The position numbers and the translations under genes are program-made. Shown here one piece after another: positions 1 to 64,000 of a DNA stretch of 64,000 nucleotides. The notes beneath the pieces were generated by a model. That model ran no database searches and was not told where the DNA came from. It saw only the letters and a list, made by a program, of their open reading frames with translations. The DNA is from Flexithrix dorotheae DSM 6795 (GTDB taxonomy: Bacteria > Bacteroidota > Bacteroidia > Cytophagales > Flammeovirgaceae). Location: positions 62,001 to 126,000 of the forward strand of contig NZ_KB903441.1 of assembly GCF_000379765.1 (NCBI RefSeq), in the 5' to 3' direction. Each line of letters begins with the position of its first letter. The stretch's first letter is position 1.

Positions 1-662
1 ATTTTTATTTTGGATTTAAAAAGAAAAAGTAAATTTGCTAAAAGTCCAAAAGCCGCAGTTACCCAAACAGTCCTATATTGCAGAAATCCGATTAAACCAA
101 TTACAATTAAGAATTTAAATAGATAACTTACTTTTTTCTCATAAAAGTAGCTGTTAAAATAAAATAGGCAGGGGATTAACAATAGTTGGGTTGATGAAGC
201 AGAAAGCCCCCTATCATGTGCAGCAAATGCAGAAAGACTAAAAGCATCTCTATTTACAATGGCAACATTTAATACAAAGAAAATAAGTATAAGATTTACA
301 ACTTGTTTTAGTTGAATTTTTTCTTCAAATTTTTTGTAGAATCCATAAACGAAGAAAACACCGAAAAGCATAAAAAGTTTGGAAAAAACCCTTGGATACA
401 CAAAAAAAGTCCCATAATTATTATATGACTCCAACATTAAAATAAACACAAAAGCATAAGCCAATAAGCAATATACCCTTAAATATGATGACATCTCTCT
501 AATAAAAAGGATAGAACCAACAAATGCTAATGCCCAAATAGCTCTTGTAACATTAAATGAAATTGGACTTTCCTTTCCAAAGATTAAATCTAAAAACAAA
601 CCATCGGTTAGGTATATAAAAAGGATTCCAAACAAATACAAAAAGCGGATATTAATTCTCAT
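1..662 (-). CDS. O-antigen ligase/polymerase-like membrane protein, partial
   Basis: The reading frame is open from an ATG at 662 to the left edge, so the C-terminal part is missing. The visible ~220 residues are almost wholly hydrophobic, with several membrane segments. They include a short loop reading AHDRGLSAS and then a YRTVW motif before another helix, which resembles the R-T/S-x-W signature of the Wzy_C / O-antigen ligase family. It is the last visible gene of the minus-strand polysaccharide cluster and starts 92 bp after the flippase stop. Inferred role: polymerising or ligating lipid-linked repeat units at the periplasmic face of the inner membrane. Polymerase and ligase cannot be told apart from this fragment. 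Confidence 0.6.
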   Translation of the reverse strand, partial: MRINIRFLYLFGILFIYLTDGLFLDLIFGKESPISFNVTRAIWALAFVGSILFIREMSSYLRVYCLLAYAFVFILMLESYNNYGTFFVYPRVFSKLFMLFGVFFVYGFYKKFEEKIQLKQVVNLILIFFVLNVAIVNRDAFSLSAFAAHDRGLSASSTQLLLIPCLFYFNSYFYEKKVSYLFKFLIVIGLIGFLQYRTVWVTAAFGLLANLLFLFKSKIK

Positions 663-754
663 TTGATTTGTGTTTAGTTACTTATTTTAAAAAGTAACTT
701 AGGTTAGAATTAAACCATAATTTTAATTACCATAATATTTTTTTGTAAAAAGAC

Positions 755-2314
755 CTAATCATTATCCTGTAAAAAAATATTATTCCTTTTTACTAAATAA
801 TGTTTATAATTTTTAAAAGATTTTGTGTAAAAATTTTCCTCGGAGTTGGCATCAAGATTAATTTTATTGATCAATGTTAATAATTGACCTGAAATTAAAG
901 GAGGGTGAACAAATAAAATTAATAATAAAATGAGAGGAAATCCTAAAGCTCCTTTAATGAAAAAGGAAACTATATATTCATATTCAAATTGAAAGCTTCC
1001 CAAAATAAAATCTATAAATAGCAAAGTTAATCCAACAACTATTGCATTAATAATCCCAAAAGAATAAGACTTTAATGTCTTAATTAATTCTAGTTTTAAG
1101 ATTTTGTTCATTAAAAACATATAGGCAATAGTATAGAAAAAATCGCTTACAACCACAGCCCAAGCAAAACCAATTAAACCAAGATCCATTAAAATATAAA
1201 ACATTACACAAATAAATAATATCCTCATTATAATAAGAACCATCTTTATATTTAAATGTGCAGTTGCATCACAAACTATTCCAGCAAACATATTTATCAT
1301 ACTTAATGGTATCGCAATTGCAAGTATCCTAAGGACCGTTATCGAAGGCTCCCATCCCTCTCCCAAAACTACAAGTACAATCTCTTCGGCAGAAAAAATC
1401 AAATAAGAACTAAAGGGAAACAAAACAATAATAACTAAGGAGATAATTTTCAGGTATACCTTCGAAAGTTCTTTAATATTATCTTGCAGACGGCTAAAAG
1501 AAGGCATCATTACTTTGGCCACACTAGTAGTAATATAGTATAAAGGTAAATAGACCAACTGAGATGCCCTATCATAGAATCCAAGCAATCTTGTTCCTAA
1601 GAATTTTTCTATTAATATTTTATCGATACTAATATTAATAAATTCAAAAAAGCTATTTATGGAAACTCTACCACCATATGACAAAAATGGTTTAAACCTT
1701 TTCCATATAAATAAGGGTTTTATAGGATGTTTAATTACAATAAAAGAAAGGAAACCATTTATTAAAATTTGACTAATTGAAGCACAAATTAAACTATATA
1801 CACCAAAGCCAAAAAACGCCATAGTAATACCAATAAAAACATATCCTAAAACAAATGAAACTATTTCATTTATGGCAATATTCTTAAAACGTAAATCCCT
1901 GGAAAGTAAGCTAATAGAGGTAGTAAACAGTCCTTGAAAAATAAAGGTAATTGAGGCGAAACGCACAATTTCAGGCAAGGAAGGATTTTCTGATATTAAA
2001 TAGGAAAGTGATGAAAAACTCCAAACTATTAAAGCAGAAACCAACCCTAAAACCGTAGATACTGTAAACGCAATTCTTATATCTTGTCTTTCTAGTTCAA
2101 GTTTCTGAATTATCGCCTGCCCCATCCCCATTTTAGCAAAATAATCTACGAATCTAAGGACCACATGCATTAAAGCATATAACCCAAAGGTTTCAGCATC
2201 TAACAAATGACCCATTATGGAGGTATAACCGATTTGAATTACTGCTCTAACAATGGTAGAAACACTACTCCATTTAACTCCATTTGCCGTTTTTGAAGCC
2301 AGATTTTTATTCAA
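755..2314 (-). CDS. Lipopolysaccharide/exopolysaccharide flippase (Wzx, MOP superfamily)
   Basis: 519 residues with about 12-14 hydrophobic helices spread along the whole length. The N-terminus (ANGVKWSS followed by a QIGYTSIMGHLL-type helix) is typical of the WzxC/polysaccharide_synt family. Residues ~205-260 hold a conserved cytoplasmic loop containing GRVSINSF and FDRASQLVYLP-like elements. Family role: moves undecaprenyl-linked repeat units across the inner membrane. It sits between a glycosyltransferase and a ligase/polymerase, as expected in a Wzx/Wzy-dependent cluster. The start at 2314 gives a normal family N-terminus. The substrate cannot be predicted. Confidence 0.88.
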   Translation of the reverse strand: MNKNLASKTANGVKWSSVSTIVRAVIQIGYTSIMGHLLDAETFGLYALMHVVLRFVDYFAKMGMGQAIIQKLELERQDIRIAFTVSTVLGLVSALIVWSFSSLSYLISENPSLPEIVRFASITFIFQGLFTTSISLLSRDLRFKNIAINEIVSFVLGYVFIGITMAFFGFGVYSLICASISQILINGFLSFIVIKHPIKPLFIWKRFKPFLSYGGRVSINSFFEFINISIDKILIEKFLGTRLLGFYDRASQLVYLPLYYITTSVAKVMMPSFSRLQDNIKELSKVYLKIISLVIIVLFPFSSYLIFSAEEIVLVVLGEGWEPSITVLRILAIAIPLSMINMFAGIVCDATAHLNIKMVLIIMRILFICVMFYILMDLGLIGFAWAVVVSDFFYTIAYMFLMNKILKLELIKTLKSYSFGIINAIVVGLTLLFIDFILGSFQFEYEYIVSFFIKGALGFPLILLLILFVHPPLISGQLLTLINKINLDANSEENFYTKSFKNYKHYLVKRNNIFLQDND

Positions 2315-2380
2315 AACTATTAAAATTACTTAAGTACTATTCTTTTAAATAAAGGGGATAACCAATTTCAATCCTCTTTT

Positions 2381-3511
2381 TTATAAGGCATCACGGTAAA
2401 CCGAAATAAGTTTACTAATTGATTTTTCAATATCAAATTGTTCATTTGCTAAGCTGATAGCATTTTCTCCCATCTTTTTTTGAAGGCTTTCGTCCTTGCT
2501 TAGTTTTATAATTGCATTTTTAAAGTTCTCCCTGGGCTCTTCTACAACAAAACCATTAAAATCATTAATTACAAGGTCCTTTACTCCATAATTATTATAA
2601 ATAATAGAAGGCAACCCACAAAATAATGCCTCTAATAAGGAAATAGGTAATCCCTCATATTTTGAAGGCATTACAAAAATATCACTTGCCACGACCAATT
2701 CTCGAACATCATTTCTCTTTCCTAAAAAAGAAACATAGTTTTCAATATTCAGATCTTTGGTTCGCATAATTAATTTTTCTTGTTCTGGTCCATCTCCAAC
2801 ATGAATATAAAATAAGTTAGGGACCTCCTTTATGATCTCTGGAATAGATTCAATGATATCTGTATGGTTTTTTTCGATAGTTGTTCTTCCCACTGAGATA
2901 ATAACTAAACTATTCTCCTTGATTCCTAAACTCTTTCTCTTTTTTAACTTTTCTTCAGCAGTTCCTGGTGTAAAAGCTTTATTCTCAGTCCAGTTTGGAA
3001 TTACAGTAGTCTCTAAACCATAAACTTCCTTTTCTACTTCACTAACAGATGCACCAATTGTTAAGAATTTTACTTTAAAAAAGTTCTTAACAAAATGCCT
3101 TTCTATTTTTTTCCTGAGTCTTAAATTGCCTTGAAAAACAAGAAATACATTATGGACTGTTCTAAAAACACCCGGTACACCTGCCATTCTTGCTACTATA
3201 GCGAACAATGAGAATGCACTTTCTCTATGAATATGGACAATATCATATTTCCCATTTTTAAGAAAATAATAAAAATTCTTTAATAATTGAAGAGAATCCT
3301 TTACTGTACTTTTTAAACCAGGTCTTTGAAATTCAATGAAATGAACTTTGTAACCATTTTTTTCTAATACAGCGGCATACTCTCCAATTTCTTCCCCAAC
3401 GCCCACAACATGTAATTCTAGTTCGTCTTTAAGAAAATAGGGAGCAGCAGTATTAAGCATTATTTCTGCACCACTATATCTTATTTCGTTTAATACATGC
3501 AATACTTTCAT
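2381..3511 (-). CDS. Glycosyltransferase family 4
   Basis: 376 residues with the GT-B layout. The N-terminal acceptor domain (~1-175) begins KVLHVLNEIRYSGAE, with the usual glycine-rich loop. The C-terminal Glycos_transf_1 domain (~195-355) carries the E-x7-E nucleotide-sugar motif at E286 and E294 (context YEGLPISLLE). Cytoplasmic or peripheral to the inner membrane, it would add one sugar to the lipid-linked repeat unit made by this cluster. Donor and acceptor are unknown. It is the only glycosyltransferase visible here, so the others must lie left of the window or elsewhere. It is separated from wzc by 194 bp that contain a nested hairpin. Confidence 0.9.
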   Translation of the reverse strand: MKVLHVLNEIRYSGAEIMLNTAAPYFLKDELELHVVGVGEEIGEYAAVLEKNGYKVHFIEFQRPGLKSTVKDSLQLLKNFYYFLKNGKYDIVHIHRESAFSLFAIVARMAGVPGVFRTVHNVFLVFQGNLRLRKKIERHFVKNFFKVKFLTIGASVSEVEKEVYGLETTVIPNWTENKAFTPGTAEEKLKKRKSLGIKENSLVIISVGRTTIEKNHTDIIESIPEIIKEVPNLFYIHVGDGPEQEKLIMRTKDLNIENYVSFLGKRNDVRELVVASDIFVMPSKYEGLPISLLEALFCGLPSIIYNNYGVKDLVINDFNGFVVEEPRENFKNAIIKLSKDESLQKKMGENAISLANEQFDIEKSISKLISVYRDAL

Positions 3512-3641
3512 AAAAAATTATTATAGGAACTCTATTTTTAGACTATAGACCTTTTTTACACCAAATAATAGAGAAAGGGTTAAATCCACCTTTCTGAAAA
3601 GATCAATTATCAAAATTTGATTGAAAAATAACAGAAAAGAA

Positions 3642-3690
3642 AATTCATTTTCTAGCAAAAATATTTTGCAATTTCACCTGAAAATGAATT
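3642..3690 (-). promoter_or_regulatory. Nested hairpin between wzc and the glycosyltransferase
   Basis: An outer perfect 11-bp inverted repeat (3642-3652 with 3680-3690) encloses an inner perfect 6-bp stem with a 3-nt loop (3655-3660 with 3664-3669). It lies 16 bp downstream of the wzc stop codon on the transcribed minus strand. No T-run follows directly, so an attenuator or RNA-processing site is more likely than a full terminator. Confidence 0.45.
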
Positions 3691-3705
3691 CATGAAAATG
3701 TTTAA

Positions 3706-6105
3706 TTAACTATAACTATAACCATTTTTTCCATCGCTATAGCCATACATTGAGGAGGATAATTTCACATCGTTAAGTACAACACTTATTTCTGTGATTT
3801 TCCTTGAATCATACAAATCATTTATTTCTCCTAATAACTTTTTATTTGTATAATTAGACCTGACAATATAAATACTTGAGTCAATATACTTTCTTAATAT
3901 AAAATATTCAGAAACAAATCCAATTGGAGGTGTATCAATAAGAATTTGATCAAAGTTGGCTTTTAACTTTTCAATTAACTGATCCATCCTAACGCTATCT
4001 AAAATAATAGTTGGATTTGGGTTATTTGGGGAGAAACCAGCATCAATTACCATTAAGTTGTCAATTTTCGTAGGCTGCAATATTTCCTCTATTTCGCTAT
4101 CTCCCACTAGGTAATCAGCTAACCCTTTTTTAGCATTTAAATTAAAATACTCGATGAATTTTGGTTTACGCAGATCCCCACAAATTAATACAGTTTTCTT
4201 TCCTGATTGGGCAAAAGCAGAGCTTAAATTTACTGAACAATAAGTCTTCCCCTCTCCGCTTACAGAGGATGTTAAGCCAATAACTTTTGTCGTATGTTTT
4301 CCATTAGAACTCATTCCATTTCTGGAAAGATTGGCATTTCGCATATGTTCAATATTGACTCTTAAAGATCTGAAGGATTCTGCAACTGCTGATTTCGATT
4401 TACCTTCAAAAACCAAAGAAGTAGACTTCTCACCTTTAAGGATCATACCCAAATATGGAATCTTGGTGGAGCTTATTAAATCCTCTTTAGTTTTCACATT
4501 ATCGTCAAGATAATCTTTCATAGTAATGAACACATAAGGAATTAATAACCCTACGACAATTGCAATTAAATAAGAAAGCATCGGGCGTGGGGAAATGGGG
4601 GTACTTCCCTTCATTCTGGCAGCGTCAATTATTTTAACATCAGAAGTAGTAGTAGTCAATAATATTTCGGCCTCAGTCTTTTTTTGTTGAAGGTTTTGGA
4701 AAGTAGCTTTATTAAATTCTGAAGACCTTTCCAATTCATCAATTTGTCTTGCTTTAGTAGGGATTAAACTAATTTGGGACTCATCTCTTATTATTCTGTT
4801 ATCCAAATCTCTTTTACTAATCACCTTTGCCTGAATTGAGCTGGAAATGTGGCCTTTTAGCTGCTCTTTTGTGGCATTTATTTGTACATCCAGAGTTTTT
4901 ACCTGAGGGCTTCTTTCTCCTAAAGATTGAACAGCCACTAAACGCTGTTGTCCAAGCGTTGCTAAATCATTAATTAATGAAATGACCACTGGATCATTTA
5001 TACCGAAAGTAGAAGTAGCACTAGAAACCGTAGTGGAACTATTTAAATAATCATTAAGCTGTTGATATAACCTTAATTCACCTTCTAGTTCATCTCTTTC
5101 TTTTCGAAGGGTTGCAAGACTTCCCGTCAATTGTGCAGTCAAAAATTCAGTATTCGGCATACTGGTACTAGCCTTATAATTGGATTCCTTCGTCTCCGAA
5201 ACATATAAATTATATTTTGCAGTGTATAATTGCTCTTCAATATAATCTAAGGCCTCTTTACTTTGTTTTCTTTTCTCTTCCAGATCTTTATCTGCATAAA
5301 CTTCCATCAATGTATTCATGATGGCTATTTCTTTTTTAGGGTTTGCACCTTTTGATTCTATATCTAAAATATATGAATCCCTGTCTCTTTCTGAAACTTC
5401 TAATTTTCCAACATATCTGTCAGCTAAATCATCAAAGTTATTGAACATGAAATGCAGCGGTTGTTCCGCCACTAGTTCTCCCTTAAACTCATTGTCAGGT
5501 ATTAAACGGAAGGTAAGGTGATCACTTTTGTAGGCTTCCCCAAAATTCAATTCCTCACTTATCACAAGTGAGGGTAACCTGGTCACAATTTCGTTAGTTT
5601 CATAATTGTAAATGGCAACATTTTCTGCGTTCACATCAATTTTATAGGTCTCGGCAGAAATAATGGTAATAAAAATTGGGGTATTCAAAGGTTGAGGATC
5701 CAAAGAATCCAATAATACTGTAAAAGGAAAACTTCCAGGCCCGTATTGTTCATTTTTCCCTGGTTTTTCATCCATATAGTAGGATACTTTCATATCCAGC
5801 TTTTCAAATGTAGTCCTGAGCATGGAAAATGAAGTAAGCTTGCCCATTTCATCTTTTAAGTTAGGGCCTTTATTAGTATTATTGGCACCCATGGCAGTTA
5901 ATATCTGACCAACGCTTCTATTTACGGCTTGTCCCTGGCCAATTAACATACTTGCCTTAAAACTGTAAATTTTTTCAGCAGTTTTATTATATACAAATGC
6001 TAATAAACCGGCAATTACTAAGGTCCCTACAAAGTAGTACCATTTGGATAGTATCCTAAAGAAAATCTTTTTTACATCGATGAATACGGTATCTTGATTA
6101 TCCAT
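3706..6105 (-). CDS. Polysaccharide co-polymerase / tyrosine autokinase (Wzc-like)
   Basis: 799 residues. An N-terminal Wzz domain has a membrane helix at ~20-38, followed by a long periplasmic coiled-coil region (~270-480) and a second helix at ~512-535. The C-terminal BY-kinase domain follows: Walker A with GEGKT ending at residue 621, the Walker A' strand VLICGD at ~639-644, and LIDTPP (Walker B) at ~722-727. The tail carries four tyrosines in the last 13 residues (Y787, Y789, Y796, Y798), the expected autophosphorylation cluster. Family role: controls chain length and export of capsule or exopolysaccharide together with the outer-membrane Wza-like channel, whose gene lies immediately upstream. 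No phosphatase (Wzb) gene is next to it. Confidence 0.93.
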   Translation of the reverse strand: MDNQDTVFIDVKKIFFRILSKWYYFVGTLVIAGLLAFVYNKTAEKIYSFKASMLIGQGQAVNRSVGQILTAMGANNTNKGPNLKDEMGKLTSFSMLRTTFEKLDMKVSYYMDEKPGKNEQYGPGSFPFTVLLDSLDPQPLNTPIFITIISAETYKIDVNAENVAIYNYETNEIVTRLPSLVISEELNFGEAYKSDHLTFRLIPDNEFKGELVAEQPLHFMFNNFDDLADRYVGKLEVSERDRDSYILDIESKGANPKKEIAIMNTLMEVYADKDLEEKRKQSKEALDYIEEQLYTAKYNLYVSETKESNYKASTSMPNTEFLTAQLTGSLATLRKERDELEGELRLYQQLNDYLNSSTTVSSATSTFGINDPVVISLINDLATLGQQRLVAVQSLGERSPQVKTLDVQINATKEQLKGHISSSIQAKVISKRDLDNRIIRDESQISLIPTKARQIDELERSSEFNKATFQNLQQKKTEAEILLTTTTSDVKIIDAARMKGSTPISPRPMLSYLIAIVVGLLIPYVFITMKDYLDDNVKTKEDLISSTKIPYLGMILKGEKSTSLVFEGKSKSAVAESFRSLRVNIEHMRNANLSRNGMSSNGKHTTKVIGLTSSVSGEGKTYCSVNLSSAFAQSGKKTVLICGDLRKPKFIEYFNLNAKKGLADYLVGDSEIEEILQPTKIDNLMVIDAGFSPNNPNPTIILDSVRMDQLIEKLKANFDQILIDTPPIGFVSEYFILRKYIDSSIYIVRSNYTNKKLLGEINDLYDSRKITEISVVLNDVKLSSSMYGYSDGKNGYSYS

Positions 6106-6226
6106 TTTCTTTAAAATTTGGTTATTGGATTTTATATTTTTAATTAATCTACATTAAGTCCTTTTTTAGGAGCCTGAACCCCTATACAATTTACTAAGAA
6201 TAGTTCATTAATGCAGGTTAATTGTT

Positions 6227-7015
6227 TTAATTATTTTGATTTTGAAAGCTAATAATGACATTTGCCACCAGGGCCAGTGCAGTAATTCCTGCAAAAACAG
6301 CAGTATATACAGGCAGGTTAGACCTTTTTGTTACTGTTTCAAGTGGCTGAACATAGATTACATCATTGGGTTGTAAATAATAATAATCTGATCTAAGTGT
6401 ATTTGTATCTGTTAAATCCAGTAATACTACTTCCACACCCTTAGTTGTTTGCCTTACTAATTTAAGATTTTTCCTATCACCACTTGTTGTAAGGTCTCCT
6501 GCATTACCAATTACTTCAAATAAGGTAGATTGGTTATTATAAACATTATAATTACCTGGAGCATTTACTTCCCCTAAAACGGTAACCTGAAAACTCACCA
6601 TTTTCACCACTACATTCGCATTTACCAGATAATCTTTTATAGAAAGTTGAACTCTAGTGGTAATTTCGTCTATCGTTAATCCTTCAACTTTAAGTTTTCC
6701 TATAAGGGGTAGTGAAATACTTCCTTCATTATCTACCGAATATCCTTTAAGGAACAAGGTGGCCTCTGCATCATTTCCTGTCTGGAATCTATTGGCGTCT
6801 CTATTGAAAATTAAAGCAGATGCTGGATCATTTGGGCTTGTAATATCTACTGTAATTACATCATTTACCTGAACTTTATAATCTGATCTGGAATTGGTAA
6901 ACTGCTCAGGTCTTTGTTTATTAATTGTTGTACTTTGTAAATAAACTAACTCAGAATTAGACGTGCAAGAAATTGCAAATGATGCAACGATTAGAAAAGA
7001 GATTAACTTATACAT
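6227..7015 (-). CDS. Polysaccharide export outer-membrane lipoprotein (Wza-like)
   Basis: 262 residues. A signal peptide ends in a lipobox-like FAISC, placing the lipidated cysteine at residue 17. A Poly_export domain (~43-125) and one SLBB domain (~150-225, with VTVLGEVNAPGNY) follow. A final hydrophobic helix (~236-256) matches the C-terminal membrane-spanning helix of Wza-type channels. It is the first gene of the minus-strand polysaccharide operon and precedes wzc by 121 bp. It forms the outer-membrane exit for the polymer. It is shorter than E. coli Wza (about 380 aa), which is usual in Bacteroidota. Confidence 0.92.
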   Translation of the reverse strand: MYKLISFLIVASFAISCTSNSELVYLQSTTINKQRPEQFTNSRSDYKVQVNDVITVDITSPNDPASALIFNRDANRFQTGNDAEATLFLKGYSVDNEGSISLPLIGKLKVEGLTIDEITTRVQLSIKDYLVNANVVVKMVSFQVTVLGEVNAPGNYNVYNNQSTLFEVIGNAGDLTTSGDRKNLKLVRQTTKGVEVVLLDLTDTNTLRSDYYYLQPNDVIYVQPLETVTKRSNLPVYTAVFAGITALALVANVIISFQNQNN

Positions 7016-7589
7016 AAAAATTTGACAAGAAGTTTAAGTGTTTAGATTTTCAGTTAGTGATTTTATCCAAATGCCACAATATTTTGTAAATATAGTTAGG
7101 TGTACGTGAAAAAATAATTTGTAACGATAACATTAAGGTTTGTTAACCTAACCCAAATTTCAGCAACTATGAATATGGTTGAAGATGTAATTCCCTAAAA
7201 ATTTACCCCACAATCTTGGTAGGATAAGTAGACAAAATTAGAAAAAAAATGATTTTTTTATCAAAATACATCTTTTTTCTTACATCGAGTACAAGGAATA
7301 ACCTTTCATTTTTTAATAAGAGGTAAGCTCCTTTAATTACCACACATTTAATACCCTGATAAAAAGGATGTTATAATTAACCAGGAATAAGATTTTGTTT
7401 TCATTCCTTCTCAAATCAATTCATTGTCTGGTATACTGGTTTTATCAATATTTTTATTTAATCTGGCTAAAACTAATCAGTCTATCTAGAAAATCATTTA
7501 AAAATCCATTTTTATTTACCAAACTCACATTAGTTATTACAAATTAATGATATTAACTTTAGCCAAGTTATTTCACTCATTTTTTCACC
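7016..7589. other. Divergent intergenic region between wza-like gene and sulfatase
   Basis: 574 bp without a convincing gene. It is strongly AT-rich, with a promoter candidate for the polysaccharide operon at 7233-7265. The resulting leader of about 210 nt carries small inverted repeats (for example AGGTT/AACCT near 7136-7149). No tRNA or riboswitch pattern was recognised, and I found no convincing promoter for the sulfatase. Confidence 0.5.
7233..7265 (-). promoter_or_regulatory. Candidate Bacteroidota promoter of the polysaccharide operon
   Basis: Read on the minus strand, TTTG (7265-7262) is followed after 21 nt by TAATTTTG (7240-7233). This is a full match to the Bacteroidota -33/-7 consensus TTTG-N19-21-TAnnTTTG. 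It would start transcription near 7226, leaving a leader of roughly 210 nt before the export gene ATG at 7015. Confidence 0.55.
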
Positions 7590-9242
7590 ATGGTACTTTC
7601 CCCAATCAGACTTTTTCTCATTTCTCTTATTTTCATTTGTTTCGGTTGTTTAAAGAAAAAGGATACCATCTCTTCAATTAATAAAAAAACCAATATTTTA
7701 CTCATCATGGCTGATGATATGGGCTATTCTGATATTGGTTGTTATGGCGGGGAGATAAATACTCCCAATATTGATCGTTTGGCCAAAAATGGTTTAAAAT
7801 TCACACAATTTTATAATACAGCGAGATGCTGCCCTACAAGAGCCAGCCTTTTATCTGGTCTTTACCCTCACCAGGCAGGGATCGGCCACATGATGGCAGA
7901 CAAAGGTCAGATTGGGTATAAAGGAGACCTAAGCCAAAATTGTATTACCATTGCCGAGGCCCTTAAACCAGTGGGATATAAAACATTTATAAGTGGAAAA
8001 TGGCATATCACTAACCACGTTGGGGAGTGGTCTGGAGTGGATTCTCTAAAAAGTAAACATAACTGGCCTCTACAGAGGGGTTTTGATAAGTTTTTTGGAA
8101 CAATTCATGGTGCGGGTAGTTTCTACGATCCGGTTTCCCTAACCAGAGGAAATGATCCTATAGAGCCTGAAACCGAAGATTTTTACTACACTGATGCTAT
8201 TTCTCAAAATGCAGTTTCCTTTATGGAAAATCATTTCCAAAATCAACCTGAAGATCCTTTTTTCTGTTATGTAGCCTATACTGCACCACATTGGCCGCTT
8301 CATGCATTGGAGGAGGACATTCAACGATATAAAGGACGATATAATCTAGGATGGGATGCCATTCGAATGGAAAGATTTCAGAAAATGAAAAGACTGGGCC
8401 TCTTAGAAAAGGATTGGGAAATAAGTGAAAGAGATTCCCGTGTACCTGAATGGGATACTTTGGAACACACCAACTGGCAGGAAAGGCGAATGGAGGTATA
8501 CGCTGCCCAGGTGGACCGTATGGATCAGGGAATTGGGAAAATCATTCAAACACTAAAGGAAAATGATCAATTTGAGAACACCCTGATTATTTTTCTGGCA
8601 GATAATGGTGGTTGTGCAGAAGAATTAAGTTCAAAATGGAAAGGTCTTCATATTCCTCAAAAGCAAAGAAATGGTGATCCGGTAGTAGTGGGTAATGAAA
8701 ATACGGATTATATGCCGGGACCTGAGGAAACCTACCAGAGCTACGGAATTCCCTGGGCTAATGTCTCTAATACTCCTTTTCGAATGTACAAGCACTGGGT
8801 ACATGAAGGAGGTATTTCCTCTCCTTTGGTGATCAGCTGGCCTGAGGGAATCGAATCCAGTGGAGAACTCAGAAAGCAACCCAGTCATCTGATTGATATT
8901 ATGGCTACCTGTTTAGATGTGAGTGATAGTGAATATCCCTTAAATTATAAAGGAAATACCATTATTCCATACGAGGGCAAAAGCCTTGTACCTGCTTTTA
9001 ATAATTTACCCATTGATCGGGAAGCCATCTATTGGGAGCATGAAGGGAACAAAGCTGTAAGGGTAGATAATTGGAAATTAGTCGCCAAAGGAAAAAATGG
9101 AGCTTGGGAATTGTATGACTTGGAAAAAGACAGGACTGAAGTCAATAATCTGGCCTCACTTTATTCTGAAAAAGTAGACCGAATGAGTAAAATGTGGGAA
9201 GTCTGGGCTACAAGGACAAATGTTCTGCCCTTTCCCAATTAA
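7590..9242 (+). CDS. Sulfatase (arylsulfatase type, S1 family) lipoprotein
   Basis: 550 residues. A short signal sequence leads to a possible lipoprotein cysteine at residue 20 (CFGC). The metal-binding start of the alkaline-phosphatase fold is LIMADDMGYSDIG (D42, D43). The sulfatase signature CCPTRASLLSG begins at C80, the cysteine expected to be converted to formylglycine by an anaerobic or FGE-type maturase not seen here. ISGKWH and FLADNGG (metal ligands) are also present. Predicted to hydrolyse sulfate esters, probably on a polysaccharide, in the periplasm or at the outer membrane. It is transcribed away from the polysaccharide operon and ends 25 bp before a convergent gene. The substrate cannot be inferred from context. 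Confidence 0.92.
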   Translation: MVLSPIRLFLISLIFICFGCLKKKDTISSINKKTNILLIMADDMGYSDIGCYGGEINTPNIDRLAKNGLKFTQFYNTARCCPTRASLLSGLYPHQAGIGHMMADKGQIGYKGDLSQNCITIAEALKPVGYKTFISGKWHITNHVGEWSGVDSLKSKHNWPLQRGFDKFFGTIHGAGSFYDPVSLTRGNDPIEPETEDFYYTDAISQNAVSFMENHFQNQPEDPFFCYVAYTAPHWPLHALEEDIQRYKGRYNLGWDAIRMERFQKMKRLGLLEKDWEISERDSRVPEWDTLEHTNWQERRMEVYAAQVDRMDQGIGKIIQTLKENDQFENTLIIFLADNGGCAEELSSKWKGLHIPQKQRNGDPVVVGNENTDYMPGPEETYQSYGIPWANVSNTPFRMYKHWVHEGGISSPLVISWPEGIESSGELRKQPSHLIDIMATCLDVSDSEYPLNYKGNTIIPYEGKSLVPAFNNLPIDREAIYWEHEGNKAVRVDNWKLVAKGKNGAWELYDLEKDRTEVNNLASLYSEKVDRMSKMWEVWATRTNVLPFPN

Positions 9243-9267
9243 AAAGAATCTTTTAGTCTTTGTTTTA

Positions 9268-10224
9268 CTAACTATAAATCACCCTGGGAAGGATTTCACT
9301 AAATTCAAAGGGAGAAATATTTTTACCCTTAAAAGTTCTAATCTCCTTTGCTCCTGTTTTTTCTATTCTGATTATTTCATTTCGGTCAGCATTCAGAAAC
9401 TCCCAGACCTTAACCCTGGTCCCGATATTTTTTTCTGATAAGTTGAAATAGATGCCATTTAGGGTATTTTCTCTATAAAATTGTTCCCCCTGAAATTCAA
9501 AAATATTTCTGGGTTTATCTCTAAAATGGATTTCTATTTCCAGCGCATTACTTATGGCATAAAAATTTATTCGTTCGAAGTGAGTGATTTTAAATTGCTG
9601 ATCATCAGGCTTTACATTTATCAATACGGTATCCAGTCCCGATTTAATTTTAAAGTTTTTTTCTGTAGAGCCATCTTCCCAATCATATTGGAATTCCCCG
9701 GTCACATCCCAAGTTTTAAACTGGTAATCTAGCATAAATCCGGTTTTCAAATTTTCAACTTTTATTTGAGTAGGGTCATATGGTGGAGCGAAAACTCTTG
9801 GCTTTTTTTGAGCCTGATTTTCGATTTTTTTATTGACTCTTTTCTTAATAAAATCAAGAGAATCTTTTGGTTTCTGTCGGGGCCTTATTTTATATTTTCT
9901 ATTGAGCATAAAAATAATTTTCTGGGCTTTTCCATAATTTAATCTGGAAATCACACCAGGCATACGAAACAGATTAATAACCCATCCCACAGCAAAGCCA
10001 AACCCAGTAAGCCAAAATAGTAATTGCTTAAAAATTTTCCCCTGGTACAAATAAGATGTGCCCAAAATAAAATGAAAAAGGTAAGCCAGGCCAAGGTTTT
10101 TTATATTTTGGCTATAGAGAACAAGGAATTCTTCTTTTCCGGCATCCGGTAGTTTTTCAAGCTGACTACTAAGTCTTAGTGGAAAGTTCCTGTGAATTTT
10201 TTTGCTTAAGTTATTATTTCCCAT
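9268..10224 (-). CDS. TM2-domain-like membrane protein with DUF4178-like C-terminal domain
   Basis: 318 residues. Residues ~43-90 form two hydrophobic helices joined by a short basic turn and ending in a RMPG-like motif, which resembles the TM2 domain. Residues ~110-145 are a charged linker rich in Lys and Arg. Residues ~160-230 contain a beta-rich segment (GFMLDYQFKTWDVTGEFQYDW) that looks like a DUF4178-type domain. A second beta-rich half follows to the C-terminus. There is no signal peptide. The function is unknown. It converges with the sulfatase gene. Confidence 0.55.
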   Translation of the reverse strand: MGNNNLSKKIHRNFPLRLSSQLEKLPDAGKEEFLVLYSQNIKNLGLAYLFHFILGTSYLYQGKIFKQLLFWLTGFGFAVGWVINLFRMPGVISRLNYGKAQKIIFMLNRKYKIRPRQKPKDSLDFIKKRVNKKIENQAQKKPRVFAPPYDPTQIKVENLKTGFMLDYQFKTWDVTGEFQYDWEDGSTEKNFKIKSGLDTVLINVKPDDQQFKITHFERINFYAISNALEIEIHFRDKPRNIFEFQGEQFYRENTLNGIYFNLSEKNIGTRVKVWEFLNADRNEIIRIEKTGAKEIRTFKGKNISPFEFSEILPRVIYS

Positions 10225-10372
10225 TTTTAAATCAGCACATCTTTAATCAGGAGAAAGTTCCTATAAAGTTATATACTTTTTAAATATTGAAAGGGTTCAG
10301 GTTTTTATAAATAGTTTCGAATGAATTATATGGACTGGTAAATTTTTTATTTAAATGGTGAAAATTTCAACA

Positions 10373-10702
10373 TTACAAAAACCAATTGAGCATCCAGTTA
10401 ATTATTGAAAACACGATACTGAAACCAATTGCCCAGCCAAAATTTTTCACTTTAAATCCTTCCAAAACGGCATCTACAATCAGAATTATTACAGCATTGA
10501 TTACCCAAAGGAAAAGCCCGAAAGTAATTATAGTTATGGGAAAAGATAGAAATGTAAGTACGGGTTTGATAAAAAAATTGGCCAGTCCTATAACAATAGC
10601 TGTTAATATAGCATGCCAAAAGTTTTTCACTTCTACCCCCTCCAACAATTTGGCAGTAATGAAAACAGCCAATGCACTAACTAAGGTTTGAATTATAAAC
10701 AT
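10373..10702 (-). CDS. Phage holin family 4-2 / YvlD-like small membrane protein
   Basis: 109 residues with four hydrophobic helices. It has an internal duplication in which GVEVKNFWHAI near the N-terminus is echoed by GFKVKNFGWAI near the C-terminus. Length and pattern match the Phage_holin_4_2 family (PF04020), which is widespread in chromosomes and not evidence of a phage here. Family function is poorly defined; some members relate to envelope stress. It stands alone, 148 bp from the TM2-like gene. Confidence 0.8.
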   Translation of the reverse strand: MFIIQTLVSALAVFITAKLLEGVEVKNFWHAILTAIVIGLANFFIKPVLTFLSFPITIITFGLFLWVINAVIILIVDAVLEGFKVKNFGWAIGFSIVFSIINWMLNWFL

Positions 10703-10790
10703 TGAATTATGGTAAATTTAGTAGTTATGTAATAATGATACGTTTTAGAAAAAACCAAAACGTTTTTTTAAACATACGGGAAATTGGCAC

Positions 10791-10823
10791 AAAAAAAAAG
10801 AGCAATTATATAAACTGCTCTTT
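10791..10823 (-). terminator. Intrinsic terminator of the PBP1A gene
   Basis: AAAGAGCA (10797-10804) and TGCTCTTT (10816-10823) form a perfect 8-bp stem. On the minus strand it is followed by a T-run matching the A-run at 10791-10799. It lies about 120 bp downstream of the PBP1A stop. Confidence 0.8.
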
Positions 10824-10944
10824 GGTTATTTTGAATGGAATAAATACAAGTGCAACTGCCAAAAATCTACTCCAACAATATTAAGTGAGGTATTCCATTT
10901 GATTACAAAAATCAGGAAAATACACCTTTATAATATCTTTGGAA

Positions 10945-13314
10945 TTAAAAGAAATCATCATCGGAACTAATTACTCCTTTTCTATTAGTCGAATCAGTTT
11001 TGTTTACTAATTGCGCCTGCTCATATTTCCAGCAATCGAATTCCGGCATTGGCTTGTTTGGTTTAATAAACTCCCCGTTTTCATCTTTTTCCAAATAATA
11101 AGGCAGCTCATCATCTGCATATACTTTTTCCATATATTTAGCAAAAGCTGGCATTGCCTGTCTACCTCCCTGTCCATATTTCAGGCTTCTAAAGTGAATG
11201 CTTGTCTCCTCACCGCCAGACCAAATTCCAGTTACAAGATTTTTAGTTATGCCAATAAACCATGCATCTGAATAATTGGAGGTTGTGCCGGTTTTACCAC
11301 CAACCTCTCTTCCTCTAATAAAATCGTAGCCCTGTCGGTCCTCATAAATCGCCCTGGTTCTTAACCCTATTGAGGTACCTCCGGTTTCTTCATTCGATCC
11401 TCTCAGCATATAAGTCATGGTATAAGCTTCTTCCTCTTTCAAAGCCTCAATAGTATGTGGCACAAATGTTTCCAAAACTTTTCCTTCTTTATCCTCAATT
11501 TTGGTAATATAAATAGGTTCAGTCCATACACCCTGATTAGGGAAAACGGTATAAGCAGCAACCATTTCAAATACGGAAACATCACTGGTTCCTAGACATA
11601 AAGAAGGCACCCTTTCAATTCTCTCCTTCTTTCCGTATTTATCTCTCAGGAATTTTATACCAAAATTTTCCTCTGCATATTTTCCCACAATGTCAGGTCC
11701 AAGTTCCCTCATTAAATAAACAGCAGCCGTATTTTTTGACATTGCCATAGCCTGCCTTAAGGTAAAAGTATTATAAGAATATTCAGAACTATTGGCCGGT
11801 GTCCAGGTCTCTCCGTCTGGCAAATCAATACTCATTGGAGCGTCTAATACAGGGAAACAGGGATGCATACTTCTTTCTGCTACGGCTGCAGAATAAATAA
11901 TTGGTTTAAATGTAGAACCAGGTTGTCTGAAACCCTGCTTCACATGATCGTACTGAAAATATTTAAAATTAATTCCACCAACCCAGGCCTTTATATATCC
12001 AGTGTGGGGATCCATGGACATCATTCCTGAATGTAAAAAATGTTTGTAATACTTCAGAGAATCCATTGGGCTAAGGGTGGTATCTTTTTCGAAAGTAGGA
12101 CTATCCCAGGTAAATACTTTCATCTTTCGAGGTGTATTTAAGACCCTGTCAATTGAATCCTTGTTGCCACCGTATTTTAGTTTTAAAACCCTATATCTTT
12201 CTGTCCACTTGATTCTGGTTTGAAGAAATCCTTTTATTTCTCCATTTTCCTCTGTAATCCATGGATTTCTCCCTTTCCAATGCTCAAAAAACAATTCCTG
12301 TTGATTTCTCATATTTTCCAACACCGCTTCTTCTGCATATTTTTGCATTCTGGAGTCGATGGTGGTATAAATTTTTAAACCATCAGTATAAAGGTTATAA
12401 TTTTCTCCGTTGGGCTTTGTATGAGTTTTACACCATTTTTTTAATTCTTTAGCAAGTTCAGCCCTGAAATAAGTGGCCGAACCCGTATAATGGCTTTCCA
12501 CCTTATAATCAGCAATATCAACAGGTTTTTCTTTTAGGGTATCATAGGCTGCTTTATCCAGAAAACCATACTTCACCATCTGGCTCATCACGGTATTTCT
12601 TCTTCTCAGTGCATGATCTGGAAATCTTTTTGGATTATAATATGATGGGTTTTTAAGCAAACCAACCAAAATGGCAGCCTGCTCTACTTTCAGGCTATCC
12701 GGAGTTGTACCAAAAAATGTTTTGGATGCCACTTTTATTCCAAAAGCATTACTGCCAAACTCAAATTGATTGAGATACATGGACATGATTTCCTCCTTGG
12801 TATAGGATTTTTCAATTTCAATGGCAAGCATCCATTCTTTTGTTTTGGCAATTAATTTCCCTAAAACAGGAATGTCATTCAATTTCCCGGTTTCCAGATT
12901 TCCTCTGGTATTAAATTGAATTTTGGCAAACTGTTGCGAAATTGTACTTCCTCCTCCTTTGGGATTAAAAGTTAAAACACCAAAAACGGCTCTTCCAATA
13001 CTCCTTAAATCAATCCCACTGTGTTTTTCGAAACGAATATCTTCTGTAGCCTTCAGTGCATTTACCAAATTAGGGGAAATTCCATCATATTCCACGGGGT
13101 TTCTATTTTCCATAAAATACTTTCCTAAAACTTCCCCATCGGCTGTATAAACAATGGAAGCTAATTGGCTTTGAGGGTTTTCCAAAGCCGATAAGTCTGG
13201 AAATCCACCTGCCAGATTAAACCAGTTATCTCTCACGGCCATGGTATAGCAAACAAAAAAAACCACCCCTGTTATAAAAAGTCCCCAAAGAATTTTGGAA
13301 ATTCTACTATACAT
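10945..13314 (-). CDS. Penicillin-binding protein 1A (bifunctional peptidoglycan synthase)
   Basis: 789 residues. One N-terminal membrane helix (~9-27) is followed by a GT51 transglycosylase domain, with catalytic glutamate E91 in ATEDIRFEKHSG and the motif GGGSTISQQ at ~120-128. The transpeptidase domain has the active-site serine S467 in GSTFK, SKN as the SxN box, and KTGTTSNYSDAW as the KTG box, so all catalytic motifs are intact. It polymerises and crosslinks peptidoglycan on the periplasmic side. It lies downstream of the PorW/SprE-like gene (121-bp gap). A TAACTTTG element at 13393-13386 could be a -7 box, but I see no good -33 partner. Confidence 0.95.
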   Translation of the reverse strand: MYSRISKILWGLFITGVVFFVCYTMAVRDNWFNLAGGFPDLSALENPQSQLASIVYTADGEVLGKYFMENRNPVEYDGISPNLVNALKATEDIRFEKHSGIDLRSIGRAVFGVLTFNPKGGGSTISQQFAKIQFNTRGNLETGKLNDIPVLGKLIAKTKEWMLAIEIEKSYTKEEIMSMYLNQFEFGSNAFGIKVASKTFFGTTPDSLKVEQAAILVGLLKNPSYYNPKRFPDHALRRRNTVMSQMVKYGFLDKAAYDTLKEKPVDIADYKVESHYTGSATYFRAELAKELKKWCKTHTKPNGENYNLYTDGLKIYTTIDSRMQKYAEEAVLENMRNQQELFFEHWKGRNPWITEENGEIKGFLQTRIKWTERYRVLKLKYGGNKDSIDRVLNTPRKMKVFTWDSPTFEKDTTLSPMDSLKYYKHFLHSGMMSMDPHTGYIKAWVGGINFKYFQYDHVKQGFRQPGSTFKPIIYSAAVAERSMHPCFPVLDAPMSIDLPDGETWTPANSSEYSYNTFTLRQAMAMSKNTAAVYLMRELGPDIVGKYAEENFGIKFLRDKYGKKERIERVPSLCLGTSDVSVFEMVAAYTVFPNQGVWTEPIYITKIEDKEGKVLETFVPHTIEALKEEEAYTMTYMLRGSNEETGGTSIGLRTRAIYEDRQGYDFIRGREVGGKTGTTSNYSDAWFIGITKNLVTGIWSGGEETSIHFRSLKYGQGGRQAMPAFAKYMEKVYADDELPYYLEKDENGEFIKPNKPMPEFDCWKYEQAQLVNKTDSTNRKGVISSDDDFF

Positions 13315-13435
13315 ATATCTTAATTTTTATCAGTCCAAAAATGCTGAATAATTTCTCAGTTTGTCAAAAAAATGATTCTAAACTACAAAGTTAATAAAGG
13401 TCAATATTTGCCCTAAATTTTAAATTTATTTAACG

Positions 13436-15673
13436 TTATTCTTTCTTCTTATTCTCTTCTTCTGATCCATTTTCTTCACCCTCCCCAATATCAAGGTGAG
13501 CCGTTGGTAATCCGCTTTTCAGGTTTTTAGCATAATCCACCAAATCACTTTCGCCAAATTCATTTATAAAATCATTGAGTGCAAAGTAATAGTATTTCAA
13601 GTCATCGGTAGTTTTTCCCACAATCATGGCCTTCAGTAAATGAAGTTTATCCATATAAATATTTTCTGGATAATTATTAATCGCCATACTCAATAGTGAA
13701 TCTGCTTGCTCGTATTTGGTTTCCTTAAAAAGTGCAAAGCTTTGATTATACAAAGCCTCTGCTTCTTCATTTTTAATATTGCTTTCTTCTACATAGTTTG
13801 GATTAATTAATATCTTGGCATAGAAAGATTCCGGATATTTGGAAATAATGGTTTGCTTATAATTATCATGACTACAGGAATCGATTTCTTTGCAAATCAG
13901 ATACATGATGTAGATTCCTTCCGGTGTATTCTCACCTTGTGGGAATTCAGATGCTAGCCTTCCCAAAGTACTGAAAACATTATCTGGTTCCTTTAATCTG
14001 TAGGCATAAACCTTTCCCAATCCGAACAACCCTTCATCCAGCTTGGCCCTTACCGCAGTCATTTTATCTGGAGTTGTAGGCACCTCTTCCTGCCTGACTT
14101 CCAGTGGTTTTATACTGGCAAATATATCTTCCTGAACTTCCTGTTCCTGAGCCTTTGGGTTATTCCCCGAAACTCCTGCCAATTGTTCTTCCGGCAATGA
14201 ATTGAGTTCTTTTTTCGATCTCCTCCAATTATCTTCTAGAGGCCGGCTACCCCATTTTCTAATAAAATTCGTCTTCCCAAAAACCTTGGCTGTTGAATTT
14301 GAAAAATACCATCCTGCATTCTCCTTTTCCTCCAAATCTGCAGACGTTGCTGAAGCCACCTTTTTTCTTTTCTCGTCTCTCAAATCTTCATTGCGTTTTT
14401 GGAGAAGCACCGCTTCTTTTTCCTTTTCAATCTCATCCTCAAGAAAATTTAGCCTTTCCTCCTCTGAAAGTTTAGAAAGCATAATCAAACGGTCTTGCTC
14501 TTTGACCATGCTATAGTATTTGGAAAACTCCACCAGAATATCGGCCAATTCCTTCGTGGGTTCATATTCCTTTATTTTAGGAGGCATTACCTGAACAGTA
14601 CTGTCATAATATAATGCAGCCTTTTCAAAATCTTTTAAATGATAATAATAAATTTCACCTGCCTTTAGGTAAGAGTAAGACTTCTGAATTACATTCGAAG
14701 TACTCATTTGAATAGACTCATTCAAATAGTTTAGTGCGGTAGGATAATCTCCCTGTTTCATGGCAAATTTTGCCATTTCATAATATATTTTGTCTCTGAA
14801 TTCACTATTTTTCTCATCTGAAAGCAACTTCCTGTAATATTTGGAAGCATTTGCCATATCCTCCTCACTTTCAATCTTTTGCACACCAGACCTATTCAAA
14901 CTTGAATGAAATTCCATTTCATAAGTCGGACTTTTCTTTAAGGCGATATCGTAGTTTTTATAAGCCTCTTCATCAAATCCCTGCATTTGGTAAATCTGCC
15001 CTAAAATGTAATGGTATCTGGTAAGATCCGCCCTTTTCTTTACAAAAGGTAAGGCCTTTTCCAGATGAAGAGCAACTTTGGTATAATCTTCAAGATTCCG
15101 GTTATATTGGGCCATAACCAGGTGATAATTCTTAGTATTTTCTTCACTAAATGGCACTTTCTCTTTTCGGATATAATCCAGAACGGATGGAACAGTACTC
15201 ATCTGGTCAGACTCGATTAAAGTTCTGATTAACAAAATAAGGGAAGCATGCCTTGCTTCAGAATCTTCAGAATTCGTATTTACATACCTGAAGGTTAAAA
15301 CAGCATTCATAAAATCCCCCTGATACAATCGGGATTTCCCAATCACAATATAGCAATCATCCACCCATTTGCTGGATTCATGCCATTGTATTGGCAATGA
15401 TGCTTTTTCAATGACATATTCAAAACCAGCCTTCTGACCTGCCGAGGCATTCGTATCGATAGCGGGTAATACCTGAAGAATATCGTTGTAATTATTTTGA
15501 GGTTTGCCAAAAAGATTATCTTCAATCTCCAGCATTTTTTCCTTTGCCAAAAAATAGGCATTAAATCGTGCAGTAGTGTCGTGGTACTGCTGACAGGAAG
15601 ATAATAGAGAAATAAACAGGACTATTAAAATCCCCGGAGTTTCAATTCTAATGTTAAAAAAAAATTTCAGCAT
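13436..15673 (-). CDS. Type IX secretion lipoprotein PorW/SprE-like, TPR-rich
   Basis: 745 residues. The signal peptide ends in LLSSC with C27 as the lipidated cysteine. The mature start (QYHDTTARFNAYFLAKEKMLE) and the following segment with ESSKWVDDCYIVIGKSRLYQGDF match the conserved opening of PorW/SprE proteins. At least eight TPR-like helical hairpins follow (~100-400), then a charged linker (~410-530) and further TPRs at ~590-720. In Porphyromonas and Flavobacterium, PorW/SprE is needed for type IX secretion and gliding. The assignment rests on the N-terminal pattern, since TPR stretches alone are not specific. No other T9SS gene is next to it. Confidence 0.8.
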   Translation of the reverse strand: MLKFFFNIRIETPGILIVLFISLLSSCQQYHDTTARFNAYFLAKEKMLEIEDNLFGKPQNNYNDILQVLPAIDTNASAGQKAGFEYVIEKASLPIQWHESSKWVDDCYIVIGKSRLYQGDFMNAVLTFRYVNTNSEDSEARHASLILLIRTLIESDQMSTVPSVLDYIRKEKVPFSEENTKNYHLVMAQYNRNLEDYTKVALHLEKALPFVKKRADLTRYHYILGQIYQMQGFDEEAYKNYDIALKKSPTYEMEFHSSLNRSGVQKIESEEDMANASKYYRKLLSDEKNSEFRDKIYYEMAKFAMKQGDYPTALNYLNESIQMSTSNVIQKSYSYLKAGEIYYYHLKDFEKAALYYDSTVQVMPPKIKEYEPTKELADILVEFSKYYSMVKEQDRLIMLSKLSEEERLNFLEDEIEKEKEAVLLQKRNEDLRDEKRKKVASATSADLEEKENAGWYFSNSTAKVFGKTNFIRKWGSRPLEDNWRRSKKELNSLPEEQLAGVSGNNPKAQEQEVQEDIFASIKPLEVRQEEVPTTPDKMTAVRAKLDEGLFGLGKVYAYRLKEPDNVFSTLGRLASEFPQGENTPEGIYIMYLICKEIDSCSHDNYKQTIISKYPESFYAKILINPNYVEESNIKNEEAEALYNQSFALFKETKYEQADSLLSMAINNYPENIYMDKLHLLKAMIVGKTTDDLKYYYFALNDFINEFGESDLVDYAKNLKSGLPTAHLDIGEGEENGSEEENKKKE

Positions 15674-16127
15674 AAAATGTGATTCTTCACTGTGCTTACC
15701 TTAAGCAGAAAGTTATTACTGAGTGAAAAACTAATCTTCAAAGTAAAATCTTTTAATGGAATCTGCTTAGATTAAAAAGTATCCTGAATAAAAATGGAAA
15801 AAGTATTTTTTTATTAGACAATTATTAAAATAAAATTTACAAACCTCTATTTTAATATAAATTTCAAAGGCTTTCCTTTATGAATTTTAGTTTTAAGACA
15901 ATTCGATTTTTGATTACAACAAATAAATTATGACTTTTTTTTCGAATTTCTAAAACCAGCCAAAAAATATAATTACGCTATAACTGTGCCTCAGTGGTTT
16001 TAAAATCATTATTTTGACATTATTTAAATTTACTTAAATTTTGCTGCCAAACATTCCCAAAGAGGACTTTTATAATATTAGAACAAATATATTTAAATTT
16101 GCAGTCATTAACCTTTAAAATTAAGTT
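15674..16127. other. Divergent intergenic region upstream of M23 peptidase and PorW-like gene
   Basis: 454 bp, AT-rich, with no gene or structural RNA that I can support. A TAAATTTG at 16094-16101 matches the Bacteroidota -7 element and lies 26 bp before the M23 start codon, but no -33 TTTG is at proper spacing. Confidence 0.4.
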
Positions 16128-16988
16128 TTGAAGCAAAAGAAAACTATTTCAAGTTGGCTTACATCCAGATTCCTGTTAATCATAAGGGACGAAGAAAATT
16201 TTGCAGAAAAAGCCACCATTAAGTTTACTTATGCAAAGCTATTTCTTGGAGTTAGCCTTATTTTCATATTCTTTCTATCCCTTAGCTGGCTAAGTGTCAC
16301 CACATTCCTAAACAAATGGTTTGATCCCCGAACAGATTATCTGAGGGTAGACAAAACCCTGATTGAAATGGAGGAAAAAGTGGACTCGATCATTATTGAG
16401 GTAGAGAAAAAAGATCAGTATATAGCCAATTTAAGGAACGTGCTGAGTGGGGAAGTAGACTTTGCTGTTTTTGAAAATCTCTCCGATTTTGATTCAATTA
16501 GCTCTACAAACATTAATTTAACCCAAATAAGCCCCATAGACTCACAATTCAGGGCAGAATTTGAAGAAGCTGATTACGAACAATTATTATATTTGAATTC
16601 AGCGAAAAACTCCCTTCAGGATTTCTTTTTCTTTTCGCCAATTGATGGTGTAATTTCCAAACCATATAATGTAAAAGAGGGCCATTTTGGTCTTGACATT
16701 GTAGCCAAAAAGAATGAGCCTGTTAAAAGTATAGCGGATGGCACAGTAGTAATATCTTCCTGGACTCAGGATTCAGGTCATGTATTAGCCATTCAACACA
16801 AGCATGAACTAATTTCATTTTATAAACATAATTCGGCCAGACTAAAAAATGTTGGGGAAACAGTGAAAGCTGGTGATATAATTGCTATAATTGGGAATTC
16901 AGGGGAATTAACCGATGGTCCGCATTTGCATTTCGAATTATGGCACAATCGAAACCCTGTTAACCCTGAAGATTTTATATCTTTTTAA
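16128..16988 (+). CDS. M23 (LytM) peptidoglycan endopeptidase, membrane-anchored
   Basis: 286 residues. The start is TTG at 16128: a stop codon (TAA) sits at 16122-16124 and no ATG lies between. A membrane helix at ~37-58 is followed by a short linker and the LytM domain (~175-286). The zinc motifs are present as HFGLD and HLHFELW, so it is probably an active endopeptidase. It sits 114 bp upstream of a bactofilin gene. M23 peptidases paired with bactofilins (for example Csd1/CcmA in Helicobacter) shape the cell wall, and a similar partnership is inferred here. The periplasmic domain would trim crosslinks. Confidence 0.88.
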   Translation: MKQKKTISSWLTSRFLLIIRDEENFAEKATIKFTYAKLFLGVSLIFIFFLSLSWLSVTTFLNKWFDPRTDYLRVDKTLIEMEEKVDSIIIEVEKKDQYIANLRNVLSGEVDFAVFENLSDFDSISSTNINLTQISPIDSQFRAEFEEADYEQLLYLNSAKNSLQDFFFFSPIDGVISKPYNVKEGHFGLDIVAKKNEPVKSIADGTVVISSWTQDSGHVLAIQHKHELISFYKHNSARLKNVGETVKAGDIIAIIGNSGELTDGPHLHFELWHNRNPVNPEDFISF

Positions 16989-17102
16989 ATTATTTTTTGA
17001 AATTCTATTAACTTTTATTAATAAATAGTCATTCCTCCCGTTAACAGTTAAATTTTTTTAACCTGTTTCAAGGAATATCCTTCAAACAAAATTTTTCAGA
17101 TA

Positions 17103-17558
17103 ATGAGTTTATTTAACAACAAAATAGAAAAAAAAGAAGAAGCTCAATTGGTGAATTCAAGTAACACAATTGGTAAAGGCACAGTAATTAAAGGAGATTT
17201 GGAGACCTATGGCAACATCAGGATTGAAGGAAAAGTCTATGGAAATGTTAAATCCAAATCTAAAATATCTTTAGGAGAAGGATCCTTTGTTGAAGGTAAT
17301 ATCATTTCACAAAACGCTGTAGTGGAAGGAGAAGTAAAAGGAAAAGTAGAAATTTCGGATAACCTTATTCTAAAGCCCACTGCCAAAATTTATGGTGATA
17401 TCTATACTGGCAAACTGATCATTGAAACAGGAGCTGTATTTAACGGTAGCTGTAAAATGGGTGATGTGAAGCAAATGAATACTAATAATTCATCAAATGG
17501 TAAACCTTCACTAAACGGATCAGAAAATCAAAAAGCAAAAGCCACAGCAACCGCCTAG
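17103..17558 (+). CDS. Bactofilin (polymer-forming cytoskeletal protein)
   Basis: 151 residues. The central ~20-115 region is a right-handed beta-helix of short repeats (GNIRIEGKVYGNVKSKSKI, then GEVKGKVEI and similar), flanked by polar tails; this is the DUF583/bactofilin pattern. It forms nucleotide-independent filaments, often membrane-associated, that localise wall enzymes. The upstream M23 peptidase is the likely client. The gene's 3' end overlaps the open frame of the AtpZ-like protein, which links cytoskeleton and ATP synthase genes in one transcript. Confidence 0.92.
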   Translation: MSLFNNKIEKKEEAQLVNSSNTIGKGTVIKGDLETYGNIRIEGKVYGNVKSKSKISLGEGSFVEGNIISQNAVVEGEVKGKVEISDNLILKPTAKIYGDIYTGKLIIETGAVFNGSCKMGDVKQMNTNNSSNGKPSLNGSENQKAKATATA

Positions 17559-17739
17559 TGATTTTATAAAATACACCGGAATTGCTACGAAAATGGCAAT
17601 TACCATATTAATTGGTGTATTCACCGGAATAAAACTGGATGAGTGGATTTCCTGGGAAATACCAGTTTTCACATTAGTGCTTACAATCCTCTCATCTGCT
17701 TTTTCCATTTACATAATTATAAAGGGAATTACAAAGTGA
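17515..17739 (+). CDS. AtpZ/AtpI-family small membrane protein, start codon unclear
   Basis: The frame opens after TAA at 17512-17514 and encodes about 75 residues containing FIKYTGIATKMAITILIGV and TGIKLDEW, two helices in a hairpin. This is the signature of the AtpZ/AtpI family (PF09527) that precedes F0 genes and assists c-ring assembly or Mg2+ supply. There is no ATG, GTG or TTG in frame before the ATG at 17593, and starting there would remove the conserved FIKYTGIAT segment. Either a non-canonical start is used (ACG at 17515, ATC at 17527 or ATA at 17566), or the sequence has an indel, or only a 48-residue product is made. It overlaps the end of the bactofilin gene. Confidence 0.7.
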   Translation, partial: TDQKIKKQKPQQPPSDFIKYTGIATKMAITILIGVFTGIKLDEWISWEIPVFTLVLTILSSAFSIYIIIKGITK

Positions 17740-17745
17740 TAATTA

Positions 17746-17829
17746 ATGGGAAGCAAAGGGCTTTCTTATCTCCGGTACTTCGGAAATTATGACCATATTC
17801 CCCAGCTTAAGTTTTTACTGAAACTTTGA
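17746..17829 (+). CDS. Possible 27-residue coupling ORF
   Basis: The frame runs from ATG at 17746, 6 bp after the AtpZ stop, to TGA at 17827-17829. That TGA overlaps the TTG start of the next gene by two bases (TTGA), an arrangement typical of translational coupling. The peptide has no recognisable motif. It may be a chance frame. Confidence 0.25.
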   Translation: MGSKGLSYLRYFGNYDHIPQLKFLLKL

Positions 17830-18212
17830 AGAAATATTTACTATCCCAGCTTTGGCTTACATTAATTTTAATTATCCCAAGCTACTGTTTTGCTACCTAC
17901 ATTTTTCCAATTGAAAATAAAATTGGTGCATTTGCCCAATTTCCTTTTTTCTATTTGCTTACTGCCTTTCTGCACTATAGGTTAATTAAGGCTAAAGAAA
18001 AAAATCCCAGACAATTTGTAACCAGCTTTATGGGGACCATGGGCTTAAAAATGTTTATATCTCTTCTTGCAGCAGTAGGTTTCGGACTTTTATTCAGAGA
18101 CGAAGTAGCCTTTATGCTCATCCATATTTTAGTCTTGTATTTTGTTTATTCAACTTTTGAAATTGTACTGATTTTGAAGGAATTAAAGAACAAAAAAAGC
18201 CCCATTTCTTAA
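17826..18212 (+). CDS. AtpI-like four-helix membrane protein of the ATP synthase operon
   Basis: 128 residues with four hydrophobic helices and short basic loops. The frame opens after TAA at 17808-17810, and TTG at 17826 is the only conventional start. It lies between the AtpZ-like gene and atpB, a place where Bacteroidota usually carry a small poorly conserved membrane protein resembling ATP synthase subunit I. The proposed role, assistance in F0 assembly, is inferred from position only. Confidence 0.6.
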   Translation: MKKYLLSQLWLTLILIIPSYCFATYIFPIENKIGAFAQFPFFYLLTAFLHYRLIKAKEKNPRQFVTSFMGTMGLKMFISLLAAVGFGLLFRDEVAFMLIHILVLYFVYSTFEIVLILKELKNKKSPIS

Positions 18213-18232
18213 ATTGTAAAAAAAGAATGCAA

Positions 18233-18267
18233 TTTGTTTTAAAGATTTGATTTATTACCTAGTTTTG
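18233..18267 (+). promoter_or_regulatory. Candidate promoter in front of atpB
   Basis: TTTG at 18233-18236 is followed after 23 nt by TAGTTTTG at 18260-18267, an exact TAnnTTTG. The spacing is at the long end of the range accepted for Flavobacterium-type promoters. It would give the F0F1 structural genes their own transcript, starting ~30 nt before atpB. Confidence 0.4.
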
Positions 18268-18304
18268 CGCTGTTTTTCACAGATTGAATAATTAAAAACA
18301 GGTG

Positions 18305-19411
18305 ATGGAGCAAAACAAGCGCACAGTCAAATTGAACTTCAAATTAGTAATTTCATATCTATTTGCACTTTCCTTTATTTTAAATATAAGTTCTGTTAAG
18401 GCAGAAAGCGGAGGCGAAGAATTTAATGCTGGTGACATGATTATGCACCACGTAATGGATGCTCATGAAATTCATTATATGACACTGGCCAAGGGTACGC
18501 CAGAAGAAACTCACTTATCAATCCCTCTTCCAATCATACTCTATACTCCTGATAACGGAATTGAAATTTTTTCTTCGTCAAAATTTCACAATGATGAGCA
18601 TAAATACGGAAGGTATATTATGCATCACGAAAAAATTTATATTGCCAATGAAGCAGGTGAACTTGATTTAGATGCAGAAGGTCATGCTTCAAATGCAAAG
18701 CCTCTGGATTTGTCTATTACAAAAACAGTAGCCGGTATTTTCATTTGTGTAATACTTATGTTCCTTGTTTTTGGTTCTGTGGCTAAAGCCTACAAGAAAA
18801 GACCCGGTCAGGCACCCAAAGGACTTCAATCATTTATGGAACCACTTATCCTATTTATAAGAGATGAAGTAGCCAAACCTTCCATCGGACCAAAATACGA
18901 AAAATTCATGCCTTACCTGCTTACTGTATTTTTCTTTATTTGGTTTAGCAATGTATTAGGTTTGATTCCTTTTGTAGGAGGATTTAACGTTACAGGAAAC
19001 ATTGCAATTACAATTGTATTGGCTCTGTTTACTTTCTTCATTACGATTATTAAAGGAAATAAACATTATTGGGCACATATCTTTGCCACACCTGGTGTAC
19101 CGGGATGGTTGCTTCCATTAATGATTCCTATCGAAATATTATCGATGTTTTCTAAGCCTTTGGTACTTAACCTTCGATTATTTGCCAACATTCTGGCGGG
19201 ACACATTGTAATCCTTTCATTTATGAGCCTGATTTTCTTATTTAAAGGGATGTACGGTCCTGGAGCTGGTTTTGGAGTATCGATAGTATCTATGGCTTTT
19301 GCTATGTTTATCAACTTGCTTGAAATTCTTGTAGCATTTTTACAAGCCTACGTATTTACATTGCTTTCTGCGCTTTATTTCGGAGATGCAGTTCAGGAAG
19401 CACATCATTAG
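18305..19411 (+). CDS. atpB: ATP synthase F0 subunit a
   Basis: 368 residues from ATG 18305; a GTG one codon earlier is less likely. A signal-like N-terminal helix and a ~100-residue histidine-rich periplasmic extension precede the membrane core, a known feature of Bacteroidota a-subunits. The essential arginine lies in LNLRLFANILAGH, facing the c-ring, and helices 5-6 are complete. The protein forms the proton half-channels of F0 in the inner membrane. First structural gene of atpB-E-F-H-A-G. Confidence 0.96.
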   Translation: MEQNKRTVKLNFKLVISYLFALSFILNISSVKAESGGEEFNAGDMIMHHVMDAHEIHYMTLAKGTPEETHLSIPLPIILYTPDNGIEIFSSSKFHNDEHKYGRYIMHHEKIYIANEAGELDLDAEGHASNAKPLDLSITKTVAGIFICVILMFLVFGSVAKAYKKRPGQAPKGLQSFMEPLILFIRDEVAKPSIGPKYEKFMPYLLTVFFFIWFSNVLGLIPFVGGFNVTGNIAITIVLALFTFFITIIKGNKHYWAHIFATPGVPGWLLPLMIPIEILSMFSKPLVLNLRLFANILAGHIVILSFMSLIFLFKGMYGPGAGFGVSIVSMAFAMFINLLEILVAFLQAYVFTLLSALYFGDAVQEAHH

Positions 19412-19428
19412 AATTTAAGTTTAATTAA

Positions 19429-19716
<288 letters not shown>

Positions 19717-19729
19717 TTATTAAACAATC

Positions 19730-19760
19730 ATTTTATTAGTTTGCTAGAAACTGATAAAAT
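19730..19760 (+). promoter_or_regulatory. Hairpin 1 after atpE
   Basis: The arms 19730-19742 and 19748-19760 pair over 13 bp with one G-U pair and a 5-nt loop. It starts 13 nt after the atpE stop and has no T-run directly behind it. Probably an mRNA-stabilising or attenuating structure. Confidence 0.5.
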
Positions 19761-19776
19761 AAAGAACCAAAAATCT

Positions 19777-19813
19777 CTGGTGCAATAACGATTGGTTCTG
19801 CACCAGGATTTTC
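19777..19813 (+). terminator. Hairpin 2 after atpE, possible attenuator
   Basis: CTGGTGCA (19777-19784) and TGCACCAG (19799-19806) form a perfect 8-bp stem with a 14-nt loop, followed by GATTTTCTT. It is a weak, leaky terminator candidate between atpE and atpF. Confidence 0.45.
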
Positions 19814-19852
19814 TTAATTGAATTAATTCATCACTTATAAAATAATACAGAA

Positions 19853-20338
19853 ATGGGATTAGTGGAACCTGGTATTGGGTTGATTATTTGGATGACCCTT
19901 GCCTTTTTGGTAGTGTGGGTTGGACTTTATAAAATGGCCTGGCCTTCTATCTTACAGTCCATAAAAGAAAGAGAGGATTCTATCCAAAAAGCATTAAATT
20001 CTTCTTCTGAGGCTAAAGCTGAGGTTGAAAACCTAAAAAGTGAGATTGATGAAATGAGAAAAGAGGCAAGGGCAGAGAGAGAAACAATTATCACTGAAGC
20101 AAGAGACTCGGCCAATAAAATTGTTGCTGAATCCAAAGAAGCTGCCAAAGCAGAATATGACAGGATAGTAAAAGCAGCACAAGAAGATATTAGAAATGAG
20201 AAAAATGCTGCACTTGCAGAGGTTAAAAACCAAGTGGCTAAATTCTCAATCGAAATTGCCGAAAAAGTTTTAAATAAAGAGTTAGCTGATAAGAAAGCCC
20301 AGGAGAGTTTGGTTGAGGATTTATTAAAGAGCATTTAA
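19853..20338 (+). CDS. atpF: ATP synthase F0 subunit b
   Basis: 161 residues. A single N-terminal membrane helix (~7-27) is followed by a long charged alpha-helical stalk rich in Lys, Glu and Ala, with a C-terminal IEIAEKVLNKEL motif typical of the b-subunit delta-contact region. It forms the peripheral stalk joining F0 to F1. Confidence 0.95.
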   Translation: MGLVEPGIGLIIWMTLAFLVVWVGLYKMAWPSILQSIKEREDSIQKALNSSSEAKAEVENLKSEIDEMRKEARAERETIITEARDSANKIVAESKEAAKAEYDRIVKAAQEDIRNEKNAALAEVKNQVAKFSIEIAEKVLNKELADKKAQESLVEDLLKSI

Positions 20339-20394
20339 TTGTCCCGGTAAATTTTTCAAGGTTATATTTTAAGCTAATAACAAGTTAATAAATT

Positions 20395-20934
20395 ATGTCA
20401 GCTGATACTAGAGTTGCTACCAGATACGCAAGATCATTAATCCTTTTATCAGAGGAGAAAAATGAATTAGAAAAGGTGATGGCGGATATGTCACTGGTGG
20501 ATGCCACTTGTGATGAAAGCAGGGAATTAAGAGTTTTGCTCAAGAATCCTATCATTAAAGGGGATAAAAAGTACAGGATACTAAAACAGATTTTTGAAAA
20601 AGGAATTTCAAGAACCTCTTTAGTATTTTTAAAAATAGTGGCCAGAAAAAACAGGTTAAATGCACTTCATGAAATTGCATCTGAGGTTGTCCGGCAGTAT
20701 AATGAGCGAAAAGGCATCCAGCAGGCTATAGTAAAAACAGCAATTCCTTTAAATGACAAACTAAAAGCGGAATTTTCCAGAATTGTAAAAGAAGTATCTG
20801 GAAAAGAACCAATGCTTATTGAAAAAGTAGATAAAAATTTGGTGGGTGGATTTGTGCTTACAGTAGGCGACAAACAAATAGACGATTCAATCGCAACAAA
20901 ATTAAAGACGCTGAAATTTAAATTTTCAGCTTAG
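20395..20934 (+). CDS. atpH: ATP synthase F1 subunit delta
   Basis: 179 residues of the OSCP/delta family. The N-terminus VATRYARSLILLSEE and the C-terminal GGFVLTVGDKQIDDSI motif are characteristic. It caps the alpha3beta3 head and binds subunit b. It lies between atpF and atpA with 56- and 34-bp gaps. Confidence 0.95.
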   Translation: MSADTRVATRYARSLILLSEEKNELEKVMADMSLVDATCDESRELRVLLKNPIIKGDKKYRILKQIFEKGISRTSLVFLKIVARKNRLNALHEIASEVVRQYNERKGIQQAIVKTAIPLNDKLKAEFSRIVKEVSGKEPMLIEKVDKNLVGGFVLTVGDKQIDDSIATKLKTLKFKFSA

Positions 20935-20968
20935 AGATAGATAATTTAATCATTAAAATTTAAAAATA

Positions 20969-22549
20969 ATGGCGCAGCAGGTTAGACCTGATGAGGTTTC
21001 AGCAATCTTAAGGGAGCAACTATCTGATTTTAAATCAGAAGCCGAACTGGAAGAAGTCGGTACCGTTTTGCAAGTTGGTGACGGTGTTGCCAGAATCTAT
21101 GGATTATCAAATGCACAATCCGGTGAGCTTATAGAATTCCAAAATGGATTAGTAGGTTTAGTGCTTAACTTGGAAGAAGATAACGTAGGTGCGGTAATTC
21201 TTGGAGACGATACAGATATTAAAGAAGGGGATTCTGTAAAAAGAACAAGAAAAATTGCTTCTGTAAAAGTAGGGGAAGGACTTTGTGGTAGAGTAATTGA
21301 CACGCTTGGAAATCCTATTGACGGAAAAGGGCCTATAGAAGGTGAACTTTTCGACATGCCGATGGAAAGAAAAGCTCCAGGGGTAATCTTTAGAAGTCCG
21401 GTAAATGAACCACTTCAAACAGGTATCAAGGCTATCGACTCTATGATTCCAATTGGCAGAGGCCAAAGGGAGTTAATCATTGGAGACAGACAAACCGGTA
21501 AAACTGCTGTTGCGATTGATACTATTATCAATCAGAAAGAATTTTATGATAAAGGTGAGCCTGTATACTGTATATATGTTGCTGTAGGGCAAAAAGCTTC
21601 TACTGTTGCAGGCGTGGTTTCAGCCTTAGAAAGAGGTGGTGCAATGGCCTATACAACTGTAGTAGCTGCCAATGCTTCTGACCCTGCTCCTATGCAATTC
21701 TTTGCCCCTTATACTGGTGCTTCTATTGGAGAATACTTCAGAGATACTGGTAGACCAGCGCTTGTGGTTTATGATGACCTTTCAAAACAAGCTGTTGCTT
21801 ATAGGGAAGTTTCTCTTCTTTTAAGAAGACCTCCAGGACGTGAAGCTTACCCTGGTGATGTATTTTACCTTCACTCAAGATTATTAGAAAGAGCCGCTAA
21901 GGTTACTCCATCAGATGAGATTGCAGCTCAGATGAATGACCTTCCTGAATCTTTGAAGGACAAAGTAAAAGGAGGAGGATCTCTAACAGCTCTTCCAATC
22001 ATTGAAACTCAGGCTGGTGACGTTTCTGCCTATATTCCAACTAACGTAATTTCGATTACTGATGGTCAGATTTTCCTTGAAACTAACTTGTTTAACTCAG
22101 GTATCAGACCTGCGATTAACGTTGGTATCTCAGTATCAAGGGTAGGAGGTTCTGCACAGGTTAAAAGTATGAGAAAAGTAGCAGGTACCTTAAAACTAGA
22201 CCAGGCTCAATTTAGAGAACTTGAAGCTTTTGCGAAATTTGGATCTGACCTTGATGCCGCTACCAAACTTACTATCGAACGTGGTAGAAAAAACCAGGAA
22301 ATATTAAAGCAGGGCCAATACTCTCCAGTTCCAGTGGAAGAGCAAGTAGCTATCATTTACGCTTCTGTTAATGGTTTTATTGATAATGTAGCAGTTGATA
22401 AAGTAAAAGCATTCGAAATTGAATTTATCGAAGTGATGAGGAAAAAAGGAGCTGATGCTTTAAAAGCTTTTAAAGCTGGAAAACTTGATGAATCTGCTAT
22501 TGAAACTTTAAAGACAATTGCGTCAGAAGTTTCAGAAAATTATAAATAA
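20969..22549 (+). CDS. atpA: ATP synthase F1 subunit alpha
   Basis: 526 residues. The N-terminal beta-barrel domain is followed by a nucleotide-binding core with P-loop [11 protein letters not shown] at ~171-181, the alpha signature motif [16 protein letters not shown] and a C-terminal helical domain. It is a non-catalytic nucleotide-binding subunit present in three copies per complex. A strong hairpin separates it from atpG. The catalytic beta subunit gene is not in this operon. Confidence 0.98.
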
Positions 22550-22565
22550 TTGATAATTGTTTTTC

Positions 22566-22596
22566 ACAAGGCTTTTGAGGATTTCAAAAGCCTTGT
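22566..22596 (+). promoter_or_regulatory. Perfect 13-bp hairpin between atpA and atpG
   Basis: The arms 22566-22578 and 22584-22596 are perfectly complementary around a 5-nt loop, in a 65-bp gap between the genes. The following bases are TT and then AT-rich (TTAAATAAATAATAAA) without a long T-run. This is compatible with partial termination or 3'-end protection of the upstream message. Confidence 0.6.
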
Positions 22597-22614
22597 TTAA
22601 ATAAATAATAAAAG

Positions 22615-23502
22615 ATGCCTAGTCTAAAAGAGGTAAAGAATAGGATTAGTTCAGTTACATCAACTCAGCAAATTACAAAAGCCATGAAAATGGTTGCTGC
22701 TGCTAAGTTGAGAAAAGCACAAGACAGAATTATTCAAATAAGACCTTATTCCCAAAAACTATCTGCATTATTGTCGAATGTTTCTGGTACAATTACCGGA
22801 GATATTGAAAATAAATATGCGGAAGAAAGAGAGGTGAATAATGTACTTATCATGGTAGTTACTTCTGATAGAGGTTTGTGTGGTGCTTTTAATGCAAATG
22901 TTTGCAAGGCCGTAGTTGCTCTTATTAAAAATAAATATGCGGAGTTGGAAAAGCAGGGAAAGGTTAAGTTGCTCTGTGTAGGTAAAAAAGGCTACGATTT
23001 CTTTAAAAGAAGGGACTATAATTTATTAAATGATTACGTAGAATTATTTGCCGACTTAAACTTTGAAAGTGCAAGGGAAGCTGCTGAGTTTGCCATGAAT
23101 GGATTCGAAGAAGGAACTTTCGATGTGGTAGATTTAGTATATAATGAATTTAAAAATGTAGCTACCCAGATTGTAAGAACTGAGCAATTCCTTCCTATCG
23201 CCAAAGTTGAAAATGAAGAAGAAGATGAAAGCTTAAATCTTGACTACATTTTCGAACCTACAAAGGAAGAAATTATCAGGGACCTCATCCCCTATTCTTT
23301 GAGAATTGGTTTTTATAAATCACTCCTGGAGTCTAATGCTGCAGAACATGGAGCCAGAATGACAGCCATGAGCCAGGCCACAGACAATGCACAGGAACTA
23401 TTGAAGCAATTGAAATTAACATATAACCGTTCCAGACAAGCAGCAATTACCAAAGAAATTTTGGAAATTGTGGGTGGTGCAGAAGCACTTGCAAACGGAT
23501 AA
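22615..23502 (+). CDS. atpG: ATP synthase F1 subunit gamma
   Basis: 295 residues. The N-terminal helix begins PSLKEVKNRISSVTSTQQITKAM and the C-terminal helix contains AAEHGARMTAMSQATDNA, both hallmarks of gamma, which forms the rotating central shaft. It is the last gene of the operon and is followed at once by a strong terminator. atpD and atpC must therefore be elsewhere, as is common in this phylum. Confidence 0.97.
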   Translation: MPSLKEVKNRISSVTSTQQITKAMKMVAAAKLRKAQDRIIQIRPYSQKLSALLSNVSGTITGDIENKYAEEREVNNVLIMVVTSDRGLCGAFNANVCKAVVALIKNKYAELEKQGKVKLLCVGKKGYDFFKRRDYNLLNDYVELFADLNFESAREAAEFAMNGFEEGTFDVVDLVYNEFKNVATQIVRTEQFLPIAKVENEEEDESLNLDYIFEPTKEEIIRDLIPYSLRIGFYKSLLESNAAEHGARMTAMSQATDNAQELLKQLKLTYNRSRQAAITKEILEIVGGAEALANG

Positions 23503-23522
23503 GGATTATAGATATATTTTAT

Positions 23523-23564
23523 AAAAAGCCCTTTATGAATAACAATTTCATAAAGGGCTTTTTT
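23523..23564 (+). terminator. Intrinsic terminator of the ATP synthase operon
   Basis: A 17-bp perfect stem (23523-23539 with 23547-23563) with a 7-nt loop. Its right arm ends in a run of six T. Confidence 0.92.
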
Positions 23565-23572
23565 ATAGCTAC

Positions 23573-23609
23573 AAAAAAAAGAACTCAATCCGAAACGAAT
23601 TGAGCTCTT
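23573..23609 (-). terminator. Intrinsic terminator on the minus strand
   Basis: The arms 23579-23589 and 23599-23609 pair over 11 bp with one G-U pair. On the minus strand the stem is followed by eight T (A-run at 23573-23580). It is suited to ending transcripts from the transferase-like gene at 23840-24508. Confidence 0.8.
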
Positions 23610-23839
23610 AGCTTTAACAATTAAACCAAATAATCCTTAAAATATCCTACTTGAACTTATCATTTAGATAAGTTACTAATGTAAAAGTAAGGCAGGAAAA
23701 TTCAAGAATTGGCTTATTTCGATTAAGCTAAGATTTGTTTCGATTAATGAATATGCATTACAGATAAGAAAAGTTTAAGTATTTCTAAAACCTGCTAAGA
23801 CTTTACCTCATACTTATATTTAGAAGAGCCGAACCAGAC

Positions 23840-24508
23840 TCAGAATCCTTTTTCCAAGGCCAACCATAACCCATTCCAATTATAGTATTCTACCCCAGCA
23901 AACCTTTTTTTATAATCGTAAAAAGAAGGAACCTGATAGCAATATCCATGATAATAATATTTTTTCTTATGGGTAATGGAAAATTCCAATTCCACCAGCA
24001 TGGTATAAATGCCAAGACTGTATTTGTTGTAGGATAGATCATACATTCCGTAAATACTTGAAATGGATTGGGCTCCTATATCAAAAAAACTGGCTGCGAT
24101 TAGTTTGTCACTGTCATAAACACTTACTTCCAGTCCCTCACAGGGAACCACTGCCGGCTCTTCTGATAAAAAATCATAAATTGAATTTGGAACACTTTGT
24201 TTGAACTTGGTTTTATGTTGCTCAAATAGTTCTTCTTTTTCCTCATCGATAATTGTCGGCCGAACTATCGTTTTAAAGCCTTTTGCCCTTGAAACAATTT
24301 TTCTGTGCTTTTTGGAAAATTGAAATTGGTCAAGATCAATTCTGAGGGGAAGAACCTGGCAAATTTGATTCTCATGGATATTCATATTGTACCTGAAGAA
24401 ATATTTCCCAAAATGCCTCCAACCATTTGCAAACCTTTCATCTAAATTCACTGGTGAAATGGTTTCTATCTTTTTTTCTTCAAATATCAGATTTGCCAGC
24501 CTTGCCAT
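23840..24508 (-). CDS. Arginyl/leucyl-tRNA-protein transferase-like (ATE C-terminal fold)
   Basis: 222 residues. The N-terminal part has CQVLPLRIDLDQFQFSKKHRKI (C50 onward), similar to the arginine- and serine-rich stretch of aminoacyl-tRNA-protein transferases. The C-terminal part has YYYHGYCYQVPSFYDYKKRF, matching the family pattern YxxLGYxxxxxxxMxYKxxF of ATE_C, a GNAT-related fold. The paired CxxC cysteines of the ATE N-domain are absent and the protein is shorter than Bpt or ATE1. Possible role: tagging protein N-termini for degradation (N-degron pathway), but a plain GNAT acyltransferase is the alternative. Single gene, no operon partner. Confidence 0.6.
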   Translation of the reverse strand: MARLANLIFEEKKIETISPVNLDERFANGWRHFGKYFFRYNMNIHENQICQVLPLRIDLDQFQFSKKHRKIVSRAKGFKTIVRPTIIDEEKEELFEQHKTKFKQSVPNSIYDFLSEEPAVVPCEGLEVSVYDSDKLIAASFFDIGAQSISSIYGMYDLSYNKYSLGIYTMLVELEFSITHKKKYYYHGYCYQVPSFYDYKKRFAGVEYYNWNGLWLALEKGF

Positions 24509-24955
24509 AAATTTTCTTAGTATTGCTTAAGTGATACTGTCTATTTAAATAATCCGGTAAAATAAAAAATTGAACCCATCCAGATTCAGAGTTCTACTCC
24601 AAATTTAAGTGTTTTATTAATGGATATGCCTACAACGAATTTCAAACTGTTATCGTTTTTTTGTGAAAAAAATTTGTTTTCTTTAAAAAACCTTACATCG
24701 AAGGGTTTTATTCCAATAAAACAGGATCCACTTTAAAAACCCTCCTTAAAAGCAAAATAACAACTATTTTTAGTATTTTTATTTGATGATTCCATGTAAT
24801 AAAAAGTGTCAATATTATTTAATTTGTTTGTTCTGATTAAAAAAACCTTTTACTTTTAACATTACAATAAAGATAATTCTTCAATCCAATCCTACAACAC
24901 ACTTCCTAATATCTAAACTAACAAAAAGATAAATTGAAAATTAACATCTGAAACT
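24509..24955. other. Divergent intergenic region
   Basis: 447 bp, very AT-rich with A and T runs. It contains a promoter candidate for the small exported protein at 24827-24858. No RNA gene or repeat was recognised. Confidence 0.4.
24827..24858 (+). promoter_or_regulatory. Candidate promoter of the small exported protein gene
   Basis: TTTG at 24827-24830 is followed after 20 nt by TACTTTTA at 24851-24858, one mismatch from TAnnTTTG. The predicted leader is about 90 nt. Confidence 0.35.
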
Positions 24956-25363
24956 ATGCTATTACTAAAATTAAATTTACTAATTGCTTCTTTGCTATTG
25001 ATGGCATTTAATACAAACCCATCTCAGAAGCAACCGAGAAAAGCAGAATTTGCGGTAAACCAAATCCAAAGTTTATCTACTATTGACTTACAGGGAACCG
25101 TTTGGAAATATGAAGATGAAGATATGGTTTACGATATTGTATTTGGTGAAAATGGAACTTTAGTTTCTTCTCATCCTCATGATATCACTCCTGAAAATGA
25201 CGCCTGGTCCCAGGATGGAGAAACAAATACAATCTCCTTTAGCTATAATAATAACTTTTCTGTATATGAGGGTACCCTTGTAAACGAGAGCCTGATTGTA
25301 GGAAAAGCGCATAACAGAAGTTTTTCATGGGAATGGAAAGCTTATAGAGTTGGATTTATGTAA
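24956..25363 (+). CDS. Small exported protein of unknown function
   Basis: 135 residues. The N-terminal hydrophobic stretch (~3-18) looks like a signal peptide without a lipobox. The mature part is polar and beta-rich; GTVWKYEDEDMVYDIVFGENGTLVSS and a later FSWEWKAYRV resemble the strands of small lipocalin-like or DUF-type beta-barrels in Bacteroidota, but I do not recognise a family. It has no close operon partner, and the downstream gap carries repeated motifs. Confidence 0.5.
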   Translation: MLLLKLNLLIASLLLMAFNTNPSQKQPRKAEFAVNQIQSLSTIDLQGTVWKYEDEDMVYDIVFGENGTLVSSHPHDITPENDAWSQDGETNTISFSYNNNFSVYEGTLVNESLIVGKAHNRSFSWEWKAYRVGFM

Positions 25364-25683
25364 TTCAGCATTTTAAAATATTAGGTGAGATATTTTTTCT
25401 CTTTCCATTATTTGCCGTTTTTAATTCCATTTTTTCGCATCTCACCTTCCCCATTTTTTCCCTTCAAGGCTTTTTATTCACTCCCAAATAGCCTAAACCA
25501 TTTTTTCCCATCCGATACGATATATATTTTTATTTCTTAGGCTACTACTTCCTGAAATTGAGTTTAGAAATTACCATTTTTTCCCATCCATTGTGTAATT
25601 TTAGTGGTACTTCTTCGACCTGTGTTCTAACCATTTACTCAGGTATTTTTTTATTTCGGAATCAACAAAAAACTAATTAACCA
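25364..25683. other. Intergenic region with four CCATTTTTTC[CG]C repeats
   Basis: 320 bp without a gene. The 12-mer CCATTTTTTC[CG]C occurs at 25427, 25451, 25498 and 25574. The last two share the longer ACCATTTTTTCCCATCC, with one base difference in front. A 9-bp inverted repeat (25383-25391 with 25439-25447) has a 47-nt loop and spans the first copy. Confidence 0.5.
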
Positions 25684-27192
25684 ATGGCCAACCCAGAAAA
25701 GGAAATTATAAAAAGTATTCAAAATAACCAGACGAAACTAACTGTGGCAGATGCCTCCTCCATTACCGGCCTTGGAATTGAGGAATCAAAATCTGTTTTA
25801 GAGACACTTTTTGAAAAATACCGATGCAACCTGAAAGTCACAGAAAATGGCGACCTGATTTATGATTTTGGCAATAAACTATTCCTCCGAACTGAAAAGA
25901 CATTTAAAGAAAAATGGGCAGAGATAAAAGCCTACATTGGTGGGCTTTTAATGATTATTTTTAAGATTTTAATCACCGTAGTTCTCCTGGTTTATTTCGT
26001 CATATTCACTGTTATTTTAATACTGATCATCATTGCGGCAAGTAGTAAAAATGATTCTGATACTGGAAGTTCTTCTAAAAAATCTGGAGGAGGCTCCTTT
26101 GGAAATTTCATGATTACACAAATATTTTTTAGCGAGTTAAGATCTATTTTTTATTGGCATACAATTACGGGAAACACCGTTTACTCCAAAGACAGGTATG
26201 GATACAGACACAAAGTCTATCAGCCAAGATCTGGGGCCATTAATAAAAATAAAAAAAGTAAAGTAGCCGCAGTGTATGATTTTGTTTTTGGTCCACCAAG
26301 AGTGGAAATTCATCCCCTTGAAAATGAGAAAGAAGCCGTTTCCTATATCAACCAAAATAAAGGAATTATTACTACAAATGAATTAATGGGTTTGGCAAGC
26401 TGGCGGAAACCTGAAGCCGAAAATTTCTTCTCAAAATTGTTGTTAAACTTTGATGGAGAAGGTAAAATAAGTGATAATGGTACGTTGTTCGGAGATTTTT
26501 ATACGCTCATTAGAAAAGCAGGAAGCCAGAAAAATTTTCCCATTACCTGGTACTGGGATGAATACGAACCAGAATATGAAATCACTGGTAATTCTGTTGG
26601 TACTAATGCCGCAATAATTTTCTTTGCTCTGTTCAATCTCATTGGAGGCATCCTTTTTCTATCCACGGTTTTAAGCCCGGAAGCGGCTTCCGGTATACTT
26701 TATACGGTAAACAATTCAGATAACCTCCTGGTGCAAAGTATTTTAGGAACACTTTTCTCAAACCCTGCTCAATTCTCCTTTGTACTTGGCTGGTTTCCAA
26801 CATTTTTCTTTTCAGCTTTTTTAGCCTATCCTCTGTATAGAAGTTTTATTATCAAAAAGAAAAATCATAATATTCATTTAGAAAATATCCGCAAAAGGCT
26901 GTTGAAGGAAATTTATTTGAGTAATCAGGACAAATTAAACATCGATGAGTTAACAAGTCTTACCAATTCCCGAAACAATAATGAAGAAAAGCTGGAAAAA
27001 GAAGCCATTAAAATGATGATGGATGACTTAATCTATGATCTTGAAGGAGAAATGATCGTAGATGATCAGGCACAAATTTTATATGATTTTTCCAGGTTCA
27101 AGACCGATTTAAAAGAAATTGAAAGTTTAAGGGCACAAAGGAAATTAGACAATTCTTTGGGAGATATAATGATTGAGTCAAATAATGAATAA
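25684..27192 (+). CDS. Membrane protein with three winged-helix-like repeats, unknown function
   Basis: 502 residues, family not recognised. A pattern of two helices followed by a beta hairpin ending in YDF or GDF occurs three times: residues ~15-65, ~215-275 and ~412-472. Each has T/D-x-x-E/A-L/S then a glutamate-rich helix and a closing strand pair, resembling small winged-helix modules. Between them lie hydrophobic segments at ~85-118, ~307-330 and ~364-389, and a low-complexity Ser/Gly/Lys stretch at ~122-139. The repeats probably sit in the cytoplasm, so the protein may couple the membrane to nucleic-acid or protein binding; this is inference. Its stop overlaps the start of the FG-GAP lipoprotein, so the two are probably translated together. 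Confidence 0.6.
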   Translation: MANPEKEIIKSIQNNQTKLTVADASSITGLGIEESKSVLETLFEKYRCNLKVTENGDLIYDFGNKLFLRTEKTFKEKWAEIKAYIGGLLMIIFKILITVVLLVYFVIFTVILILIIIAASSKNDSDTGSSSKKSGGGSFGNFMITQIFFSELRSIFYWHTITGNTVYSKDRYGYRHKVYQPRSGAINKNKKSKVAAVYDFVFGPPRVEIHPLENEKEAVSYINQNKGIITTNELMGLASWRKPEAENFFSKLLLNFDGEGKISDNGTLFGDFYTLIRKAGSQKNFPITWYWDEYEPEYEITGNSVGTNAAIIFFALFNLIGGILFLSTVLSPEAASGILYTVNNSDNLLVQSILGTLFSNPAQFSFVLGWFPTFFFSAFLAYPLYRSFIIKKKNHNIHLENIRKRLLKEIYLSNQDKLNIDELTSLTNSRNNNEEKLEKEAIKMMMDDLIYDLEGEMIVDDQAQILYDFSRFKTDLKEIESLRAQRKLDNSLGDIMIESNNE

Positions 27193-28720
27193 AAAAACGA
27201 GGATGGCCCTCCCATCAGTTAATAGGTGTATTTTTTTTGGTTTTAAGATATATGCCCTATTGCTGTTGTTTGGATGTACAAATAAAAAGACAGAATTAGT
27301 CTGGGATAAATCATTTTACAAAATAGGTTCTCAATCCTCTATTCGAACTACTGATATGAATCAGGATGGTATTCTTGATCTTATAATTGGGGCAGGCAGA
27401 AATGAAGAACAATTCAGTGAATCAGGGATACTGGCTATAAATGGCCAGAATGGAGAATTAATCTGGCAACAGGAAACCCAGGACCAGGTTTTTGGAGCAG
27501 CTACTTTTTTGGATATTGATAATGATAAAATAGAAGATATTATTATTGGAGGAAGAGGGCCTCAATTGAAAGCGCTAAATGGAAAAACTGGTGATGTTAT
27601 TTGGCAATTTAACCCTGAACAATATCAAAGTGATTCCCTATTAAAATATGCCCGTTATAATTTTTACAATACTGTATTAATCCCGGACCAAAATGAGGAT
27701 GGACTTGCGGATATTTTGACTGTTAATGGAGGAAATGCCAGGGCTGAGGTCAACTCCTATAAAGACCGCTATCCTGGTGTTTTGCTTATCCTTGACGCCA
27801 AAAATGGCAATATCATTAAAGGAGATACTATGCCAGATGGCAGAGAATCATACATGTCCCCCATTTGTTTTTCCCAACCAGATAATGCCGATTATACCCT
27901 AATTTTTGGCTCCGGTGGCGAAACTATTTCGGGTAATTTATATCAGATTTCCCTTTCCGAGTTTGTTGCAAATGGCTTAAAAAATGCGGAGAATATTGCT
28001 TCTGAAAAAGACCATGGTTTTATTGCCCCGCCAACCGCGGTCGATATTTCTAAGGATGGTATTTTGGATATTGTAGCCATTTCACATGCCAGTACAGTTT
28101 TCGCCATTAATGGGAAAGACCTGAGTCAGATGTGGAAAAAGAAAATTGAAAACACTGAGTGTAGTAACAGTATGGCTGTTGGTTATTTTAATGATGATGA
28201 TATACCTGACTTGTTCACTTTTGTGAGTAAAGGAGTTTGGCCGGAGAATAATGGCTCCTTACAAATTATGTTGGATGGAAAAAATGGAGAGATTGCCTAC
28301 CAAAACACAATGGGCTGTACCGGGTTTTCCTCTCCAGTGGTTTACGACCTGGATAATGATGGCATAGATGAAGCCATAATTAGTATAAATGAATTCGACT
28401 GTAACACCAGTTTTGCAAACAAAATAACAGGAGGTATTCAAAATAAACTTCTAGCTATAAACTTCAAATCCAACACCATACAACCCATAGATCAGCAACC
28501 TGATTTTAAAAATATTTTCACTACTCCCTGGATAGGAGACCTCGATAATGACGGCTATCTGGATATTTTATATGGCCAATATTATAGCCCAAATATTGAT
28601 ATTCTCTCCTTTTTAGGCATGAGAGTAAAAAGAATTTCTACGTCTATTCCCATGAGGGAAGAGGTAAAGTGGGGAGCATATATGGGCTCTAATGGGGATG
28701 GGATATATCCAATTCCTTAA
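27185..28720 (+). CDS. FG-GAP/VCBS repeat lipoprotein
   Basis: About 511 residues from ATG 27185, which overlaps the preceding stop codon; an upstream in-frame TTG at 27173 is less likely. The signal peptide ends in LLFGC with C31 as lipid anchor. The mature protein is a beta-propeller built of repeats with calcium-binding-like loops such as DMNQDGILDLIIG, DIDNDKIEDIIIGG, DLDNDGIDEAI and DLDNDGYLDILYG, mixed with PQQ-like INGQNGELIW strands. It is predicted to face the periplasm or the cell surface, and its ligand is unknown. The 8-base overlap with the triple-repeat membrane protein gene suggests a functional pair. Confidence 0.8.
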   Translation: MNKKTRMALPSVNRCIFFGFKIYALLLLFGCTNKKTELVWDKSFYKIGSQSSIRTTDMNQDGILDLIIGAGRNEEQFSESGILAINGQNGELIWQQETQDQVFGAATFLDIDNDKIEDIIIGGRGPQLKALNGKTGDVIWQFNPEQYQSDSLLKYARYNFYNTVLIPDQNEDGLADILTVNGGNARAEVNSYKDRYPGVLLILDAKNGNIIKGDTMPDGRESYMSPICFSQPDNADYTLIFGSGGETISGNLYQISLSEFVANGLKNAENIASEKDHGFIAPPTAVDISKDGILDIVAISHASTVFAINGKDLSQMWKKKIENTECSNSMAVGYFNDDDIPDLFTFVSKGVWPENNGSLQIMLDGKNGEIAYQNTMGCTGFSSPVVYDLDNDGIDEAIISINEFDCNTSFANKITGGIQNKLLAINFKSNTIQPIDQQPDFKNIFTTPWIGDLDNDGYLDILYGQYYSPNIDILSFLGMRVKRISTSIPMREEVKWGAYMGSNGDGIYPIP

Positions 28721-28725
28721 CTCAA

Positions 28726-28760
28726 AAAAGCCATATGCGAGTAATTCGCAAATGGCTTTT
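28726..28760. terminator. Bidirectional terminator between FG-GAP gene and susD
   Basis: AAAAGCCAT (28726-28734) pairs with ATGGCTTTT (28752-28760), extended by TGCGA/TCGCA (28736-28740 with 28746-28750) across one A-A mismatch. The T-run on one side and A-run on the other serve both convergent genes. Confidence 0.75.
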
Positions 28761-28787
28761 GATTTTAAAGTTTAAAAATTTATCCAA

Positions 28788-30383
28788 TTAGTTCACATCC
28801 CACCAGACTTTGCCTAAGTGCGTGTCTGGAGAAGTACCTCCACTAGCAATATTATCACTATTTGTAGCAATTTCATGAGAAGGATACCTTAACCTTCTTG
28901 GAATTTGTCCATTGGTGATATTTCCAGGATAATCTATTGGAGTTAAATTTGGGTATCCGGTTCTTCTATAATCACTCCATGCTTCCCACCAGTTTAAGAA
29001 TTTACTCAACCACATTTGAGTACCTATCATTTCCAAAGCGTTTGCACCTCCGTTTGTGTAAGGATAAGCTGCAAGGTAAGCATCTACAGCAGCATCGGAT
29101 ACGGCAAATGAGGCATCAAATGGTTCATACATTTGCATTGCGGCTCTAACACCTGCATCATAGTGCTCTTTTGCACTACCACTAACAGTCCCAATGCCTC
29201 TCTCTATGGCTTCAGCCTGAAGGAACTCTACTTCTGCATAGCTCATCAACATATAAGGATCATCCACATCAATAAATGCCACATTCAATCTGGAAAACAA
29301 CTCATTAGGATTAGTTCCTGTAATCCCGGTGTATTCATCAAGTGTCCCTGCATCAAGACCATTTGGCATTCCCTCCTGAGCAAGAGGATCGGTATCCCCA
29401 TTTACACCATCAGAGAAAATCATTAACCTGGGATCATCATCAGCTACGCTGTTTGGATCGTCTCCTTTCAATACATCAATGAGGGTTTTACTCATTATAC
29501 GGGATTGCCCACCATCACCAGGGATAAAAGCCCGCGAAATTCCATTTTGATTAGTCCATTGACTTGGAGTTTCTGACATAGGCACCCAGGGAATGTCGTC
29601 ATTGCTATTAAAGACTCCAGCACCCGAAAGGGCCTTGGTCACCATAGTTCCTGCTGTAGCAGCATCCACATTCGACATTCTCATGGCCATTCTCAACATA
29701 ATTGAATTGGCCCATCTTTTCCATTTATCCACATCCCCCTGAAAAATCATATCTGCAGCGGCAAAACCATCATCTGGATTAGAGGCACTTATGGCTGCAC
29801 CAGCTTGTTCTAACTCACTTAAAACAGCAGTGTAAATAGCCTGTTGATTATCGTATTCTGGGAAGAATTCACCTTCTATACCTTGTAGGGCAGAAGAATA
29901 AGGGATATTTCCGTAATAATCGGTCAGTCTTTGAAAAAGAAAAGCCCTAAGAATTCTTGCTGCTTCCCTGGTATTTTTTCTTCTTCCTTCTTCAAATCCA
30001 CCTTCACCTGTTTGCTTCAATACTTCATTCAGGTTTTTTAACTGGCCACCATAAATAAATTCCCATGGTGCATTGTCAGATTCTACATTTTCAAAATACT
30101 TATCACCAGATGACAATCCGCCACCTCCGGAATTCGCCAGATGCTGTACCCAGTAAGAGCAATAACCAATGTTGGTTCTCCAGTCAATATACCTGTTATC
30201 TCCTTCAGATCCTCCGGAAGCAGCTCCTAGCTGAGCAGCGGAAAAAAGGAAGTTCATATTTACCTCATTCAAAGCCTGAGGGTTAATATTTAAATTGTGG
30301 AGTTTTTCTGTATCGCAACCTGCTAGCGGGACAAGCAAAGCCAACCCACTAATTAATAATTTATATATATATCTCATTTTCAT
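28788..30383 (-). CDS. SusD/RagB-like outer-membrane glycan-binding lipoprotein
   Basis: 531 residues. The signal peptide ends in PLAGC with lipidated C23. The NINPQALNEVNMNFLFSAAQLG opening and the TPR-like helices (RILRAFLFQRLTDYYGNIPYS, YAEVEFLQAEAIERG) are typical of the SusD-like_2 family. It binds oligosaccharide or another nutrient at the cell surface and forms the lid of the SusC channel. It follows susC by 12 bp in the same operon. The ligand is unknown; the divergent GH20-like gene hints at amino sugars. Confidence 0.93.
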   Translation of the reverse strand: MKMRYIYKLLISGLALLVPLAGCDTEKLHNLNINPQALNEVNMNFLFSAAQLGAASGGSEGDNRYIDWRTNIGYCSYWVQHLANSGGGGLSSGDKYFENVESDNAPWEFIYGGQLKNLNEVLKQTGEGGFEEGRRKNTREAARILRAFLFQRLTDYYGNIPYSSALQGIEGEFFPEYDNQQAIYTAVLSELEQAGAAISASNPDDGFAAADMIFQGDVDKWKRWANSIMLRMAMRMSNVDAATAGTMVTKALSGAGVFNSNDDIPWVPMSETPSQWTNQNGISRAFIPGDGGQSRIMSKTLIDVLKGDDPNSVADDDPRLMIFSDGVNGDTDPLAQEGMPNGLDAGTLDEYTGITGTNPNELFSRLNVAFIDVDDPYMLMSYAEVEFLQAEAIERGIGTVSGSAKEHYDAGVRAAMQMYEPFDASFAVSDAAVDAYLAAYPYTNGGANALEMIGTQMWLSKFLNWWEAWSDYRRTGYPNLTPIDYPGNITNGQIPRRLRYPSHEIATNSDNIASGGTSPDTHLGKVWWDVN

Positions 30384-30395
30384 TTCAGTTTTGAT

Positions 30396-33300
30396 TTAAA
30401 ATCCTACTCTTAAATTGAAACCATAACTACGTGTGGCGGGTAGGGCAAAATATTCCAGCCCCTGTGCACCGGCATTATTTGAATATCCGGATTCAGGATC
30501 CACATTATCAATGTTTTTACTAATTACCCACAAATTTCGACCAACTAAGGATAGGGTTAAGTTTTGAATAGGTGTATTGGCTAACATACTTCTTGGGAAG
30601 GAATACCCTAGCGTCATCTGTCTTAGTTTAACAAATGAGGCGTCATAAATAAACATGCTTGAAATTGCAGTACTTTCACCGCCTACTCTATTCCAATAAA
30701 TATTTGCTTCTTCTACAGTAAGATCTCTATCCACAGGAGTATAAACAGGGGCTTCCGGGGTACCGGTATTCACCACACCATTTATATGCAATGGAGCTTC
30801 TCCGGCCCTTCCAATTAGGGATTGCTGATGTAACCCCCACTGAGTTAACCTGTTATTTGTTCCTGAGAAAATATCACCACCTGATTTAAAGTCAATTAAA
30901 AAATCAAGCGTAAATCCTTTATAACTCAAGGTGTTGTTTAAACCTCCGGTGAAATCCGGAACTCCGTTTCCTATTGGAACATAATCTGTAGAAGCCAATG
31001 GAGTGCCATCTTCATTAAATATTGGGGTGCCATCCTCAGTAGTTTGTTGAACCCGTCCGGTGATTGTACCAAAAGGCTGCCCTACAATATGCTTTATTCT
31101 AACATTTCTGGTTCTTGGTTCCTCAGCGGATAATTCATCACTTCCTTCAATCAATGATACCACCTCATTATTATTCTTAGCAAAGTTCAAGGCCACATCC
31201 CATGTAAAGTCTCCTTGTATTGGAGTACCAGTCAGCAATACTTCTATACCTTTATTGGTAATTTCACCAATATTTACAAAGGTAGAACCAAAACCTGATG
31301 CTCTCGAAATTGTCGCATTAAGAATATCATCAGTGGTTTTCTGATCATAATAGGTAAAATCTACTCCAAATCTATTTTCAAAGAACCTCAAGTCTACACC
31401 AAATTCCATTTCAGTTGAAGTGGCTGGTTGTAATTGAGGGTTTGGAATACTTCCATTATTTCCACCGGCAGAAGAGAAAGTAGCCATATTATACCCTAAA
31501 TGAGTATTACCATTTAACGAGTAAGTCAAATTTGCATCATAGGGATTAATATTAGCAATTCCTACCTGTGCCCAGGAAGCTCTTACTTTTCCAAAACTTA
31601 ACCAGGAAGGAAGAGATTCTAAATGATCTGAGAAAATATAACTTGCTCCTACAGAAGGATACAGAATACTGTTATATTCAGGATTTAAGACAGAGAACCA
31701 GTCATTTCTGGCAGTAGCAGTTAAAAATAAGTAACCATCGTAACTAATTTCGGCAGAACCATAGACTGAATTTATTCCGCTTTCACTAAAACCATAACCG
31801 AAGTTCCTGGTAGCAGCGTTGTTTATGGCATCAAAAAACTGCACACTAAATCCATTTCCATTGGCAGAAATCCTTTCACTCACTCTATGCATTTTGTTTC
31901 CTCCGGCAAATGCATTTACATTAATTTTTCCAAAGCTCTTGTCAAAACCCAACATCCAGTCCATATTTATTTCTCTTACACGATCTTCTCCTTCTGTTCT
32001 GGCCCCTCCCAAATTATATCCAGTTCCTTCTGGAGTTAACTGGGTATCTCTTCTGGTAAACCAGTCCATTCCTATCCTACCAGACATATACAACCAGTCA
32101 GTAATATCATATCGAAGTGAACCACTGGCGATAAACCTATCTCTAATATCCGTATTCTGTTCGACCTGAGTTACCCAATATGGGTTTTGCCCCCAGTTAT
32201 TAGCTGCTGGCAACAATTCCTGGCCAGGGAACTTAGGATCACCTCCCTGCCCGTAAATGGTTAAAAGTTCATCACTGGTTCCTGCCGGGATGGCTCCTGG
32301 TTTATTAGGGTCACCTTTATAAGTTTCTACGTTCACACTCGGAGGAGTTCTCCAGACAGATTGCACAGAGTTACTAGGTGAATCTGATAATCGTGGTCTG
32401 TTTTTAGCCTCTTCATGAGAATATAAAACCTTAGCATTTAAGGTCAGTTTCTTGGCAAATTTAGAATTGATATTTAGGGTTAAATTGGTTTTATCAAAAC
32501 CTGAATTGGGTACAATAGACTCACTTCGTAGGTCAGAAATTGAAAATCGGAAAGTCTGATTATCTCCACCACCGCTAAATGCAATCGTATTGGTCCAGGC
32601 CTGACCTGTTTCAAAAAATCGGTCAAAATTGTCTCCTGCAGAAGAATAAGGCCTTTCTACCCCATCAAACTGAATCACCTGGCTGCCATCCATGGCAGTA
32701 CCCCAAGACTGGTTGCCCCATTGGAAAGCCTGCTGGGCAGTGGTAGGCCTTGTGGCTACACCATTCACATAATTTCCAGCTCCATATTTATTTTGCAAAT
32801 CACTTTGGTCATACAATTTATCCACTACATAATTGGAATTAAATTCCACACCTATCCCCTTTCTCTTTGTTCCCTGTTTGGTGGTGATGTTAATCACACC
32901 ATTACCACCTCTGGAACCATAAAGTGCCGCAGCATTTGCTCCTTTTAAAACTGTGATCGATTCAATATCATCTGGGTTTATACTGGTTAGTCCGTCACCT
33001 TCATCACTACCACCCCAAAGACCTGCCTGACCAAATCCAGAGTTATCTATCGGAACTCCATCTACCACATAAAGTGGTTGGTTTTGTCCACCAAGGGTTT
33101 TGTTACCCCGGATGATGATACGGGAAGAACCCGCTGGTCCTGAGGAAGGTTTCGAAACATTTACCCCTGCTACACGTCCTACTAAGGCATTTCCAAGGTT
33201 ATTTTCTCTTGCTTCTGTAAACTTATCACCTCCTACTTCAGTCACAGAGTATTGCAGTGCTTTGGTTTCCCTTTCCACCCCAAGTGCAGTCACCACCACT

Positions 33301-33953
33301 TCCTGTAATTGTTTTATATCTGCTTCCAGTTTTACATCAATCACTGATTGATTTCCAACAGCAATAGTCTGTGCCAGAAAACCAATATAAGAAAATTGCA
33401 AAGAACCTCCTTCCGGAACTTCAATCGTATATTTACCATCTATATCTGTTACAGTTCCCTGTGAGGATCCTTCCACAATTACACTGACACCAGGAAGAGG
33501 CTCCGCATCTTCTGCAGTTGTTACAGTTCCGGTAACGCTTTGTTGCTGAATAATATCCTCCTCTACATCTACCGACCTAAAAAGACTTTTCTCTCTTTTC
33601 ACTACATGAATTACTTCATCTATCCGCTTGAATTTCAATTTTTTATTCTTTGAAATATCCCGCAAAACATTCCCAAGAGATTCGTTCTCCACCTTTACAC
33701 TGATCTTGGTATTTTTATTTATCCTGGAATCATTAAATGCAAAGTCGAAATCTGTCTTAGTACTGATTACCTCAAAAACTTCCTTTAAGGTAAGGTTTTC
33801 CAGTTCTAAGGAAAGATAAACTTCATCGATGCTGGCTTTCTGGGCGTTTCCGTTATTGGCTAACAATACAGAACCGACCAGACATTGGACAAAAATCCCA
33901 TAAAAAAAGAGTTTAGACATAATAAAAATTTGTCGTATTAATTTCCATTTCAT
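30396..33953 (-). CDS. SusC/RagA TonB-linked outer-membrane transporter with STN domain
   Basis: About 1185 residues from ATG 33953 (MKWKLIRQ), which gives a normal family N-terminus; the frame extends to 33986. After the signal peptide come an STN domain (~45-115), a carboxypeptidase-like beta-sandwich (~130-215, VTGTVTTAEDAEPLPGVSVIV), the plug with PLYVVDGVPI and SITVLKGANAAALYGSRGGNGVI, and a long beta-barrel. The STN domain implies signalling to the FecR-like anti-sigma factor encoded upstream. Imports large oligomers with TonB energy together with SusD. No frameshift seen. Confidence 0.95.
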   Translation of the reverse strand: MKWKLIRQIFIMSKLFFYGIFVQCLVGSVLLANNGNAQKASIDEVYLSLELENLTLKEVFEVISTKTDFDFAFNDSRINKNTKISVKVENESLGNVLRDISKNKKLKFKRIDEVIHVVKREKSLFRSVDVEEDIIQQQSVTGTVTTAEDAEPLPGVSVIVEGSSQGTVTDIDGKYTIEVPEGGSLQFSYIGFLAQTIAVGNQSVIDVKLEADIKQLQEVVVTALGVERETKALQYSVTEVGGDKFTEARENNLGNALVGRVAGVNVSKPSSGPAGSSRIIIRGNKTLGGQNQPLYVVDGVPIDNSGFGQAGLWGGSDEGDGLTSINPDDIESITVLKGANAAALYGSRGGNGVINITTKQGTKRKGIGVEFNSNYVVDKLYDQSDLQNKYGAGNYVNGVATRPTTAQQAFQWGNQSWGTAMDGSQVIQFDGVERPYSSAGDNFDRFFETGQAWTNTIAFSGGGDNQTFRFSISDLRSESIVPNSGFDKTNLTLNINSKFAKKLTLNAKVLYSHEEAKNRPRLSDSPSNSVQSVWRTPPSVNVETYKGDPNKPGAIPAGTSDELLTIYGQGGDPKFPGQELLPAANNWGQNPYWVTQVEQNTDIRDRFIASGSLRYDITDWLYMSGRIGMDWFTRRDTQLTPEGTGYNLGGARTEGEDRVREINMDWMLGFDKSFGKINVNAFAGGNKMHRVSERISANGNGFSVQFFDAINNAATRNFGYGFSESGINSVYGSAEISYDGYLFLTATARNDWFSVLNPEYNSILYPSVGASYIFSDHLESLPSWLSFGKVRASWAQVGIANINPYDANLTYSLNGNTHLGYNMATFSSAGGNNGSIPNPQLQPATSTEMEFGVDLRFFENRFGVDFTYYDQKTTDDILNATISRASGFGSTFVNIGEITNKGIEVLLTGTPIQGDFTWDVALNFAKNNNEVVSLIEGSDELSAEEPRTRNVRIKHIVGQPFGTITGRVQQTTEDGTPIFNEDGTPLASTDYVPIGNGVPDFTGGLNNTLSYKGFTLDFLIDFKSGGDIFSGTNNRLTQWGLHQQSLIGRAGEAPLHINGVVNTGTPEAPVYTPVDRDLTVEEANIYWNRVGGESTAISSMFIYDASFVKLRQMTLGYSFPRSMLANTPIQNLTLSLVGRNLWVISKNIDNVDPESGYSNNAGAQGLEYFALPATRSYGFNLRVGF

Positions 33954-34008
33954 ACTTTTAAGTGGTTTTGAGTAAATAAAAAACACTCACAGGCCGAATT
34001 TATCCTGT

Positions 34009-34044
34009 AAATGCCGACTCTCCGTCCAAAAATTGTCGGCATTT
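34009..34044 (-). promoter_or_regulatory. Hairpin between fecR and susC
   Basis: AAATGCCGAC (34009-34018) and GTCGGCATTT (34035-34044) form a perfect 10-bp stem with a 16-nt loop, about 55 nt upstream of the susC start on the minus strand. No T-run follows, so a leader structure or protein-binding site is more likely than a terminator. Confidence 0.45.
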
Positions 34045-34146
34045 GCTTTTTATTGACCTCTGTTTTAAAAAATTAAACTGTAAAAATTTGAATCTTAAAA
34101 AGATATTTTAAATCATAGGCATTGAGCATTAGGGTTTTCCAATATG

Positions 34147-35235
34147 TTAGTGTTTTCCAATTATAGTTAAGTTTTTATTTTCAATTGTATAGGTAAATTT
34201 TGAAGTGTAACTAATTCCCTCCATTACCACATCCAGGCTTTTATTACTATAGGTTCCTTCAAATTTCCCAGTAATTAATTCCTTATCAACAACATGCACT
34301 GAAACATCATACCACCTTTCCAATGCAGAAATGACTTCGTCAATATTTGCTCCTTTAAAAACCAAAACCCCGTCTTTCCAGCCAAAATACTTTTCAGAAT
34401 CAAATGCACTTAATTCAATTTTATCATTCGCACATCTGGCCATCTCATTAGAACTTAAAAAAACAGACTCCAGTTCAGTTTTTGTATTTTCCACTTTCAC
34501 CTTCCCAGAGCTTACTGCAACTTGTACTTTGTTATGATTATATGCTCTTACATTAAATGAAGTACCAAGTACAGTAGTTTTGATTTCTCCAGTATGGATT
34601 ACAAAAGGATTACTTTCATTTCGGGCAACTTCAAAATAAGCTTCCCCTTCAAGGAAAACTTCCCGCTTATTCGTAGAAAAAGTTTTAGGAAACTGGATCT
34701 TACTCTCCGAATTTAGCTTCACTACAGAGCCATCACTTAAGGTAAGTGTTAGTTTTTGCCCCCTGGGCACTAACTTTTCAATCATTACAAGCTCCTCCTT
34801 TGTAACGGCATCCCGGCTAACTTCAATTGCATAAAAAATTCCAGTAAAAGCCAAAACCAAAAAGGCAGCAACAGCCGCCACCTTATTCAATCCAAAAATA
34901 TTTTTTTGAATACTCCTCACCTTTCCTTTTTTCTCTTCAAGGTGACCGAAATTTTTGTTCCTTTTTACAGTATGGAGGTTATTTGTTTTTTTATCAAGAA
35001 TTCGATTGATTTTATCATTAATATCTAGCAGATGGTCTTCAGGAAGCCTTGTTCTTTTACCTACCTGAAGCTCCAGCAAAACTTTTCTGGCTTCCTCTAC
35101 TTCATAAATTTTGTGTGGATTTCTTTCTACCCAATCATTCCAAAAATCAAAATGATCCTTGTCCGAATGAAACACATATTGCTGAAATGTTTCATCACAA
35201 ATAAAATCATCGATTGTGTATCTTCCAAAATCCAT
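34147..35235 (-). CDS. FecR-family anti-sigma factor
   Basis: 362 residues. A cytoplasmic N-terminal domain (~1-120) is followed by a membrane helix at ~122-140 (KVAAVAAFLVLAFTGIFYAI). The periplasmic FecR domain has LTLSDGSVVKLNSESKI and FLEGEAYFEVARNESNPF, and the C-terminal DUF4974 (~285-360) has SALERWYDVSVHV. It senses the SusC STN domain and controls the ECF sigma factor encoded 172 bp upstream. Order sigma-fecR-susC-susD is the standard Bacteroidota surface-signalling set. Confidence 0.94.
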   Translation of the reverse strand: MDFGRYTIDDFICDETFQQYVFHSDKDHFDFWNDWVERNPHKIYEVEEARKVLLELQVGKRTRLPEDHLLDINDKINRILDKKTNNLHTVKRNKNFGHLEEKKGKVRSIQKNIFGLNKVAAVAAFLVLAFTGIFYAIEVSRDAVTKEELVMIEKLVPRGQKLTLTLSDGSVVKLNSESKIQFPKTFSTNKREVFLEGEAYFEVARNESNPFVIHTGEIKTTVLGTSFNVRAYNHNKVQVAVSSGKVKVENTKTELESVFLSSNEMARCANDKIELSAFDSEKYFGWKDGVLVFKGANIDEVISALERWYDVSVHVVDKELITGKFEGTYSNKSLDVVMEGISYTSKFTYTIENKNLTIIGKH

Positions 35236-35407
35236 ATAAAACCAGCTTGAGCTGTTAAAAAATCTAGTTTAGTCGTCTTTTATCTACTTTTAGAGAAACT
35301 CTTGTTACCTATTAATATAGATACTACCTTCTGGATTTCTTACTGTAAATTACTGAAAAAAAAATCAAAAACTAGAATAACTCACTGATTATCAGGAAGA
35401 AAAAATT

Positions 35408-35995
35408 TTATTTCAACTTTTCAACAGACAAATGGCGATCCAGGCAAAAAAAGTTTTTTCTTAACGATTTAATGGCCTCCTGCAACAAATTGTGAACGGA
35501 TTGTTTTTTTAAAGACATCACTTCAGCTATTTCATCATAATTCAACCCCTGATAGAACTTTAGATAAACAATTTCCTTTTGTCTGTTAGAGAGCTTAGAG
35601 AGGATGGAGATTAATTTTTGTTTATTTTCTTGGGTTTGCTGCTTCCCAATTATTTTATCCTCCACAGAGAATAAAAATTCCGGCAATATATTTTTCAGGT
35701 TTTCCTGATGCGCCTCTTCTCTTTTTTCTGCCGCCAAAACCCGAACAACCCTTCTTTTTAAAGATTTAAACAGGTAAGACTTGAGGTTATAAATTATTTG
35801 GAGAGCATTTCGTTTTTCCCACAAGGTAATCAACATATCCTGGATACAATCTTCACTAATCTCTGGATTTTTGGAAAGTTTAATGCCATAATAGTAAAGA
35901 TCACTGTAATATTTATTGATAATATATTCCAGTGCCTCTCTTTCTCCATTTTTAAGGTCTATCCAAACCTTATAATCACCTTCATTACTATGCAT
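35408..35995 (-). CDS. ECF RNA polymerase sigma-70 factor
   Basis: 195 residues. Region 2 (~20-85) has FIINKYYSDLYYYG-like helices and ISEDCIQDMLITLWEKR; region 4 (~125-180) has LSNRQKEIVYLKFYQGLNYDEIAEVM and a helix-turn-helix with KKQSVHNLL. It is predicted to drive transcription of the susC-susD genes and possibly the divergent glycan genes when released by the FecR-like protein. Confidence 0.93.
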   Translation of the reverse strand: MHSNEGDYKVWIDLKNGEREALEYIINKYYSDLYYYGIKLSKNPEISEDCIQDMLITLWEKRNALQIIYNLKSYLFKSLKRRVVRVLAAEKREEAHQENLKNILPEFLFSVEDKIIGKQQTQENKQKLISILSKLSNRQKEIVYLKFYQGLNYDEIAEVMSLKKQSVHNLLQEAIKSLRKNFFCLDRHLSVEKLK

Positions 35996-36368
35996 ATTAG
36001 TATATGTGTTAATTCATTTCATATTTAGGTATCTCCTAGTATTGTAATTGTGGTAATCACTTCCATTTTTCGATCAATTTAAGTAAAACTTAAAATCTTG
36101 CAAAGATTATTGAAAGTATTTTTTTGTTCTAATTGTTATAATTACTGGAAATAATTACATAAAGTCAACCATTTTTTGCGGAAATTTGCAGGAAATACTC
36201 ATCATTACCTTAAATTTATTCCTTATTCTGGCACCATTTCCTTGTATTTTTGAAGGTTTTAATATTTTTTAGAATAAACAAATCGCATAGCTAAAGTCAA
36301 TAATAATTTATTGGCGGAAATATAAACCCAAAATTTTGATCGATTAAAAGTCATCAAACCAATGCACT
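35996..36368. other. Divergent regulatory region between sigma factor and VCBS gene
   Basis: 373 bp, AT-rich, without a gene. It contains T-rich stretches, and the motif ACCATTTTTTGC near 36170 resembles the repeats at 25427-25585. No clear TTTG-N-TAnnTTTG promoter was found on either strand. Confidence 0.4.
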
Positions 36369-39300
36369 ATGAAAGCAACTTTACCATTATTTTTAATTTG
36401 CATATTTTTATTTTCATTCACCGGGATTAATGATCCGGATCCCAGGGAGGGAAAATTATTTAAATTGGTTTCTCCAAAGCACTCTGGTATTTCCTTTAGC
36501 AATGATATTATTGATACCAGAGCACACAGCATCCTTATTTACTCGAACTATTATGGAGGAGCGGGTGTAGGAATAGGCGATATCAACAATGATGGCCTTC
36601 CAGACCTTTATTTAGCAGGAAATCTGGTTCCGGATAAGCTTTACCTTAATAAAGGAAATTTACAGTTTGAGGATATTACCGAAAAAGCAGGTATAATGGA
36701 TAATGGAGGCTGGTCCTCAGGTGTACTTTTTGGGGATGTGAATCAGGATGGCTTTACTGATATTTATGTTACAAGGGAACTGTATGACGATAATCCTGAA
36801 CTTAGAAAAAATAAATTATACATCAATAACGGGGACAATACTTTCACAGAAAGTGCGGAAGAATATAAAGTTGATGATAACCAGAGAACCCGTCATGCAA
36901 CCTTCCTGGATTATGATAAAGATGGTGATCTGGATCTTTTTCTACTCAACCAACCTCCCAACCCTGGAGACTACTCTCCTTACTTCGGCAAGGAATTGTT
37001 AATTGATGAATATGCCTGTAAGTTACTTGAAAATCAAGGGAACAGTTTTAAGGATGTTACCAAAAAGGCCGGGCTTTTTAAAACTGGTTTTCCAAATAGT
37101 GTAACCGCAAGTGATCTGAATAATGATGGCTGGACTGACTTATACGTAAGCAATGATTTTTGGGCAGGTGACTGGCTTTATTTTAATAATGGCGATGGCA
37201 CTTTTACCAATAAAATTGATGAATCAGTGAAACACATTTCCTTCAGCAGCATGGGAGTAGATGCAGGAGATATTAATAATGATGGTAAACTTGACCTCAT
37301 GGTAGTAGATATGGTGGCCGAAGACAATTATCGGCTCAAGGCAAATATGGGGGGAATGAATCCAAAAGCTTTTTGGAAGGTAGTAAATGATGGCGGTCAT
37401 TATCAATATATGTTCAACACATTTCAGCTAAATCTGGGAGAGGAAAAATTCAGTGAAATTGCCCAGTTGGCCGGAGTAGCTTCTACCGACTGGAGCTGGT
37501 CTAACCTTTTTGCTGACTTGGATAACGATGGCTGGAAAGATATTTTCGTAACTAACGGGCTTTTAAGAGATATTAGAAATACAGACTCGAATAAGAAGTT
37601 CAAGGAATATGTAGAGGGTTCTATCAAAGAATATCTGGCTAAAAACCCAAATCCTGATGAAAATGTGGGTGTTTGGGATATTGCCGATATGCAAAAAGCC
37701 ATTGCATTTTCTCCTTCCGAAAAATTGCAAAACTACGCTTTCAGGAATAAAGGAGATTTAACCTTCCAAAAAGTAAATTCCGATTGGGGATTTGAAGAAA
37801 AATTATTTTCAAATGGCTCTGCCTATGCCGACCTGGATAACGATGGCGACCTGGATTTGGTAATTAATAATGTAAATGATCTGGCTTCAATTTATGAAAA
37901 TAAAGCCACTGAAATTTCGGGTCACAATTACCTTAGAATAATTCCTAAATCAGAAGAAAAATCAGTGGCAAGGATAGGCACGAAAGTATGGCTTGAAGCA
38001 AGTGGTGAACAGCAATATTTCGAAATCACAGGTGTGCGGGGGATGTATTCTACCAGTGAGGAAATTGTTCATTTTGGGTTGGGCAAACATAAAAAGGCTG
38101 ATAAAATTATTATTCAATGGCCTGATGGAAATCAACAGGAATTGAAAAACGTAAAAGCCAATCAGGTAATAGAGGTTAATTATCATGATGCCAAACCTGT
38201 TTCCAACCCTGAAAAGCCTTTATCGCAAACCCTTTTCAGTAATATCACAACAAGCGCTAATTTGTCTTTCAAACATGTTGAAAATGAATTTGATGATTAC
38301 ACCATGCAAGTACTTCTCCCACATAAAATGTCTGGATTAGGACCTTGCCTGGCAAAAGGAGATGTCAACAATGATGGTTTGGAGGATTTCTATGCTGGAG
38401 GTTCTACGGGGAATGAAAGAGCGCTGTTTATTCAAAAACCTGATGGCACATTTATCAAACAAGCCTCTCCGGCACTTTCTGGAGATAAATTCTACGAAGA
38501 TTTAGGCGCCACTTTCTTTGATGCTGATGGAGATAAAGATCTGGACTTATATGTGGTAAGTGGCGGAAATGAATTCGAACCCCAGTCAGAAATGTATCAG
38601 GACAGGCTATATCTTAATGATGGCAAAGGAAATTTTGAAACTAGCAAAGACCTGATTCCAGAAATGAGGACGAGTGGCTCTAAAGTGAGGGCGGCAGATT
38701 TTGATAAAGATGGCGATTTAGACTTGTTCGTAGCCGGACGCCATATTCCCTGGGCCTATCCCGAACCGGCAAGTAGTACTTTATTGCTCAATGAAAATGG
38801 CAAATTTGTGGATGTAACCCAGCAAATGGCCAAAGACTTAATCAATATTGGAATGGTGAACGATGGGAAATGGATGGATTTTAATGGAGATGGATTATTG
38901 GATTTGGTTTTGGCAGGGGAATGGATGCCTATAACTTTTCTTGAAAATAAGGGAAGTGAATTTGTGGATGTGACGGCCACTTTAGGATTACAGGACAAAA
39001 CCGGTTGGTGGTTTGGTCTGGAGGCAGCAGATATAGATAATGATGGGGATATGGATCTTGTTGCAGGAAACCTGGGCTTAAACTACAAATATAAAGCCTC
39101 AGATCAGGAGCCTTTTGAAGTGTATTACAATGATTTTGACAAAAATGGCAAAAAAGATATCGTATTGGCTTATTACAATTTTGGAACACTTTATCCATTG
39201 AGGGGAAAATCATGTTCTTCTGAACAAGTTCCCATGCTTAATACCAAATTCAAAACTTACGATATGTTTGCCTCCTCCGAATTATCTGACATTTACGGTA

Positions 39301-39719
39301 ATAAAAATCTGGATAAATCTCTTCACTATGAAGCCAATACTTTTGCCTCTGCTTATATCGAAAACTTAGGTGATGGAAAGTTTGAGTTTCATGCCTTGCC
39401 TGTAGAAGCCCAATTCTCTGTTGGAAACGATATAATTATTGAGGATTTCGACCATGATAAAAAGCTGGATATTCTCATTGCCGGTAACCTCTATGATGCA
39501 GAAGTCGAAACCGCACGAAATGATGCCGGATATGGGGTTTTCTTAAAGGGAAATGGCAAAGGAGACTTTAAAAGTATTCATCCTGAAAAGAGTGGCTTTT
39601 TTACTCCTTATGATGTGAAAAGTCTGGAAGTTATTGAAAGCAATAGCGGAAAAATAATAATAGTGGGTAGTAATAATGATTACCTCCAAGCCTTCAGGGT
39701 CAGCAAGAGTGATCAGTAA
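36369..39719 (+). CDS. Large VCBS/FG-GAP protein with ASPIC/UnbV domain
   Basis: 1116 residues. The signal peptide has no lipobox cysteine. Many FG-GAP repeats carry DxDxDG-type loops (DINNDGLPDLYLAG, DYDKDGDLDLFLLN, DLDNDGDLDLVINN and others) and form two beta-propellers. Between them at ~530-605 lies an ASPIC/UnbV domain (GVRGMYSTSEEIVHFGLGKHKKADKIIIQWPDG). It is an exported protein, probably periplasmic or on the cell surface. Members often accompany SusC/SusD loci and are thought to bind substrate, but the role is unproven. First gene of a plus-strand operon with the GH20-like and acyltransferase genes, spaced 51 and 40 bp. Confidence 0.88.
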   Translation: MKATLPLFLICIFLFSFTGINDPDPREGKLFKLVSPKHSGISFSNDIIDTRAHSILIYSNYYGGAGVGIGDINNDGLPDLYLAGNLVPDKLYLNKGNLQFEDITEKAGIMDNGGWSSGVLFGDVNQDGFTDIYVTRELYDDNPELRKNKLYINNGDNTFTESAEEYKVDDNQRTRHATFLDYDKDGDLDLFLLNQPPNPGDYSPYFGKELLIDEYACKLLENQGNSFKDVTKKAGLFKTGFPNSVTASDLNNDGWTDLYVSNDFWAGDWLYFNNGDGTFTNKIDESVKHISFSSMGVDAGDINNDGKLDLMVVDMVAEDNYRLKANMGGMNPKAFWKVVNDGGHYQYMFNTFQLNLGEEKFSEIAQLAGVASTDWSWSNLFADLDNDGWKDIFVTNGLLRDIRNTDSNKKFKEYVEGSIKEYLAKNPNPDENVGVWDIADMQKAIAFSPSEKLQNYAFRNKGDLTFQKVNSDWGFEEKLFSNGSAYADLDNDGDLDLVINNVNDLASIYENKATEISGHNYLRIIPKSEEKSVARIGTKVWLEASGEQQYFEITGVRGMYSTSEEIVHFGLGKHKKADKIIIQWPDGNQQELKNVKANQVIEVNYHDAKPVSNPEKPLSQTLFSNITTSANLSFKHVENEFDDYTMQVLLPHKMSGLGPCLAKGDVNNDGLEDFYAGGSTGNERALFIQKPDGTFIKQASPALSGDKFYEDLGATFFDADGDKDLDLYVVSGGNEFEPQSEMYQDRLYLNDGKGNFETSKDLIPEMRTSGSKVRAADFDKDGDLDLFVAGRHIPWAYPEPASSTLLLNENGKFVDVTQQMAKDLINIGMVNDGKWMDFNGDGLLDLVLAGEWMPITFLENKGSEFVDVTATLGLQDKTGWWFGLEAADIDNDGDMDLVAGNLGLNYKYKASDQEPFEVYYNDFDKNGKKDIVLAYYNFGTLYPLRGKSCSSEQVPMLNTKFKTYDMFASSELSDIYGNKNLDKSLHYEANTFASAYIENLGDGKFEFHALPVEAQFSVGNDIIIEDFDHDKKLDILIAGNLYDAEVETARNDAGYGVFLKGNGKGDFKSIHPEKSGFFTPYDVKSLEVIESNSGKIIIVGSNNDYLQAFRVSKSDQ

Positions 39720-39770
39720 TACAACCCTTGATCAGTATAATTTCCTAACTTCAATGAAAAGGCCTAAATA

Positions 39771-40856
39771 ATGAAATTGAAATATATCACCTCAATAATA
39801 TTAATCACTCTTACTTTTCACCTTAAAGCTCAGGAAGCGTCTTTTGAGGTAAAAGGATTTTGTATAGCGGCACCAAAATCGAAAGGATTGCCTGCATTTC
39901 TGAAGTTTATACAACAGGACCTTGTACCCAGAAAAGTAAACACCCTCCTACTCAGGGTAGATTTTAACTACCAGTACAAAAGCAGACCAGAATTGAGAGA
40001 TGAGGATGCCCTATCGGAGGAGGAAGTAAAGCAACTGGTAAATGTTTGTAAGGAAAATGGTATTAATCTTATTCCCCAGATTAACCTTTTAGGCCATCAA
40101 TCGTGGGCGGAAACAACTTATAATTTGCTGGTAAAATATCCGGAATTTGATGAAACACCACATGTAAAAATGCCAGAAAAGTACGAATGGCCGAATGAAG
40201 ATGGACTTTACTGCAAAAGCTATTGCCCGCTTCATCCCGAAGTTCATGGAGTAGTTTTTGATTTGGTGGATGAAATCATGGATGTGTTTGAAGCTAAAGA
40301 TTTCCATGCGGGAATGGATGAAGTTTTTTATATTGGTGATGACAAATGCCCAAGGTGCTCTGGATTGGATAAGGCAGAATTATTTGCCGGTGAAGTTACA
40401 AAAATAAGGAATCACCTTACCCTAAAAGACAGGAAATTATGGATTTGGGGTGACAGGCTACTGGATGGAAAAACTACCGGGCTCGGTATGTGGGAAGCCA
40501 GTATGAACAACACCCACCGGGCCATAGATTTAATTCCCAAAGATGTGGTGATATGCGACTGGCATTATGAAAGACCGGAACCTACAGCAGCCTATTTTGC
40601 CATGAAAGGATTTCAGGTAATCACCTGCCCCTGGAATAAACCAGAAGTTGCAAAAAAGCAGGTTACAGATCTTAAAATCCTGAAGGCACATTCAAATCAA
40701 ACCCTATCTGGAAAATACCTGGGAATGATGCAAACGGTTTGGTCAGGACCAGAAAGTTTTATGGAGGTTTATTATGAAGAGGTTGAAGCCAATGAAAGGA
40801 GAAAAGGTCCTTCAGAATGTTTTAAAACACTTTTTGAAGAATTAAATCGTAAGTAA
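39771..40856 (+). CDS. Glycoside hydrolase family 20-like beta-hexosaminidase
   Basis: 361 residues. The signal peptide is followed by a TIM-barrel region with INLLGHQSW (substrate-side loop) and the GH20 motif HxGxDE as HAGMDE at residues 179-184. D183-E184 would be the substrate-assisted catalytic pair. The domain that usually precedes the GH20 barrel is missing, giving a short single-domain enzyme. Predicted to remove terminal N-acetylhexosamines in the periplasm. Cysteines in DDKCPRC could bind metal or form a disulfide. The neighbouring HGSNAT-like gene strengthens the amino-sugar reading. Confidence 0.75.
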   Translation: MKLKYITSIILITLTFHLKAQEASFEVKGFCIAAPKSKGLPAFLKFIQQDLVPRKVNTLLLRVDFNYQYKSRPELRDEDALSEEEVKQLVNVCKENGINLIPQINLLGHQSWAETTYNLLVKYPEFDETPHVKMPEKYEWPNEDGLYCKSYCPLHPEVHGVVFDLVDEIMDVFEAKDFHAGMDEVFYIGDDKCPRCSGLDKAELFAGEVTKIRNHLTLKDRKLWIWGDRLLDGKTTGLGMWEASMNNTHRAIDLIPKDVVICDWHYERPEPTAAYFAMKGFQVITCPWNKPEVAKKQVTDLKILKAHSNQTLSGKYLGMMQTVWSGPESFMEVYYEEVEANERRKGPSECFKTLFEELNRK

Positions 40857-40896
40857 ACCTTCTTCAAAAAAGCAATCGAATTCAATTAAAACAAAA

Positions 40897-42111
40897 ATGG
40901 AAGTACATTCCCAACTAGAAAGAAGAACAAAAACCAGGATTCTTTCCATAGATATTTTTCGGGCGATTACCATGCTCTTAATGATATTCGTAAATGACCT
41001 TTGGACTTTATCAAATATTCCGGAATGGCTGGATCACAAGCCAGCCGATGTGGATGGACTAGGGCTGGCAGATATTGTCTTTCCTGCTTTTTTAGTAATT
41101 GTTGGCCTTTCCATTCCCTTTGCAATCAGGAATAGAAAAAGCAAAGGAGATGATACCAAAAATATTCTGATTCATATTGCCGAGCGTGTTTTTGCCCTCT
41201 TATTGATGGGGGTTTACATGGTCAATTTTGAAAATATTAATCAGGAAGCACTTGGTTTCAACAAATACTGGTGGGAAATTTTAATGGCCTTTGCCTTTGT
41301 ACTCATCTGGAATGTATATCCTGAAAATGATGGCAAACATAAATTATACAATGGTTTAAAATTTTTCGGTTACGCTATCCTGGTTTTTCTTGCTTGGATT
41401 TACGAAGGAGGCACAGCTGACAATCCTATTTGGATGCAAACTCATTGGTGGGGTATCCTTGGTTTAATTGGCTGGTCTTATCTGCTGTGTTCACTGGCTT
41501 ACCTTATCGGTGGAAATAACTTAATTACAATAACTGCAATTTGGGTATTCTTCAACCTCTTTAATGTAGGAGTTTTTGCCGGATGGCTGGATTTTATGCA
41601 GCTGATTAAACCTTATGTGTGGATTGTAGGAGATGGTTCTATGCCCGCTCTAACTATGGCAGGTGTATTGGCATCTGTTATTTATATCAATTTCTCAGAA
41701 TCGAATAAACCTTATATTTTTATCCTGATTATAGCTGGCATGGGATTACTTTCCCTGGCCTATGGGTTTGGGACTAGGCCTTTTTGGGGGATTTCCAAAA
41801 TACAAGCCACCCCGGCATGGGTGGGAATTTGCACTGGCATTAGTTTGTTAATTTATCCGGTTCTATTTCTTATTGTGGATATTTTCGGCAAAAAAAATTG
41901 GGCAAAAATCATAAAACCTGCCGGAACTGCTACCCTCACCTGTTATCTTATTCCCTATTTTTATTATCCCGTTATCGCCTTAATTGGAATTTATTTGCCC
42001 ATGTCACTGCGAACCGGAGTAATAGGATTAATTAAATCTTTCCTTTTTGCTTTATTCATTATTCTGATTACCGGAGTTTTAAACAGGGTTGGGATTAAGT
42101 TGAAGATTTAA
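40897..42111 (+). CDS. DUF5009/HGSNAT-like membrane acyltransferase
   Basis: 404 residues with about 11 membrane helices. The N-terminus RILSIDIFRAITMLLMIFVNDLW and ADIVFPAFLVIVGLSIPFAI follow the DUF5009 / heparan-alpha-glucosaminide N-acetyltransferase (NagX, YeiB-related) pattern. In this family, transmembrane transfer of acetyl groups onto amino sugars is known for the human enzyme. It sits after the GH20-like gene in the same operon. Proposed role: acetylating glucosamine released from the imported glycan; this is inference. Confidence 0.85.
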   Translation: MEVHSQLERRTKTRILSIDIFRAITMLLMIFVNDLWTLSNIPEWLDHKPADVDGLGLADIVFPAFLVIVGLSIPFAIRNRKSKGDDTKNILIHIAERVFALLLMGVYMVNFENINQEALGFNKYWWEILMAFAFVLIWNVYPENDGKHKLYNGLKFFGYAILVFLAWIYEGGTADNPIWMQTHWWGILGLIGWSYLLCSLAYLIGGNNLITITAIWVFFNLFNVGVFAGWLDFMQLIKPYVWIVGDGSMPALTMAGVLASVIYINFSESNKPYIFILIIAGMGLLSLAYGFGTRPFWGISKIQATPAWVGICTGISLLIYPVLFLIVDIFGKKNWAKIIKPAGTATLTCYLIPYFYYPVIALIGIYLPMSLRTGVIGLIKSFLFALFIILITGVLNRVGIKLKI

Positions 42112-42136
42112 ACCCCTTCGCCTTCTTATAGCAGCA

Positions 42137-42234
42137 CTGATGGGTCAATATTTTGGGAAAAAACTTTTCAAATCGAAAAATCCTGAAGCAATTGAAAAAT
42201 ATCCCATCAGGGTCTTTCTCGGGAGAAGACCCTG
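42137..42234 (+). promoter_or_regulatory. Two overlapping hairpins after the acyltransferase gene
   Basis: Hairpin A pairs 42137-42144 with 42203-42210 and continues with 42148-42154 against 42196-42202. Hairpin B pairs TCAGGGTCTT (42207-42216) with AAGACCCTGA just before 42235. They share bases 42207-42210 and so cannot both form fully. The operon probably ends here, although no strong T-run is present. Confidence 0.45.
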
Positions 42235-42271
42235 AAATAAATTAAAAGTAAATTACCCAATGCTTCTCTTT

Positions 42272-42664
42272 CTACCTATCTCCTTTAGCTTTGATAGACT
42301 GAATAATTACCGTTCCATTCTTGGAAGATGTTCCATAAATGGCCCTCATTTTTAAATCATCCTTTTTATAAATGTGAATATATTCTATTTTTCGAAGTTT
42401 ATACCTGTTTAATTCTTCCATATTAATTTTCTTACCATCTAGAATTATTAATGGAAAAGGGTTAGCAGGAAATGTACTAAAATTTGGAATTAAAATTATT
42501 GTTGAGTCCCATTCGTAACTTGGAAGTTGGTCAGTTGTAGAGTCAGGTATATATTTTAGTTCAATTTGGATTAAAGAATCAATATGATTATATAAATCAC
42601 TATTTTCCTGCGCTAAACAATTTACAGCATTTATTAGGACAAGGATGAACACTATATTTTTCAC
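42272..42664 (-). CDS. Small exported protein resembling an isolated TonB-receptor plug
   Basis: 130 residues. The signal peptide (~1-19) ends near LAQ. Residues ~70-125 read PLIILDGKKINMEELN, then IEYIHIYKKDDLKMRAIYGTSSKNGTVII. This follows plug segments of SusC-type receptors (PLYVVDGVPI, then IESITVLKGANAAALYGSRGGNGVI). No barrel follows, since the gene stops there. It starts 7 bp after the nspC stop, so it is probably cotranscribed with nspC and folB. Function unknown: a decoy plug, a TonB-system partner or an orphan domain. Confidence 0.65.
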   Translation of the reverse strand: MKNIVFILVLINAVNCLAQENSDLYNHIDSLIQIELKYIPDSTTDQLPSYEWDSTIILIPNFSTFPANPFPLIILDGKKINMEELNRYKLRKIEYIHIYKKDDLKMRAIYGTSSKNGTVIIQSIKAKGDR

Positions 42665-42670
42665 GAATCT

Positions 42671-43813
42671 CTAAGACAACCTCTCTTTATAGTCTTCATA
42701 CCCAAAAGATTTTACCAATTTAAATTCTCCTTCCTCAGTTAATATTCCAATAGATGGCAGATTTACACCATTAAAAGTATGGTTTTTTACCATGGTATAA
42801 TGGATCATATCATCAAATATGATTTTATCCCCAATCACCAATGGTTCTTGGAAGGAATAATCACCCATTACATCTCCGGCAAGGCAGGTTAATCCGCCCA
42901 TTTTGTAAACGTGATTTCCATTGGCATTTTTCTCTGCACCTATGATATTCGGCTGGTAAGGCATTTCCAGGCAATCGGGCATATGGGCAGCGAATGAGGT
43001 ATCCAGCATGGCCGCTTTAGTTCCTTGATTTTCAACAATATCCAAAACTGAAGAAAGTAAAAAACCTGTTTCCCAGCCAACAGCACTCCCCGGCTCCAGT
43101 ATGATATCCAGGTTATAATTCAGTTTTAAGTTCTTGATCAAATCAATCAGCAAATTCACATCATAGCCTTTTCTGGTAATCGCATGTCCACCTCCCATAT
43201 TCAGCCATTTGGCTTCATGCAGCAAATGGCCAAATTTTTCTTCTACAGCCTCAAGCGTCTTCTCCAATGATTCAGCACTACTTTCGCATAGCGTATGGAA
43301 ATGTAACCCTTCAATTCCTTCTGGCAGACGATCACCAAGTTTATCAGAAGTTACGCCCAGCCTCGATCCGGGAATACATGGATTATATAAATCAGTAGTA
43401 ACCTCGGAATATTCCGGATTTATTCTGATGGCGCAGGAAATTTTTTTTGAAGCATTTTGCACCAACGGTTTATATTTTTCCCACTGGCTTAGAGAATTGA
43501 AAGTAATATGCTCACAAAGCTCCATAATTTTTGGAAATTCCTGTTCCAGATAAGCCGGGCAATAGGCATGAACTTCCCCTCCAAACTCTTCCGCTCCTAG
43601 TCTGGCTTCGTGCAGAGAACTTGCAGTAGTTCCTGGCAAAAACTGTTTGACCAGGCTAAAAGCACTATGCATGGCAAACCCTTTTAAAGCACAGATAATT
43701 TTGGCTCCGGAGGCCTGTTGCACAAGGTCCAAAATCATTAAATTATCCCTGAGTTTTTTTTCTTCCAAAACATAACAGGGCGAAGGAATTTTACTAAAAT
43801 TTATTGCTGACAT
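42671..43813 (-). CDS. nspC: Carboxynorspermidine decarboxylase
   Basis: 380 residues of the alanine racemase-fold PLP decarboxylases. The pyridoxal-binding lysine is K44 in CALKGF, and HFHTLCES is the family motif. The C-terminal domain carries AGDVMGDY, including the conserved aspartate close to the PLP site. It catalyses the last step of norspermidine/spermidine synthesis through carboxy-intermediates, in the cytoplasm. The partner carboxyspermidine dehydrogenase gene is not in the window. It lies between folB and the plug-like gene. Confidence 0.93.
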   Translation of the reverse strand: MSAINFSKIPSPCYVLEEKKLRDNLMILDLVQQASGAKIICALKGFAMHSAFSLVKQFLPGTTASSLHEARLGAEEFGGEVHAYCPAYLEQEFPKIMELCEHITFNSLSQWEKYKPLVQNASKKISCAIRINPEYSEVTTDLYNPCIPGSRLGVTSDKLGDRLPEGIEGLHFHTLCESSAESLEKTLEAVEEKFGHLLHEAKWLNMGGGHAITRKGYDVNLLIDLIKNLKLNYNLDIILEPGSAVGWETGFLLSSVLDIVENQGTKAAMLDTSFAAHMPDCLEMPYQPNIIGAEKNANGNHVYKMGGLTCLAGDVMGDYSFQEPLVIGDKIIFDDMIHYTMVKNHTFNGVNLPSIGILTEEGEFKLVKSFGYEDYKERLS

Positions 43814-43863
43814 TGATTTAAATCTAAAATGAAATGATGGGTCCTCACAAACTGCCCTTTACT

Positions 43864-44229
43864 TTAAATTGCCTCTCGAGACCGGGAAAGGGTAACCCCG
43901 GCACTATGGCAGATTCCTCCAATGGGAGGGTTATATTTTTTGATGGTAATGGTGACTTCAATAACATTGGGAAATAAATCCAGAATCTTTTTGCAAATAT
44001 TATTGGCGAGATATTCCAATAAATGGACAGGATTTTCCATTTCCGATTTTATGGTTTTATACAAATCTTCATAATTGATGGTTTCTTCCAGCGAATCTTC
44101 TTCCGCGGCTTTGGTAAAATCTGTAGCCACTTCAAGGTCTACTCCAAACTTTCTCCCAACTTGTCTTTCTGACTTATAAAACCCATGGTAGGCAAAAAAT
44201 TCAATTCCTTCTAATTTAATTCTTCCCAT
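43864..44229 (-). CDS. folB: Dihydroneopterin aldolase
   Basis: 121 residues, the normal length. The N-terminus has LEGIEFFAYHGFYKSERQVGR, and the C-terminus has a TITIKKYNPPIGG segment, which includes the conserved catalytic lysine region. It converts dihydroneopterin to hydroxymethyl-dihydropterin in folate synthesis. It is the first gene of a minus-strand group with nspC (50-bp gap). A TATATTTG -7 candidate lies at 44323-44316 upstream, without a clear -33. Confidence 0.93.
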   Translation of the reverse strand: MGRIKLEGIEFFAYHGFYKSERQVGRKFGVDLEVATDFTKAAEEDSLEETINYEDLYKTIKSEMENPVHLLEYLANNICKKILDLFPNVIEVTITIKKYNPPIGGICHSAGVTLSRSREAI

Positions 44230-44938
44230 TTCATCTGTAGTATTAATAACATGAAAATTTGTTAAAGCTTCAGGTTCTTACACCTTCTACCAAGCTTGCA
44301 AAATCCTTAGTAGCGCAAATATAGGTTGGTATCTTAAGATGAAGGTAAAAAATATGACAATAAAAGACTTTCCAATCATTTCTACATTTGAAATCAGGCG
44401 AAAATAGCAGACGGGACAAGCAGTGAACAATTCTTATTGATGGGTTCATTAAGTTTTATCATTAATCTGACAATTACTTATTGGCTGGAATAATAAATGA
44501 GGCTTTTTCCGGATTAATTAAATACCCTATTTTCCTTATTGTGCTTATTAACAATTCTTTGGAATTAGGTTTAAAACATTAAAATAAAAATTCGATTTTA
44601 CTTAATAAACCCAAACAAACACTTAGAGACTCAGGATTAAACTCATCCATCTTTAAATATTAAGACGCTAAAAATCAGTATTTTACACCTCTTTTTTTAT
44701 AAAGAGTAAGTCTTAAAATAATATAATTATTCTAATATAAGCCCTCTTAAAAATAATATTTTGAGTTAATAAAAATTCACCTTAATGTTAACTAAATATT
44801 ACTTTAAATTGATTAGTTTTACATTAATGTTAACTTAAAGTTAACAAAACAACTCTTAAATTGATTGAAACTCTAACATTATCAAAAAAGAGGCGTTCTA
44901 AAAAATAAAAACTTAATATTCACTTAACACTGAAAGCC
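44230..44938. other. 709-bp intergenic region with direct repeats
   Basis: AT-rich and without a supported gene. TTAATGTTAACT occurs at 44782-44793 and 44824-44835, TTAAATTGATT at 44804-44814 and 44856-44866, and the palindrome GTTAAC three times (44787, 44829, 44840). All lie 70-160 bp before the transglutaminase-like gene and may be binding sites. No tRNA-like structure was found. Confidence 0.45.
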
Positions 44939-45718
44939 ATGAGATTTTTTTGGATTTCTTTTATCGCGAGTTTTTTAATTCAAATTGCCAATGGTCAAAA
45001 TCAAACTAACAATACCTTTACCCAGGATTTTGCCAGCATATTTGCAGAAGGAAAAGTACAGGACACGATTGGGTTCATGTTGGCCCCTGAGGAAAACCTA
45101 AATATTAAATTAAAACAAGAGATAAAATCGGAGCTTGGTCACCTGATTGCTGAGCTAAAGGAGAAAAAAAAGAAATATAAGTCAGATATGTATTACCTGA
45201 ATAAGGTAAGTAAAACCCTTTTTTCTAAATATTTCAAAACCTATGAACCACTTTCTACTTTTGGAGAAACTATGACTTCGGGTAAATACGATTGCCTGAC
45301 TGGCACCCTTTTATTTGCCTATGTTCTGGAGCATCTGGGTTATGATTATAATATTCATGAAACCAACTACCACATTTATCTGACTATTCCCACAGACAAA
45401 AGACTCATTTTAATCGAATCTACAGACCCTTATTATGGTTTTATAGTAAACAAGGGCACTGTGAAAACAAGAATGGCTCAGTACCAAAAAGACAATCAAC
45501 AACTTGATAATCAGGAAGATGTTTATCAACCTAAATACAAGATAAATAATACCATTGCCATTGAAAAATTGATGGCATTACAGTATTACAATAAAGCTAT
45601 AAAATTCTATAATGAGCGGAATTTTGAAAAAGCAGCCACCAATGTTCAAAAAAGTATGGTGGTGTACGATTGCGAAAGAAATAAGGAGCTCTTGAGTATG
45701 ATTGTTCAAAACCGGTAA
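44939..45718 (+). CDS. Exported transglutaminase-like protein
   Basis: 259 residues. After a signal peptide (~1-19) come charged helices, and then a papain-like core: C119 in SGKYDCLTGT, H145 in NYHIYLTI, and E160 or D163 in LILIESTDP could form a Cys-His-acid triad as in transglutaminase-like proteases. The C-terminal ~50 residues are TPR-like helices (YNKAIKFYNERNFEKAA). Probably periplasmic; acting on peptide or isopeptide bonds is inferred. It stands alone, downstream of a region with repeated motifs. Confidence 0.6.
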   Translation: MRFFWISFIASFLIQIANGQNQTNNTFTQDFASIFAEGKVQDTIGFMLAPEENLNIKLKQEIKSELGHLIAELKEKKKKYKSDMYYLNKVSKTLFSKYFKTYEPLSTFGETMTSGKYDCLTGTLLFAYVLEHLGYDYNIHETNYHIYLTIPTDKRLILIESTDPYYGFIVNKGTVKTRMAQYQKDNQQLDNQEDVYQPKYKINNTIAIEKLMALQYYNKAIKFYNERNFEKAATNVQKSMVVYDCERNKELLSMIVQNR

Positions 45719-46077
45719 CTGGATCATCCATCAATCTACTTCATAAAAAAAAGGTAGACATAGTGCAATACACCAAACCTACCCCAATTATGAAAGTGAT
45801 TATTCTATTCTTACTGAATAAAATAAAGCTCAAATTTCCGCAAGATTTCATTATTCCTCTACAAGATTTTTAGCAAATACTATAAGAAATGTAGCATTTT
45901 GCCTCCTTTAACATATTTTAAGGCAAAAAAAAGCATGGTTTTACTCATAACCATGCTTTTTTTATTTCAAGGATTAAAGGAAATTTCAATCACTACAAAT
46001 CCCTTTCATAAGCAAACCGAATTTCCTTTCCATGTTATGTTTTTTATTATTTTAGTTCTGCTTTTAAAAGGTCATGA
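45719..46077. other. Convergent intergenic region with bidirectional terminator
   Basis: 359 bp between two converging genes. Besides the hairpin at 45926-45963, I see nothing with a known function. Confidence 0.6.
45926..45963. terminator. Bidirectional intrinsic terminator
   Basis: A 15-bp perfect stem (45926-45940 with 45949-45963) is built of an A-run, GCATGGTT and its complement with a T-run, around an 8-nt loop. It serves the transglutaminase-like gene on the plus strand and the sodium symporter on the minus strand. Confidence 0.92.
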
Positions 46078-47463
46078 TTATCCGGCTATAATTACAATAC
46101 CAAAGAAACGGTCCAGAACGGTAAGAATAAATAATAGTCCTAAAATTGTAGGGCATAAAAATCTCACGCCAAATCCTAAATATTTACTCCAAATGGAATT
46201 TTCAAATTCAGGATATCCTTTAGAAATCTCTCCGTAAAAGCTCGGTTTTTTCCAAATATATGCTGCAAAAATAGAGATTAGGAACCCTCCTAAAGGCAAG
46301 AAACTATCATTGGCCACATGACCTACAAAATCCATAAAGTTTGTGGCATTTTCATCTCCAATATAAGTAATGAAATTGGTAAACATTGCCGAATATCCAT
46401 TACCAATTAATGAAGGAAGGCCAACCACAAAAATTACGAGAGCAACTAACCAGACAGCTTTTGTTCTTCTTACATCCAGTTCATCCACCACATAGGAAAC
46501 CGGAACTTCCAGTAAGGAAACCGTAGAAGTGAGTGCGGCAAAAGAAAGTAGCAAAAAGAAAAGAGATCCAATAAAAACACCTAGTCCACCACCGAGTGAT
46601 CCGAAAACTCCAGGAAGAGTAACGAAAATCAGTCCCGGACCACCATTTGGAGGTAGTCCCTGAGAAAATACAAGGGGAAACATCATAAGTCCGGCTATGA
46701 ATGCTATACCCACATCGGCCAGTGTAATAAGGACTGCCGATGAAATAATATTTTCGTTTTTTCCAACATAACTTCCATAAGTAATAAGTGCTCCCATACC
46801 AAGTGAAAGTGAGAAAAAGGCCTGCCCAAGGGCTTTATATATCACTTCCAGTTTCACTTCTGATATATCTGGCACCAGGTAGAATTTTATTCCATCCCAG
46901 GCATTGTCTAAGGTTAGGGCATAAACCACAAGGCTTAATATAATAATGACTAAGGTAGGCATTAACAATTTGGCGGCTTTTTCAATCCCTCCGGCAATTC
47001 CTTTTGAAACAATGAATGCAGTAGTTCCCATAAAAACTATCCCGTAGGCCCCAACTTTTACCACATCTTTAATGTAGTCTCCAAATTGCTCACCAATTGA
47101 AAAATTTCCCATTACCATTTCAATGAAATACCCAAATGCCCAACCTGCCACAACATTGTAATAAGACAAAATCAATACTCCACTGATCAGTCCAAGTTTT
47201 CCTATAATACTCCATTTTGGAAATCCCAAAACCTTAAAGGCCCCCACTGGATTCCTTTGGGTTTTTCTACCTATGGCAATTTCGGCCACCATCACTGGAA
47301 AGCATAATAAAAAACAAAATGATAAATACATGATGAGAAAAATACCACCACCCCCTGCGCCAACTTCAAAGGGAAACTTCCAAATATTTCCCAGCCCTAC
47401 TGCGGATCCTGCAGCTGCTGCTACAAATCCTAATCTACTTGAAAAACCTGATCTTACCGCCAT
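46078..47463 (-). CDS. Sodium-dependent transporter (NSS/SNF family)
   Basis: 461 residues with about 11-12 helices. The first helix bears the family signature SRLGFVAAAAGSAVGLGNIWKFPF, including the unwound sodium/substrate site. The LeuT fold is complete. It imports an amino acid or related solute with sodium; the substrate is unpredictable. A possible -7 box TAAATTTG lies at 47627-47620, with no matching -33. Stands alone. Confidence 0.93.
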   Translation of the reverse strand: MAVRSGFSSRLGFVAAAAGSAVGLGNIWKFPFEVGAGGGGIFLIMYLSFCFLLCFPVMVAEIAIGRKTQRNPVGAFKVLGFPKWSIIGKLGLISGVLILSYYNVVAGWAFGYFIEMVMGNFSIGEQFGDYIKDVVKVGAYGIVFMGTTAFIVSKGIAGGIEKAAKLLMPTLVIIILSLVVYALTLDNAWDGIKFYLVPDISEVKLEVIYKALGQAFFSLSLGMGALITYGSYVGKNENIISSAVLITLADVGIAFIAGLMMFPLVFSQGLPPNGGPGLIFVTLPGVFGSLGGGLGVFIGSLFFLLLSFAALTSTVSLLEVPVSYVVDELDVRRTKAVWLVALVIFVVGLPSLIGNGYSAMFTNFITYIGDENATNFMDFVGHVANDSFLPLGGFLISIFAAYIWKKPSFYGEISKGYPEFENSIWSKYLGFGVRFLCPTILGLLFILTVLDRFFGIVIIAG

Positions 47464-48357
47464 TTTTTAAGTCTAGTTTAAATAATTAATACTCCCTTGG
47501 GTTTCATACCTGTACTCCATTTTTTGAAGGATAATACCAATAGCAAAATGAGAATATCTGCTGGTAAACCGTATCACGAAATCGCGAAAGCCTACTTTTT
47601 GTACAGAAAAAATGAAGTGCAAATTTAAAGAAAGGTGATTAACCCGAAGGAAATACGTGCATTGTATTGATTGCCAACAAATTAGTTTAATAATAATTTT
47701 AGAAGTAAATCTATATATTAACTTTTATAACTACAATGGAAGAATTGGAAAATAGAAAATTTTGAAATTAATTCTCCGAAGGATGGACAATTTCCATTAA
47801 GGTAAGGTTTATTTTTTTGACTGATATTACTTTTCAGAAAAATTAAGATAATCGATTAATAAAACCATTCTATGGCAATTTTAAAGGTAAGACACTAATT
47901 TTTGTAAGTTTCCGGGAATAATTTGGGGAAATTATTCCCGGAAACTTACCTGATTGGATCAAACAAGTGGAAAATTTCAATTTACTTCACCAAAATCTCC
48001 CAATTTAATACATCTTCCAATTGGATAATTCCCACGACCAAATATAGTATTTATCGCATTCCTGAGTTAATAACCTATTAACATTCATTTAGGATTAAGC
48101 CTAACTAAAGTATATCTAAATGAATGCAGCATTTTACTACCCAATTAATTTCTACACGACAACCTAATCAGTCTAAAACAGGACGCTTCTGGTAACCAAA
48201 AAACCTACAGAAAACTAAAATAATTTGTTTGGGTCAGTTTAAACTAATTTAAACAAGTCAAAACAATTTTAAAGATTTTTAAAATTAAGCTGTTTTGAAA
48301 TACAAGTTTTTAACTATCTATCGTCTAGAGCATGACCTAAACTAAAAAACGAATAAA
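47464..48357. other. 894-bp intergenic region with a long perfect inverted repeat
   Basis: Divergent promoters are expected here. The region carries the 21-bp inverted repeat (47904-47949) and an 11-bp inverted repeat (48082-48092 with 48116-48126). I found no open frame or RNA gene that I can defend. It is the largest gap of the window. Confidence 0.5.
47904..47949. repeat. Perfect 21-bp inverted repeat with GGGG loop
   Basis: 47904-47924 and 47929-47949 are exact reverse complements, and the loop is four G. On neither strand does a T-run follow, so it is not a standard terminator. It lies ~440 bp upstream of both flanking gene starts. Confidence 0.85.
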
Positions 48358-49878
48358 ATGAAAAACAAGGTTTACCTCTTCTGCCTTTACTTTTTAGGAA
48401 ATATTTCCTGCCTGATAGGTCAGGAACAAATTATTCTGGATAATGTAGGGGAAAAAGTAAATTCAAAATTAAGAGAATTAGCACCAATTGTTTCCCCTGA
48501 TGGGCAATCGCTTTATTATATGGTATATGGTCATGACGAAAATAAAGGGAAAGCTGATATTTGGGTTTCCAACCTGGAGGATAAAGACGGCAACTGGTCA
48601 GGCAAAACCCGTCTCCCATTTCCATTTAATCAGATTGCATATAATCAGGTGATGAGTGTTACTCCTGATGGAAATACCCTAATGGTGAGGGGAATTTTAG
48701 AAAACGGTGAGGTTTTCCCTAAAGGGTATTCTTTAATCCGAAAAACTAAAGATGGCTGGAGTGCTCCCAAAAAGATGGAGATAGCGCAATATGATGAAAT
48801 GAACCATGGTGTTATGTATTCCGCATGTCTGTCTAACAATGGAAAAATTCTCATTTTAAGTTTTAGAGAAGAAAAACTTTCTAACGACCTTTATGTCAGC
48901 TTTTTAGAGAAAAGTGGCACCTGGACTAAACCAGAATCACTTGGTGTTGATATCAATACCTTTTCAATTGAATTTTCTCCATTTTTGGCATCCGATAATA
49001 AAACACTTTACTTCACCAGTGATAGAAAAGGAGGAAAAGGAGGATATGATATTTATGTTTCCAAAAGGAAAGGTGAGGACTGGACAAGCTGGACGGAGCC
49101 TCAAAATATTGGCCATCCTGTAAATACCGAAGGTAATGAAATGTATTATAGTCTTTCAGCTTCAGGTGATTATGCTTTTATAGCTTCTACTCAAAACCAG
49201 GAAATGGATTATGATATATTTAAAGTAAAAATAAAAGAAGAACAAAAGCCTGATCCCGTAGTGATCGTTTATGGAAAAGTGCTGAATGGGAAAACTGGAG
49301 AAAGTCTGGAGGCGTCCATTCACTTTGAAACATTACCTGAGGGTAAAGAGGCTGGAATTGCCCACACCAATCCTAAAACCGGAGAATACAAAATAGTACT
49401 TCCATATGGAAAAGAATACGGATTCAATGCAAAGGCATCAAACTTTGTTGCTATTTCAGACAATCTTGATTTATCAAAAACTGCTGATTACCAGGAAATA
49501 AGAAGAGATTTAAAATTACTTCCTTTGGAAATTGGCACCACCGTAAGACTTAATAACATTTTCTTTGAAACAGGGAAATCTGCCCTAAAAGAAGCCTCTT
49601 TTAGCGAATTAAAAAAAGTCGTTAAACTTTTAGAGGATAACCCTAAAATGAAAATTGAAATTTCAGGGCATACAGATAATGTGGGATCCGAAGCAAGTAA
49701 TTTGAAGCTTTCAAAAGAGAGGTCTGAAGCAGTCACATCCTATCTTCAATCCCATAATATAAAAACAGATAGGATTATAAGCAAAGGCTATGGAGAAACT
49801 AAACCTTTAGCTGACAATAATACTGAAGAAGGTAAGCAACTAAACAGAAGGGTGGATTTTACTATTTTAGAAAATTAA
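48358..49878 (+). CDS. OmpA-family protein with PD40 propeller repeats
   Basis: 506 residues. The signal peptide (~1-21) is followed by PD40-like beta-propeller repeats (~30-290, with ALYFTSDRKGGKGGYDIY-type motifs), a carboxypeptidase-like beta-sandwich (~300-375), and an OmpA C-terminal domain (~395-505) with IEISGHTDNVGSEASNLKLS and GETKPLADNNTEEGKQLNRRV, the peptidoglycan-binding pattern. It probably anchors an outer-membrane complex to the wall. The domain set matches PorE/SprF-associated and other Bacteroidota envelope proteins, but the exact role is open. Single gene. Confidence 0.88.
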   Translation: MKNKVYLFCLYFLGNISCLIGQEQIILDNVGEKVNSKLRELAPIVSPDGQSLYYMVYGHDENKGKADIWVSNLEDKDGNWSGKTRLPFPFNQIAYNQVMSVTPDGNTLMVRGILENGEVFPKGYSLIRKTKDGWSAPKKMEIAQYDEMNHGVMYSACLSNNGKILILSFREEKLSNDLYVSFLEKSGTWTKPESLGVDINTFSIEFSPFLASDNKTLYFTSDRKGGKGGYDIYVSKRKGEDWTSWTEPQNIGHPVNTEGNEMYYSLSASGDYAFIASTQNQEMDYDIFKVKIKEEQKPDPVVIVYGKVLNGKTGESLEASIHFETLPEGKEAGIAHTNPKTGEYKIVLPYGKEYGFNAKASNFVAISDNLDLSKTADYQEIRRDLKLLPLEIGTTVRLNNIFFETGKSALKEASFSELKKVVKLLEDNPKMKIEISGHTDNVGSEASNLKLSKERSEAVTSYLQSHNIKTDRIISKGYGETKPLADNNTEEGKQLNRRVDFTILEN

Positions 49879-50023
49879 TCATGGGTTGAAAATTTATTTT
49901 ATCACATTAATTCACCTGTTTTAATAGCCAACTAAGTCCATATTCAAATTTTATTTGAGCTTTTAGCTATTTAAAATTGAAAAAATATGGAACAAATAGC
50001 CAAATTAGCAATAGATGAAAGAT

Positions 50024-50055
50024 GCCCGGAACTAAGTTCCGGGCTTTCTTTTTAT
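50024..50055 (+). terminator. Intrinsic terminator downstream of the OmpA-family gene
   Basis: GCCCGGAAC (50024-50032) pairs perfectly with GTTCCGGGC (50036-50044) around a 3-nt TAA loop and is followed by TTTCTTTTTAT. It sits about 145 bp after the gene. Confidence 0.85.
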
Positions 50056-50068
50056 ACAAAGATTTTTC

Positions 50069-51409
50069 TTAGGGCCTTTTTTTCAATTCCACAGTACCTC
50101 CAATCCAGCAATCTATCTGTATAATATCTCTTTCTTTTCTGCCTTCGGAAAATATATCATTGATATGGGGAAATTGCTGGGAGGCCTCATCCATTTTTGT
50201 AGAATTCCCTGCCAGGGCATACATTTCATATGCTTTAATATAACATAACCTGGATTGTACTTTACTTGAATTATCATAGCACTCCTCTCCACTACCCATG
50301 TATAAATCACCAATAAAACTGTAAATATTTTTTCTTAAAGCTGAAGAGCCTGACTGTTCCGAAATTTTTAAAGCCTCTAGGGATAATTCCCTTGCCTTAT
50401 ATTTATCCCCCTCTTGGTTATGAATCTTTGCCTGATCAAAAAGCAATTCTAATTTTTTGGAGTCACTTAAATCTTCCGCCATCATTGCTTTTTGTTTCCA
50501 TACCAAGGCATTTTTATAATTTTTTTCTTTCAGATATTCCCTGGAAATCAACTCCGCCCATTTTAGCTTTTGCTCGGATAAAAATAGATTTTCTAATGCA
50601 TTTAAATACAAGGAATTATCATCACAATTCCCTTTATTCAGCAGTAAAACCGCCATCTTAGATATATTTAATCTTTCTGGTTGTGCTTCAATAATTTCCT
50701 TCCAATGCTCATTTACAAACCTGCATTTGTCCTCTACTACATGAAGCAATAAACTGGTAATTTCTTCTTCCAGTTCTTCCCATTTTTCTTTTGATGTTTC
50801 GGAGCTTTCTGCTAAACCTGATTCTATTACCTCTGTAATTTCCCCGTATTCCTTGAATACTTCATCCTGCGATATTTCTCCCTTTTTAAAATTATTTACA
50901 GATGCCTGCATCAGAATTTTCATTTGATATCGCGGAGTATTGGCTTTATTCAGCGTTAAAATTCTCGAATAGAGCTTATAAATTTTATCCCATTTTTCAG
51001 GATCATCCCTTTTTACCCAAAAATTATAGGCTACTCGTCCCATTCTCCTTAAAACATCCGCCTCCTCCTTGTAATATTTAATTCTGGTTTCATAAAGGTC
51101 CAGTATTTTGTTCTGATAATGCTCCTTTAAAAGTTTATCAGTTTCTTTTTTTTCCAATTGAGTGTAAATAGTCACTCCTTCTATATAAATGGCTTTATTT
51201 AATTCAGGATTATTTTCTAATAACCAATTAAGGGGATCTACAGCTGCCTTATAATCTTCCATGATCATGGCATCTTTATAAAGCTGGTATTTTTCCCTGG
51301 CTAAACCTGGGTTTTCCTCCATCCACAAAAACTCGGGGCCTACCTGGGCCAAAACACTATTGAAAATAAATAGACAAAAAATAAAAAATGAGGCAGTTTT
51401 CATAATCAT
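50069..51409 (-). CDS. Exported TPR-rich protein of unknown function
   Basis: 446 residues. A signal peptide (~1-21) ends near LAQ. The mature part is helical throughout with degenerate TPRs (for example EKNYKNALVWKQKAMMAEDL and DKYKARELSLEALKISE). Members of this type occur widely in Bacteroidota with no assigned role. The ends of the protein carry no catalytic motif. It faces the sialate O-acetylesterase gene across a 206-bp gap that shows no clear promoter. Confidence 0.65.
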   Translation of the reverse strand: MIMKTASFFIFCLFIFNSVLAQVGPEFLWMEENPGLAREKYQLYKDAMIMEDYKAAVDPLNWLLENNPELNKAIYIEGVTIYTQLEKKETDKLLKEHYQNKILDLYETRIKYYKEEADVLRRMGRVAYNFWVKRDDPEKWDKIYKLYSRILTLNKANTPRYQMKILMQASVNNFKKGEISQDEVFKEYGEITEVIESGLAESSETSKEKWEELEEEITSLLLHVVEDKCRFVNEHWKEIIEAQPERLNISKMAVLLLNKGNCDDNSLYLNALENLFLSEQKLKWAELISREYLKEKNYKNALVWKQKAMMAEDLSDSKKLELLFDQAKIHNQEGDKYKARELSLEALKISEQSGSSALRKNIYSFIGDLYMGSGEECYDNSSKVQSRLCYIKAYEMYALAGNSTKMDEASQQFPHINDIFSEGRKERDIIQIDCWIGGTVELKKRP

Positions 51410-51615
51410 AGATTCATTAGTGAGGGGGTAGTAAAGAGGGCTTTCCTCATTATTTTAAATGCTATGCATCTACGCAATGGTTGCCTGAAGGTAAAAACTG
51501 ATTCAATTGACAACTTTATATTAGAAAAAAAGGAAGTTTAAAGGCACACTTTTATCTTTAGCCTTATTTTATAAGTAACTACGGTCATACATTACAATTT
51601 CTCAATACTAAATTT

Positions 51616-53493
51616 ATGAAACTATTCCTTGCCCTTTTACTTTTCATAATTTCTGCTTCTTTATTGCAGGCACAACTCAGAGTAGCAAAAATTTTTGGAG
51701 ATAACATGGTTCTCCAAAGAGATGTTGAAACTCCAATTTGGGGATGGGGAGAAGCCGGAAATAAAGTAGAAGTTAAACTTCTAAGTTCTACCAAATCTGC
51801 CATTATTGATAAAGAAGGCAAATGGGAAGTCATTCTCCCTAAACAAAAAGCAGGAGGTCCATTTGAAATTAAGATCAAATCTAAAAACACAGAAATTTCA
51901 CTCAAAAACATCCTAATTGGTGAAGTCTGGATAGCTTCAGGTCAATCAAATATGGAATGGAAAGTGGCTAATTCGAACAATGCAGAAAAAGAATTAGAAA
52001 ATGCTGATTATCCACAAATCAGGCATTTTTTAGTGGAGAGGGATGTGGCATTTCATGAACAGGAAAATTTAAAATCGGGAGAGTGGAAGGTTTCCGGCCC
52101 TGAAAACACTGGACAATTTACTGCTGTGGGTTATTTTTTTGCAAGAGATTTATACAAACACTCAAAAATACCCATTGGTATTATCAACACCAGTTGGGGA
52201 GGGACCAAAATTGAATCCTGGATAAGCCCTGGATCCATGGCAAAACTGGACTCATTTCAGGTGATTTTGAAAACTATGCAACAGAAAAATGAAACAGAAC
52301 TAGCCTCCTGGGCGGCACAAAAACTCATAAAAAAATATGGTACTTATTCTTCAGAAGATTCCTCCAGTCTTTGGCAGTCAATAACTGTTCCTGCTACATG
52401 GGAATGGGCAGGATTGTATGGCTGGGACGGTGAGGTCTGGTACCAAACCAGTTTTGAAATCCCTTCAGAAAAGCCTGTTGAAAATGCCAGTTTACACTTA
52501 GGTAAAATTGCCCAGTCGGATGAAACCTGGGTAAATGGGATAAAAGTTGGGGAAACCGTTCACAATCAGGAGATCCAAAGAGTTTATCAGCTAAATAAGG
52601 ATTTGTTGATGGTTGGCAAAAATGAAATTTTAGTAAAAGTTACCGAATCAGAAAGTTCCCAGGGCGGATTTTCAGGTCCAACAGATGAACTTTATTTTGA
52701 AATGGGTGATTATAAAACCGATCTTTCCGGTGACTGGAAAGTTAAACTTGGGAAGGGAAAAATTAATTTTAAAACTAGTCCCTCTACCCTTCCTTCTCTT
52801 CTTTATAATGCCATGGTAAAACCCATTATTCCATTTCCTGCCAAAGGCGTTATCTGGTATCAGGGCGAATCAAATGCGGATTACCCTGAATTGTATAATC
52901 AGTTATTTCCAACAATGATTAATGATTGGAGGACCAAATGGAACGATCCCAAAATGCCATTTTTGTTTGTCCAGTTGGCCAACTGGAAACAAAGGCAAGA
53001 CAAACCAGGGGAAAGTAATTGGGCAGAATTAAGGGAAGCCCAAACTAACGCTTTGGAACTTTCAAATACAGGAATGGCTGTAATTATAGATATTGGAGAA
53101 GCTAATGATATTCATCCAAGGAATAAGCAGGATGTTGGGAAGAGGCTGGCATTGGCAGCAAGAAAAGTGGCTTATCAGGAGGACTTAGTCTTTTCAGGAC
53201 CGACTTATCAATCTATGAAAATAAGGGGTAATAAAATTCATCTCAAATTTCAAAATACGGGAAGCGGCCTCGTTACTAAAGATAATCAAACGATTAGAGG
53301 TTTTGCTATCTCCGGTGAGGATAAAAATTTTGTTTGGGCTGAAGCTAAAATTATCAGTAAAGACGAAATTGTAGTTTTCTCCCCTGGCATTTCCAAACCT
53401 ATTGCGGTAAGATACGCCTGGGCAGATAACCCGGATTGTAATTTATACAATAAAGAAGGATTACCTGCTTCACCTTTTAGAACGGATTTTTAG
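51616..53493 (+). CDS. Sialate O-acetylesterase (SGNH hydrolase)
   Basis: 625 residues. The signal peptide ends near LQAQ. The SASA domain starts with SGQSNM, where S111 is the likely nucleophile, and continues with GVIWYQGESNA. A DxxH motif (NDIHP) supplies the acid and histidine. A beta-sandwich insertion of the galactose-binding type (~245-370) splits the catalytic domain, as is normal for this family. It removes O-acetyl groups from sialic acid or other acetylated sugars in the periplasm. It lies only 4 bp from the convergent phosphatase gene. Confidence 0.9.
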   Translation: MKLFLALLLFIISASLLQAQLRVAKIFGDNMVLQRDVETPIWGWGEAGNKVEVKLLSSTKSAIIDKEGKWEVILPKQKAGGPFEIKIKSKNTEISLKNILIGEVWIASGQSNMEWKVANSNNAEKELENADYPQIRHFLVERDVAFHEQENLKSGEWKVSGPENTGQFTAVGYFFARDLYKHSKIPIGIINTSWGGTKIESWISPGSMAKLDSFQVILKTMQQKNETELASWAAQKLIKKYGTYSSEDSSSLWQSITVPATWEWAGLYGWDGEVWYQTSFEIPSEKPVENASLHLGKIAQSDETWVNGIKVGETVHNQEIQRVYQLNKDLLMVGKNEILVKVTESESSQGGFSGPTDELYFEMGDYKTDLSGDWKVKLGKGKINFKTSPSTLPSLLYNAMVKPIIPFPAKGVIWYQGESNADYPELYNQLFPTMINDWRTKWNDPKMPFLFVQLANWKQRQDKPGESNWAELREAQTNALELSNTGMAVIIDIGEANDIHPRNKQDVGKRLALAARKVAYQEDLVFSGPTYQSMKIRGNKIHLKFQNTGSGLVTKDNQTIRGFAISGEDKNFVWAEAKIISKDEIVVFSPGISKPIAVRYAWADNPDCNLYNKEGLPASPFRTDF

Positions 53494-53497
53494 TCTT

Positions 53498-56158
53498 TTA
53501 CGCCAATTTTTTTGAGGTTTTGGTTACTTTTTTCACTTGAATTCCAATTAAAGTTACATCATCTCGCTGTGGTGTATTTTGGGAATATTCAATCAAAGTA
53601 GCCATAATCTCATCCTTTTGGTCCCCCATGGATTTGGAGGCTATTTTTTCCAATAAATTTTTCAGGTTACTTGTCCCAAACCTCCTTCTTTTTTCATTGG
53701 GAGTATCAATTATACCATCAGTGGTAAGGTAAATATAATCCCCTGGTTTTACTATGGTTTCTTTTCTTTCAAATTTATGTTCATTTTCTTTCTGCCAGCC
53801 GCCTATGGATTTCCTGTCAGGATTGAATTCGGTTATTTGTCCATCATTAATTAAAAATAAGGGGCATTTCGCACCACTATAATTCATTACAATCTCTTCT
53901 CCTTTCTGCTCCAAAGAACAAAGGCAAATATCCATTCCATCCACATTTTTAGATTCATTTTGTCTTAATGCTTCTCTCACCCCATAATGTAATTCTTCTA
54001 AAATTTTATCAGTGTCTCTTATTTTTCTTTCCTTTACCACCTGATTTAAAAGTGAATTGCCAATCATGGACATAAAAGCCCCGGGTACACCATGTCCTGT
54101 ACAATCTACAGCTGCTATAAAAGATTTCCCATCTACATGAGCAAACCAATAGAAATCCCCGGAAACCATATCTTTGGGCATGTAAACCACAAAATGATCT
54201 TCAAAGGCACCTGCTAAATCCTTTTCATTGGGGAGAATAGCACTTTGAATTCTATTGGCGTATTTAATACTGTCAGTAATTCTAATGTTGGTTTCTTCAA
54301 GTTTTTCTTTTTGTTTTTTCATTAATTGTTGAGCAGACTGCAGTCGCTCCATGTTACTTTCCAGTTCTTCATTTTTTTCCTTAATTTCCTCTCTCTGCGA
54401 TAAAAGCATTTTGTTGGATTTCTTCTTTTGAACAAACCCATAGGCGATTATTCCCATAATCACCAGAAATAAACCCAATATGCCATATCCATAATACCTG
54501 AATCTTTCTTCTTCCAACAATTGCTGGTCCTTTAATTTCTTGTCTGCCTCTAGCAATTGCATAGCCTTCTGCTGTTTTTCCTCCTCCAGTTCCTTCTGTT
54601 TAATAGCTAAATCCTGCAATTCTCTTTCCCTTTCCAAATTTGCAATTTCCCGTTCTCTACTTTGTGCCTCAATTTGTTGTTGCGCCAATGCTAGTGCTTG
54701 CTGGGCTCGCTTCTTTTCTAATGCCTGATTTTCAAGTGTCTGTTTTTGGAGTTCTTTCTCTTTTGTCAATAGCGAAAGCTGTTTTTGTTGTAGGGCCAAA
54801 GCTTGTTCCTTTTTCTCAGCTTCTAATTTTAATTGTTTTAAGGAAAGAGCTTGTTTTTCTTTATCCGCAATGATTAATCTTAATTCATTTTCCTTCTTTT
54901 CGGCAAATAACTGTTCTTGTCTTCTTTCTTCCTTCAATTGATTGGCCTCATCTTCAAGTTCCTTTTTTAAAGCTTCATGTTTTTTATAAGCCTCCTGAGA
55001 ATTTTTAAAATCATTGAACTTGGCATAAATCTCCGATAAGATAAAATAGCTTTCAATTAACTCCTTTCTTGCATTAATTTTTTCTCCTGCTTCAATGGCT
55101 TTTTGAACATTTGAATAGGCCTTATCATTATATCCACTGATAAAGTTATTGGCAGCCAGATAATTATAAGATCCCGCCAATCCTTCAAGATCTTTATTCG
55201 ATTCATGAAGTTTTAATGATTCATAAAAATATTTTTCAGCTTTATTAAAGCTCTTAAGATTAGTATAAGTTACCCCAATGTTATCCATTAGTGAGGCATT
55301 TTTCCGATCGCCATCAGTATTTAAATGATTAAAAGCTTCTAATCCTCTATTAAAATAATCAATGGATTCCTCATTTTCCCCCAATTGCCGGTACAAATAA
55401 CCAATATTGTTAGAGGTAATACCAAGTGATAAATAATCTTTATCCTGTTCATGGATTGCTCTTTTGTTTTGCAGATAAACTATCGCCTGCTCAAAGTTCT
55501 TTTCATCTTTGCTGATATTGGAAAGTTGGTCCAGAATTATAGCCGACTGCTGATGGTTGTTGGTATTATTTGCCATCACTAAGGCTTCTTCGTAGATTTC
55601 TTTAGCCTTATCAAAATCTCCATTCTGATAAAAAGCAAATCCCAAAGCATTTAAGGATTTTTCTTTTCCAAACTCATCATTTAGGCTTTCAAAGAGATTC
55701 AATGCCGATTTCAAATAGGATACAGACTTATTAAAGGTATTCCAATCGATATATAAATTGCCAATTTCATAGTTGGATTCAGCTAAATTTTTTTCACTCT
55801 TTATTTTTTCAAAAATGATTTGAGATTGGAGCAGGTAATTAAGCCCCTGACTTAAATCTTTTTTCTCCTTATAAATTTTCCCCAAATTGTAAAGACTCAA
55901 ACCCTGGCCAAATTCAAAACCAATTTTATTAGAAATAGCAATAGCCTGGGAAGCAAAGAGAATAGCATTTTCATAGTCCTGTTCTTTAAACTTTTGATCA
56001 AAATCTCTATTGAGGGAAACAACTTTGGAACTGTCTGCTTTGTATTGCTCTGGACTAAGTTTTTGGGCATTTAGGGTTGTCACCATTAAAAAAAACGCAC
56101 CAATAATGCACCAGCCTGCTTTTAAACTTTGACTTTTCATGATTGAGTTTCTGATCAA
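53498..56158 (-). CDS. TPR/coiled-coil SpoIIE-type serine phosphatase
   Basis: 886 residues. The signal peptide (~14-31) is followed by about eight TPRs (~40-400) in the periplasm, a long coiled coil of Gln, Lys and Glu (~405-555), a membrane helix (~565-588), a second coiled coil, and a cytoplasmic PP2C/SpoIIE domain (~680-880) with GDFYWFAHVDGKSFIAAVDCTGHGVPGAFMSMIG holding the metal-binding aspartates. Typical for Bacteroidota signal phosphatases that act on anti-sigma-factor antagonists or adaptor proteins. The input signal is unknown. No kinase or antagonist gene is adjacent. Confidence 0.9.
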   Translation of the reverse strand: MIRNSIMKSQSLKAGWCIIGAFFLMVTTLNAQKLSPEQYKADSSKVVSLNRDFDQKFKEQDYENAILFASQAIAISNKIGFEFGQGLSLYNLGKIYKEKKDLSQGLNYLLQSQIIFEKIKSEKNLAESNYEIGNLYIDWNTFNKSVSYLKSALNLFESLNDEFGKEKSLNALGFAFYQNGDFDKAKEIYEEALVMANNTNNHQQSAIILDQLSNISKDEKNFEQAIVYLQNKRAIHEQDKDYLSLGITSNNIGYLYRQLGENEESIDYFNRGLEAFNHLNTDGDRKNASLMDNIGVTYTNLKSFNKAEKYFYESLKLHESNKDLEGLAGSYNYLAANNFISGYNDKAYSNVQKAIEAGEKINARKELIESYFILSEIYAKFNDFKNSQEAYKKHEALKKELEDEANQLKEERRQEQLFAEKKENELRLIIADKEKQALSLKQLKLEAEKKEQALALQQKQLSLLTKEKELQKQTLENQALEKKRAQQALALAQQQIEAQSREREIANLERERELQDLAIKQKELEEEKQQKAMQLLEADKKLKDQQLLEEERFRYYGYGILGLFLVIMGIIAYGFVQKKKSNKMLLSQREEIKEKNEELESNMERLQSAQQLMKKQKEKLEETNIRITDSIKYANRIQSAILPNEKDLAGAFEDHFVVYMPKDMVSGDFYWFAHVDGKSFIAAVDCTGHGVPGAFMSMIGNSLLNQVVKERKIRDTDKILEELHYGVREALRQNESKNVDGMDICLCSLEQKGEEIVMNYSGAKCPLFLINDGQITEFNPDRKSIGGWQKENEHKFERKETIVKPGDYIYLTTDGIIDTPNEKRRRFGTSNLKNLLEKIASKSMGDQKDEIMATLIEYSQNTPQRDDVTLIGIQVKKVTKTSKKLA

Positions 56159-56451
56159 TTAGTTTTGGTATAGAGTAATTACTAATAATAATTAACTATC
56201 TGCCAGCTTATAAATTGTTCTTTCAATTTAGTGAATACCATATTCTTACATGAAGCAGGAATTATTTCCTATTCCTCATTTACAATCAATAACTAAAAAA
56301 CCCTTATTTTTTATTAATCATGATTCAGCCATCAAAATGTTTTCGGAATGTTATCGTTCAACTTTTTGACTAAAAAATGAATTTAATCATGCTTACTTCT
56401 TCAAAGCAATCTAAATTCAAAAGCCTAACTCCAAAAAATTATACGCTGATT

Positions 56452-58671
56452 ATGAAGAGCATTTTCAATAAACCTCCCTACACATTATTTTTCCATATTT
56501 TGTTTGGAATGGCCCTGGCTCCAGTTCATGGTCAACAATCATCTGAAGGAAACCCTTCAAAACTTTTCACAGCTGATGTAAAAGAAATTATGGACCTGGG
56601 TGTACAGAGCCAGAGTCTGGAAATTGTAAGTGCCTCGAAAAAAGCGGAAAAGTTATTTGATGCTCCCCTGGGGGTTTCGGCAGTCACCAGAGATGAAATC
56701 ATTAATTCCGGAGTACTTTCCCTTCCTGAAGCATTAAGATTACTCCCCGGTATTATTGTGAGAGAAACCACTGCAGGTAATTATGATATAAGTATCCGGG
56801 GATTAAGTAATGTCCCTCCATCCTCCACTTTTATCGATTCAGATAACAGTATCAGCTTAGTAATGATTAACAACAGGCCTGTTTATAATTATTTTTCGGG
56901 GGGAACATTCTGGGAGACTTTACCTATTGAAATTAATGATATAGAAAGAATTGAGTTGGTAAGAGGCCCTTCTGCGGCACTTTACGGACCAAATGCCTTA
57001 ACGGGGGTAATTAATATAATTACCAGAGAAATGAGTAAACAAAAAACTGAAGCCAAAGCCCAAATTCAATATGGGAATCACAACTCTCTATTGGCCAATG
57101 CTTCTCTTGGATATAGGTTTAATGATAAATTTCATTTGATTACCTCTACCAATGTGACTGAGCGATACAGACATTCCACCAATTTTTACGATCCAATTAA
57201 CCAAAATTATACGGACAGATTAGATACTTTAAGAAGTTATCAGATAGGTGATCTAATGGACAATGTAGATGCCAGATACCCAGATCCTAATATCTCTCTG
57301 AAAAAATTTGGCATCAATGCTTTTATGAATTATAAGGTGAACGATCATGTTGATTTAAGTTTATCCACAGGTTTGGAAAATTCCCAAAGCATAAGGCCTT
57401 ACGCTGAAAATACTTATACTCCCCTTTCTACAAACTTGTCGGAAACAAAATATTTGGATCTTGCAAGCAACTTCCATGATGGAACTTTTCAGGTTTCTTA
57501 TTTAAATGGAGAGCAACAGCCGGGAATTTTAAATCTCGGTTCACATTATGATTTTGAAACCATAGATGCCCTCATCGACTATAATTTTGGGTTCGGAAAT
57601 TTTACCATCAAGCCAGGATTGAATTATAGAAGAGCCACTTACAATGATATTCCCTATTTTGGGGATGATGGATCCGGAATAATCAATGCGAAAAGAGACT
57701 TGACTACACTGGCAGCCAGTTTAAGGGCAGAATATCAACTCGGTGGATTGAGACTAATCAGTGCAGTCCGGGGAGACAAGTTTAGTGCTCCGGATGATAC
57801 TTTCCTTTCCTACCAGTTTATTGCCAATTACAAAATAAAACAAAAGCATATTTTCAGATTATTATATGGGAAAGCCATTCAGGGAGCCTTTATTGTCAAT
57901 AGCTTTACCAATTATTCTGTAGGTCCTCATTTTGTTCCGAGTGAGGGCGTCTACATTTTTGCAGAAGTTAAGGGGGATCCTACTCTGGCCCCCCTTCAGG
58001 CTATTTCCTCTGAATTCGGGTACCGGTGGCAAATTAATAAAAACCTTGGGCTTGATTTGGAAGTTTTTCAAACTCAGACAGAGGGTTATTCCAAAATCAC
58101 CCAGGAAAACAGGCTGATTTTTGGAGAAAATACTACCTTACATTCAATCTTTTCATATCGGGCAATGCCTATGAAGGCAAGCCAAACAGGACTAACTGTT
58201 TCTATTGATTATGTAATCAATAACAAGTTACACTTCAAACCATTTTTAACCTACCAAAAAACTTCCTTGGAAGACTTCTCCCCATACACGCTCCTGCCTG
58301 AAAGTGATCCTACAGGAGAACAAAATATTTCTATTTTGGCTGACCTTGAAGAATTTAAAGGTACTCCATCCATGTATGGAGGACTTTATTTGAACTATAG
58401 AATTTCCAGGAAATTTAACCTTAATTTAAATTCTTATTACTTTTCAAACCATGAGCTCACCCACATTTCAGATATTCAGCTAGGAAGGCCCGTTTCTCCA
58501 GCCAGAATCGATGGAAAGGTGGTTTTGAATGCGAAGTTCAGTTATATTCCTTCCAATCAGTTTTCGATATTTATCAATGGAAGAAACCTGTTGTTTAAAG
58601 AACAAATGGAATACTTCTATACAGATAATATTGGAACCACAATTATGGGCGGAGTAAGTTTTGATTTCTAG
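56452..58671 (+). CDS. TonB-dependent outer-membrane receptor
   Basis: About 739 residues from ATG 56452 (MKSIFNKPPYTLFFH), which yields a clean signal peptide; the frame extends up to 56377. The plug (~65-185) has LPEALRLLPGIIVRETTAGNYDISIRGLSN and IERIELVRGPSAALYGPNALTGVINI, followed by a 22-strand barrel. No SusD partner and no carboxypeptidase-like domain, so it is a classic siderophore/vitamin/small-substrate type. It converges on the LytTR regulator with only 7 bp between them. The ligand is unknown. Confidence 0.9.
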   Translation: MKSIFNKPPYTLFFHILFGMALAPVHGQQSSEGNPSKLFTADVKEIMDLGVQSQSLEIVSASKKAEKLFDAPLGVSAVTRDEIINSGVLSLPEALRLLPGIIVRETTAGNYDISIRGLSNVPPSSTFIDSDNSISLVMINNRPVYNYFSGGTFWETLPIEINDIERIELVRGPSAALYGPNALTGVINIITREMSKQKTEAKAQIQYGNHNSLLANASLGYRFNDKFHLITSTNVTERYRHSTNFYDPINQNYTDRLDTLRSYQIGDLMDNVDARYPDPNISLKKFGINAFMNYKVNDHVDLSLSTGLENSQSIRPYAENTYTPLSTNLSETKYLDLASNFHDGTFQVSYLNGEQQPGILNLGSHYDFETIDALIDYNFGFGNFTIKPGLNYRRATYNDIPYFGDDGSGIINAKRDLTTLAASLRAEYQLGGLRLISAVRGDKFSAPDDTFLSYQFIANYKIKQKHIFRLLYGKAIQGAFIVNSFTNYSVGPHFVPSEGVYIFAEVKGDPTLAPLQAISSEFGYRWQINKNLGLDLEVFQTQTEGYSKITQENRLIFGENTTLHSIFSYRAMPMKASQTGLTVSIDYVINNKLHFKPFLTYQKTSLEDFSPYTLLPESDPTGEQNISILADLEEFKGTPSMYGGLYLNYRISRKFNLNLNSYYFSNHELTHISDIQLGRPVSPARIDGKVVLNAKFSYIPSNQFSIFINGRNLLFKEQMEYFYTDNIGTTIMGGVSFDF

Positions 58672-58678
58672 CTTTAAT

Positions 58679-59368
58679 TTACAGAAAATTCAACTTCTTT
58701 AAAAATTCAGATTTATAAGATGCACCAATGGGGATTACCTTATTGGGCATAATAATATTGCTCATATCCTCAATAGTTTCAATTTTGGAGATATTGACAA
58801 TATAAGAGCGGTGTACTCTTATAAAATCACCAGAGGAAAGTCTATTGGCTATTCCTTTCATAGTAGAATGAACAATATACTTTTTATGCTCTGTATTAAA
58901 AATAACATAATCGGATAATGCCTCTACAAACAAAATATCTTTTAATTTTATCCTGACAATTTTACTATCCGCTTTTACATAAATATCTTCTTCATTCTGA
59001 GTTTCTAATACTGGCTGGGTGAAATTTTTTTCTACTTTTTGTACCGCCAACAAAAATCTCGGATATTTTACTGGTTTTACCAGGTAATCGGCTATAGCAA
59101 GTTCATAAGCTTTTACAGCATAATCCTCCCTGGTGGTGACCATGATTACCTGAGGCTTGTTTTCCAAAGATTCAACCAACTCAATCCCTGACATTTTGGG
59201 CATCTCAATATCAAGAAAGGCTATATCAATTTTTTCTTTTTTTAAAAATTTAAAAGCATCAAGCGCATTTTCAAACTCCCCTACAAACTCCAAATCTTCT
59301 GTACGCTCAATATATTCCTTTATCACCATTCTGGAGGTTTCCTCATCGTCTACTACGATACATTTCAT
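58679..59368 (-). CDS. LytTR-type response regulator
   Basis: 229 residues. The receiver domain (~1-115) has the acidic pocket VVDDEE, phospho-acceptor D53 in AFLDIEMPKMSG and a conserved lysine in LVKPVKY. The LytTR DNA-binding domain (~130-228) has VRVHRSYIVNISKIE-like strands. It regulates transcription by binding direct repeats near promoters. No LytS-type histidine kinase is in the window, so it is an orphan here. Confidence 0.93.
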   Translation of the reverse strand: MKCIVVDDEETSRMVIKEYIERTEDLEFVGEFENALDAFKFLKKEKIDIAFLDIEMPKMSGIELVESLENKPQVIMVTTREDYAVKAYELAIADYLVKPVKYPRFLLAVQKVEKNFTQPVLETQNEEDIYVKADSKIVRIKLKDILFVEALSDYVIFNTEHKKYIVHSTMKGIANRLSSGDFIRVHRSYIVNISKIETIEDMSNIIMPNKVIPIGASYKSEFLKKLNFL

Positions 59369-59597
59369 GTTATTTAGGTTTAAATGTTCTCCAACAGGAG
59401 GTTGTTATTTTTCCAAAACAATAACTTAAATATTTCCAATTAAATCAACCATTAGGCTAACCATTTTTGTCTCGGATAATTAGAAGGAAAGTGTTAAGTT
59501 ATTATTTCAGGGCAGAAGTTAGTGAAAAATTTCTTTTTATGGATAAAATCTAAGTGCTTATGCTAAGAAATTGGGGCAATACAAAAGTTAAAAACAA

Positions 59598-60209
59598 TCA
59601 TTTTCCATTGCTCAGGCTTTCCTGATAATTAGAAAACATTTTTTGTAAATATTTTCCTACAATATCAAATTCCAGATTTACCTTGGTGCCCATTTCTATT
59701 TTATGGAAATTAGTATGCTCGTAGGTATAAGGTATAATGGCTACGCTAAATTGGTTTTCAGAAGAATTGACTACCGTAAGACTTACTCCATTAATGCAAA
59801 TAGACCCTTTTTCAACAGTGACATTTCCCTGGCTCTTATCGTATTCAAAAGTATAAAACCAACTTCCGCCTTCTTCTTTTACACTCACACATTCTCCAAT
59901 TTGATCTACATGGCCCTGAACGATGTGACCATCAAACCTCCCATCCATCGGCATACTTCTTTCAAGGTTTACTTTAGCTCCGACTTCCCAATCACCTAAA
60001 TTAGATTTTCTTAGCGTTTCTAATATTGCTGTTACTTTGTGTTTGTTTTCATTAATTTCAGTAACAGTAAGGCAAACTCCATTGTGGGAAAGGCTCTGGT
60101 CAATTTTTAATTCATGTGAAATTGGAGAAGAAATTTCAAAAATAATATTTTCCTGATCCTTTTCTATTCCAATAACTTCTCCTAAACTTTCTATTATTCC
60201 TGTAAACAT
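59598..60209 (-). CDS. ribE: Riboflavin synthase alpha subunit
   Basis: 203 residues with two tandem lumazine-binding domains (each ~95 residues), beginning MFTGIIESLGEV and GHIVQGHVDQIGECV. The loop SLSHNGVCLTVTEI and its echo SICINGVSLTVVNS confirm the internal duplication. It catalyses dismutation of two lumazine molecules to riboflavin. I see no FMN riboswitch upstream. It lies downstream of alaS, separated by a terminator. Confidence 0.95.
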   Translation of the reverse strand: MFTGIIESLGEVIGIEKDQENIIFEISSPISHELKIDQSLSHNGVCLTVTEINENKHKVTAILETLRKSNLGDWEVGAKVNLERSMPMDGRFDGHIVQGHVDQIGECVSVKEEGGSWFYTFEYDKSQGNVTVEKGSICINGVSLTVVNSSENQFSVAIIPYTYEHTNFHKIEMGTKVNLEFDIVGKYLQKMFSNYQESLSNGK

Positions 60210-60254
60210 AATTGCTGTAATTTTTGGTAAGTTGGGGGTTTGAAGAAAAACTTT

Positions 60255-60284
60255 AAAAATTCAGGGACCTTTTGCCCCCGAATT
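60255..60284 (-). terminator. Intrinsic terminator of alaS
   Basis: On the minus strand AATTCGGGG (60284-60276) pairs with CCCTGAATT (60266-60258), including one G-U pair, and is followed by T residues matching the A-run at 60255-60259. It is about 70 bp past the alaS stop. Confidence 0.7.
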
Positions 60285-60352
60285 CTTCTTAATCCAAAAA
60301 AGGAATATTTCCCAAAAAACTAAAATGATTTTTGTTATCCGGAAAACTGTAT

Positions 60353-62971
60353 TTATTCAATAAATCCTTTCGCTTTTTTAATTACATTTTCCAGACCATT
60401 TACATCCTTTCCTCCTGCAGTGGCATAGAAAGGCTGGCCTCCTCCTCCTCCCTTAATTTCTTTTGCCAGTTCCCTAATAATCTGACCTGCATTTAATCCT
60501 TTATCAGCCACTAGGTTATCGGAAATGATTACTGCAATTTGAGGCTTTCCTCCAATATTCGCTGCAATCACCATAAACAGATTATCTACCTTATTTCGCG
60601 TATCAAAGGCCAGAGACCTCAAACTATCAGCATTTGGAAGCTCTACTTTTTCGGCAATTAAGTTAATTCCGTCTACTTCCTCTACTTTGTCAACCAATTG
60701 TTGTTTCAGGCCCTGCAACTCCTTATTTCTCAACTTTTCCAGGTCTTTTGCTAATTGGTTTTTTTCATTTACCAGGTCATTAACTGTCTTTTTTATATCC
60801 TTAGGATGTTTTAGAATATCTCCCAATTCTTTAATTAAATCCAATTGTTCCTGAATATAGTTTTCAGCACTTTCTGAAGTAATAGCCTCAATTCTTCTTA
60901 CTCCAGCAGCTACTGAACTCTCCGCTACAATTTTGAAAAAGCCAATTTTCCCAGTTGCCGGAACATGAGTTCCTCCACAAAGTTCTACAGAATAGTCTTT
61001 ATCGAAAGTAATTACCCTTACAAAATCCCCATATTTTTCCCCAAAAAGCGCCATTGCCCCTAATGACTTAGCTTCATCAATGGGTACATTCCTTCTCTCA
61101 TTCAGAGCAATATTTTCCCTGATTTTTTCATTCACAATTTTCTCCACTTCCCTGATTTCTTCTTCTGTCATTTTTGCGAAATGAGAAAAATCAAATCTTA
61201 ATACATTCTCATTTACCAAGGAACCCTTTTGCCCAACATGATCTCCTAGAACTTTCCTTAAAGCAGCATGGAGTAAATGTGTGGCAGAGTGATTATTCTC
61301 TGTCAAACTCCTTTTCCTGGCATTAACCACACATTTAAATTCTCCTTCAAGTGTTGATGGCAATTTTTTTACGAAATGAATAATCAAATCATTTTCCTTC
61401 TGGGTATCAATAATGGAAGTTTTTTCTCCATTGATTTCAATGTAACCTTTATCACCAACCTGTCCCCCACTCTCTGCATAAAAAGGAGTCTGATCCAACA
61501 CAATTTGAAAAATTGAACCTTTTTTATCCTTTACTTCCCTATACCTTAGAATTTTGGCATTAGCCTCTAAAGTTTCGTAGCCTAAAAATTCTACTTCATC
61601 GCCCTCATTAACCACAATCCAATCTCCTTTTTCAGATGCTGCTGCATTTCTTGATCGATCCTTTTGAATTTTCATTGCAGCATTAAATCCTGCCTCATCT
61701 ACTTCAAAATTATTTTCCCGAGCTATTAATGCCGTAAGATCATAAGGAAATCCGTAGGTATCGTATAGTTCAAAAGCTTTTTCTCCATTAATTACATTAT
61801 TTCCTTTTCCCTCCCTCATTAATACCTGAAGGATATTAAGGCCTTTTTCCAGGGTATTCAGGAAAGAACTTTCCTCTTCTTTAATTACCTTTTGAATAAA
61901 AGATTCCTGTGCTTTTAATTCTGGGAAGATATCTTCCATTTGAGCCGATAAAGTAGGCAACAACTCAAATAAAAATGGTTCATTAAATCCAAGGAAAGTA
62001 TATCCGTATCGCACAGCTCTTCTCAAAATCCGTCTAATTACATACCCAGCTTTGTTGTTCGAAGGCAACTGCCCATCGGCAATGGCAAAGGCAATAGCTC
62101 TAATATGGTCGGCAATTACCCTGATGGCAATATCTACTTTCTCATTTTCTCCGTATTTTACTTTTGCTTTTTTAGCCACAAACTGAATAAGCGGCTGGAA
62201 TACATCAGTATCATAATTTGATTTTTTCTTTTGGATAGCCATAGCCAACCTTTCGAAGCCCATTCCGGTGTCCACATGGGCAGCGGGTAATTTTTCCAAT
62301 TTCCCACTTACCAATCTGTTAAACTGGATAAAAACCAAATTCCATATTTCAATTACCAATGGATCATCCTGGTTAACTAAAGCCTTACCAGGTGTTTTGG
62401 CAATTTCACTTTCATCTCTTAGGTCTATATGAATTTCAGAGCATGGACCACAGGGACCAGTGTCTCCCATTTCCCAAAAATTATCCTTTTTATAGGCAAA
62501 AATTATTCTTTCTTCATCAATAAAATCTTTCCAAAGTTTCGCAGCTTCATTATCGGGAGCCAGTCCATCTTTATCATCTCCCTCAAAAACAGTCACATAC
62601 AATCTGTCCTTTGGTAAGCCATAAACCTCCGTAAGTAATTCCCATGCCCAGGCAATAGCTTCTTTTTTGAAATAATCTCCAAAAGACCAGTTCCCCAACA
62701 TTTCAAACATGGTATGATGGTAAGTATCAAAACCTACTTCTTCCAAATCATTATGCTTACCTGAAACCCTCAGGCATTTCTGTGTATCTGCAATTCTATT
62801 GGATTCAGGGGTTTTATTTCCAAGAAAATAATCCTTGAATTGGTTCATTCCCGCATTAGTAAACATTAAAGTAGGATCATTTTTCACCACCAGAGGTGCA
62901 GACGGTACTATCTCATGCTGTTTACTCCTGAAAAACTCTAAAAACTTATTTCGAATCTCTTTTGCCTGCAT
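60353..62971 (-). CDS. alaS: Alanyl-tRNA synthetase
   Basis: 872 residues, the normal length. The class II core starts FLEFFRSKQHEIVPSAPLV and has the motif with FTNAGMNQFKDYFLG. The editing domain carries HSATHLLHAALR and CGGTHVPATG (zinc-binding). The C-terminal domain ends in GGGGGQPFYATAGG. It charges tRNA-Ala in the cytoplasm and hydrolyses misacylated products. It is divergent from the M23 peptidase gene, as in many Cytophagales. Confidence 0.98.
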   Translation of the reverse strand: MQAKEIRNKFLEFFRSKQHEIVPSAPLVVKNDPTLMFTNAGMNQFKDYFLGNKTPESNRIADTQKCLRVSGKHNDLEEVGFDTYHHTMFEMLGNWSFGDYFKKEAIAWAWELLTEVYGLPKDRLYVTVFEGDDKDGLAPDNEAAKLWKDFIDEERIIFAYKKDNFWEMGDTGPCGPCSEIHIDLRDESEIAKTPGKALVNQDDPLVIEIWNLVFIQFNRLVSGKLEKLPAAHVDTGMGFERLAMAIQKKKSNYDTDVFQPLIQFVAKKAKVKYGENEKVDIAIRVIADHIRAIAFAIADGQLPSNNKAGYVIRRILRRAVRYGYTFLGFNEPFLFELLPTLSAQMEDIFPELKAQESFIQKVIKEEESSFLNTLEKGLNILQVLMREGKGNNVINGEKAFELYDTYGFPYDLTALIARENNFEVDEAGFNAAMKIQKDRSRNAAASEKGDWIVVNEGDEVEFLGYETLEANAKILRYREVKDKKGSIFQIVLDQTPFYAESGGQVGDKGYIEINGEKTSIIDTQKENDLIIHFVKKLPSTLEGEFKCVVNARKRSLTENNHSATHLLHAALRKVLGDHVGQKGSLVNENVLRFDFSHFAKMTEEEIREVEKIVNEKIRENIALNERRNVPIDEAKSLGAMALFGEKYGDFVRVITFDKDYSVELCGGTHVPATGKIGFFKIVAESSVAAGVRRIEAITSESAENYIQEQLDLIKELGDILKHPKDIKKTVNDLVNEKNQLAKDLEKLRNKELQGLKQQLVDKVEEVDGINLIAEKVELPNADSLRSLAFDTRNKVDNLFMVIAANIGGKPQIAVIISDNLVADKGLNAGQIIRELAKEIKGGGGGQPFYATAGGKDVNGLENVIKKAKGFIE

Positions 62972-63097
62972 ATTTTAAATATTTACCAAATCGAGTTAAA
63001 ACTTATAAAAAAAATACTAAAATTTATTTGTAAAGTGATAGTAATGTACTATTATGGCTGTTTTAAGTATTAAATAATTCAAAGAAAACTTCGTTTC

Positions 63098-63130
63098 TTT
63101 GCAAATCAATTTAAGAATTTGCTTTATTTG
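63098..63130 (+). promoter_or_regulatory. Candidate promoter of the M23 peptidase gene
   Basis: TTTG at 63098-63101 is followed after 21 nt by TTTATTTG at 63123-63130, one mismatch from TAnnTTTG. The predicted leader is about 30 nt. Confidence 0.4.
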
Positions 63131-63164
63131 CGGGCAAATTTAGTACAAATCAACATATTTTATA

Positions 63165-64000
63165 ATGGCAAAAATCAAATACTACTATGACACGGAAACA
63201 TGTAGGTATGAGAGAGTCCAGACTTCGACTTCCGATGTTATTGTAAATGCCTTAGGTTTGTTATTCATCTGTGTTATTTTTGGAATAATTTTTTCGTTTA
63301 CCTATTCCGCATACTTTCCCTCAGCCACGGTTCAAAGGCTAAAAAAAGAAAACAACGAATTATTATATTATTACAATCTCTTAAATAAGGAGTTGAACCA
63401 TTCAAACAAAGTACTTGGTCACCTCCAGGAAAGAGATGATGATATCTACAGATCTATTTTTGAGGCTGAGCCTATTCCGATGGAAATAAGGCAGGCAGGA
63501 AGTGGTGGAAGTGAAAAGTATAAAGATCTTCTGGACAAGCGTTTGAGCAGGGAAGATTTAATCATCAGTACACTTCAAAAGATAGATGTGTTAAAAAGGA
63601 GAATGTATATCCAAACTAAATCCTTTGATGAAATTGCTCAATTGGCGAAATCAAAAAAGGAAATGATCTCCCATATTCCGGCAATACAACCTATTTCAAA
63701 CCAAAATTTAAATAGGCTGGCCTCAGGATTTGGAATGAGATTTCACCCTATTCTTAAGATTAAGAGAATGCACTCAGGTTGCGATTTCTCTGCACCTCAG
63801 GGCACTCCTATTTATGCTACTGGTGATGGAAAAATCACTAAATTACAACGATCGAGAAAAGGCTACGGAAATGAAATAGAAATAGATCATGGTTTTGGTT
63901 ATGTTACCAAGTATGCTCACCTGCTTGAATTTAATGTGAGAAAAGGGCAAACTGTTAAAAGAGGCCAGATTATAGGGAAAGTAGGAAGCACAGGACTTTC
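63165..64000 (+). CDS. M23 (LytM) peptidoglycan peptidase, partial
   Basis: About 278 residues up to the window edge; the C-terminus is missing. A membrane helix at ~26-47 is followed by a coiled coil (~55-75) and the LytM domain from ~195 (GFGMRFHPILKIKRMHSGCDFSA). The first zinc motif is present as HSGCD; the HxH motif is expected beyond the edge. It belongs to the alaS-linked M23 family common in this phylum. Acts on peptidoglycan cross-bridges in the periplasm. Confidence 0.9.
   Translation, partial: MAKIKYYYDTETCRYERVQTSTSDVIVNALGLLFICVIFGIIFSFTYSAYFPSATVQRLKKENNELLYYYNLLNKELNHSNKVLGHLQERDDDIYRSIFEAEPIPMEIRQAGSGGSEKYKDLLDKRLSREDLIISTLQKIDVLKRRMYIQTKSFDEIAQLAKSKKEMISHIPAIQPISNQNLNRLASGFGMRFHPILKIKRMHSGCDFSAPQGTPIYATGDGKITKLQRSRKGYGNEIEIDHGFGYVTKYAHLLEFNVRKGQTVKRGQIIGKVGSTGL

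Follow-up and report, generated by a model that had tools for sequence, protein, structure and literature searches.

A membrane protein of 502 aa encoded in the genome of Flexithrix dorotheae DSM 6795 (gene A) contains three related copies of one module and, judging by sequence comparison, belongs to a widespread, unnamed, and uncharacterised family of membrane proteins with homologues in three phyla. The open reading frame starts from an ATG and occupies positions 25684..27192 (+ strand) of the window, by which we mean the whole 64,000-nucleotide stretch of DNA that was analysed. It is followed by gene B, which encodes an FG-GAP propeller protein with a putative lipobox, and the earlier note on this DNA had suggested that the two genes may form an undescribed sensing or surface-display unit. 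We see an even chance that gene A instead encodes a cytoplasm-facing membrane scaffold of an old family, whose winged helices would dock proteins and not DNA, and that gene B is a separate gene without a functional tie to it.

In gene A, one membrane segment lies between the first and second winged helices and two lie between the second and third, all parts being on the + strand. Module 1 (residues 4-66; 25693..25881) is followed by membrane segment 1 (residues 87-117; 25942..26034), which coincides with a hydropathy peak in gene A and in all three groups of relatives and forms part of a single long helix (65-124) in the predicted model. The motif YDFVFGPP (residues 198-205; 26275..26298) precedes module 2 (residues 208-276; 26305..26511), an acidic module with a net charge of -5 in gene A. 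Membrane segment 2 (residues 305-329; 26596..26670) and membrane segment 3 (approximately residues 361-390; 26764..26853) are both helices in the model, the latter being the start of a longer one (361-417), and the corresponding hydropathy peaks of gene A lie at 311-326 and 371-376. Module 3 (residues 396-476; 26869..27111) carries an insert of about eight residues separating its second and third helices. The three-module anatomy with intervening membrane helices that had been read earlier from this DNA is borne out, and its positions agree with those used here.

Profile alignment demonstrates that the three modules are kin beyond chance. When slices of the family alignment were compared with hhalign, modules 1 and 2 matched at 98.7% probability (2.1e-16), modules 1 and 3 at 97.3% (1.8e-11), and modules 2 and 3 at 97.4% (9.9e-12), and these pairs kept 95.9-97.3% when rows of the window's phylum were used alone. 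As a control, the 18 other pairs among the seven slices reached no more than 23.3%, the top pair being two slices with 11 columns in common and the next pair standing at 3.2%. Column shuffles (30 per true pair, 90 in total) gave at most 14.5% and nine reversed-profile comparisons at most 5.6%. The module slices consisted of 50 rows, module 3 being represented by just the 19 non-cyanobacterial ones; two spirochaete loci in the wrong frame (L189 and L190) were left out, as were split genes from three genomes (G160, G306, and G424), which are also excluded from the tree described below. A module profile built without rows from the target genomes recovered three modules each in G004, G005, G008, and G011, and two in G031. 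The profile alignment of the three repeats, which had been named as a check in the earlier note, thus confirms their similarity at 97.3-98.7% against the controls.

AlphaFold2 modelling of gene A with 69 sequences resulted in a mean pLDDT of 73.1 and a pTM of 0.60. The full-length model predicts a winged-helix fold for modules 1 and 2, in each case with the order helix-strand-helix-helix-strand-strand. Most rows of the alignment lack module 3, and residues 418-434 and 443-469 of this module fall under pLDDT 50. Folding module 3 by itself, with its Treponema counterpart and rows from the first two modules in the alignment, gave a pLDDT of 83.0 and the same H-E-H-H-E-E order, in a model that these related rows bias towards a winged helix. 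Structure prediction, the second check proposed beforehand, therefore gives one predicted fold for modules 1 and 2, and for module 3 likewise when related rows are supplied. Foldseek found no match to the full gene A model in the PDB at E <= 0.001, and a sequence search of solved structures with gene A gave nothing better than E 0.15. In a second-look structure comparison with the PDB, module 1 reached a Z of 8.6 (rmsd 2.1 over 61 residues) and module 3 a Z of 9.1 (rmsd 4.6 over 91 residues), which are middling by the tool's own scale, and the listed matches are mostly winged-helix proteins. They include winged helices of protein complexes (ESCRT-II for module 1 and the COP9 signalosome for module 3) and many DNA-binding regulators of the MarR/ArsR/IclR type.

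Membrane-anchored one-component regulators of the ToxR/CadC type are known, and gene A could in principle encode a transcription regulator of this sort, tethered to the membrane and contacting DNA through its winged helices. The predicted fold and the many regulators among the listed PDB matches are consistent with such a function. In addition, the last module of L011, a small single-module protein, exceeds the cut-off of Pfam HTH_24, a family named for DNA binding, and this match supports the winged-helix fold as well as a DNA-binding role. Net charge offers a further comparison. Module 2 averages -5.1 in the window's phylum (14 sequences), -5.8 in spirochaetes (5), and -5.0 in the cyanobacterial phylum (31), and is above 0 in none of the 50 sequences. 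The means for module 1 are -1.3 in the window's phylum, +0.6 in spirochaetes, and -2.7 in the cyanobacterial phylum, with ranges of up to +3, while those for module 3 are -2.2 (window's phylum) and -0.4 (spirochaetes), with a range of -12 to +6; the positive spirochaete mean of module 1 and the upper end for module 3 would suit DNA binding. By net charge, then, module 2 is acidic, whereas modules 1 and 3 vary widely around averages close to neutral. Since net charge is a crude measure of a basic DNA-reading surface, this speaks only weakly against DNA binding, and for module 2 alone. Moreover, three modules interspersed with membrane segments would be an unusual layout for a DNA-binding protein, and on balance we consider a transcription regulator unlikely.

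A docking scaffold, the reading preferred here, would have its modules on the inner side of the membrane. Hydropathy peaks near residues 87-117, 311-326, and 357-383 are common to all three groups of relatives. The segments flanking the modules are rich in Lys and Arg, with 6 such residues in 63-86, 10 in 163-206, and 7 in 388-412, as compared with 2 in 123-145 and 0 in the loop 331-362. According to the positive-inside rule, this distribution would place all three modules in the cytoplasm, provided that residues 139-162 cross or dip into the membrane, and a cytoplasmic orientation of the modules is thus plausible from charge and hydropathy. So placed, the three modules would serve to dock proteins, perhaps keeping a partner complex at the inner membrane, and not to read DNA. 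A search for partners in the cyanobacterial loci showed that, apart from the family itself, the commonest neighbour cluster occurs in 28 of the 80 loci, from which we inferred no partner.

Gene B (27185..28720, + strand) encodes 511 aa, or 505 aa if translation starts at 27203. It matches Pfam FG-GAP_3 (PF13517) at 5.2e-16 in six stretches (59.4 bits against a cut-off of 26.9), PF01839 (42.4 bits against 22.1), and the FAM234A/B propeller model at 8.7e-12, also above the cut-off, and a motif scan identified four strict calcium loops. The earlier description of a calcium-loop propeller is supported by the FG-GAP_3 match and these four loops, and the protein is lipoprotein-like in carrying a putative lipobox, LLFGC (Cys 31 from the first ATG), identified by eye. 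The stop codon of gene A (TAA, 27190-27192) overlaps the ATG at 27185 in the gene B frame by 8 nt. An alternative in-frame ATG at 27203 would instead leave a 10-nt gap, so that an overlap of the two genes is possible and not certain. In G001, the one genome of the same genus searched, gene B begins 5 nt past the stop of gene A, and the ATG that corresponds to the overlapping one is not in the gene B frame. The overlap is thus not conserved. The stop/ATG overlap that had been pointed out earlier thus exists in the window if gene B starts at 27185 and gives way to the 5-nt gap in the same-genus genome. A promoter scan of 24500-28900 found 13 promoters against 17.5 expected and is therefore uninformative.

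The proposal that genes A and B form a two-gene unit for sensing or surface display, in which an outer propeller would signal to the inner modules, draws on the tight linkage of the genes in the window's genome and in G001, whose copy of A is 88% identical and whose copy of B is about 79-80% identical. However, a near full-length homologue of A is present in 7 of 38 related genomes, and B adjoins it only in these two; five other related genomes have A without an adjoining B. Homologues of B (E <= 1e-20) occur in 4 of the 38 related genomes, namely the window's own, G001, G021 (two places), and G008 (two places). No homologue of A was found in G021, and in G008 the A homologue lies on another contig than either B homologue. 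A calcium-loop scan of 119 loci with A-family genes or distant relatives detected an ORF with at least two strict loops in two loci, one in the same-genus genome and one in L118, where it is a 99-codon frame that does not resemble an FG-GAP gene. By this motif an FG-GAP neighbour is thus found only in the same-genus genome, in a set of 119 that includes duplicates, the distant relatives L020-L022, and many 1.5-kb flanks, and in which a diverged FG-GAP gene may escape the strict motif. With 150 of its 377 candidates scored, the window's genome itself contains at least 149 matches to FG-GAP_3, so that an FG-GAP gene next to A is unsurprising. The overlap, moreover, is not kept in G001. The search for the two genes side by side in other genomes, as had been proposed, therefore shows the pair to be absent outside the genus among the genomes examined, and the suggested coupling of gene A to an exported propeller is not supported. 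We rejected the two-gene unit on these grounds and regard it as highly improbable. Gene B seems to be a genus-specific neighbour of A and not its working partner; it would encode a separate envelope lipoprotein that is functionally unconnected with A, even if the two genes may share a transcript. The two-gene unit itself is unlikely to matter, and the family of gene A is the more useful finding.

Several other features were observed around the pair. Upstream of gene A, at 25426-25589 (+), a 17-nt direct repeat (ACCATTTTTTCCCATCC and variants) occurs four times. Allowing up to three mismatches, the window holds six matches to the repeat against 0.60 expected, a number that none of 100 shuffles reached. 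A 16-mer of the repeat has three matches in the whole genome with up to one mismatch, two of them upstream of gene A. No such repeat was found in the corresponding region upstream of A in the sister genome, in which two copies are partly kept. An arginyl-tRNA-protein transferase-like gene (23840-24508, - strand; Pfam ATE_C 2.7e-16, ATE_N 2.5e-7) lies between ATP synthase genes and gene A, and a 135-aa protein without a Pfam match is encoded at 24956-25363 (+); of the loci compared, only that of the same-genus genome has a homologue of it. A SusC/SusD-like pair, read by eye, occupies 28788-33986 and points to Bacteroidota as the window's phylum.

Scans of Pfam and NCBIfam returned no model that covers gene A, and Pfam searches with ten family members gave nothing beyond weak matches (best E 0.0023). 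The motif F-x-F-[hydrophobic]-F-G-D-G-N-P-N, sought as a DNA pattern, was found in at least 112 stretches of genome contigs; 80 of these were listed and translated, the other 32 being loci L143-L174. Among the 80 matches listed, 75 are Cyanobacteria by label, two are Melainabacteria contigs from one genome, and one each comes from Obscuribacterales, Treponema, and another bacterium. The FGDGNPN motif lies inside an open frame of at least 258 codons in all 80 listed matches, and one protein cluster is common to 74 of these loci. A single member of the cyanobacterial family tested against Pfam (L063) matched no model above the cut-off. For alignment, 68 of the 80 listed loci were used (closed frame of at least approximately 380 codons), the other 12 being cut off or short. 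With E-values calculated for this 68-sequence database, BLASTP aligned residues 3-414 of gene A with a cyanobacterial protein (1.3e-21) and residues 6-484 with the Treponema protein L123 (4e-19). Comparison of the gene A profile with the cyanobacterial family by hhalign gave 99.9% probability (2.6e-35) over 375 columns at 22% identity. Twelve residues (T20, G56, F62, L101, F200, F202, G203, G258, G266, F272, P383, and R386) are invariant in the 69 sequences as well as in a 10-sequence set from the three phyla.

Two further proteins, Arabidopsis At5g03900 and Synechocystis slr1306, may be members of the family, and the Synechocystis gene is reportedly linked to CO2 concentration, going by the title of a paper. 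The Arabidopsis protein is listed as an inner-envelope protein with two helical transmembrane segments and a function to be explored (PMC3565376). We found no functional study of the family in the literature searched, which for the most part did not extend to subscription papers. The CO2 link, if slr1306 does belong here, and the conserved residues by the last membrane segment, among them P383 and R386, which do not vary in the 69 sequences, could indicate a small transporter or channel component in which the winged helices are regulatory. However, gene A has just about three membrane segments and matches no transporter family above the cut-off, and we find this quite improbable in comparison with a docking scaffold.

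Among the genomes sampled, matches to the family at 1e-60 or better were found in 88 of 244 from the cyanobacterial phylum (97 counting weak matches), 11 of 395 from the window's phylum (12 counting one weak match), and 7 of 198 from the Treponema phylum (17 counting weak matches, mostly short). In a tree of 36 rows, including 17 of the 67 rows of the cyanobacterial phylum, the rows of each phylum make up one side of a starred branch, the 14 rows of the window's phylum with a support of 100/99. This split by phylum gives no sign of recent transfer, and we accordingly rejected a recent horizontal gain of gene A. Viral relatives were likewise sought and rejected: a motif scan of viral contigs gave 18 loci whose frames read as unrelated, and an alignment scan found no relative. 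A search of plasmids for relatives of gene A returned no match. Melainabacteria and Obscuribacterales are non-photosynthetic, and the family is present in genomes labelled as such, with five matches in G430 (Melainabacteria; L077/L104), two of which are probably pieces of one gene, and six in G431 (Obscuribacterales; L068). Their presence there argues against a purely photosynthetic role. Three other genomes of the cyanobacterial phylum have one match each, including that of Cyanobacterium sp. uoEpiScrs1 (L070). Diatom endosymbionts of this kind have lost photosynthesis, which, if it applies here, would be a further sign of retention without it.

Single modules also occur. Three spirochaete loci, L183 (1480-2205), L194 (1201-1734), and L196 (1213-1713), encode a TM2 domain (PF05154, above the cut-off) followed by one module, and in the window's phylum L041 and L212 encode small proteins that, by reading, combine hydrophobic stretches with one module. 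Among distant relatives of A, G002 has three genes in tandem (L020:8195-13822), whose products of 616, 616, and 621 aa are identical in their first 30 residues. A stretch of approximately 12 kb is found near both ends of contig G004:C4 (L021:175-12060 and L022:3506-15392), each copy with a distant relative of A, and this repeat is perhaps either a real duplication or an assembly end.

With somewhat less than even confidence, we propose an undescribed and ancient membrane-tethered winged-helix module, which would act in the cytoplasm as a platform on which membrane complexes dock. It would occur as a single copy on TM2-type anchors and in triplicate in a family found in Spirochaetes, in the window's phylum, and in Cyanobacteria together with non-photosynthetic relatives of theirs (and in the chloroplast inner envelope if the plant link holds). 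The family has strong matches in 88 of the 244 genomes sampled from the cyanobacterial phylum and relatives in two other phyla, yet Pfam and NCBIfam hold no model that covers A. The triple winged-helix anatomy, the non-photosynthetic holders, and the acidic module 2 offer a testable start on it.

Compared with known systems, gene B is like other FG-GAP propeller lipoproteins in its FG-GAP_3 match, calcium loops, and putative lipobox (by eye), and nothing notable differs. The TM2-domain proteins L183, L194, and L196, which were detected by the family profile, carry one C-terminal copy of the gene A module on a TM2 anchor. The spirochaete relatives (L123, L187, and L188, including Treponema) are approximately 22% identical to gene A and possess all three modules in the same order. 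The cyanobacterial F-x-F-L-F-G-D-G-N-P-N family is collinear with gene A through the first two modules and the membrane segments and has the invariant residues in common, whereas most of module 3 is missing from its aligned rows. The YDFVFGPP of gene A aligns with FSFLFGDG of that family, so that gene A has PP where cyanobacteria have DG after FG, and FGPPRVE stands in the place of FGDGNPN, with F200, F202, and G203 shared. Gene A is therefore a homologue of the narrow cyanobacterial subgroup and not a member of it.
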